Source: an uncultured Bacteroidia bacterium | Lineage (GTDB): Bacteria; Bacteroidota; Bacteroidia; Bacteroidales; F082 | Assembly (NCBI GenBank): GCA_902774365.1 | Contig: CACYHX010000019.1 | Location: forward strand, 1 to 52,752 | Length of the DNA stretch: 52,752 bases | Reading direction: 5' to 3' | In this document: one piece after another, positions 1 to 52,752 of the stretch | Position numbering within the stretch: position 1 is the stretch's first letter | Layout of the letters: every line of letters starts with the position of its first letter | Notes under the pieces: model-generated | Database searches by the model: none | What the model was told of the DNA's origin: nothing | What the model saw: the letters and a program-made list of their open reading frames with translations, nothing else | Position numbers and translations under genes: made by a program

Positions 1-1737
1 GATGTAGACGATGATGTCGCGGGCATAGGAACCCGTCAGCGGGCCTTGCTCCAAGCGCTCGTTGACACCCTTCAGGATGGCGGGCATGAAGCGGGCGTCG
101 ATGGCACCACCGACGACGCAGTTGGCGAAGATGAGCTTACCGCCCCAAGGCAGTTCGTACTCTTGCTTGTCGCGCACCTGCAGTTCGCTCGGGTCGGTGT
201 AACCCTCGAAGTAAGGAGCCAGTTGCATGTGCACCTCACCGAACTGACCGCTACCACCGGATTGTTTCTTGTGACGGTAGCTGGCGCTGGCGCTCTTGGT
301 GATGGTCTCACGATACGGGATCTTCGGCGAAGCCGTCTCGATGGCGATCTTATAGACGTTGTCGAAGTACCACTTCAGGGTGTTGAAGTGGTATTCGCCC
401 TGGCATTGCAGGATGTTCTGGCGCAGCTCGCGCGACATGCCGGCGATGACGGTCGGGTCGGTCTTGTGGATGTCGTTGAGGATGCTGCCGAGCTTTTCGT
501 CTTCCTGTGAGTTGACGGCCTTGACGGCAATCGAGAAGATCGGGGTCGGGAACGGGATCTCGGGGAAGGTGGCTTCGGCTGCCTTGGCGTCGACCAGCGA
601 GTCGCCGATGCGGCCGTCCTTCAGCTTGATGGTGCAGATGATGTCGCCAGCGTTGACTTTCTCGACTTCTTCACGGTTCTTGCCACGGAAGACGAGCAGC
701 TGTGAGATACGCTCCTTGTTGCCCGTGCGTGGGTTGATGAGGTCTTGGCTCTTCACCACAGTGCCGCCATAGACGCGCATCCAAGCCACGTCGCCGAGGT
801 TCTGTTCGGTGGTCACCTTGAAGATGAACATGGCAGTCGGGTCGTCGTTGCTGTTGTGGAACTCTTGTCCGTTGTTGGCTTTGATGGCCGGCATATCGGC
901 AGGCGACGGGCAGGCGTTGATGAGGAAGTCCATCAGACGGGTGACGCCCACGCCACGCTTGGCAGCGCCGCAGATGACGGGGAACATCTCACGGTTAACG
1001 ATACCCAGGTGGATACCGCGTTCCATGTCCTCTTCGCTCAGGGTCATCTCTTCGAAGAACTTCTCCATCAGAGCCTCTTCGCCTTCGGCGGCGTGCTCGA
1101 TGAGGTTGTTGTGCAGCTCTTCGGCCTTGGCCATCTCGGCGGCGGGGATGTCCTGGATCTCAGGGGCACCGTTGCCGTTCTTGAAGACCAACATTTTCAT
1201 CATGATCAAGTCGATGACGGCGTTGAAGTCCTCACCGGCGTTGACGGGATATTGGATGGGCGTGACCTTGTCGCCGAAATACTCTTTCAGCTCGCGGATC
1301 GTGTTGTCGAAGTTGGCGTTGCTGTGGTCGAGTTGGTTCATGAAGAACACAACGGGCTTGTTGGTGTTGGCAGCATGACGCCAGGCGTTTTCGGTGGTGG
1401 CTTCAACACCCGACTGGGCGTTGACGGTGCACACGGCGATGTCGGCAGCGTAGAGGCAGCTGACGATGTCGCCAGAGAAGTCGCTGAAACCAGGGGTGTC
1501 CAGGATGTTGATCTTCTTGTCGTTGTAGATGGTGTACATCATGGAGGCGTTCACCGAAATCTGACGCTCCATTTCGATAGCACGGTAGTCGGAGACGGTG
1601 TTCTTCTCGTCAGTGCTACCCTTTCTGTTGATGAGCTTGCCTTCGAAAAGCATGTTTTCGGCAAGCGTGGTCTTACCCGACTTTGCTGCGCCGATGAGGG
1701 CAACATTACGGATGTCTTTTGTCTGGAATTCCTTCAT
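1..1737 (-). CDS. Elongation factor G paralogue (EF-G2-like), 3' end cut by window
   Basis: A translational GTPase of the EF-G family acts on the ribosome in tRNA-mRNA translocation. 579 codons are visible from the ATG at 1737; the C-terminal part lies outside the window. The G domain is recognisable but atypical. G1 reads GAAKSGKTT (residues 16-24) instead of AHxDAGKTT. G3 reads DTPGF (80-84), so the catalytic His of DTPGH is Phe84. G4 reads NQLD instead of NKxD. Domains II-IV follow in order. These substitutions resemble the second EF-G (EF-G2) of gut Bacteroides, which is reported to work without GTP hydrolysis; I infer that this is an EF-G2 and not the housekeeping FusA. The gene is monocistronic in view, behind its own promoter (1797-1827). 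Family assignment is certain; the EF-G2 subtype is likely. Confidence 0.93.
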   Translation of the reverse strand, partial: MKEFQTKDIRNVALIGAAKSGKTTLAENMLFEGKLINRKGSTDEKNTVSDYRAIEMERQISVNASMMYTIYNDKKINILDTPGFSDFSGDIVSCLYAADIAVCTVNAQSGVEATTENAWRHAANTNKPVVFFMNQLDHSNANFDNTIRELKEYFGDKVTPIQYPVNAGEDFNAVIDLIMMKMLVFKNGNGAPEIQDIPAAEMAKAEELHNNLIEHAAEGEEALMEKFFEEMTLSEEDMERGIHLGIVNREMFPVICGAAKRGVGVTRLMDFLINACPSPADMPAIKANNGQEFHNSNDDPTAMFIFKVTTEQNLGDVAWMRVYGGTVVKSQDLINPRTGNKERISQLLVFRGKNREEVEKVNAGDIICTIKLKDGRIGDSLVDAKAAEATFPEIPFPTPIFSIAVKAVNSQEDEKLGSILNDIHKTDPTVIAGMSRELRQNILQCQGEYHFNTLKWYFDNVYKIAIETASPKIPYRETITKSASASYRHKKQSGGSGQFGEVHMQLAPYFEGYTDPSELQVRDKQEYELPWGGKLIFANCVVGGAIDARFMPAILKGVNERLEQGPLTGSYARDIIVYI

Positions 1738-1796
1738 TTTATCTAACTAGCTAATTATTAAATATTTACTTTTCGCGAAAAATACTTAAGTGGGCG

Positions 1797-1827
1797 CAAA
1801 GGTACAAAATATAATGATACCTTCAAA
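1797..1827 (-). promoter_or_regulatory. Bacteroidetes-type promoter of the EF-G paralogue
   Basis: On the minus strand a -33 TTTG (1827-1824) is separated by exactly 19 bp from a -7 TACCTTTG (1804-1797), matching TTTG-N19-21-TAnnTTTG. The predicted leader is about 50 nt and A-rich, with no clear Shine-Dalgarno. Confidence 0.75.
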
Positions 1828-1910
1828 CAAAATACTTTTATTATTGTCACAAAACTTTCAAAACCCACAAAACAATTTGGAAGGAAAGTCGTCAACCGAC
1901 TCCTTTCCAA

Positions 1911-1980
1911 CGCATCCGTCGGATGCGGTAAATCTTTTATTGCCTTACAACGGCGACCCGGTTGAGAGTCGTTGTAAGGC
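1911..1980. repeat. Two adjacent inverted repeats between EF-G and the PfkB kinase
   Basis: CGCATCCG-T-CGGATGCG (1911-1927) is a perfect 8-bp-arm palindrome. GCCTTACAACG (1942-1952) pairs with CGTTGTAAGGC (1970-1980) across 17 bases. They lie downstream of the kinase stop, so they may end its transcript, but no clean T-tract follows. They could equally be small repetitive palindromes. The rest of 1738-2021 holds only the EF-G promoter and leader. Confidence 0.6.
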
Positions 1981-2021
1981 ATTGGTATAGTTTAGTTTTG
2001 AAAGTTTTGTCGGTTTTGTGA

Positions 2022-3002
2022 TTACAAAAGTGATATTGCCTTATGGATGTTGTTCCATCGCGCGTCATCCATCTTGGCCCCCATCACCTCGATGATGTTT
2101 TTGGCCACAATGGCACCCATCATGCCGCATTTCTGCAACGGTTCGTTTTTGACGAGACCCGCGAGGAAACCGGCGGCCCACATGTCGCCAGCGCCTGTGG
2201 TGTCGACCACCTCGGCCTTCATGGGCGGCACGGTGACGACCTGATCGCCATGTTGGATGAAGGCGCCTTTGGGTCCCACCTTCACCACGGCGATGTCGCA
2301 GCGTTCGGCGAGGAAATGCAAGGCGGCTTCAGGGTCCATGCCCGTCAGGGCAAAGGCTTCTTTCTCGTTGGCGAAGACGATGTCGACGTAGTTGTTGACA
2401 AGCTCAAGCAAGAAGTCGCGGCTCTCTTCCACCACGTTGTAGCTGGCGAGGTCGATGGCGATGGTCATGCCTTGTGCTTTGGCGGTCTCCACGGCTTTGC
2501 GGAGCATGGTGGGGTTGGCCACGAGGTAGCCTTCCACGTAGAAGATGTCCCAGCCTTCAAAGAGTTCCGGCTTGATGTCGTCGGCACACATCTCGGCCGC
2601 TGCGCCGAGGCAGGTGGCGAAGGTGCGTTCGCCGTCGGCGGTGACGAGGGCTTGCACGCGTCCCGAAGGCGTGTCGCTCGTGAGCATCAAGGGCTTCACG
2701 TGGGTTTCGGTCATTTGTCTTTCGAAGAAACGACCTACTTCGTCTTTACCGATTTTACTCAGGAAACCTGCTTCCACGCCCAGTTGTGCCAAGCCGCTCA
2801 TGGTGTTGGCCGCCGAGCCGCCCGAGGCCATCTGGTTGCCGAGATAGGCTAGTTTCTCCCCTATCTCAACAGAGGTTTTAGCGTCAACGTATATCATGCC
2901 GCCTTTGGGCAGGTTGAGGTCTTTGAGGATTTGATCGTTGGGAATCAGCGTCAGGATGTCGACCAAGGCGCTCCCTATACCGAGGATTTTTTTCTGTTGC
3001 AT
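2022..3002 (-). CDS. PfkB-family carbohydrate/nucleoside kinase (adenosine kinase-like)
   Basis: A 326-residue ribokinase-fold kinase that should transfer phosphate from ATP to a hydroxymethyl group of a sugar or nucleoside in the cytoplasm. Visible features are the N-terminal beta strand ILGIGSALVDIL, the glycine-rich PfkB signature 1 region SGGSAANTMSGLAQLG, and signature 2 DTTGAGDMWAAGF (about residues 267-279), whose last Asp is the catalytic base. The length is normal for the family. The wording resembles the adenosine kinase-like branch annotated in many Bacteroidetes, but the substrate cannot be fixed from sequence. A -7 motif TATACTTTG-like element is absent; instead TACCTTTG lies at 3031-3024, with no good -33 at the right distance. 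The gene is flanked upstream by a palindromic element (3042-3168). Confidence 0.88.
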   Translation of the reverse strand: MQQKKILGIGSALVDILTLIPNDQILKDLNLPKGGMIYVDAKTSVEIGEKLAYLGNQMASGGSAANTMSGLAQLGVEAGFLSKIGKDEVGRFFERQMTETHVKPLMLTSDTPSGRVQALVTADGERTFATCLGAAAEMCADDIKPELFEGWDIFYVEGYLVANPTMLRKAVETAKAQGMTIAIDLASYNVVEESRDFLLELVNNYVDIVFANEKEAFALTGMDPEAALHFLAERCDIAVVKVGPKGAFIQHGDQVVTVPPMKAEVVDTTGAGDMWAAGFLAGLVKNEPLQKCGMMGAIVAKNIIEVMGAKMDDARWNNIHKAISLL

Positions 3003-3041
3003 GGTGTTTTACTTTTGGAACTGCAAAGGTAGTAAAAATAT

Positions 3042-3168
3042 AGATTCCCAAGGGAATGGAGTTTTCATCTTGTTAATCTTGCGGCGGCATAAGAAATTCA
3101 CCTTTTGTAGAATCCTCTTGCTGCCGCTGTGTTATGAAGAATCCTCATTCCATTCCCGAAGGGAATCT
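3042..3168. repeat. Palindrome-ended repeat element, copy A
   Basis: About 127 bp. It begins AGATTCCC..GGGAATGGAG and ends ATTCCATTCCCGAAGGGAATCT-like, so each end forms a small hairpin and the two ends are inverted copies of each other. Inside are GCGGCGGCA and TGCTGCCGC, again inverted. A second copy with the same architecture is at 49875-50004. It carries no ORF, which suggests a REP/BIME- or MITE-like non-autonomous repeat. Confidence 0.75.
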
Positions 3169-3236
3169 TTATTGTAGATTTTTCTATTTGATTATCAATT
3201 AGATATAAAAATATTGAAAAAATTTGCTAGAAAAAC

Positions 3237-3267
3237 CTTGTCAGTAATGGAAAAAGCCGTATTTTTG
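3237..3267 (+). promoter_or_regulatory. Promoter of tRNA-Asn
   Basis: A -33 CTTG (3237-3240), a 19-bp spacer and a -7 TATTTTTG (3260-3267). The 20 bases from 3259 (GTATTTTTGCAGCCGCAAAA) are identical to those before the tRNA-Thr gene (33614-33595, minus). Confidence 0.75.
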
Positions 3268-3306
3268 CAGCCGCAAAACAGAGAATTAGTTCTGTGACAT
3301 TGTGCA

Positions 3307-3380
3307 GCCTCCTTAGCTCAGTTGGTCAGAGCATCTGACTGTTAATCAGGGGGTCTCAGGTTCAAGTCCTGAAGGGGGCG
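3307..3380 (+). tRNA. tRNA-Asn (anticodon GTT)
   Basis: A 74-nt cloverleaf. The acceptor GCCTCCT pairs with AGGGGGC plus discriminator G. The D arm contains AGCTCAGTTGGTCAGAGC. The anticodon stem TCTGA/TCAGG encloses loop CTGTTAA, with GTT at 3341-3343. The T arm is CAGGTTCAAGTCCTG. The 3' CCA is not encoded. Confidence 0.95.
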
Positions 3381-3512
3381 CAATTTTTATGTTTCATGTT
3401 ATTAATTTTTTGGCCTCGTAGATTCTTGGTCGGCAGCATCGCTGCCAACCACATTCAAAAAGCAGGGACTTCGTCGCATGCTTTACCTCCTGCGCCCCGA
3501 CGGGGCTTGGCT
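3381..3512. other. Intergenic stretch with short dyads
   Basis: No gene is seen. It contains GGCAGC-ATC-GCTGCC near 3432-3446, AAAGCA..TGCTTT further on, and GCCCCGACGGGGC just before the downstream stop codon. These could be repeat remnants or hairpins ending the convergent transcripts. There is no clear T-tract terminator. Confidence 0.4.
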
Positions 3513-5000
3513 TTAATCTTTTCGGCAGTAGAAATACACTGTGTGTGACTCTCCCATGTTCAAACGCTTCACGTATTGCGCGTTATGGTCGAATTGGTAT
3601 TTCATTTCATAGTTTTCCGCAATGAATAAGAGATCGTTTTCGTCGTATTCTTCGTGGCTTGCAATCATGATCCATTTTGGTAGCGTAAGGGGCTTTGCAG
3701 CTTCTTCTTTTTTTAGTCCGGGAAGGTGGAAGGCCAAAGGCGAGAAAAACACCCTATTGCATTGCAACAAGCCTTCGTGCTGCATCATTCCAGCCCCGAT
3801 GCCCGACAGGTTGTAGTTATAGATGGAATCGCGTTCCGTTTCGGGAATGCCTTCGATGCAGCGGTGAAACTCGCTGTAGCTGGTCTTGAACCTTTCTTTC
3901 TGCAGAATCAGGTCGTTGAAGAAGAATCCTATGGGTCGGGCGAGATAGCTCAACAATGGCATGACGGTCAGTAAGGCCAGAACGAGGTGGATTTTTCGAT
4001 GTTTTTCAAAGTCAAGGGTCATCAGGCCGACCACCAGCAATGGCGTAGTGGCCATGAGATAATGCGTAAAACAACGGTTTCCCGACGTTCCAATGAAAAT
4101 GGCGTACGAAATCAGCGTTGGAATCAGGACGTCCTTGTTTTTATAGTTGTTTATGCAAATAACTGATATACAAACAGCTATAAATAATATGTAGAAAACA
4201 TAGTGATACAGGGTTTGGGGAATTTGGTAGTCGAAGTATTCGAAATACGACAAGAAAGTGCCATAAAACATCTCATTTACCCCGTGATTGCCGGCTTTGA
4301 GGTAGAAATACAATACACATCCACCCGTAATCAATGCGATGCCGAGGAGTACAAACAACGCATTGATAATGAACTTTTTGAAGTCTTTATTCAACAGAAA
4401 AGTGGCGAACAAATAAATGACAAATCCTAAAAACGCGCTGGCATTGTTGATGCGGATGAAGGCGATGATGCCGAAGCACATGCCGATGGCCAACATCTCC
4501 CATTTGTTGATTTCTTTTTTGGTGTTCAACGACCTGAAATACAAATATATAGGATAAGAGGCAAAAGGCAGACTCCATTCTTCAGAGAGGTCGCCGCCGT
4601 CGTAGAAACACAACACGAAAAACAACGCCAAGGCGAGACAGATGAGCCGTGAACGTCCCTCACGGTAAAAAGCGATGATTTTGTCCCAAAGGCTGAGTGT
4701 GATGGTCAATGAGAGGGCTTGCATCAATAGGATGGCGAAGTTGCCGCCTAAAAACAGCCCCAAAGCTTGGATGAAATACAAAATACAGCCTTTGTTGTCG
4801 AAATAGTCGACATACAAGGTCTTGCCGCGCAAAAAGGCCAAGCCCATCTGTTTGAAGATGGCGGCGTCGAAACCTTCGTAGTAATAGAGAAACGAAGTGG
4901 AGCGGGAGAACAGTGTCACGAAGACAAAAGACACCAAAAAGAGCAGCAAAGGATAATAGCCCTTCGAGAATATGGCGATATGGTGCTTATTGTTTTCCAC
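3513..5000 (-). CDS. Polytopic membrane protein, possibly a GT-C-type glycosyltransferase
   Basis: 495 residues with about ten or more hydrophobic segments spread over the first 370 residues, then a soluble C-terminal part. The first segment (about 14-34) is followed by an acidic loop with EGFDAAIF (about 42-49), reminiscent of the acidic first-loop motif of lipid-linked-sugar-dependent GT-C enzymes. This points to the inner membrane and a substrate such as a polyprenyl-phosphate sugar. It is the last gene of the glycan cluster and overlaps the preceding GNAT-like gene by 14 bp, suggesting coupled expression. The family is not firmly recognised; an O-antigen polymerase-like or other hydrophobic envelope protein remains possible. 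Confidence 0.6.
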   Translation of the reverse strand: MENNKHHIAIFSKGYYPLLLFLVSFVFVTLFSRSTSFLYYYEGFDAAIFKQMGLAFLRGKTLYVDYFDNKGCILYFIQALGLFLGGNFAILLMQALSLTITLSLWDKIIAFYREGRSRLICLALALFFVLCFYDGGDLSEEWSLPFASYPIYLYFRSLNTKKEINKWEMLAIGMCFGIIAFIRINNASAFLGFVIYLFATFLLNKDFKKFIINALFVLLGIALITGGCVLYFYLKAGNHGVNEMFYGTFLSYFEYFDYQIPQTLYHYVFYILFIAVCISVICINNYKNKDVLIPTLISYAIFIGTSGNRCFTHYLMATTPLLVVGLMTLDFEKHRKIHLVLALLTVMPLLSYLARPIGFFFNDLILQKERFKTSYSEFHRCIEGIPETERDSIYNYNLSGIGAGMMQHEGLLQCNRVFFSPLAFHLPGLKKEEAAKPLTLPKWIMIASHEEYDENDLLFIAENYEMKYQFDHNAQYVKRLNMGESHTVYFYCRKD

Positions 5001-5790
5001 GCTGCATGGCCTCCATATTGAGAACTGCCTTCACGCGAGGCATGGTGATGATGTTTCTGAAGGGATACAACACCTTGACAGCGAACTTTACCCATCCTTG
5101 GTAATACACCGCAAGTCGACAATAGGCCTTTCTGAAGCCGAAATTCTCGATGAGAAAGTCCTGGATATTAGAGTGTTCCGTGATGGTGCGCGCGCTGTCG
5201 CTCACGTAATTGAAATGCTGCTCTTCAAGGTAATGTTGGTTCAGGTGTTGATATAGGCCGTAGTAGGGATAAAAGCCACCTTTCTTGTATTTCGACACGA
5301 TGCCCGTCACCTCGTATTCGCAGCAATGGTCCCACATACGCACCGTGCAAAAGCCGACCATCTGTTGTGATTCCTTTTCAAAGATGCCCCAATAGTCGAA
5401 CTGTCGCTCTTTGCAGTGGTTGAGATACTCCTCAAATACCGCTGGGTTCATTTTTTTGTCGCGGACGGCATAGTCGTCATAGGTCTCTTTGAGGATGGGA
5501 TAGGCCTTTTCCTGTATCGTTTCAAACGAAACCTGTTGGTAATCAAAGTATTGTTCGGCATGTCGGACCTTGTTTCTCACCCTTGACGGCAGCTCTTCCA
5601 TGCCTTGATATTGGTCTTTGATGACATACCAAAAGGATGTTTCTTGCTGACAATCAAAATTATAGGTGTTTCTCACCATCAGCCCGCCTTGCTTGAGCAT
5701 GGTCTTCCATTCCTGCTCTTGCAGTTGAGGCTCTTCGTGTGGTGCGCCGTCGAAACGCCAGGCTTGTCGGTAGAGGAAAAAGTCGTTCAT
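4987..5790 (-). CDS. GNAT-like (FemAB/acetyltransferase-fold) protein
   Basis: 267 residues from the ATG at 5790, whose A is shared with the TGA stop of the upstream glycosyltransferase gene (TGATG). A longer reading from 5853 exists but would run inside that gene. The second half looks like a GNAT fold: a strand and loop YWGIFEKESQQMVGFCTVR, a central strand EYEVTGIVSKYK, and a C-terminal FGFRKAYCRLAVYY, where GNATs usually have GF.. near the end. The substrate is unknown. In a glycan cluster, modification of an amino sugar or of a lipid-linked intermediate is plausible. The acyl-CoA pyrophosphate loop is not obvious. Confidence 0.65.
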   Translation of the reverse strand: MNDFFLYRQAWRFDGAPHEEPQLQEQEWKTMLKQGGLMVRNTYNFDCQQETSFWYVIKDQYQGMEELPSRVRNKVRHAEQYFDYQQVSFETIQEKAYPILKETYDDYAVRDKKMNPAVFEEYLNHCKERQFDYWGIFEKESQQMVGFCTVRMWDHCCEYEVTGIVSKYKKGGFYPYYGLYQHLNQHYLEEQHFNYVSDSARTITEHSNIQDFLIENFGFRKAYCRLAVYYQGWVKFAVKVLYPFRNIITMPRVKAVLNMEAMQRGKQ

Positions 5791-6545
5791 CACAGGCGTT
5801 TTTTGATGGCGTTGAAGGCATAGCATAAGAAGTAACGGACTGCTTTCGGCCACGACAGTTTTTCGTGTTGGCGATACACCGTCCAGAGGTCAAACGAGGC
5901 CTTGAATTTGTTGGAGCTCGCCGACTTTCTCCTGATCCTGTATGAAACCAAAGGCTCGTCGATGGCGTATGCCAGGTGCCCTTGTTTCAGGATGTCGAGC
6001 CAAGTGGCGGTGTCTTCGCTGGTGCGATAGAGGGGCACCACGACGTCACCCACGATGTTTTTGTCGACCATGACGGTGGAGCAGCCGATAATGGTGTTGC
6101 GCAGGTAGGCTTCATAATCCAAGTTGCCCGCCGTCTTGACGGATTTGTTCAAGGGCTGTCCGTTTTCGTCGATGCAGTCGTAGGTGGAATAGGTGAAGCC
6201 GACTTGTTTTTCGGTCATGAAGCGCAGCTGTGCTTCTAACTTGCCCATGTGCCAGATGTCGTCGGCGTCGAGGAAAGCCAAATAGCGACCCTGTGCCATT
6301 TTTATGCACATGTTACGTGAGTCGGCGATGCCTGAATGAAGGTCTTTGACGGTGTAATGGATCCTGTCGTCCTGTTGGCTATGGCTTTTGATGACGTTCA
6401 CCGTGTTGTCGGTCGAGGCGTCGTCAACGATGAGCAATTCCCAATGTGGATAAGTCTGCTGCCGCACCGAAACGATGGCGTCGGAGATGTATTTCTCCAT
6501 GTTGTAGCAGGGCATGATGACCGATACCAACGGCTGACTTTCCAC
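5790..6545 (-). CDS. Family 2 glycosyltransferase (GT-A fold)
   Basis: 251 residues. The N-terminus VSVIMPCYNMEKYISDAIVSV is the classical GT2 start. ELLIVDDASTD holds the first acidic nucleotide-binding residues and FLDADDIW holds the DxD metal/nucleotide-sugar motif (about residue 93). There is no transmembrane segment, so it probably works at the inner face of the cytoplasmic membrane in building a lipid-linked oligosaccharide. It starts 12 bp after the end of manC and overlaps the next gene by one base, so the cluster reads as one operon. The donor may be GDP-mannose given the neighbour, but this is inference. Confidence 0.92.
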   Translation of the reverse strand: MESQPLVSVIMPCYNMEKYISDAIVSVRQQTYPHWELLIVDDASTDNTVNVIKSHSQQDDRIHYTVKDLHSGIADSRNMCIKMAQGRYLAFLDADDIWHMGKLEAQLRFMTEKQVGFTYSTYDCIDENGQPLNKSVKTAGNLDYEAYLRNTIIGCSTVMVDKNIVGDVVVPLYRTSEDTATWLDILKQGHLAYAIDEPLVSYRIRRKSASSNKFKASFDLWTVYRQHEKLSWPKAVRYFLCYAFNAIKKRL

Positions 6546-6557
6546 GGCGTTAGGGTT

Positions 6558-7610
6558 TTATTTCAGACTTTCGATCCAGACTTTGATTTGTTGCTCGTCG
6601 TGGAGGCGACAGACGAGGAGGGAGTGGTCGCGATAGGCCACCAGATAGTCTTCCAGGCCTTCCACCACGGCTTCGGTGCCTTCCTCGATGTTGATGATGG
6701 TATTTTTGTTGTCCACCGAGACCACCTTGCCGCGTTTGGCGTTGCCATTTTCGTCTTTCTTGGCGTGGGTGAACAACGAACCCCATGTGCCGATGTCGCT
6801 CCAGCCAAAGTCGGCGGGGATGGTGTAAGTATTGGGCGACTTCTCCATCACGCCATAGTCGATGCTGATGTTGGGACAGTCCACAAAGTGGTCGTTGATG
6901 AAGTCTTGTTCCTCAGGCGTTCCGAAGTTATAGATGCCTTTTTCGAACACCTCGACCATCTCGGGTAGGTATTGCTGGAAGGCCTTCATGATGCCGTCCA
7001 AGGTCCAGAGGAAGATGCCGCTGTTCCAGAAGTAGTTGCCTTCTGCGACGAACTTCACGGCGGTGTCGAAGTCGGGTTTTTCCTTGAACATCTCCACTTT
7101 CACCACCTCGGGCAATAGGTCTTGCTTCGGTACTTGGATGTAGCCGTAGCCGGTTTCGGGACGAGAAGGTTTGATGCCGATGGTCATCAAGGCATTGGGT
7201 TGTTTTGCCAAGAAGTCGAAGCCCAAGCGGATGATGCGTTGGAACTCGGTTTCGTTGGTCACCAAGTGGTCGGCAGGTGTGACGACGATGTTGGCATCTG
7301 AGCAGCGGCTTTGGATGTGATAGGCAGCGTAAGCGATGCAAGGTGCCGTGTTGCGCCGTGCCGGCTCGCACAACACCTGGTCAGGACGCAGCATGGGCAG
7401 GTGTTCCAAGACGAGGTGCTTGTAGGCCTTGTTGGTCACCACGAGGAAGTTCTCGTCGGGGATGACGGGGCTGAAACGCTCGTAGGTGCTACGGATGAAG
7501 CTCTTTCCCGTTCCAAGGATGTCGAGGAATTGCTTGGGATAGTTATCTTTGCTGAGAGGCCAGAAGCGGCTACCGATGCCGCCGGCCATGATGATGCAGT
7601 AATTGTTCAT
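6558..7610 (-). CDS. manC: Mannose-1-phosphate guanylyltransferase
   Basis: 350 residues. It makes GDP-mannose from mannose 1-phosphate and GTP in the cytoplasm, feeding mannose, fucose and related residues of surface polysaccharides. The N-terminal signature AGGIGSRFWPLSKDNYPKQF (residues 9-28) has the GTP-binding GGxGxRxxPLS and the PKQ lysine. EPARRNTAPCIA, TPADHL and ETGYGYIQ are further family motifs. It is the short form without the C-terminal phosphomannose isomerase domain. The start ATG overlaps the stop of the upstream lipoprotein gene (ATGA), indicating translational coupling. Confidence 0.93.
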   Translation of the reverse strand: MNNYCIIMAGGIGSRFWPLSKDNYPKQFLDILGTGKSFIRSTYERFSPVIPDENFLVVTNKAYKHLVLEHLPMLRPDQVLCEPARRNTAPCIAYAAYHIQSRCSDANIVVTPADHLVTNETEFQRIIRLGFDFLAKQPNALMTIGIKPSRPETGYGYIQVPKQDLLPEVVKVEMFKEKPDFDTAVKFVAEGNYFWNSGIFLWTLDGIMKAFQQYLPEMVEVFEKGIYNFGTPEEQDFINDHFVDCPNISIDYGVMEKSPNTYTIPADFGWSDIGTWGSLFTHAKKDENGNAKRGKVVSVDNKNTIINIEEGTEAVVEGLEDYLVAYRDHSLLVCRLHDEQQIKVWIESLK

Positions 7611-8350
7611 TGTTGGTCAAATAAAACCGATTTGCCTTTCTCGCTCAGGTAGGGCAAGAGGTCTGTTTTGGAGATTTTACACAGTGGCATACCCGATGAA
7701 TAGGGTGCGATTTCGAAGGTCTGATAGCAAAACACCACGCTGTCGGTCTCAATCCAGGGGTCGTTGATGGGCAGGATGAAGTTTTCGTCGCCCATGTCTT
7801 CCATCTCTTCGACCAGTTCCAAGCTATTGAAATACAGCTCCTGGAAATGCGGGGCGACGATTTCGGTCAGTTGTTCAAGGTCGTTGAACATGTCATAGCC
7901 TACCAGGCTACCGTCTTTTTTGCTGAAGGTGGCGCCATAATACCAAGGAACGTCATGTGCACCGCCAGTATAGATATAACCTTCCGAGATGTAGGTCACA
8001 TAGCGGTCGTTTTGTTCCGAAAGGGTGTAGTTGCTTTCGATTACCGACCTGGGTTCACTGCCTTCCTCGCTGAAGAATTGGTCTTTGTCGTTTTCAAAAT
8101 AGCTCTTGTAGTCCTCCGTCTCGGGTGAGAGCATCCAATGCAGGATATTCAGACGCAGGGTGTCGTTGTTGGTGACAGGCAGGTCGAGGTTGGCGGTGTA
8201 ATGGGAATAGCCTTCATCGTATTCGTTTTCCATATACAGGCTGTCGCTGAGGGTATAGGTCTCCACTTCTACCTCATTGTTTTTTAGGGTATGTTTGCAG
8301 CCCACGACGAACATGAGGAGGAACGCGATGGGAATGAATAGCTTTTTCAT
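7607..8350 (-). CDS. DUF3298/DUF4163-type lipoprotein (RsiV-like)
   Basis: 247 residues with a lipoprotein signal peptide (MKKLFIPIAFLLMFVVGC, Cys18). The mature part shows the pattern of DUF4163 plus DUF3298 proteins: a DUF4163-like N-terminal half, then YTGGAHDVPWYYG with the conserved GGAH and a C-terminal strand-rich domain. Relatives are the extracytoplasmic part of the sigma-factor regulator RsiV and PdaC-type proteins; many bind or sense lysozyme or peptidoglycan, but a role here is not shown. It is the first gene of the run reaching to position 3513, behind the promoter at 8377-8406. Confidence 0.8.
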   Translation of the reverse strand: MKKLFIPIAFLLMFVVGCKHTLKNNEVEVETYTLSDSLYMENEYDEGYSHYTANLDLPVTNNDTLRLNILHWMLSPETEDYKSYFENDKDQFFSEEGSEPRSVIESNYTLSEQNDRYVTYISEGYIYTGGAHDVPWYYGATFSKKDGSLVGYDMFNDLEQLTEIVAPHFQELYFNSLELVEEMEDMGDENFILPINDPWIETDSVVFCYQTFEIAPYSSGMPLCKISKTDLLPYLSEKGKSVLFDQQ

Positions 8351-8376
8351 AGGATGTGATTTAAGGGTTGATTTCG

Positions 8377-8406
8377 CAAAGATAATGCTTTTTGATAGAA
8401 CGGCAA
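8377..8406 (-). promoter_or_regulatory. Promoter of the lipoprotein-manC-GT2 operon
   Basis: Minus strand: a -33 TTG (8406-8404), a 19-bp spacer and a -7 TATCTTTG (8384-8377). The predicted leader is about 20-25 nt. Confidence 0.6.
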
Positions 8407-8416
8407 TGTTTGCCGA

Positions 8417-11400
8417 TTATTTCATCCAACGGTAGAGGATTTCGATGGGATGCACGGCATGGACGCCGGTGCCGTCGAGGATTTGCTGGCGACAGGAGGT
8501 ACCTGGTGCCGAGACGATGCATGGCGTGACGTTGTCAGCATTGGCGATGGCCTTGCGAACGGTGGGGAACAACACCATCTCGCCGATGGCCAACGAGGTC
8601 TGGTAATGCTCTTTTTCGTAGCCGAACGAACCTGCCATGCCGCAGCAGCCGCTAGGGATGACGTGAATCTTGGCTCCAGTCAGTAACTTGAAGGCTTGCA
8701 CCATCTTTTCCGTGCCCACCAAGGCTTTCTGGTGGCAATGGCCATGGAGCCATATCTCCACGGCGTCGGCTTTGAAGTCGTCGGAGGTGATGCGCCCCGC
8801 TGCCACCTCACGCATGATGAACTCGTCAAACAGCAAGGCGTTGCGGCCCAATTGTTGGGCTTGTGGCCTGAGTTCTGCCGGCACCAAGTCGGGGTATTCG
8901 TCGCGGAAGCTGAGGATGCACGAAGGCTCGATGCCGACCAAAGGTGTCTGCTCCGAAATCTTGTCTTTCAACAGGTTGACATTCTTCAAAGCAAACTTCT
9001 TGGCCAGTTTCAGGTTGCCTTTTGAGATGGCGGCACGACCGCTTTCCACGTGTTTCGGGACCTCCACTTCATAGCCTAGATGCAGCAATAATTTTGCGAA
9101 AGTGAGGCCGAGTTCCGCTTCTTGGAAGTTGGTGAACTCGTCAGCGAAGAGGTACACCTTGCCTTTGGAGTGGTCATGATGCTTGCGGCACTCGCGTTGA
9201 ACGGCTTTGCGCATGGTCACACGGCTCAGTGTAGGGATGTCGCGCTCAGTGCTGAATTTGATGATGCGCTTGATGATATTGGACGAGAACTTCCACGAGG
9301 CGAAGAGGTTGTAGATGGGCCAAACGAGGTGTCCCAACTGCTCCACCTGAGCCATCCTCGACACGGCAAAAGAACGCAAAGGCATACCATCGATGTCGTA
9401 CTTCTGCTGTAAGATCTCGGAGCGCAGACGGGTCATGTCGACGTTGGAGGGACACTCGCTGCGACAGCCTTTGCAGGCCAGGCAGCTGTCCAAGACCTCT
9501 GCCAGTTCCTTGGATTTCAGAATGTTTTTGTCTTTGTTGAGGGCTTGAGTAAAGGCCTCACTCCCCCACCCTCTCGTCAGGATTTCGCGGAGCACATTGG
9601 CGCGCGCGCGTGTGGCTTTGGTCTCATCACCGCTGACCTTGAAGGCAGGGCAGAGAGTGCCTCCTATGAGGTTCGATTTACGGCAATCGCCGGCACCGTT
9701 GCATTGCTCTATGCTGCACATCAGGGCGTGGAGTTGGTTTTTGGCTCCAGTGGCGCCTTCCACCTTACATTCATCGAAGGCAGCCTTCCAGTTGTAGTAA
9801 GTTTTGCCCTCGGTTAGTTCTTTTTCTATGGCATACTGTTGTCTCACCTCAAAGCGCAGCATGCTGTCCATAGGCAGCGTGTCGACAATCTTATGAAGGT
9901 TGAAGACTTGTTGCGGGTCCCAGCATTTCTTGAGGTCCTGCATCAGGGCATAGACTTCGTCGCCATACAGCAATTGGATGAACTCGCCGCGTAAACGGCC
10001 GTCGCCGTGCTCACCGCTGAGCGAGCCTTTGTATTTCTTGACCAACAAGGCGGTTTGGTAGGCCACCTCACGGAACTTGCGCTTGCCTTCCGCCTCCTTG
10101 ATGTTGATGATAGGGCGCAGATGCAATTCACCCGTGCTGATATGCGCATGATAGACACAGCTCAATCCGAGGTTTTCGAGCATCTGGGCAAAGTCGGCCA
10201 TGTAAGCCGGCAATTTCTCGGGCGCCACGGCCGTGTCTTCGATGACGCCGATGGGCTTGGCATCGCCTTTCATGCCGGTGAGCAGGCCCAAGCCAGCTTT
10301 ACGCAGGCTCCACACCTTGCTGATCTCAGTGCCATAGACGCGCGAACAGGCATAGACCAAACGTTCCTCGTTTTCCATTAATGCCTTTTCCATTTGATCG
10401 GCTACGGCATCGATTTCTTCACGGGTATTGCCGCGCAGTTCGATGATGAGGATGGCGGCAGGGTCGCCTTGGACGAAGAAGCGGTTTTTCTGCTGTTCTA
10501 CATTCTGCTTGCTGAGTTCCAAAATGTTACGGTCCATCAGCTCTACGGCCGTAGGATGGTATTTCAAAGCGACAAGGTTACCGAGAAAGCTCTTCTGCAG
10601 GGTGTCGCAATGGGCGCAGACCACCATCTTTTCCTTGGGCGGCAAGAGGTCGAGGTCGACTTTGATTTCGGTGATGAACGCCAAGGTGCCTTCGCTGCCT
10701 GCCAGCACTTTGCAAAGGTTGATGGTGCGGTCTTCAAGCGGTTTGGTGGCGTTGTGCAGGTCTTCGATGACTTCGTCGATGGCATAGCCACACGAACGGC
10801 GGCGCAGGCTCTTGTCGGGGTAGTTTTCCTCTATCAGATTGACGGTTTTCTCGTCTAAAGCCCAATTAATAAATTGTGAGTAAATGCTTTGGATTAATGA
10901 GGTTTGCTGAAACTGACCGCTAATAGATTCCATCCCCGCAAACCTCTGCTCGGAATGACATAAGCGGTCAGCTTCCCAAAATCGGGGACCAAAGCGCGCT
11001 TCCAGTTCACGGATGCTGTATTCCTTGAACACTTCGATGCTGCCGTCGCAAAGCACGCCTCTCGCCTCCAACACATGGTGTCGGGTGCTGCCGTAAATCA
11101 GGGAGTGGGAGCCGCAGGAGTTGTTGCCGAACATGCCGCCGATGCAGCAACGGTTGCTGGTGGAGGTCTCGGGGCTAAAGAAGAGTCCGTAAGGCTCCAA
11201 GGCAAGGTTTAATTCGTCGAGGACCACACCGGGTTGCACCCTCGCCCAGCGTTCTTCCTTGTTGATTTCCAAGATCTTCTTGAAGTGCTTGCTGATGTCG
11301 ACCACGATGCCGCTCCCTACCACTTGTCCGGCGATGGACGTACCGCCCGCCCTTGGGATGAGATGTGTTTTTTGTTCCCGTGCCGTTTCAATGAGGTAAA

Positions 11401-11512
11401 CGATATCCTGCTCGTTTTCGGGGAAGGCCACGCCTTGTGGCACCTCACGATAGGCCGAAGCATCGGTGGCGTATGCGATGCGATAGAGCGGGTCGGTGTG
11501 GATGGTGAACAT
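8417..11512 (-). CDS. FAD-linked oxidase fused to 4Fe-4S/CCG domains (YdiJ-like D-2-hydroxyacid dehydrogenase)
   Basis: 1031 residues, matching the length of E. coli YdiJ-type enzymes, which oxidise D-2-hydroxyacids such as D-2-hydroxyglutarate or D-lactate. Domain order: an FAD_binding_4 domain with PRAGGTSIAGQVVGSGIVVD (about 54-73); an FAD-oxidase C-terminal domain with GEHGDGR near 500; a ferredoxin-like cluster CLACKGCRSECP (about 680); then a CCG-type domain with HGHCHQKAL and PSGCCGMAGSFGYEKEHY near the C-terminus. It is predicted to be peripheral and to pass electrons to quinone. The start lies 7 bp downstream of the preceding dehydratase stop, so the two are co-transcribed. A palindromic repeat (10914-10970) is inserted in frame at about residues 182-200. 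The exact substrate is unknown. Confidence 0.88.
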   Translation of the reverse strand: MFTIHTDPLYRIAYATDASAYREVPQGVAFPENEQDIVYLIETAREQKTHLIPRAGGTSIAGQVVGSGIVVDISKHFKKILEINKEERWARVQPGVVLDELNLALEPYGLFFSPETSTSNRCCIGGMFGNNSCGSHSLIYGSTRHHVLEARGVLCDGSIEVFKEYSIRELEARFGPRFWEADRLCHSEQRFAGMESISGQFQQTSLIQSIYSQFINWALDEKTVNLIEENYPDKSLRRRSCGYAIDEVIEDLHNATKPLEDRTINLCKVLAGSEGTLAFITEIKVDLDLLPPKEKMVVCAHCDTLQKSFLGNLVALKYHPTAVELMDRNILELSKQNVEQQKNRFFVQGDPAAILIIELRGNTREEIDAVADQMEKALMENEERLVYACSRVYGTEISKVWSLRKAGLGLLTGMKGDAKPIGVIEDTAVAPEKLPAYMADFAQMLENLGLSCVYHAHISTGELHLRPIINIKEAEGKRKFREVAYQTALLVKKYKGSLSGEHGDGRLRGEFIQLLYGDEVYALMQDLKKCWDPQQVFNLHKIVDTLPMDSMLRFEVRQQYAIEKELTEGKTYYNWKAAFDECKVEGATGAKNQLHALMCSIEQCNGAGDCRKSNLIGGTLCPAFKVSGDETKATRARANVLREILTRGWGSEAFTQALNKDKNILKSKELAEVLDSCLACKGCRSECPSNVDMTRLRSEILQQKYDIDGMPLRSFAVSRMAQVEQLGHLVWPIYNLFASWKFSSNIIKRIIKFSTERDIPTLSRVTMRKAVQRECRKHHDHSKGKVYLFADEFTNFQEAELGLTFAKLLLHLGYEVEVPKHVESGRAAISKGNLKLAKKFALKNVNLLKDKISEQTPLVGIEPSCILSFRDEYPDLVPAELRPQAQQLGRNALLFDEFIMREVAAGRITSDDFKADAVEIWLHGHCHQKALVGTEKMVQAFKLLTGAKIHVIPSGCCGMAGSFGYEKEHYQTSLAIGEMVLFPTVRKAIANADNVTPCIVSAPGTSCRQQILDGTGVHAVHPIEILYRWMK
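10914..10970. repeat. Palindromic repeat inside the FAD/Fe-S dehydrogenase gene
   Basis: Outer arms TGACCGCT (10914-10921) and AGCGGTCA (10963-10970) enclose an AGATTCC..CGGAATGACA core. It reads through in frame as LCHSEQRFAGMESISG. The core belongs to a widespread class of bacterial 'GTCATTCCGAGC..GGAATCT' repeats. Confidence 0.55.
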
Positions 11513-11518
11513 TTCGTT

Positions 11519-13432
11519 TTATTTGTCCAACTGGCTGAAAATGCTGTTGTTGCTCTTGAACTCGGGCACGATGACCTTCATCTGCGCCACGATCTTCATC
11601 TCATCGCAGGTTTCAAGTTCGTTGTGGAGTTTCTCGATCATGCTGTCCACTTCGGAGGTCTCGTACTTCCTCACGATGGCGTGCATAATCTTCTCATTTT
11701 CAGTCTTGATGGTGTTTTCTTCGTTGGCCAAGACCTCTTCGTAGAGTTTTTCGCCCGGACGGAGACCTGTCTCGACGATTTCGATTTCGGGACGGTGGGC
11801 CAATTTGCGCATCTTCTCGGCCAAGTCCCAGATCTTGACTTTTTCGCCCATGTCGAAGACGAAGATGTCGCCGCCTTCGCCGATGGAGCCAGCCTCGAGT
11901 ACGAGGCTACAGGCCTCGGGAATGGTCATGAAGAAACGGGTGATACGACGGTCGGTGACGGTGATGGGACCGCCTTGTTCGATTTGCTTGCGGAACAGCG
12001 GCACCACTGAGCCATTCGAACCCAACACATTGCCGAAGCGTGTGGTGATGAACTTGGTGTTGCCTTGGCGGCTTTGCGTGTAAATCTCCGCAATACGCTT
12101 GGTGGCGCCCATCACGTTGGTCGGGTTGACGGCCTTGTCGGTCGAAATCATGACGAACTTCTCCACGCCGTATTCTATCGCCAAGTCGGCCACGAGTTTG
12201 GTGCCGAACACATTGACAAACACAGCCTCATAGGCGTTTTCCTCCATGAAAGGCACATGTTTGTAGGCAGCGGCATGAAACACCACTTGAGGATGATACT
12301 GCTCAAACACCTCCCTCATGCGGATCGGGTCTTTCACGTTGGTGATGACGAAAGCCATCTTGTCGCGTTTTTTCTTGAACTCGGGCGTGTTGTTCATCTC
12401 AAACTGGAAGTCGTACATCGGCGACTCTGCCTGGTCGAGCATGATGAGTTTGGTGGGGTTGTATTGCATCGCCTGACGGCAGATCTCGCTACCTATGGAA
12501 CCTGCGGCACCCGTCACAAGCACCACTTTGTCCTTGATCTCACGGGTCACATTTTCCTTGCCTAAAGTGATAGGCTGACGGCCCAAAAGGTCTTCAATCT
12601 TGACGTCTTGGATTTGATTCGACTTGATTTCACCGTCGACCCATTTGGTGAACGGAGGTATGGTTTTCACGATGAGGTTGAGGGCAAGCCCTTGTTCCAT
12701 AATTTCCTTCGAACGCTTCTCATCCAGACTCGGAATGGCCAACACCATCACCTCTACCTTGTGTTTCTTGATGAATTCTTCCGTCATGGCTGTGGCGGGC
12801 GAAAGAATCTTGATGGTATTAATCTGGGAACCAACACGTTTCGGGTTGTCGTCGACGAAGGCAATCACACGCAGCTTGGAGGTAGTGTCTTGTGAGAGCG
12901 TTCTCAAAAGCATGGTGCCGCCGTCGCCGGCGCCATAGATGATGGTATTCTGCTTGACAGTGGGCGTCTTATAGTTTTCATTATACATTCGCCTGATGAC
13001 CAAACGCAAGATAATCATCATCACCATCGTGATGAGATAGTGGTAGAAAATGATGACGAATGGCGGATAAATCTCTATGGCAACCCAAGGTAAAAACTTG
13101 ATAAACAAGAATTTACTTACAATATAAAACACAAAGGTCAAAGAGCATGACGACAAAATCTTACGAATGTCGTTGAAGCCGGAATAGCGCAACATACCAT
13201 CGTAGGTCTTGCTAATCAAGAATGCGATGAGATAGGGTAGTGGATAAATCCAGATTAACTTCCAATTGATTACCAAGTCGGCAAGGTCGGTGGAAAAATA
13301 CATCAAAACGGCCAAAATATAGGCGAAGACCACAATACCCATGTCCACCGCCAGAATCCAGATACGGGGCAGGGTGTTGTTTTTGTGTTTTCCAAAGACG
13401 AAGTCACAGAAATGTCGAATCAATTTGCGCAT
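11519..13432 (-). CDS. Membrane-anchored UDP-sugar 4,6-dehydratase (WbpM/PglF/CapD family)
   Basis: 637 residues. About four N-terminal transmembrane helices (roughly 23-150) anchor it. A first Rossmann-like region IYGAGDGGTMLLRTL and a second, catalytic SDR domain VTGAAGSIGSEICRQ follow. STDKAVNPTNVMGATKR (about 430-446) is the active-site segment in which the usual SDR Tyr of YxxxK is Met, typical of the large WbpM class. The enzyme normally converts UDP-GlcNAc to the 4-keto-6-deoxy intermediate for bacillosamine, QuiNAc or FucNAc-type sugars. It works at the cytoplasmic face of the inner membrane for O-antigen, capsule or protein glycosylation. It has its own promoter (13457-13487), and the YdiJ-like gene follows directly. 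Confidence 0.93.
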   Translation of the reverse strand: MRKLIRHFCDFVFGKHKNNTLPRIWILAVDMGIVVFAYILAVLMYFSTDLADLVINWKLIWIYPLPYLIAFLISKTYDGMLRYSGFNDIRKILSSCSLTFVFYIVSKFLFIKFLPWVAIEIYPPFVIIFYHYLITMVMMIILRLVIRRMYNENYKTPTVKQNTIIYGAGDGGTMLLRTLSQDTTSKLRVIAFVDDNPKRVGSQINTIKILSPATAMTEEFIKKHKVEVMVLAIPSLDEKRSKEIMEQGLALNLIVKTIPPFTKWVDGEIKSNQIQDVKIEDLLGRQPITLGKENVTREIKDKVVLVTGAAGSIGSEICRQAMQYNPTKLIMLDQAESPMYDFQFEMNNTPEFKKKRDKMAFVITNVKDPIRMREVFEQYHPQVVFHAAAYKHVPFMEENAYEAVFVNVFGTKLVADLAIEYGVEKFVMISTDKAVNPTNVMGATKRIAEIYTQSRQGNTKFITTRFGNVLGSNGSVVPLFRKQIEQGGPITVTDRRITRFFMTIPEACSLVLEAGSIGEGGDIFVFDMGEKVKIWDLAEKMRKLAHRPEIEIVETGLRPGEKLYEEVLANEENTIKTENEKIMHAIVRKYETSEVDSMIEKLHNELETCDEMKIVAQMKVIVPEFKSNNSIFSQLDK

Positions 13433-13456
13433 ATTAATGCCCTTTAATTAATGCCG

Positions 13457-13487
13457 CAAAACTACTACTTTTTTCTTTTGTCTCAAA
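13457..13487 (-). promoter_or_regulatory. Promoter of the 4,6-dehydratase gene
   Basis: Minus strand: a -33 TTTG (13487-13484), a 19-bp spacer and a -7 TAGTTTTG (13464-13457). The -33 box touches the stop codon of the mutarotase gene. Confidence 0.7.
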
Positions 13488-13806
13488 AAATCTTTTCCAT
13501 CAGATGCCATTTGCCTGTCGAAGGCAGGTTGGGGTCGGCACCTTGACACTGAGCTACATAGGCTTCCCACTCCGCTTGGCGAGGCAAGGTGGCCAGTCGT
13601 GCCATATCACGGTCCCAGTCAAAGTCATCCACTGTGTCGCAAATCATAAACACATGGTTTTCAAAACGATAAATCTGCATATCAAGGATGCCGACTTGAC
13701 GTTGGCCTTCGATTACTTCGGGCCACACATGGGCGTGTAGCTCGCAATATTTTGCTATAAGTTCGGGGTCGTTGACGAGTTCGAGGGTTTGGCAATAACG
13801 TTTCAT
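13483..13806 (-). CDS. RhaM-family sugar mutarotase (probably L-fucose mutarotase)
   Basis: 107 residues from ATG 13806, which overlaps the stop of the fucP-like gene (ATGA). Longer readings upstream lie inside that gene and are rejected. The sequence fits the L-rhamnose mutarotase/DUF718 family of small dimeric alpha-beta proteins: MKRYCQTLELVNDPELIAKY, HAHVWPEV with the conserved His, IYRFENHVFMICD and a WEAYV segment. Such enzymes interconvert alpha and beta anomers of 6-deoxyhexoses. Because the partner transporter is FucP-like, I infer that L-fucose is the substrate. It is the last gene of the 16300-13483 operon. Confidence 0.82.
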   Translation of the reverse strand: MKRYCQTLELVNDPELIAKYCELHAHVWPEVIEGQRQVGILDMQIYRFENHVFMICDTVDDFDWDRDMARLATLPRQAEWEAYVAQCQGADPNLPSTGKWHLMEKIF

Positions 13807-15098
13807 TGTTTCTCGGTTTTGGTGATGAAAAAGCCGTAAAGCACGATAACCATAAAGCAAACCAGCGGCAAAACGAAACTCAGATTCACCGAAGCGATGC
13901 TTCCCAGTCCGTTGCCGTCGATGATGCGGGCCTGCAAGGGAGGCAACACCGAGCCGCCCAAGATGGCCATGATGAGTCCAGCCGCTCCCAGTTTGGCGTC
14001 CTCGCCCGTGTCGGTCAGGGCGATGCCGTAAATGGTCGGGAACATGAGGCTCATGCATGCCGAGACGGCCACAAGGCAATACATTCCGGCTCTGCCGTCA
14101 AGGAAGATGACACCCAGCACCAACACCGCTCCGGCGATGCCCAGATAGGTCAACAGTTTGGACGGGTGGATGTATTTCAGCAGGAAGGTGCAGATGAAAC
14201 GGCTGACGCAGAAGATGGCCATAGCCACGATGTTGTAGCGTTGCGAGAGCACCTCGGCGGCTTGCTCCGTCATGCCTTCGTTCATGAAGACACGCGTGCC
14301 GTATTGGATGATGAAGGTCCAGCACATGATTTGTACGCCGACATAGAAGAACTGTGCCACCACGCCGTAACGATACGGTTTGTTCAGCCACAGGCGTTTC
14401 AGGGTGGGGCCAAAATTTTGGTCGGTGGTTTCTGTCGATTTGGGCTGTGTCTTTACCAACAGCAAGATGACCACGAAAAAGACCACCAAAACGGCACCGA
14501 TGATGACATAAGGGCGGCTCAACACAGCAAGATCGGCGTTTTTGACGGCTTCAAACTGGTCTTCCGACAGCAGGGCGCGTTCCTCGGTGCTCAAGGGGTT
14601 GAGTTTGGCTTGGATGAACTGCATCGCCACAAACATGCCTGCCAGCGAGCCTATGGGATTGAAGGCCTGGGCGAGGTTGAGGCGGCGCGTGGCGGTGTCT
14701 TTGTCGCCCAAGGAGAGGATATAGGGGTTGGCCGTGGTCTCGAGGAACGAGAGGCCGCAAGTGAGCACGAAATAAGCGATGAGGAAGGGATAATAGTTGC
14801 CAGTGGCCTTGGCGGGGAGGAACATCAGGGCGCCGAGGGCATAGAGGCCGAGGCCCATGAGCAGACCGGCTTTATACGAGAACTTGCGCACAAACAAGGC
14901 GGCGGGCAAGGCCATGCAGAAGTAGCCGCCATAGAAGGCCAGCTGCACCAGTGCGCCATCGGTGACGCTCATGCGGAAGATCTTGGAGAAGGCTTTCACC
15001 ATGGGGTTGGTGATGTCGTTGGCGAAGCCCCACAAGGCGAAGCAACAGGTCACCAGCACGAAGGCCAAGAGGTATTTTCTTTCTACTATTTTGTTCAT
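13803..15098 (-). CDS. fucP: Fucose permease-type MFS transporter
   Basis: 431 residues with twelve hydrophobic segments, matching the fucose/galactose/glucose:H+ symporter family. ALWGFANDITNPMV (about 22-35) carries the acidic residue matching the sugar-binding Asp of E. coli FucP. SFLETTANPYILSLGD (about 117-132) carries the Glu used in proton coupling. NLAQAFNPIG is a further FucP-family motif. It imports a free sugar with a proton across the inner membrane. The gene overlaps its neighbours on both sides by 4 bp, so kinase fusion, permease and mutarotase should be made together. L-fucose is the likeliest substrate; hexoses are possible in this subfamily. Confidence 0.85.
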   Translation of the reverse strand: MNKIVERKYLLAFVLVTCCFALWGFANDITNPMVKAFSKIFRMSVTDGALVQLAFYGGYFCMALPAALFVRKFSYKAGLLMGLGLYALGALMFLPAKATGNYYPFLIAYFVLTCGLSFLETTANPYILSLGDKDTATRRLNLAQAFNPIGSLAGMFVAMQFIQAKLNPLSTEERALLSEDQFEAVKNADLAVLSRPYVIIGAVLVVFFVVILLLVKTQPKSTETTDQNFGPTLKRLWLNKPYRYGVVAQFFYVGVQIMCWTFIIQYGTRVFMNEGMTEQAAEVLSQRYNIVAMAIFCVSRFICTFLLKYIHPSKLLTYLGIAGAVLVLGVIFLDGRAGMYCLVAVSACMSLMFPTIYGIALTDTGEDAKLGAAGLIMAILGGSVLPPLQARIIDGNGLGSIASVNLSFVLPLVCFMVIVLYGFFITKTEKQ

Positions 15099-16300
15099 AT
15101 TCTTCTGATTTTAAGAGCGATGGCCTCTGGATGGTTTTGACAAAAAGATGGAGTATCCTTGACCACACAAGCGAGATAGCCGCCACCGCCGGCACCGGGC
15201 ATCTTCCACGCCAACACTTCTTCCATGGCGGAATACTTGTCGATGTAGTCCTTTATTGTGGGAGATTGCGGCTCGGAGGCCGCAATGACCCCAGAGGGGT
15301 GAATCATACCTGGGAACATGGCGGTTTGGGCATCGAACGAGGCTTTGTAGGCCGCTGCAAAAGCGTTCAAGTCCTTGTTCATGATAGCGTTCCAGCAGTC
15401 GTCGGCAGCCTTGGCCAAGGCCTTGACCTTCGGCTCGGTGATGTCCTTGCCTTCCACCACAGAGCATCCTGGACGGCGTGGCTCCATGGGTATCATGATG
15501 AGATGGCTTTCGAGCCAGTCAAGGATAGCATCGTCTTGGCACGTCTCAATCTTGACGGGCCAGTAGAGTTTGTCGTAGTAATGCCTCACCAAGCCCGGCA
15601 TACAGATGCCGATGCTGTCTTGTGCCCCGCTGATGATGCCGTCGCTGCGCTCGGGGTCGTTCTCAAAGCAGAAGACGAGTTTGGCGAGGGTCTCGGGGTC
15701 CATGTCAGGCAGTTGCATGGGCCATATTTTCTTGATCATATTACGCGTCGAGGTGGAGAGGCCGCAGCGTTCACGGATTTCAAAGGTGGGTTTCAATGAG
15801 ATGGTGATGGCCCAGCCTGGGGCAAAACACGACACATACGGCTGGTCGATCCAGGTGCCGGCAAGATCCAAGCGTGTTGGAATCTCGCAGAGGTCTTGTT
15901 TTAAAGCCGTCGAAGAACGGGCCTCCAAGCCCTCTGAGGGCGTGCGTTGCAGCACCACGTATTCGATGCCGCGCTCTTCGCAAAAACGCCGTTTTTCGTC
16001 CGACGATCCGTCTTCGTTGACCACAAAGATGTCGGGTTTGAGCCTGTCGACGGTATTCACAAAATCCATCACGCCATTGCCGTCGTTGATGAAGGCGTCC
16101 TTCACATAGCGGATGGCTTTCACCATGAAGAGGCGTTCTTTTTCGGGGTAGAGCGTCTTGTGGTTTTTGTAGTGCAGGATGGTCTCATCGGAGCCGATGC
16201 CGACATAGAGGTCGCCATATTGCGCCGCTTGTCGAAAGAACTCGATGTGACCGCTGTGTAAGAGGTCGTAACAGCCTGAGACAAATACTTTTTTGGTCAT
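15095..16300 (-). CDS. Bifunctional nucleotidyltransferase - GHMP kinase-like fusion
   Basis: 401 residues in two parts. Residues 1-135 are a cytidylyltransferase-like HxGH domain: VFVSGCYDLLHSGHIEFFRQ (5-24), a GSDE segment, and RSSTALK (about 129-135), equivalent to the ISST motif. Residues 136-401 resemble a compact GHMP kinase: RLDLAGTWID (motif 1), CGLSTSTR in the place of motif 2, ISGAQDSIGICMPGL, and KMPGAGGGGYLACVV (motif 3, about 365-380). This suggests phosphorylation of a free sugar plus NMP transfer, analogous in logic to HldE or to the Bacteroides FKP enzyme but from different domains. A short palindrome (15261-15289) is inserted in frame just before motif 3. The gene heads an operon with fucP and a mutarotase. 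Substrate and kinase competence are inferred, not shown. Confidence 0.75.
   Translation of the reverse strand: MTKKVFVSGCYDLLHSGHIEFFRQAAQYGDLYVGIGSDETILHYKNHKTLYPEKERLFMVKAIRYVKDAFINDGNGVMDFVNTVDRLKPDIFVVNEDGSSDEKRRFCEERGIEYVVLQRTPSEGLEARSSTALKQDLCEIPTRLDLAGTWIDQPYVSCFAPGWAITISLKPTFEIRERCGLSTSTRNMIKKIWPMQLPDMDPETLAKLVFCFENDPERSDGIISGAQDSIGICMPGLVRHYYDKLYWPVKIETCQDDAILDWLESHLIMIPMEPRRPGCSVVEGKDITEPKVKALAKAADDCWNAIMNKDLNAFAAAYKASFDAQTAMFPGMIHPSGVIAASEPQSPTIKDYIDKYSAMEEVLAWKMPGAGGGGYLACVVKDTPSFCQNHPEAIALKIRRI
15261..15289. repeat. Half-size palindromic repeat inside the fusion kinase gene
   Basis: GGAGATTGCGGC..GCCGCAATGAC with 8-bp arms, flanked by TGGG/CCCA extending the dyad. It is read in frame as GVIAASEPQSPT, the same reading as the CGLDPQSP half of the elements at 18504 and 20795. 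Confidence 0.65.
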
Positions 16301-16319
16301 AGAGTTTTAATTTTGGGCA

Positions 16320-16327
16320 CAAAGATA
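16320..16327 (-). promoter_or_regulatory. -7 element before the fusion kinase operon
   Basis: TATCTTTG on the minus strand (16327-16320), 20 bp before the ATG. No matching -33 is seen at 19-21 bp, so confidence is limited. Confidence 0.4.
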
Positions 16328-16342
16328 GGGAATTGTTGAGAA

Positions 16343-16960
16343 CTACATCATTTGTACTTCTGCCAAGGCTGACACGAAGTACCAACGGCCGTTAGTTTCA
16401 CAGTAGCATTTGTAACGGGTGCGTTGTTTCTCCCCTTTTTGGAAGACGAGGCCGTTTTTCAATGTAAAACGAGCGCCTTGGGGAAGGCTTTCCACCGTAG
16501 TGACGGTGGTAACGTTTTTGTCGTATTGCCTTAAAACACGTTGCAGGTTTTGATCGGCAGAGCTGCTGGCTTTGATGTGTTGCAGGTGCTTTTTCAGGGC
16601 TTCCAATATGTCGTTCGGAAAGATGGAATCGGTCATGAAAGGCTGCAACAAAGCTGCAAATTGTTGTTGCCATTTTGTTCCATGGGGTTGCACTTGTCGC
16701 GAGCCATATTGCTGATACACATCATAATGCGCTACCTCATGGACATAGGTGATGAGCATCTGATAAGGGTTCAGGTCCAGGTTAAGGGTGATGGAACAGA
16801 TGCCGTTGGGGGTCCGGGGCGGACGGAAGTCGCCGAGTTTGGAGCTGCGTGGTCGCTTGAAATGCAGCTTGAACCTGCGTTGCTCGTAGATCGCGCCTAC
16901 CATAAGCACGGCGGCCTCGGGGAAATAGCGCTTCAGCAATGCAAGTTCTTCAGCCTTCAT
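16343..16960 (-). CDS. SprT-like zinc metalloprotease-fold protein
   Basis: 205 residues. The motif HEVAHYDVYQQYG (HExxH, about 74-78) followed by PHGTKWQQQF (second His plus GxxW) is the SprT-like signature. In eukaryotes this fold (Spartan) degrades DNA-protein crosslinks; bacterial SprT proteins are poorly characterised cytosolic proteins. The C-terminal third carries a CxC (YKCYCETNGRW) in place of the full zinc-ribbon cysteines. A small lipoprotein gene ends 4 bp upstream of its start, suggesting co-transcription. Confidence 0.85.
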   Translation of the reverse strand: MKAEELALLKRYFPEAAVLMVGAIYEQRRFKLHFKRPRSSKLGDFRPPRTPNGICSITLNLDLNPYQMLITYVHEVAHYDVYQQYGSRQVQPHGTKWQQQFAALLQPFMTDSIFPNDILEALKKHLQHIKASSSADQNLQRVLRQYDKNVTTVTTVESLPQGARFTLKNGLVFQKGEKQRTRYKCYCETNGRWYFVSALAEVQMM

Positions 16961-16964
16961 TGGT

Positions 16965-17195
16965 TTAATTCAGGTAGAACCTTTCAGCGCATAGATTTCC
17001 TCCCTCCTCCGTCGGTCGAAATGACATGCACTGAAAGTTGAATGTATCTAGGGTTTCCTGTGGCACATAGCTCCATTTGGTACAGGTGTTGCAATGGCGC
17101 GGTGCCCTGACGCGGCCAGGCACGTCCTTGGTCTTGCAAGCGGTTGTCAATAAAACCAGGCATAATGATAATAGTATGAACAACTTACTTTTCAT
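16965..17195 (-). CDS. Small lipoprotein whose C-terminus is repeat-derived
   Basis: 76 codons. MKSKLFILLSLCLVLLTTAC is a clear lipoprotein signal (Cys20). The short mature part has CNTCTKWSYVPQETLD. The last ~20 residues, CMSFRPTEEGGNLCAERF, are the translation of a palindromic repeat (16981-17037) of the 'GTCATTTCGACC..GAAATCT' type common in Bacteroidetes. The original C-terminus was therefore probably replaced or extended by the insertion. No function can be assigned. Confidence 0.65.
   Translation of the reverse strand: MKSKLFILLSLCLVLLTTACKTKDVPGRVRAPRHCNTCTKWSYVPQETLDTFNFQCMSFRPTEEGGNLCAERFYLN
16981..17037. repeat. Palindromic repeat overlapping the 3' end of the small lipoprotein gene
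   Basis: Outer arms CTTTCAG (16981-16987) and CTGAAAG (17031-17037) enclose an AGATTTCC..GGTCGAAATGAC core (16993-17025). The architecture is like that at 10914-10970: a variable stem with a conserved core. Confidence 0.6.
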
Positions 17196-17230
17196 TTCCT
17201 TGGGTTTTGTAAGTTTTGTGACATAATACG

Positions 17231-18610
17231 TTAATTTGATAACCAGTTGGCCGGGTTTTGCCGGTTTTGTTCTTTTAAGAGTTCGAAATGCAGTTCCGTT
17301 TTGTTTTCGGTTTTGTTGGTGTGGACGGTGCCCAGGTTTTGTTTGGTCTTCACCTTGTCGCCGCGTTTCACGGTGACGTTTTCGAGGTTGGAATACACGG
17401 TGAAATACTCTCCGTGGCGCAAGATCACCACGGTGTTGGCTCCCGTCAGCTTGGTGACGCTGGCCACTTCGCCGTCGAATACGGCGCGAGCCTTGGCGCC
17501 CTCTGTCGTGGCGATGTCGATGCCGTTGTTGGTCACGGTGACTTTGTCTGACACCACGGACGTGTGTTTTCCGTATGACGAAGAAATCACGCCACGTTCC
17601 ACAGGCCAGGGCAGCTTGCCCTTGTTGTTGACGAAGTTGGTCGACAGGGTCTTCTCGGCGGGTGTCAAGGCCATGCCTTTTTCTTTGGGTGCCGGCGTGG
17701 TGGTTTTGCCTTTGGTCTTTTCCTCTTCCCTGCGTTTGCGTGCGGCTTCTTCGTTGGCCTTGCGGATTTCCTCGGCGATGATGTCGTCGATGGCCTTTTG
17801 CAGCTTTTTGGCCTGCTGTTGCTTGTCCTTGATGTCTTGTTGTATCTTTCCTTCTTGCTTTTTGAGTTTCGCCACCTGGCCGTTCAGCTCTTCCTTTTCA
17901 TTTTTCAGGGCCTCTTGTTGTGCCTTTTCGTCTTTCAGCATCGTGGCTTGTTGTTCGCGCGCTTGTTGGCTGGCTTCGACCGCGTTGCTGATCTCGCGTT
18001 CGGTGTTGGCGATTTGGTTCATCTTGGTTTTTCGGGCGTCGGTGAACTCACGGATGTAACGCAGCCGGCTGAAGGCTTGGTTGAAGTCCTTGGAGGCGAA
18101 GATGAAGCCGAGACGGTCGTAATGGCTTCGGTTTTTGTTGGCGAAGACAATCATCTTGGCGTATTCCTTTTGCAGCTTGCTGAGGTCGGAATTCAAGGTC
18201 TTGATGTTGTTTTGGCCTTGGTGGATTTCTTCGTCGAGGAGGGCGATTTGTTCGTTGTAGGCTTTGATGAGCTTTTCGCGCTGCTTGATTTTCTTGTCCA
18301 AGAGGTTGACTTCGTTGAGGGTCATCTCCCTGTCTTTTTTTGTTTTTTTCAACAACTGGTTGGCGGTCGAGATCTCTTTCTGCAGTGTGTTGATTTCGGT
18401 TTCTAACTGCTGTTTCGACTTGCCTTTCGTTTTTTGGCAATAGATCGGGTTGGAGACAAATAGTAAAAACAATAGAGCAAAAACAGAGACAAACCACTTT
18501 TTACCGTCATGGCGGAGGCACATCCGCCATCTCCTACACTTAGGAGATTGCGGGTCAAGCCCGCAATGACGGCTTGGATGGGTTTGGTATATGTTTAGTC
18601 TATTGTTCAT
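17231..18610 (-). CDS. EnvC-like coiled-coil protein with degenerate LytM (M23) domain
   Basis: 459 residues as annotated. After the N-terminal region and a signal peptide core (VFALLFLLFVSNPIYC) comes a long coiled coil (about 60-300) rich in K, E, Q, then a LytM domain. The metal/catalytic positions are changed: HxxxD reads NGID and HxH reads ELHFEL. It should therefore be an inactive regulator, like EnvC, that activates N-acetylmuramoyl-L-alanine amidases during cell separation. The ATG at 18610 overlaps the upstream stop (ATGA). Residues 13-36 are encoded by an inserted palindrome (18504-18572), which also offers an internal ATG at 18523 preceded by AGGAG at 7 nt (430 residues). It is the last gene of the flippase-dut-TPR-DUF4292 operon. 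Confidence 0.85.
   Translation of the reverse strand: MNNRLNIYQTHPSRHCGLDPQSPKCRRWRMCLRHDGKKWFVSVFALLFLLFVSNPIYCQKTKGKSKQQLETEINTLQKEISTANQLLKKTKKDREMTLNEVNLLDKKIKQREKLIKAYNEQIALLDEEIHQGQNNIKTLNSDLSKLQKEYAKMIVFANKNRSHYDRLGFIFASKDFNQAFSRLRYIREFTDARKTKMNQIANTEREISNAVEASQQAREQQATMLKDEKAQQEALKNEKEELNGQVAKLKKQEGKIQQDIKDKQQQAKKLQKAIDDIIAEEIRKANEEAARKRREEEKTKGKTTTPAPKEKGMALTPAEKTLSTNFVNNKGKLPWPVERGVISSSYGKHTSVVSDKVTVTNNGIDIATTEGAKARAVFDGEVASVTKLTGANTVVILRHGEYFTVYSNLENVTVKRGDKVKTKQNLGTVHTNKTENKTELHFELLKEQNRQNPANWLSN
18504..18572. repeat. Double palindrome (CCGTCAT..ATGACGG family), copy 1, in frame in the EnvC-like gene
   Basis: Two half-palindromes, CCGTCATGGCGG..CCGCCATCTCC and GGAGATTGCGGG..CCCGCAATGACGG, separated by a few bases, so the whole is also an inverted repeat. 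Read in the gene frame it gives HCGLDPQSP...MCLRHDG. Related copies: 20795-20907 and 41626-41713. Confidence 0.8.
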
Positions 18611-19149
18611 TTCAATCTAACACGTTCCATCTTATCGGTGATCTTCAGCGGGAAGGTCGTTTTCTCGTCGAGTTTTACGTTTTTGTATCTGATTTTGGCC
18701 GCCATGTTACCCATCACGAAGGTTTTCAGCTGTACCATCTGGTTTTCAACGGGCGGAACGCTTTCGTTATTGTCCAATAGTAAAGTTTGCACCAAAGGCA
18801 GGCTGAGTGGCATGCCGACTTTCGCGCAAAGGCTGTCCAAAGGCTCGGCGAGGTAGGTCTTTTCCATGCGGTTGAGCACCCAAACGGAGTCGTTGCTGAC
18901 TTTTGCGCGTAGCACCTCTACGCCCATGGTGGCGGTCACGCTGAGCCAGACGATGCTATCGTTGCGCATCCTCAGTTGTCCCGAAAGGTTATCGAATGAC
19001 ATGCCGTTGCCTTCGGCTTGGATGTCGAGGTTGGCGGTCATCCATTCGAAGGCTTGTGGCGGCGTGGGCGCTACGGTTTTCTTGCGCGAGGCGCAGGAGG
19101 TCGCTGCCAGCAGCAAGGCCAACAATGCTATCGTCAATCGGATTTTCAC
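18607..19149 (-). CDS. DUF4292 lipoprotein
   Basis: 180 residues starting at GTG 19149. The lipoprotein signal is IALLALLLAATSCASRKK (Cys about 19). The mature region, with LSGQLRMRNDSIVWLSVTATMGVEVLRAKVSNDSVWVLNRMEKTYL split over two beta segments, is the pattern of DUF4292, a Bacteroidetes outer-membrane-directed family with resemblance to LolA/LolB-like half-barrels. The role is unknown; genomic association with the TPR and EnvC-like genes points to envelope biogenesis. The stop overlaps the next start (ATGA). Confidence 0.85.
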   Translation of the reverse strand: MKIRLTIALLALLLAATSCASRKKTVAPTPPQAFEWMTANLDIQAEGNGMSFDNLSGQLRMRNDSIVWLSVTATMGVEVLRAKVSNDSVWVLNRMEKTYLAEPLDSLCAKVGMPLSLPLVQTLLLDNNESVPPVENQMVQLKTFVMGNMAAKIRYKNVKLDEKTTFPLKITDKMERVRLK

Positions 19150-19179
19150 AATTTGTTTTGTTTCAAATACCGTTCCAAA

Positions 19180-20934
19180 TCAGTTCTTTCCGAGTTTCTT
19201 CACAATGGCGTCATAATGCTCCTGATAGGTGGCATCGGGTGTCTTGAGCAATTTCAAGGCTTTCTTCATGTATTTCTCTGCTTCTTGGTAGTTGCCTTTC
19301 TTGTAGAGCACCCAAGCGTGTGTGTCGAGGTATGTTGGGTTGTCAGGCTCCATGGTGATGGCCTTCGTTGACATCTCAAGGGCCTTGTCGAGGTCTTGGC
19401 TTTTCACGGCGAGGTAATAGGCGTAGTTGTTGAGCACCAACACGTTGTCGGGGTCGTTGCGCAGGGTGCGTTCGTAGGCATCAAAGGCTTTTTCTTCGTC
19501 GCCTTGTTCGTGGTAGATGTCGCCCAAGAAAGCGTCGAAGTTGGCCATCTGCACCTTGTCCGTGGTGTATCTCCTCCCCTTCTCCAGGTAGGTGATGGCT
19601 TCGTTGTTCATTTTGAGCACGGCACTGGCCACGCCAGCGTACCAATAGAACACGGGCTGCATGGGATAGTATTTCAGGGCGGCGATGGCGTGTTCGCGCA
19701 CGGCCTCGTTCTCGTTGAGGTGGCTCTCGCTGACGATGAGGTTCTGCCACGAGTAGAAGTCGGTGCTGTCGATGGCCAAGGATTTCTGGTATTGTTCCTT
19801 GGATTTCATGGCGTTTTCCTCGATGAGGTAATACGAGCCGAGGATGAGGTAGCCGAGTTTGTTGTCGGGATGGGTCTCGATGAAGGCCTCACCGCATTGC
19901 CTTGCCTGCTCGCTGACGTTGGGCGCACTTTGGTATTTGTTCATCCAATAGTCGTAGGTGTTGGCTTTGGTGGTGAGGTCGAGGTTTTTGTTGCGGATGG
20001 CATTCAGCAGCTCGTTGAAGGCCTTGTCCGTCTCGCCGTTCATCTCATAGAGTTCGAGCAGAGAGATGTTGATATACGGGTGCTCTGGGTTGACCTCCTT
20101 CATCCTCTCGTAGGTCTTCAGCGCGTCTTTGGTTTTACCATTTTCGGCGTAAAGCTGTGCCAACAGGCCGTAGTAGCGAAGGTTGTCGGGGTTTTGCTTG
20201 ATGAGTTTCTCCAGCTCCGTGACCACCTTTTTCGTGTTGCCTTGGCGTCGGTAGACGCTAAGGCGTTGCTCGGTGATCAATTCGTTCGCGCCCACCATCT
20301 CTTCCAGGACATCCATTTTTTTCAGCGCCTTGTCGTATTGCTCGGTGACGAGGTAGGCATCGATGAGTTCGCTCAGCATGTCGGGGTCGTCTGGGTAGGT
20401 CTTGGTCAGACCTTCATAGAGCTTGATGAAGTCGTCGTATTGCTCCAGGTTGCGGTAGAATAAGCCCAACCGCATCTGGTACCATTTGTTCTCTGGGTCG
20501 AGTTGTGCGGCTTTCTGGATCATGTTGAAAGCCTCTTCGATGCGACCGGCGTTGTAGTACTGTTCGCTCAACTCGTACATGGAGGCGTGGTCGTTGGGCC
20601 CAAAACGCAGTGCCTGTTCGAAGTTGCGGATGGCGCCGTCGGTGTCCTCACGGTACTTGCTTTGCAGGCCATCGGAGAAGTAGTTGGCGTTTTTGCGCTT
20701 GTCGGGCAGGTCTTGGAACAAGGAGCCTATGTCTTGGGCCGCGACACTGGCTGAAAGAGCGAATACAAACAGTAAGGAGAATATCGACCTTTTACCGTCA
20801 TGGCGGAGGCACATCCGCCATCTCCTGCGCATAGAGACAAGACTCTTCTGCTTAGGAGATTGCGGGTCAATCGCGGTTCTGAGACCGCGATGAAGACCGC
20901 AATGACGTTTAAAGGGGTTGTTTTGGTTTTTCAT
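19180..20934 (-). CDS. Secreted tetratricopeptide-repeat protein
   Basis: 584 residues from ATG 20934 (MKNQNNPFK), chosen because the longer reading from 20997 overlaps dut. The signal peptide core is SIFSLLFVFALSASVAAQ. About a dozen TPR units follow, for example YYNAGRIEEAFNMIQKAAQLDPEN and DPDNVLVLNNYAYYLA. It probably acts as a periplasmic or outer-membrane scaffold. Residues 10-47 are encoded by an expanded palindromic insertion (20795-20907), so the true signal peptide may start at the internal ATG 20814, also with AGGAG at 7 nt (544 residues). The operon context is flippase, dut, this gene, DUF4292, EnvC-like. Confidence 0.85.
   Translation of the reverse strand: MKNQNNPFKRHCGLHRGLRTAIDPQSPKQKSLVSMRRRWRMCLRHDGKRSIFSLLFVFALSASVAAQDIGSLFQDLPDKRKNANYFSDGLQSKYREDTDGAIRNFEQALRFGPNDHASMYELSEQYYNAGRIEEAFNMIQKAAQLDPENKWYQMRLGLFYRNLEQYDDFIKLYEGLTKTYPDDPDMLSELIDAYLVTEQYDKALKKMDVLEEMVGANELITEQRLSVYRRQGNTKKVVTELEKLIKQNPDNLRYYGLLAQLYAENGKTKDALKTYERMKEVNPEHPYINISLLELYEMNGETDKAFNELLNAIRNKNLDLTTKANTYDYWMNKYQSAPNVSEQARQCGEAFIETHPDNKLGYLILGSYYLIEENAMKSKEQYQKSLAIDSTDFYSWQNLIVSESHLNENEAVREHAIAALKYYPMQPVFYWYAGVASAVLKMNNEAITYLEKGRRYTTDKVQMANFDAFLGDIYHEQGDEEKAFDAYERTLRNDPDNVLVLNNYAYYLAVKSQDLDKALEMSTKAITMEPDNPTYLDTHAWVLYKKGNYQEAEKYMKKALKLLKTPDATYQEHYDAIVKKLGKN
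20795..20907. repeat. Double palindrome (CCGTCAT..ATGACGG family), copy 2, in frame in the TPR gene
   Basis: About 113 bp. The left half is as in copy 1 and the right half is expanded by an extra inner dyad (TCGCGGTTCTGAGACCGCGA). It encodes HCGLHRGLRTAIDPQSP...MCLRHDGK in the TPR frame, directly before the signal-peptide core. Confidence 0.8.
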
Positions 20935-20959
20935 TATGATGATGTTATTTGTTTGGTTT

Positions 20960-21397
20960 TTAGTTTTTACCCGTATGTCCAAAGCCTCCTGCGCCACGCT
21001 CAGTCTCCGACAAGACCTCTACTTGCACGGTCTCGACTTGTTCGCAACGGGCGATGACGAGCTGGGCGATGCGGTCGCCGCTGTTGATGACAAACGCCTT
21101 ATCCGACAAGTTGATGAGGATGACGCACACCTGTCCGCGGTAGTCGGCGTCGATGGTGCCGGGGCTGTTGAGCACGGTGATGCCGCTCTTGATGGCCAGG
21201 CCGCTGCGAGGACGCACTTGTCCTTCGTAGCCTTCGGGGATTTCCATATAGAGGCCCGTGGGCACCAAGGAACGTTGCATGGGTTCAAGGGTGACGGGGC
21301 CTTCGGGCAGGTAGGCGCGGAGGTCCATGCCAGCCGAGTTTTTGGTCTCGTAGGCGGGCAGAGGATTATTGGATTGGTTGACGATGCGGAGTTTCAT
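20960..21397 (-). CDS. dut: Deoxyuridine 5'-triphosphate nucleotidohydrolase (dUTPase)
   Basis: 145 residues. It hydrolyses dUTP to dUMP and diphosphate, keeping uracil out of DNA and supplying dUMP for thymidylate. All five trimeric dUTPase motifs are present: AGMDLRA (1), RPRSGLA (2), GTIDADYRG with the catalytic Asp (3), GDRIAQLV (4), and the Gly-rich [10 protein letters not shown] (5) at the C-terminus. It is placed between the flippase and TPR genes, an order common in Bacteroidetes. The leader (21398-21444) is an A/T-rich direct-repeat stretch of AAATCTTT-like units. Confidence 0.96.
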
Positions 21398-21444
21398 ATT
21401 TGAGATTCAATATTTAAAGATCAAAAATTCAAAGATTTAAAGAT
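21398..21444 (-). repeat. AT-rich degenerate repeat leader before dut
   Basis: The minus strand consists of repeated AAATCTTT/GAATTTTT units between the flippase stop and the dut ATG. It is low-complexity and unstructured; similar AATCTTTC units occur at 44901-44940. Confidence 0.45.
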
Positions 21445-22947
21445 TTAGGATTTGGAGATTTTTCTTTTGGCGAATGCGACGACGCCCTTCACCAAGTCCT
21501 TCTCCCTCCAGCAGATGAAGGCGAAGAAGACCAGCAACAGGGCGGTGTTCACGACCAAGGTCCAGACGGTGCTCTCGATGTGGGTATATTTTTGGGCGAA
21601 ATATAACGCAATAGCCACGGCAAAATAGAGGAATGCAGATTTCAAATCGTATGGTATAGGAGCCTTTTTCTGCCCAACAAAATAGGACAGCACCATACAG
21701 GTGGCATAACCCGCAAAACCTCCCCAGGCGCAGGCCCAATAGCCATATTTCGGCACAAAGATGAAGTTGATGGCGAGCAATACTGCACAACCGATGCCAG
21801 AGAAGATGGCGCCCCACCAGGTCTCGTCGGTGAGCTTGTACCAAAACGACAAATTGAAATAGATGCCCATGAAGATTTCGGCCATCATCACAATGGGCAC
21901 CACGCCCAGACCTTCGCGATAGTCGGCTCCAACGAGATATTGCAACAGGGGCATATACATTACTACGGCGAGGAAAGCCAATAGCGTGAAGATAATGAAA
22001 TACTTCATCACGGTGGCTTGGGTCTCCTTGTCGGCGGTGTCGCGCTTGCCTCCGAAGACAAAAGGTTCGTATGCATAGCGGAAGGCTTGCGTGATCATCG
22101 CCATAATCATCGCTATCTTGACGCAGGCGCCATAAATGCCCAGTTGTTCCTCGCCTTCGAGACCCGGGACGATTTTCTTGAAGACAATCTTGTCGGCCAC
22201 TTGGTTGAGAATGCCGGCTAAGCCTAAGAGCAGAATGGGCCAAGTGTATTTCAGCATCTGTTTTAGCAGGTCACGGTCGATGCCGGTGCGCAGTTTCTTG
22301 ATTTCGGGGATAAAGCCCAAAAACACCAGCGTGGTGCAAATCAAGTTGGCGATGAAGATATAACCTACTTGATAGCTGGTGTGATACCATTCCATTATTG
22401 TGGGGAAGCGACCTTGGAGATAGGGCGCTACGTAGAAAATGAAGATGTTGAGCAATAGACTCAAGACAATGAACGAGAGTTTCAGTGTCATGAACTTGAT
22501 GGGACGGTTTTCATAGCGAAGCCTCGCGAAAAGGATGGACTGAAAAGCATCAAAAGCCACGATGATGGCCATGATCTCCACAAATTCGGGATGTAAGGCA
22601 TAATCCAAGGCTCCAGCGATAGGTTTCAAGAATACTGAAACCAAGATGAGGAAAACCAGCGAGACAAAACCGACGGAAAGCCCCGCCGTTGAAAACGCCT
22701 TGTTTGGATTCACGTTCTCTTTGTTGGAGAAGCGGAAAAAGGTGGTTTCCATGCCAAAGGTAAGGATGACGAGAAGCAAAGCGGTATAGGCATAAAGGTT
22801 TGTCACGATGCCATATCCACCGGATTCTGCGGCCATCCTATGGGTGTGGATGGGCACCAGCATGTAGTTCAAGAACCTGCCGATGATACTGCTTAAGCCG
22901 TAAATGGCGGTCTGCTTCGCCAAGGATCCTAATCTGTTTTCTGCCAT
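21445..22947 (-). CDS. Polysaccharide flippase family membrane protein (Wzx/MVF-like)
   Basis: 500 residues with about 14 hydrophobic helices. The N-terminus LGSLAKQTAIYGLSSIIGRFLNYMLVPI is the usual start of MOP-superfamily flippases (RfbX/Wzx, PST family), and FFRFSNKENVN and YRYAYEPFVF-like stretches fit. Proteins of this group flip undecaprenyl-linked oligosaccharides or lipid II across the inner membrane. Since it heads a conserved dut/TPR/DUF4292/EnvC-like operon and not a glycosyltransferase cluster, a general envelope role is possible. The substrate is not determinable. Confidence 0.88.
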   Translation of the reverse strand: MAENRLGSLAKQTAIYGLSSIIGRFLNYMLVPIHTHRMAAESGGYGIVTNLYAYTALLLVILTFGMETTFFRFSNKENVNPNKAFSTAGLSVGFVSLVFLILVSVFLKPIAGALDYALHPEFVEIMAIIVAFDAFQSILFARLRYENRPIKFMTLKLSFIVLSLLLNIFIFYVAPYLQGRFPTIMEWYHTSYQVGYIFIANLICTTLVFLGFIPEIKKLRTGIDRDLLKQMLKYTWPILLLGLAGILNQVADKIVFKKIVPGLEGEEQLGIYGACVKIAMIMAMITQAFRYAYEPFVFGGKRDTADKETQATVMKYFIIFTLLAFLAVVMYMPLLQYLVGADYREGLGVVPIVMMAEIFMGIYFNLSFWYKLTDETWWGAIFSGIGCAVLLAINFIFVPKYGYWACAWGGFAGYATCMVLSYFVGQKKAPIPYDLKSAFLYFAVAIALYFAQKYTHIESTVWTLVVNTALLLVFFAFICWREKDLVKGVVAFAKRKISKS

Positions 22948-23000
22948 GGTTATAGTTATAATTCTTCAAAGAGTTTTATAGGAACGACTTATGTAAGTGA

Positions 23001-23732
23001 TTATTGCCCTTGTTCAAGAAATTGCAACGCCTTGGCAGCCGCTTTTTCTATTGCTTTTACATTTAATGCATCAACGGCTGAGGCACGAAGCCCAAATGAC
23101 GTTTTCCAAACAGTCTGAATGGTTTCTACCGCAACACCTTTGACAAAAGCGTCGGTTTCGGATTGCAGGCTTTTTATCAAGTTGTCTCTCGTTTTTGACT
23201 GCAATAAGTCAGCTTCAATGCGTTTTGACATGCTCATCTGTAAGAATGACGATACCGACCATGCACGGCATAAGGAGTCTTCGTCTGTCAATAGATGTCT
23301 GTTCAACAATTCTATTTCGTTCACGGCACCAACCCAACCAATGGCAATCAGACTTTTACGACGGATTTCGGCTGTTTTGGATTCGGCAAGTCTTGTCAAA
23401 GCCCGAAGGATGGTTGCTTGCTCTGCAGCATTGAAATGGCATACATTCTGTTCTCTGAATGAAGACAATAGGTATGCGGCGTTTATGGCGATGCTCTCCT
23501 CGTCTTCAAGACGCGACAAAAGATAATCTCCTCCAGCTCTGCCATGTTCGGAAAACTCTTCGTAAATGCCGAATCCGCGTTCCTGTTTTGGACACTGCAT
23601 TTCCATACAATAGATGTCGAAATGCGTCTCAATTTCGTTACTTTTGCCCAAAGCAGTTATAAAACTTATCGTTTCGTCCGAGATTGGGAAACCTATTGCT
23701 TTCAAGCGTTTATATTCTTTCAAGAAATCCAT
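23001..23732 (-). CDS. HEAT-repeat-like helical protein of unknown function
   Basis: 243 residues from ATG 23732 (a TTG at 23750 is an alternative). It is entirely alpha-helical, with paired helices such as ESIAINAAYLLSSF, ILRALTRLAESKTAEIRRKSL and DSLCRAWSVSSFLQM, consistent with HEAT/ARM-type repeats. No signal peptide. It overlaps the 3' end of the sensor kinase gene by 23 bp, so it is co-transcribed with it. Whether it works with the kinase is unknown; I do not recognise a named family. Confidence 0.7.
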   Translation of the reverse strand: MDFLKEYKRLKAIGFPISDETISFITALGKSNEIETHFDIYCMEMQCPKQERGFGIYEEFSEHGRAGGDYLLSRLEDEESIAINAAYLLSSFREQNVCHFNAAEQATILRALTRLAESKTAEIRRKSLIAIGWVGAVNEIELLNRHLLTDEDSLCRAWSVSSFLQMSMSKRIEADLLQSKTRDNLIKSLQSETDAFVKGVAVETIQTVWKTSFGLRASAVDALNVKAIEKAAAKALQFLEQGQ

Positions 23733-26724
23733 CTTGTTTCGGTAATTCAATAATAAACTCTGCCCCTTCCCCTTCCTGGCTTTCGAAGGAAATGGTACCT
23801 CCAGCGGCTTGCACGATGTTGTAGGTCAGCGAGAGCCCCACGCCCGAGCCGCCCGACTTGGTGGTGAAGTTAGGCAGGAAGATGCGGTCTTTGTCCTCTT
23901 CCTTGATGCCTTTGCCGTTGTCTTTCACGCTGACGACAAAGGACTTCCCTGTGTCGTTCAAGCTCACCTCGATACGGCCGTCAGGCTGCGTTCCGATGGC
24001 CTGCGTGGCGTTCTTGATGATGTTGCCTATGGCGCTGTTCAAGTTGGTCTTGTCGCCGTTGTAGGTATGGTCTTTGGCCTTGTCGTAGTCGTAGATAAAT
24101 TCAATGTTGTCCGCGTTGTCGTAGAGGTTCACCACGTTTTGGACCAACTCTGCCAGGTCCAAAGGCGCGGGATGGTTTTCGGGAAGTTTGGCATAGGTCG
24201 AGAACGACGAGGCGATGTCGGAAAGGGCGTCGATTTGCTCGATGAGGGTGTTTGTGGTTCGTTGAATCTGTTCGGGTGTGGCCTTGCCGTTTTCGATGTT
24301 GCGTTGCAGCAACTGCACGCTTAACCGCATCGGGGTGAGCGAGTTTTTGATTTCGTGCGCCACCTGTCGCGCCACACCTCTCCATGCCGACTCTGCCGTG
24401 GTGCGTTTCAATTCAGCGGCACTTTTTTCCAGTTCCACGATGAGTTGGTTGTACTGCTTCACCAAGGCCCCGATTTCATCGTTGTCGTTCCATTCGATAG
24501 GCTCGTTTTTTTGGTCGATTTTGATGTCGCCGAGTTTGTTCTGTATTAACGCCAAAGGTTGTGTCAGGCGCTTGGTAAGGTGCAGGATGAGGATGAGCGC
24601 CACGCCGAGCAGAATCAAGATAATGTTGATATAGGTAAGCACAAAGTCCTTGATTTCTTTATGCAGGTCCGTAGTGCTCGAGAAATAGGGCGTGTTGAGG
24701 TAGGCTAAAGTGTTTCCGTTTTCGTCGGCGACAGGGATGTAAGCCGATTCGTAAGCGCCCTTGCCAAGATACTCTTGATGCGTGAAGTAAAGCTCTTTGT
24801 TTCTGTAGAGGTTTTGATAGGCTTCGGCGTTCATCAACGGAGCCTGCAGGTTGAGTTCGTAAATCTCGGGTCGGGTGGTCGCCAAGAGCTGACCGTTGAG
24901 TTGGTACAGATTGAGGTCGGTGAAGAAAGTGCCTGCATAGTGACGTAAAATCTCGTTCCAATCGTCTTTCGTCGCCGTTCGCAACAGGGTCTTGAAGTCC
25001 AAGTCGTTACGCATCTCCATGCAGAGGGTTCTCGTGGTCTCAAATTGCGTGTCGCGTGTCTTTTGGTTGTAGATGCTTCGCATGTAAATCACTGACACGG
25101 GTCCGATAACCACCACCGAGATGCCGATGGTCATTAAAATAATGGCTTGTAGTCGTTTGCGGAAGCTCTTGTTGTGTCGTTTTTCCTCTTTGGGTTTCGT
25201 TAGTAAAACGATGGCCAAAAACGGGATGGTGAGACCGAGGAAGAAGACAGCAAACGGCGCGGTTTTCTCTGAGAAGGCTTTCGTCGGGGTGCTGATGACC
25301 AACGCGTTGTTTTCGTTTTGTATGGTGGCGTAATGCTTATACCGTTTGCTATAGGCAAAGTCGTGGTCTTTGAGTTTCAAGCTGTTGAGAAAATTCGGAT
25401 ACACGTAGCGCCCGTATTTGTAGACGAGTTGGTTGTCGCGGTAGCTGGCCACAGAATAGTCATACGGTGTTTGGTTGTTCGTCTCTTGCAACAGCTGCGG
25501 GAATCCGAAGCCTTCTGGTGCTATAGGTTTGTAGAACTCGAAATACAGTGTCTTTTTCTGTAACGAGTCATTTGAGATGATTACAATCTCTCCGAGATAG
25601 TTCGGATCGAGGGTATAGTATTCGATAAAATGCAGCCCCGCACCTACCCTTTTCTGTTTGTTGTTGGCTAGTTTTTCCATGAAATAGGCATCACATTCGG
25701 TGATGTAGCCTTCGGGTTGGATGGCGATCTCTTCGCCTGGCGCGCAAAGGGTCAGAGTGGCGTTATAGGCCTGCATGGTTTCATCGAAGAGAAATTCTTT
25801 GGAGTAGCCCAGGATGACTTCCGAGAGCACGTTGCTTTCTGCAAACACCATCTGCCTGATGTTGGTGTCGGCTTTGATTTGCTCCGCAAAAATGGTATAG
25901 CTGTCTTCGAAATCGGTGTCGCGTTTCTCCATCAGTTTTTCTGCCAACTGTTTCATCTGCTCGTTCTCTTGTTTCGCGCTTATCTTATAATACATGTAGG
26001 TGCTTAAGATTGCCACCAGCAGGATGATGGACATCCCGATTTCTACGATTTTATATAAGTTTCTTTGTTTTTTTGGCGATTTCTTTTGTCCGCCAAAGAT
26101 GAGAACGAGGCTTATGATCAGAAGTAGGGCGAAAGGTATTGGCCACAGATAGCGGTAGGGTTGTTTGAGTTGTGGTTTTCCTTCGATTTGATATTGACCG
26201 ATGACCTTGCCCGCGCTGTTTACGATAGGAACGCCTGCGCTGTTTTCTTGAAGGACGAATTGCGCATCGATATATCTTGGCAGGATCTGGTTTTGGTTGG
26301 CGAAGTATGGGTTTTCGATTTGGTAGTTGGTGTTGAGCCTTTTGTAGACATAATAGGTCATGGCTCCGCTTTGGTAGGATTTCACGTAATAGTTGCCCGA
26401 GAGTAACGAGCAGATTGTGTCGTGTCCCACCAAAGCCTTGCGTTTCATCAGCTTCGCGTTGACGTCGTTTCGGTTCCAGAACACCAGGGTGTCGCTCATG
26501 AACACGGTGAGTCCGGTTTGGTTTTTCTCCAGCTCCTCGTGGTTGAGGCCTTTCGAAATCAAGGTTTGCATTTCCTTGTCCATTCCGAGCACCGACTTTT
26601 GGATGTTCTGCTGAATGTGGTTTTCTTTCAGGGAGAGCCAAAAGAAGCCTCCGAGCAAAACGCACAAGGTGATGCTCATTGCAAATAGGAACCATCCGAT
26701 TTTCTTTCTTTTCCTACTCTCCAT
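23710..26724 (-). CDS. Large NtrY-like sensor histidine kinase
   Basis: 1004 residues. The N-terminal ~715 residues contain six transmembrane helices (about 11-31, 190-210, 226-247, 487-505, 525-548, 692-715) and large extracytoplasmic sensor segments between them. Then come HAMP (about 716-770), HisKA with AHEIKNSLTPMRLSVQLL (phosphoacceptor His about 789), the N box NLNSAIGNIIKNATQA, the G1 box KDNGKGI and the G2 box GSGVGLSLTYNIV. The HEIKNxLTP H-box is typical of NtrY/NtrB-type kinases whose partners are usually sigma-54 activators. No response regulator lies beside it, so it is an orphan in this window. Confidence 0.9.
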   Translation of the reverse strand: MESRKRKKIGWFLFAMSITLCVLLGGFFWLSLKENHIQQNIQKSVLGMDKEMQTLISKGLNHEELEKNQTGLTVFMSDTLVFWNRNDVNAKLMKRKALVGHDTICSLLSGNYYVKSYQSGAMTYYVYKRLNTNYQIENPYFANQNQILPRYIDAQFVLQENSAGVPIVNSAGKVIGQYQIEGKPQLKQPYRYLWPIPFALLLIISLVLIFGGQKKSPKKQRNLYKIVEIGMSIILLVAILSTYMYYKISAKQENEQMKQLAEKLMEKRDTDFEDSYTIFAEQIKADTNIRQMVFAESNVLSEVILGYSKEFLFDETMQAYNATLTLCAPGEEIAIQPEGYITECDAYFMEKLANNKQKRVGAGLHFIEYYTLDPNYLGEIVIISNDSLQKKTLYFEFYKPIAPEGFGFPQLLQETNNQTPYDYSVASYRDNQLVYKYGRYVYPNFLNSLKLKDHDFAYSKRYKHYATIQNENNALVISTPTKAFSEKTAPFAVFFLGLTIPFLAIVLLTKPKEEKRHNKSFRKRLQAIILMTIGISVVVIGPVSVIYMRSIYNQKTRDTQFETTRTLCMEMRNDLDFKTLLRTATKDDWNEILRHYAGTFFTDLNLYQLNGQLLATTRPEIYELNLQAPLMNAEAYQNLYRNKELYFTHQEYLGKGAYESAYIPVADENGNTLAYLNTPYFSSTTDLHKEIKDFVLTYINIILILLGVALILILHLTKRLTQPLALIQNKLGDIKIDQKNEPIEWNDNDEIGALVKQYNQLIVELEKSAAELKRTTAESAWRGVARQVAHEIKNSLTPMRLSVQLLQRNIENGKATPEQIQRTTNTLIEQIDALSDIASSFSTYAKLPENHPAPLDLAELVQNVVNLYDNADNIEFIYDYDKAKDHTYNGDKTNLNSAIGNIIKNATQAIGTQPDGRIEVSLNDTGKSFVVSVKDNGKGIKEEDKDRIFLPNFTTKSGGSGVGLSLTYNIVQAAGGTISFESQEGEGAEFIIELPKQDGFLERI

Positions 26725-26870
26725 TTTGTCGTTTTCTTGATAACTACCCTTTGTTCTTGATATTGTGTAAGTTACAAAATCTTGATTCTAATCGTTTTTC
26801 TTAGACTCGTCTTATTCCCTTTACAAAAATCGTTCAAAACCCGTTAAATTGGCTAAAAACGGCCAAATTT
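26725..26870. other. Intergenic region between the methyltransferase and the kinase
   Basis: 146 bp, AT-rich. I see no convincing -7/-33 pair, hairpin terminator or small ORF. Confidence 0.4.
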
Positions 26871-27755
26871 TTAATTTTCCCGTTTTTTCTTAAAAATATA
26901 CACCATGCTTGACCACTCTCCTGAGCGTCTTGCTTTGCAGTTGGAGACTAATCCCCTGTATGCCCCTTTAATTAGCGGGAATTTATGGTGTTTGTATTGT
27001 TCGCTCATATAGGAAATGTAGTAGGCATCCCAAATGAGTTTATCCGTTTTCTTTAGTTCTAATCCGCTGGCTTTGAATATCTTAGTTATTGTTTGTTTGT
27101 TGAAATGGTTGAGATGTCGCGGCACGTCATATGCTGCCCAGTGCTCCTTATAGTATTGTCCGTCGTAGGATTTATAGTTGGGCACAGCGATGATGATTCT
27201 TCCGTTAGACTTTATAAGTCGCTGTAATTGTGTTACTTGCCATTTTAACTCATCCACATGTTCTAGCACATGCCACATAGTGATGAGGTCGAATGACCCA
27301 TCGGGAAGATTCTCAAGTTCTTCGCTTCGAATGATATCGGCTTTTACTCTTGTCTTGGCAATGGTTTTGGCGTTATCTGATGGCTCCACTCCTACGCATT
27401 GCCACCCTTTCTCTTCCGCAGTGTGGATAAAATCGCCTACTCCGCAACCGATATCCATCATGTTCCCAGTTTCTATTCCTTCTGTTGACAATTTGTATTT
27501 ATGCTTCAAATTGACTTTTTTGACGCTTTCATAAATTTTTGGAATGAATCCTTTTTTGTTTTCTTGGTGGCTATAATACTCTTCGGATTTATAGTAATCC
27601 CCTATTTTATCTTTTGATGGTCTAGGCATGGTGTATAGCAATCCACAGCTTAGACATTCACAAATATGGAAGTCTTCCTTGCTCAGGAACTCGTCTTTCA
27701 ACCATAGGTTGATTTGCGCTTTATCGGATCCGCACCAGGGGCATTTGTTGTTCAT
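26871..27755 (-). CDS. SAM-dependent methyltransferase with N-terminal zinc-ribbon-like segment
   Basis: 294 residues. The N-terminal CPWC...CECLSCGLLY has four cysteines spaced as in zinc-binding N-termini of sugar/lipid methyltransferases. The class I fold follows: motif I MDIGCGVGDFI (about 96-106), acidic motif GVEPSD, and a DLITMWHVLEHVDE segment (motif IV). The C-terminal part contains YDVPRHLNHFNKQTI, often seen in Methyltransf_23/13 proteins next to glycan genes. The target is unknown. The gene follows mnmG with a parS-like 16-mer in the 31-bp gap. Confidence 0.85.
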   Translation of the reverse strand: MNNKCPWCGSDKAQINLWLKDEFLSKEDFHICECLSCGLLYTMPRPSKDKIGDYYKSEEYYSHQENKKGFIPKIYESVKKVNLKHKYKLSTEGIETGNMMDIGCGVGDFIHTAEEKGWQCVGVEPSDNAKTIAKTRVKADIIRSEELENLPDGSFDLITMWHVLEHVDELKWQVTQLQRLIKSNGRIIIAVPNYKSYDGQYYKEHWAAYDVPRHLNHFNKQTITKIFKASGLELKKTDKLIWDAYYISYMSEQYKHHKFPLIKGAYRGLVSNCKARRSGEWSSMVYIFKKKREN

Positions 27756-27764
27756 TTTCTCTTG

Positions 27765-27780
27765 TGTTTCATGTGGAACA
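27765..27780. promoter_or_regulatory. parS-like 16-bp palindrome, site 1
   Basis: TGTTTCATGTGGAACA. Its reverse complement TGTTCCACATGAAACA differs at one position from the ParB-site consensus TGTTNCACGTGAAACA. It lies in the 31-bp gap between mnmG and the methyltransferase gene. Confidence 0.55.
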
Positions 27781-27786
27781 ATTGTG

Positions 27787-29658
27787 CTATCTTCCTAAGA
27801 ATATGGCTAATACGTTGATGTCTGCCGGAGAAATGCCACTGATTCTTGAGGCTTCTCCAAGGGTTTTAGGTTGGTATTTGTTGAGCTTTTCTCTCGATTC
27901 GTAGGATAACGACTGTAAGCTATGGAAATCGAAATCTTTGGGTAGTTTTACGTTCTCCAATCTTCTAAGTTTGTCAGCTAACTCATTTTCTTTTTCAATA
28001 TAACTTGCGTACTTGATCTCTATTTCTGCTTCTTCTAGGCATTCTTTCATGAATCGATCTTGGTTTCTGTAATTCTCTAATGAGGATAATACTGCTATCA
28101 TTTCGTTTAAACCGATTTGCGGCCTCAATAATAGATAGGACAGCTTCATTTTTTGGTCTATCTTTGTGCTTTCCTTTTGCTCTAACAACCCGTTGATTTC
28201 GTCTGGATAGACGTAGTGCTCATTCAGGAATTGTTTGATATCCTCGACTTTTTGGCGTTTCTCTAGGTATTTTTGATACCTGTCTTCTTTTGCCAAGCCG
28301 AGTTTATAGGATAATTCTGTCAATCGTGCATCGGCATTATCTTGTCGTAAGAGGATGCGATATTCTGCACGGCTGGTGAACATTCTGTAGGGCTCATCCA
28401 CGCCTTTGGTGATGAGGTCGTCAATCAACACGCCGATGTATGCCTCTGTCCTTGACAAAACTAATGGCTCGTCATCACGTAGTTTCAATGCCGCGTTGAT
28501 GCCCGCCATCATACCTTGGCAAGCGGCTTCCTCGTATCCTGTGGTGCCGTTGATTTGTCCGGCGAAATACAGGCCGTGCATCTGCCTTGTCTCTAAAGAA
28601 TGGTGCAGTTGCTCTGGTGGGAAATAGTCGTATTCTATGGCATAGCCTGGTCTGAAGATTTTGGCGTTTTCGAAGCCTTCGATTTGTCGCAGTGCTTCAT
28701 ATTGGATGTAATCTGGCAACGAGGAGCTGAATCCGTTGAGATAATACTCTTCTGTGGTCCAGCCTTCGGGCTCCACAAAGAGTTGGTGGCTGTCTTTTCC
28801 TGCGAAACGTTCGATTTTATCCTCGATGCTTGGACAATATCTTGGCCCTACGCCTTGGATTCTTCCGTTGAACATGGGCGAGTATTTGAAGCCTTTGCGT
28901 AAGGTTTCGTGTACCTTTAATGACGTATGTGCTATCCAACAGCTTCTTTGTTTCTGTATCGTGAACGGCTCGGTATAAGAGAATCCCACTACCTCCTCGT
29001 CGCCCTTTTGTTCTATGAGCTTGCTGAAATCTATGGTTCTGCCGTCGATGCGGACGGGCGTACCTGTCTTCAGTCTCTTGGCTTCAAAACCGAATTCTTT
29101 CAGTTGTTCCGTGATGCCGTGGCTGGCCACTTCGCCCATCCTTCCCCCGGGAAAATGCTGTTCGCCGATATGAATCAAACCGTTGAGGAAGGTGCCGTTG
29201 GTAAGGATGACGGCTTTGCTTTCGATGTCGCCGCCCATCATGGTTTTGACGCCTTTCACTTGGTCGCCGTTGATGAGAAGGCCTACCACAGTGTCTTGCC
29301 AGAAGTCCACGTTGGGCGTCTTTTCCAGGAGGCTGCGCCATTCGGCTGAGAACATCATCTTGTCGCTTTGGCAACGGGGACTCCACATGGCAGGACCCTT
29401 CGACTTGTTGAGCATCCTGAATTGGATCATGGTGCGGTCGCTGACGATGCCCGAGTAGCCCCCCATGGCGTCGATTTCGCGCACAATCTGTCCCTTGGCG
29501 ATGCCGCCCATGGCGGGGTTGCACGACATGGAAGCCATCAGCCGCAAGTCCATGGTGACGAGCAGGACCTTGCTGCCCATGTTGGCCGCCGCCGCTGCCG
29601 CCTCGCATCCGGCGTGACCGGCGCCTACAACGATGATATCATACGGTTCAAAATACAT
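27787..29658 (-). CDS. mnmG: tRNA uridine 5-carboxymethylaminomethyl modification enzyme, FAD subunit
   Basis: 623 residues. With MnmE it forms the cmnm5 group on the wobble uridine of tRNAs, using FAD, NADH, methylene-THF and glycine. The N-terminal FAD dinucleotide site is DIIVVGAGHAGCEAAAAAA (8-26). SMSCNPAMGGIAKGQIVREI is the conserved MnmG block with the catalytic Cys region, and a second conserved block contains GYEEAACQGMMAGINAA. The C-terminal helical domain binds tRNA and MnmE. Length is standard. It is flanked on both sides by parS-like sites; in many bacteria mnmG (gidA) lies near the origin with parAB. Confidence 0.97.
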   Translation of the reverse strand: MYFEPYDIIVVGAGHAGCEAAAAAANMGSKVLLVTMDLRLMASMSCNPAMGGIAKGQIVREIDAMGGYSGIVSDRTMIQFRMLNKSKGPAMWSPRCQSDKMMFSAEWRSLLEKTPNVDFWQDTVVGLLINGDQVKGVKTMMGGDIESKAVILTNGTFLNGLIHIGEQHFPGGRMGEVASHGITEQLKEFGFEAKRLKTGTPVRIDGRTIDFSKLIEQKGDEEVVGFSYTEPFTIQKQRSCWIAHTSLKVHETLRKGFKYSPMFNGRIQGVGPRYCPSIEDKIERFAGKDSHQLFVEPEGWTTEEYYLNGFSSSLPDYIQYEALRQIEGFENAKIFRPGYAIEYDYFPPEQLHHSLETRQMHGLYFAGQINGTTGYEEAACQGMMAGINAALKLRDDEPLVLSRTEAYIGVLIDDLITKGVDEPYRMFTSRAEYRILLRQDNADARLTELSYKLGLAKEDRYQKYLEKRQKVEDIKQFLNEHYVYPDEINGLLEQKESTKIDQKMKLSYLLLRPQIGLNEMIAVLSSLENYRNQDRFMKECLEEAEIEIKYASYIEKENELADKLRRLENVKLPKDFDFHSLQSLSYESREKLNKYQPKTLGEASRISGISPADINVLAIFLGR

Positions 29659-29670
29659 CTTCTTTGTTAG

Positions 29671-29686
29671 TGTTTCACGGGAAACA
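29671..29686. promoter_or_regulatory. parS-like 16-bp palindrome, site 2
   Basis: TGTTTCACGGGAAACA, one mismatch to TGTTTCACGTGAAACA, 12 bp upstream of the mnmG start. Confidence 0.6.
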
Positions 29687-29711
29687 ATATGTTTAATATT
29701 TTGATAATCAG

Positions 29712-30131
29712 TTAACTAAATAGTAATTTTAACGATTCTTCCTCTTTTTCACGCATTTCTTTTTCGTCTTCTTCGGTATGGTCGTCGAAGCCGATGAGGT
29801 GCAACACGCCATGGATGATGACGCGATGCAACTCGCTCTCATAGCTGCGGCCAAAAGTCTCAGCGTTCTCCTTGATTCTATCTGTGCTGATGCAGAACTC
29901 GCTTGAAAGCACCGTTTCACAGTCCGTCAGGGGGAAGGTGACGATGTCGGTGTAGAAGTCGTGGCCCAGGCGTTCTCTATTGATTTCCAATAATTTGTCG
30001 TCGCTACAAAAATAGTAGTACAACTCCCCTATCGTCTTGCCGTGTTTCTCAGCCACTGCCTCAATCCATGCCTTGTCGCGCATGGGGTCGATGGGTGGCA
30101 TCTCCACGTCCAATGTGCTGAATCTGATCAT
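29712..30131 (-). CDS. ybeY: Endoribonuclease YbeY (16S rRNA 3' processing/quality control)
   Basis: 139 residues. YbeY is a metal-dependent RNase needed for 16S rRNA 3' maturation and 70S quality control. The signature RVIIHGVLHLIGFDDHTEEDE contains the first two zinc-binding His (HGVLH). The third position of HGxLHLxGYDH is Asp here, with a His one residue later, as in other Bacteroidetes YbeY proteins that have KD/DD there. LGHDFYTDIVTFPL matches the conserved NVLSFP region (here DIVTFP). It follows the DUF4175 gene by one base (minus-strand order DUF4175 then ybeY). Confidence 0.93.
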   Translation of the reverse strand: MIRFSTLDVEMPPIDPMRDKAWIEAVAEKHGKTIGELYYYFCSDDKLLEINRERLGHDFYTDIVTFPLTDCETVLSSEFCISTDRIKENAETFGRSYESELHRVIIHGVLHLIGFDDHTEEDEKEMREKEEESLKLLFS

Positions 30132-30132
30132 C

Positions 30133-33100
30133 TTAATGCGAGTTTTTCTTCAAGTAATAGTCGTTGATTTTTTCCTTGTAATAAGGCGCGTATTCGACGG
30201 GGTTGGTGCGCAGGAACTCTTGGTTTTTCTTGAGTGTCTGCTCGTACAGGTATTCGTCGATCTTTCGGTCGAAACGCGGGCCTTTATATTCGTTCGACTT
30301 GCGTTTCTCTTCTTGGTCGCGTTTCTCTTGTGCCTTCTGCGACTCCAGCATCCTCGACTCGATGCGTTTGCTGCGCTCGATCATCTGCTGGTTGATTTTT
30401 TTGTTCACCAAGTCCTCTTCCAGCTTCTCCATGTCCTTGATGATCTCGTTGAGGCCATCGTCGCCGATTTTTCCGTTTTCTTTCATCTCGTTGAGCATCT
30501 GCTGCATGCCTTGGCGCAGCATCTCTTGCTCAGCGGCCATACGTGCAAACTGTTCGCTCATGGAGTTGGGCATCTGCTGTCCCTGTTGTTGCATCTGCTG
30601 CTGCATCTGTTTCAGTTGCTGACCCAGTTGCTGTTGCAGTTGTTGCATGTTCTTCATGTTTTTGCTGCTCTGTCCAGAGTTGTTCTTGCAGCTTTGCATC
30701 GGCATACCCATGCCCATCGACGACATGCTGTTTTCCATGTTTTCCAGCGACTCAGCCAACATCAACGCTAGGTTGTTCATCGACATCATGGCAGTCTGTT
30801 GGTGGCGCGTGGCTGGCGCCAGCTGCAGGTTGTTGAGCTGCTTCATCGCGTTTTCCGTCTGGCTTTCAATGGTATGGAGCTCGTCGAATACGAAATTCTG
30901 TATCATGGGTTGGCGCATGGCCATGTTATGCAGCGAGTCGCGGACCATGAGGAAGTTGTCGGCAATCTCTTTTTGTGCGATAATTTTCTGCACCAACGAC
31001 GGGTCGTCGCTGCGCATGCTGCCAATCTCTGTCATCAGGGCTTCTTGTTCGTGCGAGGCGTGTACCACGTTTTCGAGCAAGATACGTGTGAGCTGGGCGT
31101 CTTCGGCCATCTGTTCCATGCCTCCCATCTGCATTTGCATCATCATCTTGTTGGCCATCTGTTGCATCTTGTTGCCGGCGCTTTGCTTGCTCTGCTGCGA
31201 TTGTTGCTGCTGGTTGTTTTGTTCGTTTTGCATGGCGTTGTCGAGGTCCTGGTCGATGCTTTCTTCCATGGCCTCGTCTTTTTCCATGTCGAAGGGTTCT
31301 TGCAGGTCTTTGTTTTTCTCCAGGAGCTGGTCGAGTTCTTCCATCATCTTGTCGAATTCCTCTTTGGCTTCCTCGGCTGATTTTTCATCGCCCTTCTCCC
31401 CTGCTTCTTTATTCTGATTATCAGAACCTTGATTATCAGAATCTTGCTTCTGTAACTCCTCACCGAGTTTGTCCAATTTGTTGGCTAGGTCGGTGAGGTC
31501 TTTTTCCATCTTGAGCTGTTCCAGCAGCGCCAGGTTGCGGTCGAGCAGCTCTTGCATCGACTGGTTGTTTTGCTTGATGTTTTGCATCATCTGCTGCATC
31601 TGTTCGCGCGGCATCTCCTCAAGCAGTTTGTCGATTTGCTCCATGAGTTTCTGCAGCTCCTCGGGAATGACCTCGTCGAAGAGTTTGTTGATTTGCTCTT
31701 GCTTTCTGAGGAGGTCTTCGTTGGCGATGTCGTGCTGTTTCATGAAGTCGGACAGTTGTTCCTGCTCTTGTTGCAACTTGTTCCATTCCTCCTGCATCTG
31801 TTGCTGCCTTTCCAGCAGGTCTTTCATCTTCTCTTTGTCCGACCAGTCCAAGTCTTTCTTTTGGATGAGGTCTTGCAGCATCTTCTCGATTTCATCTTGC
31901 AGCTTGTTGGCCTCGTCCGACTTCTCCGAAAGGCGGTCCATGATGTCTTCCGACTGCTGGTCGGCGATGCTGTCCAAGGCCGATTCCGAAGGCTTGTAAT
32001 AGGTGAACGTCTCCGAGCGCTTAGACTTGGGTCCGTGGAAGCCGTCGTTGTCCCAAATCACGAAAAACACCTCCATGTTTTGTCCGGGCATGATGCCGAG
32101 GCTGTCCATGTTGAAGCTGTAGAAGAACGAGGTGCGTGTCTGCTTGAGGTCCAAAGGCACGGTCTTGACGATGGTCTTTTCGACAGGTTCTTTCACCAGG
32201 CAGTTGAAGGTCAGCTTGCTGAAGCCATAGTCGTCGGTGACGAGACCCGAGTAATACACGTCGGTGGAAAGCTGTTCGTCGAACGACTCGATGCGGATGT
32301 CGGGATAGGCGTCGGGCAGCACGTCGACGGAGAAGGGTAGGGGGTCGATGTTTTCGTTCCATGCGTTCTGCACCTGCACCTCAAACTTGGTGGACTGTGC
32401 CGCCACGAATTGGTATTCAAAGTCGTCGTCATTCGCCGTCAAGTCGGTGGTCAGCGAGTCGTGGCTGACGGTCATCTGTTCCGTGTCGCGGGTCGTGAAG
32501 CTGAAGGTGAGTTGTGTGCCTTGCGGGACGATGAGACGCGTCTTGGCTTCCATGGTCTCGTTGCTGCGGTGGATATAAGACGGATAGCGCAACTCGCAGC
32601 GGTAAGAGAGTAGGGTAGGGTTGGGGTGTACCGTGATGTGAAGCGGACGGCTGGTGTATTCTCCGCCCGTGACGTTGAAGGTCAAGTCGTTGAACAGGTT
32701 CTTGAAGGTGTAGCTGAAGTCGTTGGCCGAGCCACGGGTCATCAGCTGTTGCCCCAACTCGCTCTTCACATAGAAGGCGTCGGGGATGCGGTCGCCCGTG
32801 ACGCGGATGTTGAACTTCACCTCTTGTCCTTGTGTGGTCTCGATGTCGTCCTGTTCGATTTCCACCTGATAGGGGAGGGGCTTCTCGAAATGTTGCTCGT
32901 AGTTGACGATGCGTTGTGTGGGTTGCACGGCGAAGGACGGCAGAAACACCATCAAGGCTATTAATAAAAGGAGCAAGCCGAAAAAGATGCCCAGATATTT
33001 CAAGTTGCCACGCAGGTCGACTGCATCGGAGAAGCGGATAGGGGAGAGGCGGGCGCTACGTTGCTCGATGGTAGCAGCCAACAGGGCGTTGTCGGCATCG

Positions 33101-33459
33101 GTGATGGCTTGGTTGCTCAACTGTATCGTGTTCAGCAGCTTGTCCTTGATTTCGGGGAAGAACTTGCCAATCATCACCGAGGCTTGTTCCACCGACATCT
33201 TCTTTCGGAAGCGAATCAGGTTGACCAGTGGGATAAGGAAATGGTACACCAACACAAAACCGCTACCCGCGAGCAAAAAAAGGAACAACACAAAGCGTCC
33301 CTTGGGCGGGAACCATGAGAAATACTCCAGTCCATTGATGAGCAGGTAGAAGACAATCCACAACACGGCACCTACCAACACGCCTTGTATCAAGCGGTTA
33401 AGGTAGTACTTCCTCGTGAAGCCTTCGATTTTCTCTATCAATTTGTTAGGTGCAGACAT
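30133..33459 (-). CDS. DUF4175 family inner-membrane protein with long Q/M-rich coiled coils
   Basis: 1108 residues from ATG 33459; the longer reading to 33504 would start inside the tRNA terminator and is rejected. Three transmembrane helices lie near the N-terminus (about 20-42, 52-74, 155-176). A periplasmic beta-rich region (about 190-500) contains a repeated 'DDYGFSKLTF'-type strand pattern. The C-terminal half (about 510-1080) is extremely rich in Q, M, E, K and predicted coiled coil (e.g. repeated LQQQLGQQLKQMQQQ). DUF4175 is a widespread uncharacterised Bacteroidetes family. It is followed immediately by ybeY. No enzymatic motif is seen. Confidence 0.82.
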   Translation of the reverse strand: MSAPNKLIEKIEGFTRKYYLNRLIQGVLVGAVLWIVFYLLINGLEYFSWFPPKGRFVLFLFLLAGSGFVLVYHFLIPLVNLIRFRKKMSVEQASVMIGKFFPEIKDKLLNTIQLSNQAITDADNALLAATIEQRSARLSPIRFSDAVDLRGNLKYLGIFFGLLLLLIALMVFLPSFAVQPTQRIVNYEQHFEKPLPYQVEIEQDDIETTQGQEVKFNIRVTGDRIPDAFYVKSELGQQLMTRGSANDFSYTFKNLFNDLTFNVTGGEYTSRPLHITVHPNPTLLSYRCELRYPSYIHRSNETMEAKTRLIVPQGTQLTFSFTTRDTEQMTVSHDSLTTDLTANDDDFEYQFVAAQSTKFEVQVQNAWNENIDPLPFSVDVLPDAYPDIRIESFDEQLSTDVYYSGLVTDDYGFSKLTFNCLVKEPVEKTIVKTVPLDLKQTRTSFFYSFNMDSLGIMPGQNMEVFFVIWDNDGFHGPKSKRSETFTYYKPSESALDSIADQQSEDIMDRLSEKSDEANKLQDEIEKMLQDLIQKKDLDWSDKEKMKDLLERQQQMQEEWNKLQQEQEQLSDFMKQHDIANEDLLRKQEQINKLFDEVIPEELQKLMEQIDKLLEEMPREQMQQMMQNIKQNNQSMQELLDRNLALLEQLKMEKDLTDLANKLDKLGEELQKQDSDNQGSDNQNKEAGEKGDEKSAEEAKEEFDKMMEELDQLLEKNKDLQEPFDMEKDEAMEESIDQDLDNAMQNEQNNQQQQSQQSKQSAGNKMQQMANKMMMQMQMGGMEQMAEDAQLTRILLENVVHASHEQEALMTEIGSMRSDDPSLVQKIIAQKEIADNFLMVRDSLHNMAMRQPMIQNFVFDELHTIESQTENAMKQLNNLQLAPATRHQQTAMMSMNNLALMLAESLENMENSMSSMGMGMPMQSCKNNSGQSSKNMKNMQQLQQQLGQQLKQMQQQMQQQGQQMPNSMSEQFARMAAEQEMLRQGMQQMLNEMKENGKIGDDGLNEIIKDMEKLEEDLVNKKINQQMIERSKRIESRMLESQKAQEKRDQEEKRKSNEYKGPRFDRKIDEYLYEQTLKKNQEFLRTNPVEYAPYYKEKINDYYLKKNSH

Positions 33460-33478
33460 AGCCACGGCAAAGGTACAA

Positions 33479-33511
33479 AAAAAATGAGAACCATCGGTTC
33501 TCATTTTTTTG
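33479..33511 (-). terminator. Rho-independent terminator of tRNA-Thr
   Basis: Perfect 9-bp hairpin ATGAGAACC-GAT-GGTTCTCAT followed by a run of T on the minus strand, directly downstream of tRNA-Thr. A-runs on the other side make it potentially bidirectional. Confidence 0.85.
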
Positions 33512-33518
33512 TAACATG

Positions 33519-33591
<73 letters not shown>

Positions 33592-33594
33592 GTC

Positions 33595-33614
33595 TTTTGC
33601 GGCTGCAAAAATAC
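33595..33614 (-). promoter_or_regulatory. Conserved -7/start region of tRNA-Thr
   Basis: GTATTTTTGCAGCCGCAAAA on the minus strand, identical over 20 bases to 3259-3278 before tRNA-Asn. It includes a -7 TATTTTTG and a dyad TTTTGC-AGCC-GCAAAA. No clear -33 box is seen. Confidence 0.6.
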
Positions 33615-33678
33615 AACTTTTTGGGAAATTGGAGGAAAAAACTTCAAAAAAACTAAAGATTTTGTCCGATTACGTGTT

Positions 33679-34086
33679 TTAATTGTCAAACAATTTCCTA
33701 AAATCCGCAAGTTTTATCATCTGAGTTTGCTTATGCTGTTTTAGGTCAAGCAGGTCTGCGTCTCCTGTGATGATACTATCGGCTTCAATACTTTCTGCCA
33801 AGGATAACAGATACAAGTCTTTTGGGTCACGGATTTCGGACTGTGCTTTCTGTTCAATTTTTGCCATGTGGCTGAAAGCATAGATGATACGGAAGAAATC
33901 ATCCATTTCTTCATCAGTCACCCGTGTGCGTATTTTTTCACGGGAACAGACATCATGGATTTCTTCGAGCAATTCGTCACAGGCGTAAACATCAAAACGC
34001 ACGTCTGTCAGAATCTGTCGAACCAACTGGGCTTGATGGCCGATCAGCAACGAAATCCAAATATTACAATCAAGGATGATTTTCAT
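33679..34086 (-). CDS. PIN-domain toxin (VapC-like ribonuclease)
   Basis: 135 residues. It starts MKIILDCNIWISLLIG, with the first catalytic Asp at residue 6. Further acidic residues are in the ELLEEI segment, in RDPKDLYLLSLAE and in ITGDADLL, as expected of a Mg-dependent PIN RNase ('PIN family toxin component', PIN_3-like). Its start overlaps the stop of the small upstream gene by 4 bp, the classical order antitoxin then toxin. It should cleave RNA and be neutralised by the partner. Confidence 0.85.
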   Translation of the reverse strand: MKIILDCNIWISLLIGHQAQLVRQILTDVRFDVYACDELLEEIHDVCSREKIRTRVTDEEMDDFFRIIYAFSHMAKIEQKAQSEIRDPKDLYLLSLAESIEADSIITGDADLLDLKQHKQTQMIKLADFRKLFDN

Positions 34087-34292
34087 TTCTCGTATCTGAC
34101 AGCGTTGACTTCTTCCATGATTTCTTCATCGGTGAGCAATTTTTTGTCGGAACGGCTATTGACAAACCTTTCAAGCAGTTGCTCGCGCGTTTCAGCTTGC
34201 CAGCCAAATCTACGAATGAGTTCCTTCAAAAGCGCCCAATCTGTCATAGGTACATTTATATAGATTCCTTGTGTGTTTACAGGGTTTAACAT
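34083..34292 (-). CDS. Antitoxin-like partner of the PIN toxin
   Basis: 69 residues from ATG 34292 (MLNPVNTQGIYINVP); an upstream start at 34328 would lie inside the promoter. The middle has MTDWALLKELIRRFGW and the C-terminus is charged (LLTDEEIMEEVNAVRYEK), typical of antitoxins whose disordered tail wraps the toxin. The N-terminal strand IYINVPMTD resembles small DNA-binding antitoxins. It is expressed from 34317-34348 and is likely autoregulated, by analogy. Confidence 0.72.
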   Translation of the reverse strand: MLNPVNTQGIYINVPMTDWALLKELIRRFGWQAETREQLLERFVNSRSDKKLLTDEEIMEEVNAVRYEK

Positions 34293-34316
34293 GATAGTGT
34301 AGTTTATTTCTCGCTG

Positions 34317-34348
34317 CAAAAATAACAATTTTCAGCTTTCATCGCCAA
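34317..34348 (-). promoter_or_regulatory. Promoter of the toxin-antitoxin pair
   Basis: Minus strand: a -33 TTG (34348-34346), a 21-bp spacer and a -7 TATTTTTG (34324-34317), about 25 bp before the antitoxin ATG. Confidence 0.55.
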
Positions 34349-34433
34349 TATTTTGGTCGAAACCAAGTGTTTTCGTTTAAAATTGCATTGAAAAACAGTT
34401 ATTTACTAGTTTTTTTGTCAAAAATACAATAAA

Positions 34434-34453
34434 ATAACTAAAAAAATAGTTAT
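34434..34453 (+). promoter_or_regulatory. Candidate BlaI-type operator
   Basis: Inverted repeat ATAACTA-N6-TAGTTAT at the -33 position of a promoter whose -7 TATATTTG is at 34471-34478. The regulator gene starts at 34510. BlaI/MecI repressors bind such dyads over their own promoters, so autoregulation is inferred. Confidence 0.55.
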
Positions 34454-34509
34454 ACATTCAAAATAATATCTATATTTGCAGCGTTAAACCTTTAGAAACG
34501 GAGGATAAA

Positions 34510-34926
34510 ATGGCTAGAAAGAAAGAAAATATCGAAGATAACTCCATCAGGATGAAGGAGTTGACCAAAGCCGAGGAACAGGTGATGCAGGTCATCTGGA
34601 ACATAGGGCAAGGCTTCGCCAACGAAATCATGGCGGCATTCCCTGAGCCGAAGCCGGCCTACAACACGGTGCTTTCCATCATCAAGATTTTGGAAAACAA
34701 GGGTTTTGTGAAACACGAGACCTTCTGTCGCGCCCACCGATACAGTCCCGCCATCAGCAAGGATGAGTATTCCCATCGCTACCTGGGCAGCGTGGTGGAG
34801 CGTTATTTCAACAATTCGTATCTCGACCTTGTGTCAGCCTTCGCCAAGAAGGAGAACTTCAGCGTCGAGGAACTGGAGGAAATGAGAAAAGCGATTGACG
34901 AGGCCATCGCCTCAGAAAGGAGATAA
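34510..34926 (+). CDS. BlaI/MecI/CopY-family transcriptional repressor
   Basis: 138 residues. Winged-helix repressor: LTKAEEQVMQVIWNIGQGFANEIMAAF (helix-turn-helix part), then AYNTVLSIIKILENKGFVKHE, the typical BlaI recognition helix and wing. The C-terminal helical part (DLVSAFAKKENFSVEELEEMRK) serves for dimerisation and contains the region usually cleaved or inactivated on induction. It lies 3 bp before the M56 peptidase gene, the usual repressor/sensor pair. No beta-lactamase gene is nearby, so the regulon is open. Confidence 0.93.
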   Translation: MARKKENIEDNSIRMKELTKAEEQVMQVIWNIGQGFANEIMAAFPEPKPAYNTVLSIIKILENKGFVKHETFCRAHRYSPAISKDEYSHRYLGSVVERYFNNSYLDLVSAFAKKENFSVEELEEMRKAIDEAIASERR

Positions 34927-34929
34927 GCC

Positions 34930-36918
34930 ATGAACGCACAAGAATTAATCATCGGTCACGTGCTGCCCATTGCAGCCACCGTCGCGGTGCTTTGGTTGGT
35001 GTATCGTCTGTTGTTTCGCAACAGCAACCGACTGAAATTCAACCGTTTCTTCCTGCTCACGAGCCTGTTGCTGGCCTTGGTCATGCCGCTGCTCGGCCTG
35101 CTCTCAGGGATGGAAGTGCCGCAGATGGCGACCTTGAAACGAAACATGTTCAACGGCATGATGTTGAGCGAAGTCATCGTCACGCCCGACGGACAGCCCG
35201 TGTTGCCCGAAGTGACGGTGACCACAGATGCCACGCCTTCGCGTTTTAGTGTGTGGCAAGTCATTGGCGGCATTTATTTATTAGGTGTTGGAGTGATGAC
35301 GTTGCTGTTTCTCATCAAGTTGGGGAGACTCGTGGCGCTCATCATCCGTTCTCCGAAGCGCAAGATGGATGGTTTCACAGCGGTGTTCACGGGCAAGGAA
35401 CAAGGCTCGTTCTCCTTCTTCCGTTATGCCTTCTTCCCCAACGAAAACGTGGACCCCGACATCATGCGGCATGAGATGAGCCACATCGCCCATCACCATT
35501 CATGGGACATTCTCTTCGCTGAGGTGATGATGATTCTGCAATGGTTCAATCCATTCATCTATTTGTATAAGAAGGAGTTGCAGAGCCTTCACGAATACCA
35601 GGCTGACCGCGACGTGGTGGCCACCGGCGTTGACAAAAAGAACTACATGATGCTGATCTTGCAGCAGTGCACGGCTGTCGACTTTAGCGGAATGAGCAAT
35701 AACTTCAGTTTAATCCTTACCAAAAAACGAATCAAGATGATTACAAAGAATGAAAAGGCCAAGGGCCTCTGGTGGAGGCTCTTGGCGACATTGCCGGTGT
35801 TGGCTATCCTGATGATTGCCAACACGAAAGTGACGGCACAGGAAAAGACGACGGAAAGTCAACGTATTACGGTTGAAATGGGTCAATTTGAAATCTACGA
35901 TGATGATGGTTTCCCGATGCTGTTGAAGGACACTATTATCTATAACGAAGACGGTTCCTATGTCAAATGCGAGACTTCCGATTCCGATGTTTTAGACCCG
36001 AATACTGGTGAGCCGCTCAAGAAAATGACCATTACCACACACAAGGCTGACGGTAGCCCTGCCAACCACATGAGTCTTCATTGGGAAATCCAAGGCGACA
36101 CGACTCTATACACCGCGGAGCCGTTCAGTATTACGGAAGAATCTTTGGGAATCCTTCTGGGCGGTCTTTCGGCACTGGAAGACGCGCCCTCAAACGACAG
36201 CATCTATCAAATCGTTGACGAAATGCCTCAATACCCAGGTGGAGAAAAGGCCATGATGGAATACGTCGCCAAAAATGTCAAATATCCTCAGGAGGCGAAA
36301 GACAAAGAAATCCAAGGTCGTGTTTTTGTGAGTTTCGTTATTGAGAAAGACGGCAGTGTCAATGAAGTGAAAGTGCTTCGCAGCATCGGCGGTGGCTGCG
36401 ATGAAGAGGCTGTTCGTGTTGTCAGTTCTATGCCGAAATGGAAGCCTGGTATTAAAGATGGCAAGCCTGTCCGTGTTAGCTACATGATGCCGCTTAATTT
36501 TAAGTTAACGGAGGGCCAACCTGCAAAGCCTTCAAAAAAAGCTGACGCAAACAAACCGGATATGAAACCTGATAAAGACGGTGTCTATCAAATCGTTGAG
36601 GAGATGCCTCGTTTTCCCGGCGATGAGAAAGCCTTGATGGAATATTTGAAGAGTAATCTGCAGATGCCTGAAAAATATAAAGGCGACGATGCAGAATTTC
36701 GTTTGGCCGAATACCGCACTTTTATCCGATTTGTGGTTACCGAAGATGGGTCAATTTCAGATGTCAATTTGATTAAGAAAACGGAAGGTTTCAAGGATTT
36801 GGATGATGAGGCTTTGCGTGTGGTCAAAGCTATGCCGAAATGGGAACCAGGCAAGATGGGCGGCAAACTTGTGAAGGTTTATTTTCATCTTCCGGTTGTG
36901 TTCAAATTCAATAAATAA
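34930..36918 (+). CDS. BlaR1/MecR1-like M56 metallopeptidase with two C-terminal TonB_C domains
   Basis: 662 residues. Membrane helices lie near 7-25, 38-58 and 105-130, with one more near 285-305. The zinc peptidase signature is HEMSH (181-185), followed by HEYQAD with the third ligand. After about residue 300 the sensor penicillin-binding domain of BlaR1 is absent. Instead there is a periplasmic region with two TonB C-terminal-like domains (about 425-525 and 545-660), each beginning IYQIVDEMPQYPGGEKA / VYQIVEEMPRFPGDEKA and ending MPKWKPG / MPKWEPG. It probably senses an envelope signal and inactivates the adjacent BlaI-type repressor. The TonB_C repeats hint at contact with outer-membrane transporters. 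Confidence 0.88.
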   Translation: MNAQELIIGHVLPIAATVAVLWLVYRLLFRNSNRLKFNRFFLLTSLLLALVMPLLGLLSGMEVPQMATLKRNMFNGMMLSEVIVTPDGQPVLPEVTVTTDATPSRFSVWQVIGGIYLLGVGVMTLLFLIKLGRLVALIIRSPKRKMDGFTAVFTGKEQGSFSFFRYAFFPNENVDPDIMRHEMSHIAHHHSWDILFAEVMMILQWFNPFIYLYKKELQSLHEYQADRDVVATGVDKKNYMMLILQQCTAVDFSGMSNNFSLILTKKRIKMITKNEKAKGLWWRLLATLPVLAILMIANTKVTAQEKTTESQRITVEMGQFEIYDDDGFPMLLKDTIIYNEDGSYVKCETSDSDVLDPNTGEPLKKMTITTHKADGSPANHMSLHWEIQGDTTLYTAEPFSITEESLGILLGGLSALEDAPSNDSIYQIVDEMPQYPGGEKAMMEYVAKNVKYPQEAKDKEIQGRVFVSFVIEKDGSVNEVKVLRSIGGGCDEEAVRVVSSMPKWKPGIKDGKPVRVSYMMPLNFKLTEGQPAKPSKKADANKPDMKPDKDGVYQIVEEMPRFPGDEKALMEYLKSNLQMPEKYKGDDAEFRLAEYRTFIRFVVTEDGSISDVNLIKKTEGFKDLDDEALRVVKAMPKWEPGKMGGKLVKVYFHLPVVFKFNK

Positions 36919-36929
36919 TTCGGTTTTTA

Positions 36930-36996
36930 GGGCTGTCGTACCACGGCAGCCGCATAACGGGGAAAACCCTATGCGGCTGCCACGGTGTGACAGCCC
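36930..36996. repeat. Long inverted repeat between convergent genes
   Basis: GGGCTGTCGTACCACGGCAG... (27-bp arm) pairs with the arm ending GACAGCCC at 36996, with four mismatches and a 13-base loop. It lies between the convergent M56 and nitroreductase genes. It may end both transcripts, although no T-tract is adjacent, or be a palindromic repeat unit. Confidence 0.7.
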
Positions 36997-37003
36997 TACA
37001 AGC

Positions 37004-37642
37004 CTAAATGATTAACTGTTCCCACCGAATCTTCGGCACAAACTGCACGCCGTTTTCGTCACGGTAATACGCCAGTTTTTCGCTTGAATCCACGGGTTGC
37101 AACTTGATGGTTTCCTTGCCTTTGCCGATGGCCAAAATGAGCAGCGGCTCATAGGGCAAATTGAAAGCCTCGGTAATCTTCGCCTTGTTGAAGGCGCCTA
37201 TCATGATGCCGTTCAAGCCCATCTCGGTGGCTTTTAGCAGCATGCTCTGTGCGGCAATGCCGAGGTCGATGTCGACAAACTTGTTTTCGGGAATGGTGCT
37301 GCAAATGATGATGAACGCCTCAGGCTCGGTGCCAGGGAAGGGGAGGTGCAGCTCGGGCAACAATCCACCTAACTTCATGTTTTGAGTGATGTTTTCCGCA
37401 CCCGTTTCTTTGGTCACTAACTTGAAACGAAGCACCTGCTGGTTCTTTGCCGAGGCGATTTTTGTGTTCACCGCTACGATGCGCTCCAGCATCTCGCGTT
37501 TCACCACAAAGTTTTGGTCATAACCACGATAGCTGCGGTTTTTCTCCATGATCGTTTCCAATGAGGTGTGCTTCACCACTGTCTTCTTGGCACCCTTGCC
37601 AAAGACTTCTTCATAGCGTTTTTCTAAGTATCCGTCGGCCAT
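37004..37642 (-). CDS. Nitroreductase-family flavoprotein
   Basis: 212 residues. The pattern ETIMEKNRSYRGYDQNFVVKREMLERIV (N-terminal R-S-x-R segment binding FMN phosphate), VDIDLGIAAQSMLLKATEMGLNGIMIGAF and LPYEPLLILAIGKGKE is the nitroreductase fold with FMN- and dimer-interface motifs. It probably uses NAD(P)H to reduce quinones, nitro compounds or enones; the natural substrate is unknown. It is monocistronic and preceded on its strand by a palindrome plus AACAAT-rich leader (37643-37705). Confidence 0.88.
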   Translation of the reverse strand: MADGYLEKRYEEVFGKGAKKTVVKHTSLETIMEKNRSYRGYDQNFVVKREMLERIVAVNTKIASAKNQQVLRFKLVTKETGAENITQNMKLGGLLPELHLPFPGTEPEAFIIICSTIPENKFVDIDLGIAAQSMLLKATEMGLNGIMIGAFNKAKITEAFNLPYEPLLILAIGKGKETIKLQPVDSSEKLAYYRDENGVQFVPKIRWEQLII

Positions 37643-37705
37643 TGTATGTTGATTGTTGAACTGTTTAATTGTTGTTTGTAGAGATGAGGCGCCCTCGTCT
37701 CTACA
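37643..37705 (-). repeat. Palindrome plus AACAAT-rich leader before the nitroreductase gene
   Basis: Palindrome TGTAGAGACGAGG..CCTCATCTCTACA (37705-37677, minus), then AACAACAATTAAACAGTTCA and ACAATCAACA up to the ATG. Same composite as at 47397-47458. Confidence 0.6.
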
Positions 37706-37811
37706 GTTGGAATTGTATAAACAACGCTGCGAAGATACGGTTTTTCTGCTTTCCAGCGAATGTTTCTCTTAACACTTCTGGAACATCTGCGAGCCTGCTG
37801 AAATTTTTTTG

Positions 37812-37819
37812 TATTTTTG
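37812..37819 (+). promoter_or_regulatory. -7 element before the MMPL transporter gene
   Basis: TATTTTTG followed by CAGCC, 20 bp before the ATG. No good -33 match is seen. Confidence 0.45.
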
Positions 37820-37839
37820 CAGCCTGAAATTGGCAAAGT

Positions 37840-40800
37840 ATGACCTTGCGTCAACGATATAAATACCTATTTGATTTGTTTGTCAGGAAACGCCTCGTGT
37901 TTTTTGTTGCTGCGGTAGCAGTGGCTATCGCTTGTGTGTTTTTGATTCCTCGCACAAGGATCAACACCGACATGACGCGCTATCTGCCCGACGATTCGCC
38001 GATGAAGCAAGGCATTGAGCAAATGTCAACGGAGTTTGGCGAAGACGGGGTCGGGTCAGGCATGGTCAGGGTGATGTTTTGGTCGCTCCCCGACAGCCTA
38101 CGAGCCGCAACCAAGGACGAGCTTTCCACCATGGACGGCATTTCCAATGTCATGTATCAAGACGGCAGCGAGGAGTACAACCAAGGCGAGAAGGTGCTTT
38201 ACGAATTGTTGTGCAGCAACCAGCGTAGCCAACAGGATTTGGCCAAGGAAATCACGGGGAAATACGGTAGTAGCGTTGTTATTGAGACAGGCGAACAAGA
38301 TACAACGGCGCTTATCGGCGTGATACTCATCGCCTTCGCTTTGCTTCTTATCGTGCTGTTCATCATGTGCGAGTCGTGGCTCGAACCGCCGATTTTCCTT
38401 GTCGGCATCGGCGTGGCTGTGGCCATCAATATGGGGACAAATGCCCTGCTCAATAGCGTTTCGGCTACCACCAACTCGATTGCTGGCATCCTTCAGCTAG
38501 TCCTTTCCATCGACTATTCCATCATCCTCATGAACCGCTATAGGCAGGAGAAGGCCTTGGGCGACCACGACAACATCACGGCGATGATCCAAGCGCTCAA
38601 AAAGGCTTCATTGTCCATTGTCAGCAGCGCCTTCACTACCATCGTCGGACTTATGGCCTTGGTGTTCATGAAGTTTAAGATCGGTGCCGACATGGGTATT
38701 GTCCTGGCCAAAGGCGTGCTCTGCAGCTTGGTATCGATATTCGTCGTGCTTCCGACGTTGATATTGGCTTTGGACCATGCCATCGAGAAGTCGACAAAAA
38801 AAGTGTTGCGAATCAGGACCGACCGCCTTTCGGGTTTCAGCATGAAGTGCCGCATTCCACTGGTTTTGTTTTTCGTGACCGCATTTGCGGTATCATACTA
38901 TTTCCATAAAAAGACGGAGATTTCGTTTTTCCCCGAACAAAAATCCGAGATTGCAAAGTATTTCCCGCCCAAAAACATCGTCGTGCTTTTGTACGAAAAC
39001 AATGATTCCGAAAGGGTGATAGGCTTGGCCGACAGTCTTTCGACTCATCCGAACGTGAAGACTTTCATTTCATATCCCTCGCTGATGCAAAAGCGCCATA
39101 CGGCATCCTACATCAAAGAGATGGTCGTCAATTTTTCGGCCATGGCAGGCGACACAGGGTATGACCTTGCCAACTTTGACATCAATACCGTCGTGGACGC
39201 CATCTATTACCTGGCCTCCCATAATCCCGGTGACGAGAGGATGAGCCTCCATGACTTTGCCTCGCTTGCTGCCGAGCTGAGCACCGACAGCACCTTATTG
39301 GCGCAGCTGGGAAGTCCCATGGATATCGACAAAGAAGCCTCGCAATACCTTGACGTCCTCGTTGCGCTTACCGACACGAGCTTGATTGACAAAAAGTTAA
39401 CCCCGGATGAGATTGCCGACATCGTTGGCGTTGACAAGGAAATGGTTTTGCTTTTGTGCCCTGCCAACCAAAAGACCTCCATCCGCAGCGTAATCAAATT
39501 GTCAAGGGAACTGCTTAACGGAAGCATGACGCCTGTCCGTCCAAAAGTCAAAAAGCCAGAGCCTCAGCTTGTTGAGCATCAGGAAGACCTCATTGTCGAA
39601 AATGACACCCTTGCAAATACAGCTATTGTCCAATCCGAAGACGCCGAGGTGGTTGCCGACGAAGACCAGATTTTCAGGGATTCGACGGCATTCATGAGTC
39701 AATATTCTGCCTCCGAAATTGCCGAAATCATTGGGATGGACGCAAAAAGCGCATCGGTCATATTCAACCTGTACGGACGTAGCACAGGACATAAGACCAA
39801 GACCATGTCGCTCTACGATTTCATCCATTACCTCAACAGCGACCTCTCCAAGAGGAGGATTTTTGCCTCGCGCTTTGACGATGAAAGCCTCAAGTGGCTG
39901 AGACAGAAGGAAGATATCATGGTGGCGACCTTGCAAGCGGGTACATCCGAGAACGCCGAAGAAAAAACGATAGAGGGGTTGGTGGAAGAACGAGAAGTGG
40001 CAGTCGTCGAGGTGACTGAAACACGGGAAGAGCCGGAGCCTGCCATGGCGACGCCTGTCGTCGACAAGGAGAGCCTGGACAAACTCAACAAGGCAGAGAT
40101 GCTCATGGCTATTGCCACGGAAGGCAACAGCTTTGATGCGAGTGAGATGCATGCCCTGCTGGCCTCGCTGGGCGCCGAGATGGAATTGCGTGACATAGAG
40201 CTGGCCTACTTGTATAACGGCATCACCCATTTCGAGGACAACAGCGTGAGATTGTCGGCAGAAGAGATTGTCGAGACGCTGAATGATTCCATCATCGAGA
40301 ACCCACGTTTTGCCTCGATGGTGAATGACGACATAAGGTCGGGGGTGGACAATATCAACAAGATGGTTGTGGAGAACCTTGGCAGGTTGCACGGCCTCAA
40401 CTATTCGCAAGCCATCATCATGACCGACCTGCCCAAGGAATCCGATGCAACCAGCCAATTCGTGAATGACCTTGCCGCGCAATGCGACGGCAGCCTTGCC
40501 GGCAGCCATTATCTGATTGGCGAGTCGGTGATGATGAACGAGATGCGCTCACAGTTTGGCGGCGAGATGCGCCTCGTCACGCTGATCACCGTCTTGTCCA
40601 TTTTCCTTATCGTGGCCATCACCTTCCGCTCGCTCGTCGTACCCGCCATTCTCGTGATGACGGTGATGACGGCCGTGTATATCAACGTGGCGGTGAGCGG
40701 ACTGAGCGGCAGCCTGCTCTACATGGCCTACCTTATCATGCAAAGCATACTGATGGGTGCGACCATCGACTATGGCATACTCTTTACCAACAACTATCGT

Positions 40801-41079
40801 GAAGCCAGGGCGTCGGAATGTAAGGTGGAGTCCATTCGTAGGGCGTATAAGTCGTCGACGCACACCATTCTCACCTCGGGCATGATCATGACCTTGGCGC
40901 CGCTGGTCATGTCGCTGCTGATTGACGATATGATGATTGGGTCGATATTGCGGTGTATCGCTGCCGGGGCTTTGGCCGCCGTGTTGCTGATTATATTCGT
41001 ATTGCCGGCGCTGCTTGCCTCGTTCGATAGGTTTGTCGTTAGGCAGCGACCTAAAAAAGACAAACAACCTAAGAAGTAA
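37840..41079 (+). CDS. MMPL/RND-superfamily transporter
   Basis: 1079 residues. Layout: TM1 (about 20-38); a first periplasmic domain; five helices (about 155-320) including SIVSSAFTTIVGLMALVFMKF; a second half starting near 340; a very large periplasmic loop (about 365-910); and a final helix bundle (about 915-1065) with ILTSGMIMTLAPLVMSL. This is the RND/MMPL 2x6-helix plan, driven by the proton gradient and usually exporting lipids or hydrophobic compounds. The second loop holds three degenerate helical repeats (EIADIVGVD, EIAEIIGMD and a SEMHALLASLG region) and an acidic Glu/Val linker. The gene is followed by the HYC_CC_PP gene after 17 bp, perhaps co-transcribed. Substrate unknown. Confidence 0.85.
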   Translation: MTLRQRYKYLFDLFVRKRLVFFVAAVAVAIACVFLIPRTRINTDMTRYLPDDSPMKQGIEQMSTEFGEDGVGSGMVRVMFWSLPDSLRAATKDELSTMDGISNVMYQDGSEEYNQGEKVLYELLCSNQRSQQDLAKEITGKYGSSVVIETGEQDTTALIGVILIAFALLLIVLFIMCESWLEPPIFLVGIGVAVAINMGTNALLNSVSATTNSIAGILQLVLSIDYSIILMNRYRQEKALGDHDNITAMIQALKKASLSIVSSAFTTIVGLMALVFMKFKIGADMGIVLAKGVLCSLVSIFVVLPTLILALDHAIEKSTKKVLRIRTDRLSGFSMKCRIPLVLFFVTAFAVSYYFHKKTEISFFPEQKSEIAKYFPPKNIVVLLYENNDSERVIGLADSLSTHPNVKTFISYPSLMQKRHTASYIKEMVVNFSAMAGDTGYDLANFDINTVVDAIYYLASHNPGDERMSLHDFASLAAELSTDSTLLAQLGSPMDIDKEASQYLDVLVALTDTSLIDKKLTPDEIADIVGVDKEMVLLLCPANQKTSIRSVIKLSRELLNGSMTPVRPKVKKPEPQLVEHQEDLIVENDTLANTAIVQSEDAEVVADEDQIFRDSTAFMSQYSASEIAEIIGMDAKSASVIFNLYGRSTGHKTKTMSLYDFIHYLNSDLSKRRIFASRFDDESLKWLRQKEDIMVATLQAGTSENAEEKTIEGLVEEREVAVVEVTETREEPEPAMATPVVDKESLDKLNKAEMLMAIATEGNSFDASEMHALLASLGAEMELRDIELAYLYNGITHFEDNSVRLSAEEIVETLNDSIIENPRFASMVNDDIRSGVDNINKMVVENLGRLHGLNYSQAIIMTDLPKESDATSQFVNDLAAQCDGSLAGSHYLIGESVMMNEMRSQFGGEMRLVTLITVLSIFLIVAITFRSLVVPAILVMTVMTAVYINVAVSGLSGSLLYMAYLIMQSILMGATIDYGILFTNNYREARASECKVESIRRAYKSSTHTILTSGMIMTLAPLVMSLLIDDMMIGSILRCIAAGALAAVLLIIFVLPALLASFDRFVVRQRPKKDKQPKK

Positions 41080-41096
41080 ATTCCTATTTTTGCGGC

Positions 41097-41558
41097 ATGA
41101 AAAAGCAGTTGTTGCAAATCGGTTCTTTGGTGATGGCCTTTGTGGTGCTCTTCGTCTCGATGGGTTGGGACGTGAAGTTCCACTATTGCACCGAAGACCA
41201 TCATCTGTCGGGCAGTTTCGTCGATGCGGCAGAGTCGTGCTTCCATTGTCTGGAGCACGAGCATGAGCACGAGGCCCATTTCATGCATCACGACGCCGTC
41301 CAGCTCAACGCTAAGTGCTGCTGTGAGGACTTCGACAGCAAGATCCAGTTCACCGACAACTTTGTTTTTTCTCCCGACAAGCATCTGGTTGTCGATCTGC
41401 AATCCTTTGTCCTGCCGCATCTCAACTTGACAGAGCTTTGCACCAATGTCAGCACGGTCATCAACAATCACTCCCCACGAAAGACGCTCAAGTTCCTTTC
41501 CGGGCGGGAGAGGACCGTCTTTTTTTCCTCGTTGAGGATCAATCCTTTGGTTTTCTGA
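41097..41558 (+). CDS. HYC_CC_PP-type protein, putative metal-associated
   Basis: 153 residues with an N-terminal signal or anchor helix (LLQIGSLVMAFVVLFVSMGW). The mature part holds FHYCTEDH, CFHCLEHEHEHEAHFMHHD and KCCCEDFD, i.e. the HYC and Cys-cluster motifs by which this Bacteroidetes family is named; the third motif is weak here (NHSPRK). The many His and Cys residues suggest copper or zinc binding in the periplasm. Such genes usually sit directly before a TonB-dependent receptor, as here. A TATTTTTG -7 motif lies at 41085-41092, very close to the start. The function is not established. Confidence 0.75.
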   Translation: MKKQLLQIGSLVMAFVVLFVSMGWDVKFHYCTEDHHLSGSFVDAAESCFHCLEHEHEHEAHFMHHDAVQLNAKCCCEDFDSKIQFTDNFVFSPDKHLVVDLQSFVLPHLNLTELCTNVSTVINNHSPRKTLKFLSGRERTVFFSSLRINPLVF

Positions 41559-41625
41559 TAAATACAATTGCCGCTTTGCGTCACTGCGAGGCACGAAGCA
41601 GTCTAGGGATGCCCCCGAGCCTTAG

Positions 41626-41713
41626 CCGTCATTGCGGAGGAACATCCGCAATCTCCTGAGAGGAAGGGTGTACCTAGTGCGTGGGAGATTGCGGGTCAAG
41701 CCCGCAATGACGG
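41626..41713. repeat. Double palindrome (CCGTCAT..ATGACGG family), copy 3, intergenic
   Basis: CCGTCATTGCGG..CCGCAATCTCC and GGAGATTGCGGG..CCCGCAATGACGG separated by 27 bp. Just before it (about 41576-41605) lies a GCGTCACTGCGAGGCACGAA stretch of another widespread palindromic class. The 41559-41794 gap holds nothing else that I can see except the A-rich leader of the receptor gene. Confidence 0.8.
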
Positions 41714-41794
41714 CAGAAGCATTAGAGTAGTGAGTTCTCGTTTCTCTAGTTACCAAGTAACATTTAACAATTTCATAACCAATACTTAATACAA

Positions 41795-44032
41795 ATGAAA
41801 ACCAAACCATTATTCCTAATCACCTTATTATTATTGTCTTTCGCCTCCACTGCCTTTGCCCAGGGTTTCATCGAAGGCACGGTCTATGAAGAGGACGAAA
41901 ACGGCAAGCGCACCCCCATCCCAGGTGTGAATGTCTATTGGAAAATCGTCAACGAAGGCACCACGACCGATGCCCACGGACATTACAAAATCCCGCTTCA
42001 CGAGCGCATCGGATGCCTCGTGTTCAGCTGCATCAGCTACGAGAACGACACGGTGCACCACATGGTGGAGCCTGCGCATTACGACCACGTCTTCCACTCC
42101 GCTCACATGCTGAACGAGGTGGAGATACATGCACGAGAAAAGGCCTTTTACATCAACCCCATTAAGGCGATAGCTGTGCAGGAAATCACCTCCGAGAACT
42201 TGAAACGCGCAGCTTGTTGCACCCTTGCGGGTAGTTTCGAGAACAACGCTTCAGTAGACGTGGCTTACAGTGATGCCGTCACAGGGGCGAAACAAATCCA
42301 ATTGCTCGGTCTGAGTGGCATCTATACCCAAATGATGACGGAAATCATTCCCAATTTCCGTGGTTTGGCCTCGACTTTCGGCTTGAACTATGTGCCAGGC
42401 ACTTGGATGAACGGCATACAAATTTCAAAAGGAACTTCTTCTGTCAGAAATGGTTATGAGTCCATCACTGGACAAATCAACGTGGACTATAAAGAGCCGC
42501 TGCCCGACAAGAGTGAAAAAGTGTTTGCCAATCTTTACGCCAACTCCATGTTGATGACCGATTTCAACTTCAATGGTCGTGTCAAAGTCGGTAAGAATGA
42601 CGGTATCATGCTCTTCGGCCATGTGAGCCACAACCACATGAAAATGGATGGTAACAAAGACTCTTTCATGGACGACCCTATCACCACGCAATACAATGTC
42701 TTTCTGCGATATAACCATCCACATGTCGGAAAATTCGGCTGCAAATTGGGTCTCAAGGCCTTGAAGGAAACCCGTCTCGGCGGACAAATGGATTTTGACC
42801 CCAAACACCGTCTTGATGATGGCTATGACCTCTATGGCATCGGCATCAACACGGAGCGTTATGAGGCTTTTGCCAAGGGCGGCTACCACTTTGACCGCAA
42901 AGATACCAGTCTCGGAACACAGCATCAAGTGACTTACCACAAGATGAACTCCTATTATGGCCTCACCGACTACAATGCCAACCAAATCTCTTATTATGGC
43001 AATTTGTTGTTTGACTCCTATATCGTCAATGACCACCACAGCTATTCGGTGGGTGCGAGTTATTCCTATGATAAATATGATGAGCATTTAAACGACAGCG
43101 CTTTCCAGCGCGTTGAGCATGTGCCAGGCGCATTCGTGGAATATAACTTCAGCGACGACCACCATTGGAACGTCATCGCTGGTTTCCGCGCCGACTACAA
43201 CACCTATTACCACAAAATGCTCTATACGCCCCGTCTGCATGTGCGCTTCAAGACCCACGACGAGCTGGCCATCAGGGCTTCGGCAGGTAGAGGCTACCGC
43301 TCGCCCAACGTGTTGGCTGAGAACTCCACGATGATGGCCTCGTCGCGCAAAATCGTATTCGTGGATCAACCCAAGATGGAAGAGGCCTGGAACTACGGCA
43401 TCAACGTGACCAAAGGTATTGACGTTGGCTGGCGAGAGATTGTCATCAACGCCGACTTTTACCGCACCGACTTCGTCAACCAGATCGTCCTCGACCGTGA
43501 CGCCGACGCGCACCAGATTCGCATCTACAACCTCGACGGCAAGTCGTACTCCAACAGCGCGCAAATCGAGGTTAGCTGCGAGATCATCAAGGACTTCGAC
43601 CTCACCCTGGCCTTCCGCTACAACGATGTCAAGATGACCATCAACGACACCTTGCGCGTGAAGCCCTTCGTGAACCGCTACAAGGGCTTGGTGACGATGT
43701 CGTACGCCCCCGGCACCTGGCAGTTCGACTTCACGACGCAGTTCAATGGCGACAGCCGCGTGCCTAATCTGGATGGCAACGCCACCGCCGTGGCCCACCA
43801 GCAGAATATAGAACACTCTCCGTTCTATGTGATTATGAACGCGCAGATTACCAAGAAGTTGGGCAAGTGCTGGGAACTCTATGTCGGTGGCGAGAACCTG
43901 ACCAACTACAAGCAGAAATACCCCATCATTTCAGCAGAGAATCCCGCCAGCGAAGACTTCGACGCTTCGATGGTTTGGGGACCGCTGAGTGGCATCAGGG
44001 CTTATTTGGGTGTGCGCTTCCAACTGAAATGA
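41795..44032 (+). CDS. TonB-dependent outer-membrane receptor, probably for a metal or metal complex
   Basis: 745 residues. Signal peptide (FLITLLLLSFASTAFAQ); a carboxypeptidase-regulatory-like domain (about 25-110: GTVYEEDENGKRTPIPGVNV); a plug domain (about 115-235) with GLSGIYTQMMTEIIPNFRGL and ISKGTSSVRNGYESITGQIN; then a 22-stranded barrel ending in an aromatic-type terminal strand (YLGVRFQLK). The size is typical of siderophore/metal receptors, smaller than SusC. The HYC_CC_PP protein directly upstream supports a metal role. TonB/ExbBD supply is not in the window. Confidence 0.88.
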   Translation: MKTKPLFLITLLLLSFASTAFAQGFIEGTVYEEDENGKRTPIPGVNVYWKIVNEGTTTDAHGHYKIPLHERIGCLVFSCISYENDTVHHMVEPAHYDHVFHSAHMLNEVEIHAREKAFYINPIKAIAVQEITSENLKRAACCTLAGSFENNASVDVAYSDAVTGAKQIQLLGLSGIYTQMMTEIIPNFRGLASTFGLNYVPGTWMNGIQISKGTSSVRNGYESITGQINVDYKEPLPDKSEKVFANLYANSMLMTDFNFNGRVKVGKNDGIMLFGHVSHNHMKMDGNKDSFMDDPITTQYNVFLRYNHPHVGKFGCKLGLKALKETRLGGQMDFDPKHRLDDGYDLYGIGINTERYEAFAKGGYHFDRKDTSLGTQHQVTYHKMNSYYGLTDYNANQISYYGNLLFDSYIVNDHHSYSVGASYSYDKYDEHLNDSAFQRVEHVPGAFVEYNFSDDHHWNVIAGFRADYNTYYHKMLYTPRLHVRFKTHDELAIRASAGRGYRSPNVLAENSTMMASSRKIVFVDQPKMEEAWNYGINVTKGIDVGWREIVINADFYRTDFVNQIVLDRDADAHQIRIYNLDGKSYSNSAQIEVSCEIIKDFDLTLAFRYNDVKMTINDTLRVKPFVNRYKGLVTMSYAPGTWQFDFTTQFNGDSRVPNLDGNATAVAHQQNIEHSPFYVIMNAQITKKLGKCWELYVGGENLTNYKQKYPIISAENPASEDFDASMVWGPLSGIRAYLGVRFQLK

Positions 44033-44070
44033 CGGTATAGTCCTTTTTGATTGTAAATACGTTTTCCTAC

Positions 44071-44108
44071 TGTAAAGATTCTTTACACCGCTGTAAAGAA
44101 TCTTTACA
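44071..44108 (+). promoter_or_regulatory. Tandem 17-bp palindromes: candidate enhancer (UAS) for a sigma-54 activator
   Basis: TGTAAAGATTCTTTACA (44071-44087) and TGTAAAGAATCTTTACA (44092-44108): each is a near-perfect palindrome, centres 21 bp (two helical turns) apart, lying 54-91 bp upstream of a sigma-54 -24 box. This is the arrangement expected for two dimers of an NtrC-family activator. Confidence 0.75.
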
Positions 44109-44161
44109 CTTTTTACAAATGCGAATTTTTGTAGTTTATTGATTATTAGGTGTTTATAATT

Positions 44162-44178
44162 TTGGCACGATAGATGCT
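44162..44178 (+). promoter_or_regulatory. Sigma-54 promoter of the ABC permease locus
   Basis: TTGGCACG-ATAG-ATGCT. The invariant GG (44164-44165) and GC (44176-44177) are separated by exactly 10 bases, as required for RpoN promoters, with one mismatch from TTGGCACGnnnnTTGCW. The predicted start is near 44189, about 54 nt before the ATPase ATG. The remaining part of 44033-44242 is AT-rich with no other feature seen. Confidence 0.82.
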
Positions 44179-44242
44179 ATGGCTATTTGCGATAAAATAA
44201 TAGTTATAGACCATCGTTAATCAACCAATAAAAGATACCATT

Positions 44243-44861
44243 ATGATCAAAGTAGAAAATCTAAGGAAGGTCTTCCGAACGGAAGAGATTGAAACCCTCG
44301 CATTGGACGGCGTTTCGTTCGAAATCAACGACGGCGAGTTTGTCGCCATCATGGGGCCTTCGGGCTGCGGCAAGTCCACCTTGCTCAACATCCTCGAAGG
44401 AGAAGGACCGCACCCAGTTCCGCAAGGGCAACATCGGCTTTGTGTTCCAAAGCTTCAACCTCATTGATGAGCTGAATGTGTATGAGAACATCGAATTGCC
44501 GTTGCGCTACATGAACGTCCCCGCTGCCGAGCGCAAGGAGCGTGTGGAGGCCATCATGGCCCGCATGGACATCAGACATCGCAAAGACCACTTCCCGCAG
44601 CAGCTGTCGGGCGGTCAGCAACAAAGGGTGGCCATCGCCCGTGCCGTGGTCGCTAACCCGAAGCTCATCCTCGCCGACGAGCCTACCGGTAACCTCGACT
44701 CGAAGAACGGTCGCGAGGTGATGGACCTGCTCACCGAACTCCACAAGGAAGGCACCACCATCGTCATGGTGACCCACTCGCAGCGCGACGCCGGCTACGC
44801 CGACCGCATCATCAACTTGTTCGACGGTAAAATCGTGGAAGAGGTGTTGTCGCAGTTGTAA
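44243..44861 (+). pseudogene. ABC transporter ATPase (MacB/LolD type), broken by internal deletion and frameshift
   Basis: The first frame (from ATG 44243) encodes [20 protein letters not shown]... through Walker [10 protein letters not shown] and LLNIL, then runs out of frame at about 44398. A second frame continues as [20 protein letters not shown] (Q-loop), [14 protein letters not shown] (signature), [12 protein letters not shown] (Walker B) and MVTHSQ (H-loop) to the stop at 44861. Relatives carry about 20 residues (LLDNP..G..) between these parts; their absence plus a +2 shift suggests loss of about 62 bp, which would restore 226 codons. All other motifs are intact, so the break is recent or an assembly or sequencing error. 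It would power the three permeases downstream. Confidence 0.85.
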
Positions 44862-44883
44862 CTTTCGTTCTGTTGTGGAAAGG

Positions 44884-44999
44884 GATTGCCTTCGGCAAGA
44901 AATCTTTCAAAATCGAAATTAAAATCTTTCAAAATCTTGGAAATCATTTTTTGAATGATTTTGAAAACAGATTTTGTTAGATTTCTTGCGAAGCAATTC
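44884..44999. repeat. Hairpin-bounded repeat before permease 1
   Basis: The left end GATTGCCTTCGGCAAGAAAT... is an inverted, slightly diverged copy of the right end ATTTCTTGCGAAGCAATTC. Each end forms a small hairpin. Inside are AATCTTTC direct repeats and an AAATCATT..AATGATTT dyad. It is followed by an AACAATTCAACAATCAACAA leader up to ATG 45030. Confidence 0.6.
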
Positions 45000-45029
45000 G
45001 AACAATTCAACAATCAACAATTTAACGTC

Positions 45030-47393
45030 ATGAGACTATACAAAAAAGGCAAGACCTCCCTCGTGTCTTCCATCCTGAACATCTTGGGCTTGACGGCAGC
45101 CTTCGCCGCGCTCTACATCATCCTTGTGCAGGTGCACCACGACCTCACCTACAATAAGGCACTTAAGGACAGCGACCAGATTTATGTCCTTACAAAGAAA
45201 GAAATCAATCAAAGTGAATACACTTCTTATTTGAACCGTCCTATGGGGGAGTATGTGCTCAACGCTTCCCCTGACATTGAAGCCGGCGGCTGCGGTAAAA
45301 TCACGGGCAATCCCATCGCGGTTCGGGTCGGCGATGATCAATCGCCTGTGTCCATCACGATAACTGCCATGAACAAAGGCGCTCGCGAGGTGTTCGGCTT
45401 CGAACTGGTGGCTGGCAACTGGGATGATCTGACAGGCACTGGCTTCGCCCTCTCGGAATCGGCGGCAAAACGCCTTGGAGTCCAAGTGGGTGATGTGATG
45501 CAGTATTATGATGGATCTGCGTGGCAGGGGATATCCATCGTGGCCATCTATAAAGACATGCCGAAGCACAGCGACCTTTCCTCTTTCGAAATGCTTACCG
45601 ATATGGGTGATAATTGCCTCGACGATTGGAAGGAGTTTTCGTTCAACTATTTTCTGAAACTTCGTAAAGGCGCCGATCCCAAGGCGATTACCGATGTGGC
45701 AATGCCAGTAGTCAAGCAGTTTTTCAGCGAGGTGAATGGTGGTGTTGAGATTACGGACGATGATGTCAAGTTCGGGCTTTACCCCGTTCGGCTGACCGAT
45801 ATGTACTTCGACAGCAATTCGTATTATGCCCCTGGCAAGGCGGGCAACAAAACCACAACGATGACCCTGCTCATCATTGCCATTTTTGTGTTGGTCATCG
45901 CATTCATCAACTACATCAATTTCTTCTTCGCGATGGTGCCGTTGCGCCTGCGGAGCATCAACACGCGCAAGATATTGGGCAGCAGTCGTTTCCAGTTGGT
46001 GATGTCGTCGGTGGGCGAATCGGTGCTGATGGTGGTCATTGCCTTGGGTTTGGCGGTCGCTGTAGTCACCTTGTTCAGGCAATCCACCTTGGCCTCGATG
46101 ATTGACACTTCTCTCGATTTCGGCCAAAACTGGGGTGTTGTGGCTTTGACCATTGGTTTGGCGTTGCTTATCTCGGTGGTCGCCAGCCTCTATCCGGCCT
46201 TGTTCGCCACCTCGTTCAACCCCGCTTTTGCCCTGAAAGGCACCCTCGGCACTACACAGAAGGGCAAGGCATTCCGCATCGGCTTGATTGGCTTGCAGTT
46301 CACCGTTTCCATCGTCCTGATTATCTGTGCGATATTCGTCTCCGAGCAACGTCGTTTTATGATGAATCACGAAATGGGCTTCAACCAAGAATGTCTTTTG
46401 CAGTCGCAGGTGTCGTGGGACCTTGCCACCAACCGCCAAGTCGTTGAGAGTCAGTTGTTGACCGATGCAGCCATCAAGGACATCGCATGGGGTGATGGGC
46501 CTTTCGTAAATGATTACCGCATGAGTTGGGGACGCAAAGTACGGGGCGAGGATGCCGGTTGGGATGTCTATCCCGTTTCGTGGAACTTCCTCCGTTTCAT
46601 GGGCATCGACATTGTGGAAGGTCGCGATTTCACGGAAGCCGACGAGCATTCCTCGGGTACATATATTTTCAACGAAACTGCACGGGACGTATATCAAATC
46701 ACCCTTGAAGACCAGATTGGAGGGCATGATGACCAAATCGCTGAGATTGCCGGTTTCTGCAAGGACTTCAACTTTGCCTCGTTGCGTCAAGAGATTAAAC
46801 CTTTTGCATTCTATGTTTACGGCAAAGATCCATGGCATATTTGCAATCGGCTGTATATCCGCACCGAGGCTGGCGTGGATGTCCCCGCCGTGATGGAGCG
46901 CATCAGGAAAACCCTCAACGACCTCGACTCCAATATGGGCGACGAAATATCATACGATGTGTGGCCTTTCTCACAATCCCTTGAAAACCAATACAAAAAG
47001 GAGCAAAACCTTTCGAAGTTGGTTACACTGTTCACGATTTTGGCCATCGTCATCTCGCTGATGGGTGTGTTCGGCTTGGTGATGTTCGAGACGGAGCACC
47101 GCCGCAAGGAGATTGGCATCCGTCGTGTGCACGGCGCCACCGTGGGGCAGATTCTGGCGATGTTCAACTCGCGCTTCGTAAAAGTTGTGCTGGTTTGTTT
47201 CGTCGTCGCCGTGCCCGTGAGCATCGTCATCATGCGGCGTTATTTGGAGGGCTTCGCCTATCAGGTGCCGCTGCATGTCTGGGTGTTTGTCTTGGCGCTG
47301 TTGGCGGTTTTGGCGGTTACAATTGCGGTGGTCACCTTGCGCAGTTTGCGGGCCGCTACGGTGAATCCAGTGAAATCCTTACGTAATGAATAA
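45030..47393 (+). CDS. FtsX/MacB-type ABC permease, paralogue 1
   Basis: 787 residues from ATG 45030 (MRLYKKGKT); a reading from 44955 exists but begins in the repeat element. Topology: TM1 (about 15-36, NILGLTAAFAALYIILVQVH), a MacB periplasmic core-like domain (about 40-285), three helices (about 290-420), a further helix (about 440-465) after a KGKAFRIGLIG stretch, a second periplasmic domain, then the C-terminal FtsX helices with ETEHRRKEIGIRRVHGAT. Such double-FtsX permeases work with a MacB/LolD ATPase as mechanotransmission or export systems for peptides, lipoproteins or drugs. The transported substrate is unknown. First of three consecutive permease genes under the sigma-54 promoter. 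Confidence 0.9.
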   Translation: MRLYKKGKTSLVSSILNILGLTAAFAALYIILVQVHHDLTYNKALKDSDQIYVLTKKEINQSEYTSYLNRPMGEYVLNASPDIEAGGCGKITGNPIAVRVGDDQSPVSITITAMNKGAREVFGFELVAGNWDDLTGTGFALSESAAKRLGVQVGDVMQYYDGSAWQGISIVAIYKDMPKHSDLSSFEMLTDMGDNCLDDWKEFSFNYFLKLRKGADPKAITDVAMPVVKQFFSEVNGGVEITDDDVKFGLYPVRLTDMYFDSNSYYAPGKAGNKTTTMTLLIIAIFVLVIAFINYINFFFAMVPLRLRSINTRKILGSSRFQLVMSSVGESVLMVVIALGLAVAVVTLFRQSTLASMIDTSLDFGQNWGVVALTIGLALLISVVASLYPALFATSFNPAFALKGTLGTTQKGKAFRIGLIGLQFTVSIVLIICAIFVSEQRRFMMNHEMGFNQECLLQSQVSWDLATNRQVVESQLLTDAAIKDIAWGDGPFVNDYRMSWGRKVRGEDAGWDVYPVSWNFLRFMGIDIVEGRDFTEADEHSSGTYIFNETARDVYQITLEDQIGGHDDQIAEIAGFCKDFNFASLRQEIKPFAFYVYGKDPWHICNRLYIRTEAGVDVPAVMERIRKTLNDLDSNMGDEISYDVWPFSQSLENQYKKEQNLSKLVTLFTILAIVISLMGVFGLVMFETEHRRKEIGIRRVHGATVGQILAMFNSRFVKVVLVCFVVAVPVSIVIMRRYLEGFAYQVPLHVWVFVLALLAVLAVTIAVVTLRSLRAATVNPVKSLRNE

Positions 47394-47396
47394 TCT

Positions 47397-47458
47397 TGTA
47401 GGAACGCATAATGCGTCCCTACAATTAAACAATTCAACAATCAACAATTCAACAACAC
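47397..47458 (+). repeat. Palindrome plus AACAAT-rich leader before permease 2
   Basis: Palindrome TGTAGGAACGCAT-A-ATGCGTCCCTACA (47397-47423; 13-bp arms, one mismatch) followed by repeated ACAATTAAACAATTCAACAA and AATCAACAATTCAACAAC to ATG 47459. Confidence 0.65.
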
Positions 47459-49867
47459 ATGGCTCGAATCTATAAAAAAGGCAAGACCATTCTCGTTTCC
47501 TCTATCCTGAATATCTTGGGCTTGACGGCAGCCTTCGCCGCGCTCTACATCATCCTCGTGCAGGTGCACCACGACCTCACCTACAACAAGGCACTCAAAG
47601 ACAGCGAAAGGATTTATGTCCTTACCATGCCAGACCGGTTTTCAAACAATGTTTATTCGACATACGTCAATCGTCAGATGTCGGAAGCGGTCATTGCTGC
47701 TGTCCCCAGCGTAGAGGCGGGCTGCTGCGCTGCCAATTTAGGGAACCTCGAAGTTTCCGTACGCTTGGGCGAAGGACAGTCGTCGGTCGATTTGAGAGTC
47801 ACCAGTTTCTCCAAACCCGCCATCGACGTGTTTGGATTTGAACTTGTTGCAGGCAATTTGAATAATTGGATTAGTAACACGGATGCGGTTATGTCCGAGT
47901 CAGCGGCCAAACGCTTGGGCTTGCAGGTGGGCGACCATTTCCAATATGGCTCCTGGAATTGGACAGATGTCACGGTAGCGGCCATCTACAAGGATATGCC
48001 TGTCAACAGCGACCTTTCCTCCATCGACTTTATTCTGAATCTGGGCGAAGCGGGTATGAGCGATTGGACCCAATGGGGCTGGAATTATTTCATAAAACTC
48101 GCTGAAGGCGCTGACCCCAAAGAGTTCGATGAAATTGCACACCAAGTCGCCTTTGACCTTTTTAAGACAAAATTCGACATTGACGAAAGCAATTTGACCG
48201 AAGAAAAAGCAGCGGATATTGAGGGATATAAAAAAATGATGTCACCTCATCTTATGAAGTTGACGGACAATTATTTTGCCGATAATGTCGGGCATCCGGG
48301 CAAGTCGGGCAATCGCACCACGACCATCACCTTGCTTGTCATTGCCATTTTCGTGATGCTCATTGCTTTCATCAATTACATTAACTTCTTCTTCGCGATG
48401 GTGCCGCTACGTCTGCGGAGTATCAACACACGCAAGATATTGGGCAGCAGCCGTTTCCAGTTGGTGATGTCGTCGGTGGGCGAGTCTGTGCTGATGGTAG
48501 TTATCGCTCTTGGACTGGCAGTGGCTGTGGTTACGCTGTTCAGACAATCCACCTTGGCTGCGCTGATTGAAACACCGTTGAACTTCGGCCAGAATTTGGG
48601 TATTGCGGCTTTGACCATCGGTATCGCCTTGCTCATTTCGGTGTTGGCCAGCCTCTATCCGGCCTTGTTCTCCACCTCGTTCAATCCTGCTTTTGCCTTG
48701 AAAGGCACACTCGGCACCACGCAGAAAGGCAAGGCTTTCCGCATCGGCTTGATAGGCTTGCAGTTCACCGTGAGCATCGTGCTGATTATCTGTGCGATTT
48801 TTGTTCATCAGCAACGCGATTTCATGATGAATCACGACATGGGTTTCAATCAAGAAAACCTGCTTCAGTCGCATGTGACATGGGAACTCGCCAACAACCG
48901 TGAAACTGTCGAGAATCAGTTGAAAACAGATGCTGACATCAAGGACATCGCATGGGGCGACGGCCCGTTTGTGGCCAACAGCCGTATGGCGTGGAGCCGC
49001 GAGTTCAAAAGTGATTCTGAGGGTCTGTCATGGCAGGTCTATCCAGTTTCTTGGAACTTCCTGCGTTTTATGGGTATTGACATTGTGGAAGGCCGCGACT
49101 TTACTCCTGCCGACGAGCAATCGGAAAACGGAGTCTATATCATCAACGAGACGGCTCAGAAAATGTACGGCATCACCACTGAAGACAGAATCTGGGGTCA
49201 TAAAGATGCCCCTGCCGAGATTGCCGGTATTTGCAAGGACTTCAACTTCTCTGCTTTGCGCGATGAGATTAGTCCATTTGCATTCTATGTCTATGGCAAG
49301 GAGCCGTGGAGTCCGTGCATGAGGCTGTTCATCCGCACTGAAGTTGGCGTTGATACCCAAGCTTTGATGGAACGCACAATAAAAACCCTCAACGACCTTG
49401 ATCCGACATTAGGCGATGGCTTTTCGGTTTGGATGAGGCCATTTAAACAATCCATTGAGAACCAATACAAAAAGGAGCAAAACCTCTCGAAGTTGGTCAC
49501 GCTGTTCACGATTTTGGCCATCGTCATCTCGCTGATGGGCGTGTTCGGCTTGGTGATGTTCGAGACGGAGCGTCGCCGCAAGGAGATTGGCATCCGTCGT
49601 GTGCACGGCGCCACGGTGCAGCAGATCCTGGCGATGTTCAACTCGCGCTTTGTTAAAGTTGTGCTGGTGTGCTTCGTCATCGCTGTGCCCGTGAGCATCG
49701 TCATCATGCGGCGTTATTTGGAGGGCTTCGCCTATCAGGTGCCGATGCATGTCTGGGTGTTTGCCCTCGCGCTGTTGGCAGTGTTGGCTGTAACGATTGC
49801 GGTGGTCACCTTGCGCAGTTTGCGGGCGGCTACGATGAATCCGGTGAAGTCGTTAAGGACAGAATAA
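47459..49867 (+). CDS. FtsX/MacB-type ABC permease, paralogue 2
   Basis: 802 residues, same plan as the gene before it. Residues 1-60, the central helix block (FINYINFFFAMVPLRLRSIN, KILGSSRFQLVMSSVGESVL and TLGTTQKGKAFRIGLIGLQF are shared) and the C-terminal FtsX block are almost identical to paralogue 1. The two periplasmic parts (about 60-290 and 500-680) differ clearly. This pattern fits tandem duplication with homogenised membrane parts and diversified sensing or substrate domains. It should form homo- or heterodimers with its neighbours around one ATPase. Confidence 0.9.
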   Translation: MARIYKKGKTILVSSILNILGLTAAFAALYIILVQVHHDLTYNKALKDSERIYVLTMPDRFSNNVYSTYVNRQMSEAVIAAVPSVEAGCCAANLGNLEVSVRLGEGQSSVDLRVTSFSKPAIDVFGFELVAGNLNNWISNTDAVMSESAAKRLGLQVGDHFQYGSWNWTDVTVAAIYKDMPVNSDLSSIDFILNLGEAGMSDWTQWGWNYFIKLAEGADPKEFDEIAHQVAFDLFKTKFDIDESNLTEEKAADIEGYKKMMSPHLMKLTDNYFADNVGHPGKSGNRTTTITLLVIAIFVMLIAFINYINFFFAMVPLRLRSINTRKILGSSRFQLVMSSVGESVLMVVIALGLAVAVVTLFRQSTLAALIETPLNFGQNLGIAALTIGIALLISVLASLYPALFSTSFNPAFALKGTLGTTQKGKAFRIGLIGLQFTVSIVLIICAIFVHQQRDFMMNHDMGFNQENLLQSHVTWELANNRETVENQLKTDADIKDIAWGDGPFVANSRMAWSREFKSDSEGLSWQVYPVSWNFLRFMGIDIVEGRDFTPADEQSENGVYIINETAQKMYGITTEDRIWGHKDAPAEIAGICKDFNFSALRDEISPFAFYVYGKEPWSPCMRLFIRTEVGVDTQALMERTIKTLNDLDPTLGDGFSVWMRPFKQSIENQYKKEQNLSKLVTLFTILAIVISLMGVFGLVMFETERRRKEIGIRRVHGATVQQILAMFNSRFVKVVLVCFVIAVPVSIVIMRRYLEGFAYQVPMHVWVFALALLAVLAVTIAVVTLRSLRAATMNPVKSLRTE

Positions 49868-49874
49868 TAATAGG

Positions 49875-50004
49875 AGATTCCCTGCGGGAATGGAGGTCGG
49901 ATGTGGTTGTTGATCGCGGCGGCTTGTGACGCTAACGAATAGGTGGTCTGTTCTTGCCGCCGCTATATAAAAAAACGACACACTCCATTCCCGAAGGGAA
50001 ATCT
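49875..50004. repeat. Palindrome-ended repeat element, copy B
   Basis: About 130 bp. Left end AGATTCCCTGCGGGAATGGA, inner CGCGGCGGC..GCCGCCGC, right end TCCATTCCCGAAGGGAAATCT-like. Same architecture as 3042-3168. It is followed by an AACAATTAAACAGTTAAACA-type leader up to the start of permease 3. Confidence 0.75.
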
Positions 50005-50043
50005 CAACAATTAAACAGTTAAACAATCAACAATTAAACAATA

Positions 50044-52428
50044 ATGAGCAGTTACATCAAATTCCTCTCCCGAAATAAACTCTACAGCATCATCGAGGCC
50101 ATTGGCCTGACGGTGAGCCTCGCCTTCGTGGTCATCATCTTTTGCTATGTGGCACAGCATATCGCCGTCACGCGCGAAAACCCACATAGGAAGGAGATTT
50201 ACGGCGTGGCCATCCAAGACAAGATGCTATATCAATACGGGATGAAAGAGACGATTGGGGAGAGCATTCCCGAGATTAAGGCCATCACCGAGTTCGGATG
50301 GCTCTATGCCACGGAGATGAAGGCCGACGGGCAGTTGTTGCGTCTGGGACAGGTGCTGGGCTGCGACCGCGACTTTTTCAACTTCTTTCCCGTCCAGTTC
50401 GCGGAAGGCCAGCCCGACCAGATCAATGAGACTTTGACGGCTTTCGTGTCAGAAGAGATGGCTCAGGTTTTGTCGCAATCGGGCGAGGTGATTGGGCGGA
50501 CTATCCAAATGATGAAGCATGACTTCACCGTCGTTGGAGTGTTCACTGACGTGGGCACCTCGCTTTTCTATTCCAACCCCGATGTGATTGTCAATGTGGA
50601 TATTACCGATGGCATGACCTATTATGGTGGCTTTGACAGCCCTGCCGTTCCCGCCAACATGTTCGAGAACGTATGGCTCTTCATCAAGACATTTCCAGAT
50701 GTCGACCGAGACGCATTGAGCGTGAAGTTGGCCACAGCGACAGAAGTTTTATTCAATAAGATACTTGGAAGAGAATATCCGGTTGATGCTTCAACAATCA
50801 AACTGGTGCGTTTGGATGAGGTGTTTTATTATGACGGACAAACTACACTGAAAAAAGGCGACAAGGTGATGATGCACAGCCTGTTGGCGGTAGGATTGTT
50901 GCTGCTGATTTCCGCGTTGTTCAATTATATCAATTTGAATGTCGCATTGACCAGCAAACGGGCCAAGGAGATGGCCACGCGACGGTTGCATGGTGCCACC
51001 AAGGGGCAAATCATCGGGAAATACCTGCTTGAATCGCTTGCATTTACCCTGGTTTGTATGGTATTGGGCATCTTGATGGCAAAGGCGCTTGAGCCGCTGG
51101 TCAACCGTTTGTTGGGCGATGATGTGGGTGTGAAGATTATGCTCTCGCCGTTTTATCTGGTTTCCTATCTGCTCATCGTGATTGTGGTGGCGCTGTTGGC
51201 GGGCATCATCCCAGCCACGGTGGTGTCGAAGGCCAAACCCATCGACGTGGTGACAGGGGCCTTCCGTTTACGCACCAAGATGGTGCTTTCAAAAGTATTT
51301 ATTGTGTTGCAAAATGTCATCGCCATCGTGCTGATTGCCTTGGTGATCACGATGGAGGTGCAGATGCGCCACATGGAACAGCGGCCTGTCGGATGTCGCA
51401 CGGAGAACCTGTTCTATGTGAATTCCATACTATCCGGCGATGAGGCCTTTGAAAACGACTTGATGGCCTTGCCTTGTGTGAAACGGATGGGACACTCGTA
51501 TGGTTATCCTGGCGGTGCCTTTATGGGTACAAAATGGATGCCTCTCGACGATCGTGAAAACAAGGAAAACTGGGTTTCAGTGAAATACCTGTTGTGCGAC
51601 ACCACGGCTTTTGATATGTTTGGGTTTGACATCAAGGCGATGTATGGTCAGCTGGACGAAAACCAATGGCTGCTGACGCAAGGTTTGCTGGAGGCCCAGA
51701 CGGGGATGCCTTTGGAGCAGTTCGACATTGATTCGTTGGGCGTTTGGTACAAGCGTAATCTGCGTTCTGATATGAGTGGCGTGTTGGGTGATTTCGCCCT
51801 TGACGACGCGGCCCATGTGGTGGATGAGACCTTTGGTGCGGTTCAGATTGTTGGAAAGGAGCCGAAGTTCAAGTGGGTGACTTACCATCCCGTATTAGAG
51901 ATTGTGGGTGACCATGCAGAGGCACGCAAAGCCATCATGGCCGTGTACGACAAGCACATGAAGCAAAAAGAGGTCTATTGGGAAGCTTGGTCCATTGACT
52001 TTATCGACAATTTGCTGCTGCTACATTTGCGGGACACCAAAAACAGGATGCGCCTTGTGGATATGTTTATGGCAGTGGCGGTGTTGCTGTCGCTGCTGGG
52101 GCTGGTGGCCATGAGCACGCATTTCGCCTCCGAGCGCGAGAAGACCATCGCCGTCCGCAAGGTGTTTGGCGGCACGATGCAAAGCGAGATTCGCCGTAAC
52201 TTGAAGGAATACGTCATCATGATTCTTATCGCCAATGTCATCGCCATTCCCATAGCGGTTTGGGTCTGCGGGCGTTATTTGGAGGACTTCGTCTACCGCA
52301 TCGACCTGTATCCCTGGATTTTCGTGGTGACGGTAGTGCTGTCGTTTGTCATCGCCATCGGCTCCGTGCTTTGGCAAATCGTCTCCGTGGCTCGAGTGAA
52401 TCCAGTGATGGCGTTGAAGAAGGAATGA
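50044..52428 (+). CDS. FtsX/MacB-type ABC permease, divergent paralogue 3
   Basis: 794 residues. Same double-FtsX plan: TM1 (about 13-37, IIEAIGLTVSLAFVVIIFCYVA), periplasmic domain, helix block near 280-415 (ALFNYINLNVALTSKRAKEM then RRLHGATKGQIIGKYLLESL), helix near 425-445, second periplasmic domain, and C-terminal block with REKTIAVRKVFGGTMQSEIRR. It is clearly more distant from paralogues 1 and 2 than they are from each other, so it likely forms the other half of a heterodimer. It ends the locus; no further ATPase or accessory (HlyD/MacA-like, TolC-like) gene is visible before the Fic gene. Confidence 0.9.
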   Translation: MSSYIKFLSRNKLYSIIEAIGLTVSLAFVVIIFCYVAQHIAVTRENPHRKEIYGVAIQDKMLYQYGMKETIGESIPEIKAITEFGWLYATEMKADGQLLRLGQVLGCDRDFFNFFPVQFAEGQPDQINETLTAFVSEEMAQVLSQSGEVIGRTIQMMKHDFTVVGVFTDVGTSLFYSNPDVIVNVDITDGMTYYGGFDSPAVPANMFENVWLFIKTFPDVDRDALSVKLATATEVLFNKILGREYPVDASTIKLVRLDEVFYYDGQTTLKKGDKVMMHSLLAVGLLLLISALFNYINLNVALTSKRAKEMATRRLHGATKGQIIGKYLLESLAFTLVCMVLGILMAKALEPLVNRLLGDDVGVKIMLSPFYLVSYLLIVIVVALLAGIIPATVVSKAKPIDVVTGAFRLRTKMVLSKVFIVLQNVIAIVLIALVITMEVQMRHMEQRPVGCRTENLFYVNSILSGDEAFENDLMALPCVKRMGHSYGYPGGAFMGTKWMPLDDRENKENWVSVKYLLCDTTAFDMFGFDIKAMYGQLDENQWLLTQGLLEAQTGMPLEQFDIDSLGVWYKRNLRSDMSGVLGDFALDDAAHVVDETFGAVQIVGKEPKFKWVTYHPVLEIVGDHAEARKAIMAVYDKHMKQKEVYWEAWSIDFIDNLLLLHLRDTKNRMRLVDMFMAVAVLLSLLGLVAMSTHFASEREKTIAVRKVFGGTMQSEIRRNLKEYVIMILIANVIAIPIAVWVCGRYLEDFVYRIDLYPWIFVVTVVLSFVIAIGSVLWQIVSVARVNPVMALKKE

Positions 52429-52457
52429 ATCGTTGTCACAAAATCTTCTCTTTTTCC

Positions 52458-52487
52458 TTTGTTTGCGACAATTTATTTGTATTTTTG
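52458..52487 (+). promoter_or_regulatory. Candidate promoter of the Fic gene
   Basis: TTTG (52458-52461), an 18-bp spacer and TATTTTTG (52480-52487), with CCGCAAAA following as at other starts in this window. The spacer is one base short of the usual 19-21. Confidence 0.5.
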
Positions 52488-52539
52488 CCGCAAAATATGC
52501 GACGATATTGACCAAATAACGACGCAAAAACACAGAAAC

Positions 52540-52752
52540 ATGTATATACACGAGCATAAGAACTGGACGGATTTCCGTTGGTCGCCCGAAGCGGTGGCTT
52601 TGACCTTGGATGAAGTCTGTCGCGAGCAGGGGAAACTGGTTGGCCGATTGAGCAACTTGGGCTTCGACAGCCAACTGAAGGCCATGGCCGAGAACTTGAC
52701 CAGAGATGTGGTCTATTCCTCCGAGATAGAAGGCATAAGGCTCAATGTGGAT
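52540..52752 (+). CDS. Fic-family protein with DUF4172 N-terminus, 3' part outside window
   Basis: 71 codons are visible. MYIHEHKNWTDFRWSPEAVA and LSNLGFDSQLKAMAENLTRD, followed by VVYSSEIEGIRLN, are the start of Fic proteins with a DUF4172 domain; the SxEIEG stretch corresponds to the inhibitory helix motif (S/TxxxE(G/N)) that blocks ATP in self-inhibited Fic AMP-transferases. The catalytic HPFxxGNGR motif would lie beyond the window, so activity cannot be judged. Confidence 0.8.
   Translation, partial: MYIHEHKNWTDFRWSPEAVALTLDEVCREQGKLVGRLSNLGFDSQLKAMAENLTRDVVYSSEIEGIRLNVD

Follow-up and report, generated by a model that had tools for sequence, protein, structure and literature searches.

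Among described enzymes, the closest to the protein considered here is FKP of B. fragilis (NF009948), a bifunctional L-fucokinase/GDP-L-fucose pyrophosphorylase of about 950 residues. According to PMC8698959, B. fragilis quickly loses out to competitors in the mouse gut once both its de novo and its salvage routes to GDP-L-fucose are removed, and T. forsythia, a species without FKP, depends on Fcl alone for this nucleotide sugar. Our subject is a 401-residue fusion of an HxGH-type nucleotidyltransferase and a GHMP-like kinase, which, on grounds of sequence and genome context, is probably an independently assembled L-fucose kinase/L-fucose-1-phosphate nucleotidyltransferase made from parts other than those of the known FKP. 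Both proteins occur in Bacteroidales, including separate genomes within the same families, and they share the fold of the kinase half, most pocket residues and, as proposed, the overall reaction. However, the nucleotidyltransferase of the fusion is N-terminal and unrelated to the pyrophosphorylase half of FKP: a Pfam search at E 1 gave no match to the FKP GDP-fucose pyrophosphorylase domain and found PF01467 instead, and the whole-protein FKP profile scored 21.7 bits (cut-off 721), over residues 360-383.

Other relatives resemble one half or the general plan. HldE/RfaE (heptose-7-phosphate kinase/heptose-1-phosphate adenylyltransferase) likewise joins an HxGH nucleotidyltransferase to a sugar kinase, but its kinase half is of the PfkB/ribokinase type, whereas that of the fusion is GHMP; a Pfam search of the fusion found no PfkB/ribokinase-type domain, and the HldE whole-protein profile NF008454 scored 29.8 bits against 521. 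The cytidylyltransferases TagD, HldC, and Fom1 share the nucleotidyltransferase fold and HxGH motif, but lack a GHMP half and use other substrates. The heptokinases HddA and WcbL share the GHMP sugar-kinase fold and motifs 1-3, but lack the nucleotidyltransferase; all six HddA-like kinases compared by MAFFT (a label assigned from their sequences) carry G at the position of FKP W599, and their motifs 1 and 2 stand 90-91 residues apart.

The window, 52,752 nucleotides from an uncultured Bacteroidia bacterium, encodes the fusion together with a transporter and a mutarotase, joined by 4-base overlaps at 15095-15098 (fusion/FucP) and 13803-13806 (FucP/RhaM-family gene). Profile matches, coordinates and overlaps thus confirm the three overlapping genes of the first-pass annotation. 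The features are:

15095 to 16300, minus strand: nucleotidyltransferase-GHMP fusion, 401 residues; proposed bifunctional L-fucose kinase/L-fucose-1-phosphate nucleotidyltransferase
13803 to 15098, minus strand: FucP, L-fucose:H+ symporter (TIGR00885 588.8 bits, over the equivalog cut-off of 280.4)
13483 to 13806, minus strand: RhaM-family mutarotase, 107 residues; proposed L-fucose mutarotase (PF05336 95.2 bits, cut-off 23.4)
11519 to 13432, minus strand: membrane-anchored nucleotide-sugar dehydratase/epimerase, Polysacc_synt_2 (PF02719 382 bits); next gene downstream, context only
6558 to 7610, minus strand: mannose-1-phosphate guanylyltransferase-like protein, GDP-mannose supply (TIGR01479 280.5 bits, below the cut-off of 372.95); further downstream, same strand
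5790 to 6545, minus strand: glycosyltransferase (NF047683 303.6 bits, below the cut-off of 400); context only

We consider it likely, with real room for doubt, that the three genes act together in L-fucose salvage and that the fusion makes GDP-L-fucose in place of FKP, with GTP the most likely nucleotide. What the analysis shows directly is the gene content, the family and its neighbourhoods, the absence of overlap with FKP, the conservation of pocket residues and the predicted fold; from them we infer substrate, anomer, phosphoryl donor, base and product. FucP would import L-fucose, for example after its release by alpha-L-fucosidases, and the RhaM-family protein would interconvert the anomers. 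Phosphorylation at C1 by the GHMP half would then produce L-fucose-1-phosphate, in the beta form as with FKP. The HxGH half would add to this an NMP taken from an NTP, with GTP the likeliest donor, and so yield GDP-L-fucose, the activated sugar that fucosyltransferases would use to decorate surface glycans of the cell. The earlier logic of import, anomer exchange and NDP-sugar synthesis by domains unlike those of FKP is therefore largely supported by sequence and context, with the sugar narrowed to L-fucose; the fold may or may not imply cytidylyl specificity, and context favours GDP-L-fucose. Among the matches listed in searches of titles and abstract openings (most subscription journals and all preprints lie outside), none assigns a nucleotidyltransferase-GHMP fusion to fucose. 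If the proposal is true, the 401-residue protein is a compact candidate for GDP-fucose production.

PF01467 covers residues 7-134 of the fusion (60.6 bits, cut-off 21) and the GHMP-like half follows. Profile match and HxGH motif place the first half in the HxGH superfamily; profile, predicted model and alignment give the second the GHMP fold and its three motifs. The PF08544 cut-off of 21 bits is missed by this protein (15.0 bits) and passed by two relatives (L187, 21.4 bits; L185, 23.4 bits). Interdomain confidence of the predicted model is moderate (pTM 0.69). The protein contains HSGH, RSST, PTRLDLAGTWIDQ, GLSTSTR, GAQD, and GAGGGG, as follows:

16247 to 16258, minus strand: HSGH (HxGH) motif of the nucleotidyltransferase half, residues 15-18; H15, G17 and H18 invariant in 59 fusions
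15908 to 15919, minus strand: RSST motif of the nucleotidyltransferase half, residues 128-131; likely phosphate-binding loop, a role we take from the HxGH superfamily
15839 to 15880, minus strand: GHMP motif 1, PTRLDLAGTWIDQP, residues 141-154; R143, W150 and D152 correspond to FKP R592, W599 and D601
15743 to 15763, minus strand: GHMP motif 2, GLSTSTR, residues 180-186; opposite FKP GLGTSS by MAFFT, placed otherwise by hhalign
15617 to 15628, minus strand: GAQD, residues 225-228; Q227 and D228 correspond to FKP Q761 and the general base D762
15179 to 15196, minus strand: GHMP motif 3, GAGGGG, residues 369-374, by profile and alignment

In an alignment of 59 family members, the others 37-90% identical to this protein, the invariant residues also include R143, W150, D152, Q153, G180, S184, R186, G225, Q227, and D228, and E213, T131, and G369-G372 are nearly so. 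This conservation marks a conserved protein rather than a chance open frame.

The first-pass annotation had proposed a search across Bacteroidetes. The family is mainly one of Bacteroidales, present in 56 of 393 genomes of the order, with three matches outside it among 395 genomes of the phylum. (The 56 are what remains of 66 after removal of 10 with only a distant paralogue of about 450 residues, E 2e-43 to 7e-36; one of them, G396, matches profile positions 2-177 only.) FKP occurs in 27 of the 393, and no genome has both, with 3.85 expected (P 0.013); within gmd-positive genomes the non-overlap gives P 0.0047, both values ignoring phylogeny and uncorrected for relatedness. The non-overlap counts in favour of the salvage proposal. 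Of the 56 fusion genomes, 47 have a gmd match (E 1e-80) and nine gave none; among the other 337 genomes, 190 have one. If the fusion is a functional replacement for FKP, fucose salvage would be open to many Bacteroidales without FKP.

Gene neighbours point to L-fucose as the sugar. The marker set comprised gmd, fcl, manC, fucP, rhaM, and fucI; rhamnose and heptose genes lie outside it. At least one marker lies near 21 of 35 sampled fusion loci (gmd 11, fcl 10, fucP 10, rhaM 5, manC 5, fucI 2), and none of the six in any of 40 control stretches. The controls were hand-picked at arbitrary contig positions and come from 30 of the genomes that supplied the loci; the two sets are alike in total length (565 and 572 kb), and nine of the 40 controls are below 11 kb. 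The 35 loci are 40 less L173-L177, which carry only the paralogue of about 450 residues. Among 80 closer loci, 65 have at least one marker (rhaM 51, fucP 41, gmd 32, fcl 30, manC 22). Identity thresholds for both counts were set by the analyst. The FucI query for the smaller count came from L185, itself a sampled locus, and both FucI genes counted there independently exceed the TIGR01089 cut-off. Among representative neighbours, gmd (503.7 bits) and three FucP exceed their cut-offs, and Fcl (479.6 bits; cut-off 500) and a manC-like protein (273.2 bits; cut-off 372.95) fall below. All markers are absent from 14 of the 35 loci and from 15 of the 80, some of the latter on short contigs; three of the 14 (L153, L154, L181) encode a RhaM domain as part of the fusion, a fucosidase, or both. 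Alpha-L-fucosidases (PF01120) were confirmed in L154, L155, and L181, and a fourth, in L185, was recognised by a BLAST alignment spanning 477 of 481 residues; none was found in the 40 control stretches at E 1e-15.

The base is where the proposal meets its chief rival. The HxGH superfamily is known for the use of CTP and ATP, and we know of no member that uses GTP with a sugar-1-phosphate. Because the nucleotidyltransferase half belongs to this superfamily, the same sugar and kinase could instead serve CDP-L-fucose or ADP-L-fucose, made for a dedicated transferase. The solved structures nearest to this half belong to cytidylyltransferases, including TagD, Fom1, and HldC, and the heptose-1-phosphate adenylyltransferase domain profile TIGR02199 scores 48.7 bits on the fusion (cut-off 181.5). 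However, the recurrence of gmd, fcl, and manC, genes toward GDP-L-fucose, beside the fusion and the absence of overlap with FKP, likewise a GDP-L-fucose maker, make a CDP or ADP product unlikely, if worth bearing in mind; gene context favours GTP as the most likely base and GDP-L-fucose as product. We entertain, at somewhat less than even chances, a fuller version: a second, independently assembled way of making GDP-L-fucose from free L-fucose by one bifunctional protein. Here a TagD/HldE-type HxGH domain would have become a sugar-1-phosphate guanylyltransferase, its GHMP kinase partner would work with no standard adenine pocket, and in some cases a fused mutarotase would make a three-step enzyme. 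(One protein of 592-595 residues, in the three genomes of L153, L154, and L155, runs RhaM-nucleotidyltransferase-GHMP.) If the fusion is a functional replacement for FKP, the pyrophosphorylase half would have been replaced by a non-homologous domain.

The physiological sugar might also be one that closely resembles L-fucose and shares its ring pattern; D-arabinose and L-galactose are examples. FKP itself accepts D-arabinose, according to PMC12732313. We consider this quite improbable, given the FucP equivalog and the nearby alpha-L-fucosidases, gmd, and fcl.

For the kinase half, the comparison with FKP supports L-fucose kinase activity, with one real oddity. The best PDB relative is the FKP fucokinase by profile (E 7e-11; HddA 2.5e-6) and by Foldseek with the better model (E 7.5e-10); in Foldseek with the first model, FKP came behind WcbL heptokinase. 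The paralogues of about 450 residues are closer still by profile (E 4.9e-25, against 1.5e-17 for FKP), and all five compared also have W at position 599. FKP R592, W599, D601, E751, G759, Q761, and D762 are retained in 18 of 18 fusions aligned by MAFFT, and the equivalents of the pocket set R592, W599, D601, Q761, and D762 are invariant across all 59; Thr602 is replaced by Gln. (Functional roles, including D762 as general base, follow PMC11982464.) The first-pass annotation had thought motif 2, CGLSTSTR, unusual enough to make kinase activity doubtful. This doubt is weakened by the MAFFT alignment, in which GLSTST lies opposite FKP GLGTSS and both phosphate-loop hydroxyls (Ser, then Thr or Ser) are retained in 18 of 18 fusions; hhalign places the gap elsewhere, with motif 2 not opposite GLGTSS.

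The oddity appears, from these alignments, to lie between motifs 1 and 2, where the segment that carries the adenine pocket in FKP seems to be missing. By MAFFT, motifs 1 and 2 are 26 residues apart in the fusion and 112 in FKP, and the positions of D644, M645, P666, and I669 are empty; the span from R592 to D762 is about 85 residues shorter. The GHMP half could be a former kinase that, having lost its adenine pocket, now senses fucose or recognises sugar-1-phosphate supplied from another source. We give this only a slim chance: retention of R592, E751, D762, and the two phosphate-loop hydroxyls in every aligned fusion is unexpected for a dead kinase. An active L-fucose kinase of this shape might use relaxed or non-ATP phosphoryl donors, or borrow a pocket from the other domain of the fusion, and would be a test case for nucleotide binding by a GHMP kinase without the standard pocket.

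Activation of L-rhamnose is suggested by the name of PF05336 (L-rhamnose mutarotase) and by an L-rhamnose isomerase-like gene in the source genome (530 bits, below the cut-off of 584.95), but is very hard to credit: the RhaM-family protein misses the rhamnose mutarotase equivalog TIGR02625 (YiiL/RhaM; 14.5 against 99.6 bits), the isomerase-like gene sits on a separate contig (C24), and the nearby markers, from a set without rhamnose genes, are those of fucose. A heptose pathway (HldE/HddA) was set aside, the likeness being confined to the nucleotidyltransferase, W599 being G in HddA-like kinases, and the nearby markers, from a set without heptose genes, being those of fucose.

That FucP and RhaM serve fucose catabolism and nothing else was also discounted, since FucI is not matched at E 1e-40 in the source genome (82.6% complete) or in the same-genus genomes G136, G236, and G321 (99% complete). 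The source genome does contain gmd and three fucosidase matches. The suggested test of co-occurrence with fucose catabolic genes cuts both ways: 31 of the 56 fusion genomes have a FucI above its cut-off, but so do 10 of the 24 FKP genomes tested, so that FucI neither tracks nor excludes the fusion family.

Three consecutive genes in the window overlap by 4 bases at each junction, in the place that the first-pass annotation had assigned to them. These genes, and one lying downstream, are as follows:

15095-16300, minus strand: nucleotidyltransferase-GHMP fusion; PF01467 above cut-off (residues 7-134), with a weak, sub-threshold GHMP C-terminal match
13803-15098, minus strand: FucP; L-fucose symporter equivalog TIGR00885, 588.8 bits against a cut-off of 280.4
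13483-13806, minus strand: RhaM-family mutarotase; PF05336 above cut-off
6558-7610, minus strand: mannose-1-phosphate guanylyltransferase-like gene, downstream of the three-gene unit

In the curated profile search, the RhaM-family protein did not reach the rhamnose equivalog TIGR02625. Also downstream on the same strand are genes for a Polysacc_synt_2 protein, an FAD/FeS oxidoreductase, and a glycosyltransferase. Preceding the fusion by 42 bases is a SprT-like gene (16343-16960, same strand; PF10263, 24.8 bits, just under the cut-off of 25.6). Of the 80 close loci, 18 have a homologue upstream, at a distance of about 3 kb in some of them.

The genes suggest a salvage route. L-Fucose freed by fucosidase would enter via FucP; the mutarotase would speed supply of the correct anomer; the GHMP half would form L-fucose-1-phosphate, with D228 as base; and the HxGH half would then produce NDP-L-fucose. 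GDP is the favoured nucleotide for two reasons: GDP-L-fucose is what the partner genes produce, and this family seems to stand in for FKP, the classical bifunctional L-fucokinase/GDP-L-fucose pyrophosphorylase. The HxGH superfamily is not known to use nucleotides other than CTP and ATP, which makes the choice of base genuinely uncertain. Titles and opening lines of abstracts of the literature matches listed contain no assignment of this fusion family, and the terms "cytidyl" and "nucleotidyltransferase" were not found in the text of PMC12732313.

The fusion may work like FKP. It is not a member of that family, because it lacks the pyrophosphorylase half that defines FKP and scores far below what the curated model requires, bearing out the earlier view that its domains are unlike those of FKP. 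The genome holding the window encodes gmd and three above-cut-off alpha-L-fucosidase matches. No FucI match was found in this genome (82.6% complete), and FKP is absent from it: the sole NF009948 match (E 8.4e-4) falls within the fusion gene. Neither FucI nor FKP was found in three same-genus genomes that are 99% complete. An L-rhamnose isomerase-like gene sits on a different contig.

A species-genome scan yielded 88 relatives. The best 80 of these were retained (68-96% identity); nearly all are titled uncultured Bacteroidia- or Bacteroidales-type organisms, and one isolate is the source of two loci. A 40-member profile (E 1e-30 or better) matched 66 of 393 Bacteroidales genomes. Ten of these, containing only a distant paralogue of about 450 residues, were left out. 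The fusion is then present in 56 genomes of the order (one, G396, a partial match). A phylum-wide sample of 395 genomes gave four matches: the window's own genome and three outside the order.

The same survey addressed co-occurrence with FKP, and found none. FKP scored above cut-off in 27 of the 393 genomes, and its overlap with the fusion genomes was zero (expected 3.85, P(0) 0.013; gmd-positive genomes alone, P(0) 0.0047; these statistics ignore shared ancestry). Five families (f8, f20, f23, f43, and f105) contain both enzymes, in separate genomes. The window's own genus is likewise mixed, with FKP in genomes G006 and G025. Among 60 near relatives, 29 have the full-type fusion, four have FKP, and none has both; gmd matches (E 1e-80) occur in 47 of 56 fusion genomes versus 190 of 337 others (ancestry uncorrected in both comparisons).

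Gene neighbourhoods also point to fucose. Of the 80 close loci, 65 have one or more of fucP, rhaM, gmd, fcl, and manC in the fetched DNA, and 15 have none (rhaM 51, fucP 41, gmd 32, fcl 30, manC 22). Curated profiles placed representatives of gmd and fucP above cut-off, and of fcl and manC below. Since the close loci are related and partly incomplete, 35 loci were sampled from more distant members. At least one of six marker genes (the above plus fucI) occurs in 21 of these, against none of 40 hand-picked control stretches from 30 of the sampled genomes. Gene order varies among lineages, so the association has outlived rearrangement. Alpha-L-fucosidase was confirmed in loci L154, L155, and L181. 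BLAST adds a match over nearly the full length in L185 and weaker matches in L153 and L159; the control stretches had none at E 1e-15. In L185 and L187, fucI is close to fucP and the fusion. Among the 14 marker-free loci, the RhaM domain is fused on in L153 and L154, and a fucosidase is present in L154 and L181; the remaining 11 offer no support. The L153, L154, and L155 proteins (592-595 aa) start with a RhaM domain (68.5-76.1 bits), after which come the nucleotidyltransferase and GHMP halves, and two of these three loci have alpha-L-fucosidase nearby. This gene fusion links the mutarotase directly to the activating enzyme.

The 59 aligned members (37-90% identity to the window protein) show no variation at H15, G17, H18, R143, W150, D152, S184, Q227, and D228, and hardly any at E213, T131, and most of motif 3. 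According to the FKP structure paper (PMC11982464), FKP residues Asp762 (the general base), Asp601, Thr602, and Gln761 contact fucose-1-phosphate, Trp599 provides stacking, and Arg592 and Glu751 are also implicated. The FKP of one sampled genome (L112) has these pocket residues at identical numbering. In a MAFFT alignment, the 18 fusion sequences selected all retain R592, W599, D601, E751, G759, Q761, and D762 (respectively R143, W150, D152, E213, G225, Q227, and D228 in the window protein), whereas T602 is replaced by Q in all 18. HddA-like kinases have G at position 599 (6/6). All five paralogues of about 450 residues retain W, which by itself is therefore no proof of fucose.

MAFFT places fusion motif 2, G[LM][SA][TS]S[TS], where FKP has GLGTSS, keeping both hydroxyl positions; the FKP adenine-pocket columns are empty. 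The motif 1-to-motif 2 span is 26 residues in the fusion, 112 in FKP, 90-91 in HddA-like kinases, and 36 in the paralogue. With hhalign the gap falls elsewhere, leaving motif 2 unaligned to GLGTSS. A helix beginning at residue 183 of the AlphaFold2 model fits the MAFFT placement, because the FKP phosphate loop likewise precedes a helix (PMC11982464). Whatever the gap placement, the R592-to-D762 interval is about 85 residues shorter than in FKP.

That model (59 sequences; mean pLDDT 88.4, pTM 0.69) predicts each half well, and their mutual arrangement less so. Its top GHMP match in Foldseek is the FKP fucokinase part with beta-L-fucose-1-phosphate (9iip, E 7.5e-10), followed by WcbL (2.6e-9) and the heptokinase of B. 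thetaiotaomicron (4.0e-7). On the nucleotidyltransferase side, Fom1, TagD, and HldC are among the matches. An earlier 40-sequence model ranked WcbL (3.2e-8) above FKP (2.0e-7). Profile search of PDB sequences gave FKP fucokinase 7e-11, HddA 2.5e-6, and WcbL 5.3e-4. Profile against profile, the GHMP half matched the paralogue best (E 4.9e-25), then FKP (1.5e-17) and HddA-like kinases (9.8e-9), the comparison profiles being small (5, 12, and 6 sequences).

The paralogue, a second kind of nucleotidyltransferase-GHMP fusion, occurs in L173-L176 and L203, and likewise lacks most of the motif 1-motif 2 segment. One example (L175:7165-8514) scores 108.3 bits to HddA and 94 bits to the heptose-1-phosphate adenylyltransferase domain, both under cut-off. 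The paralogue may be a relative of the shorter family that activates heptose. Divergent copies of the shorter family (L159:7979-9115, near fucP and rhaM homologues, and L196:1495-2628) have Asp replaced by C at FKP position 594, and their motif 3 is changed as well. They may act on another substrate or have a modified kinase; genomes G211 and G602 contain a divergent-type copy alongside a standard one.

FucP is only 50% identical in L005:11203-12483 and L006:9847-11127, with the rest of the operon conserved (RhaM 93% and 91%). This suggests that the transporter gene was replaced. Two recurrent kinds of small ORF (about 116-161 aa; clusters 10 and 12) lie in or near the operon, each in 15 of the 80 close loci (L011, L014, L017, L018, L021, and others), as if by repeated insertion. 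Elsewhere in the window, adjacent ORFs of about 800 aa each (44955-47393 and 47459-49867), almost identical by eye over their first 45 or so residues, look like a tandem duplication.
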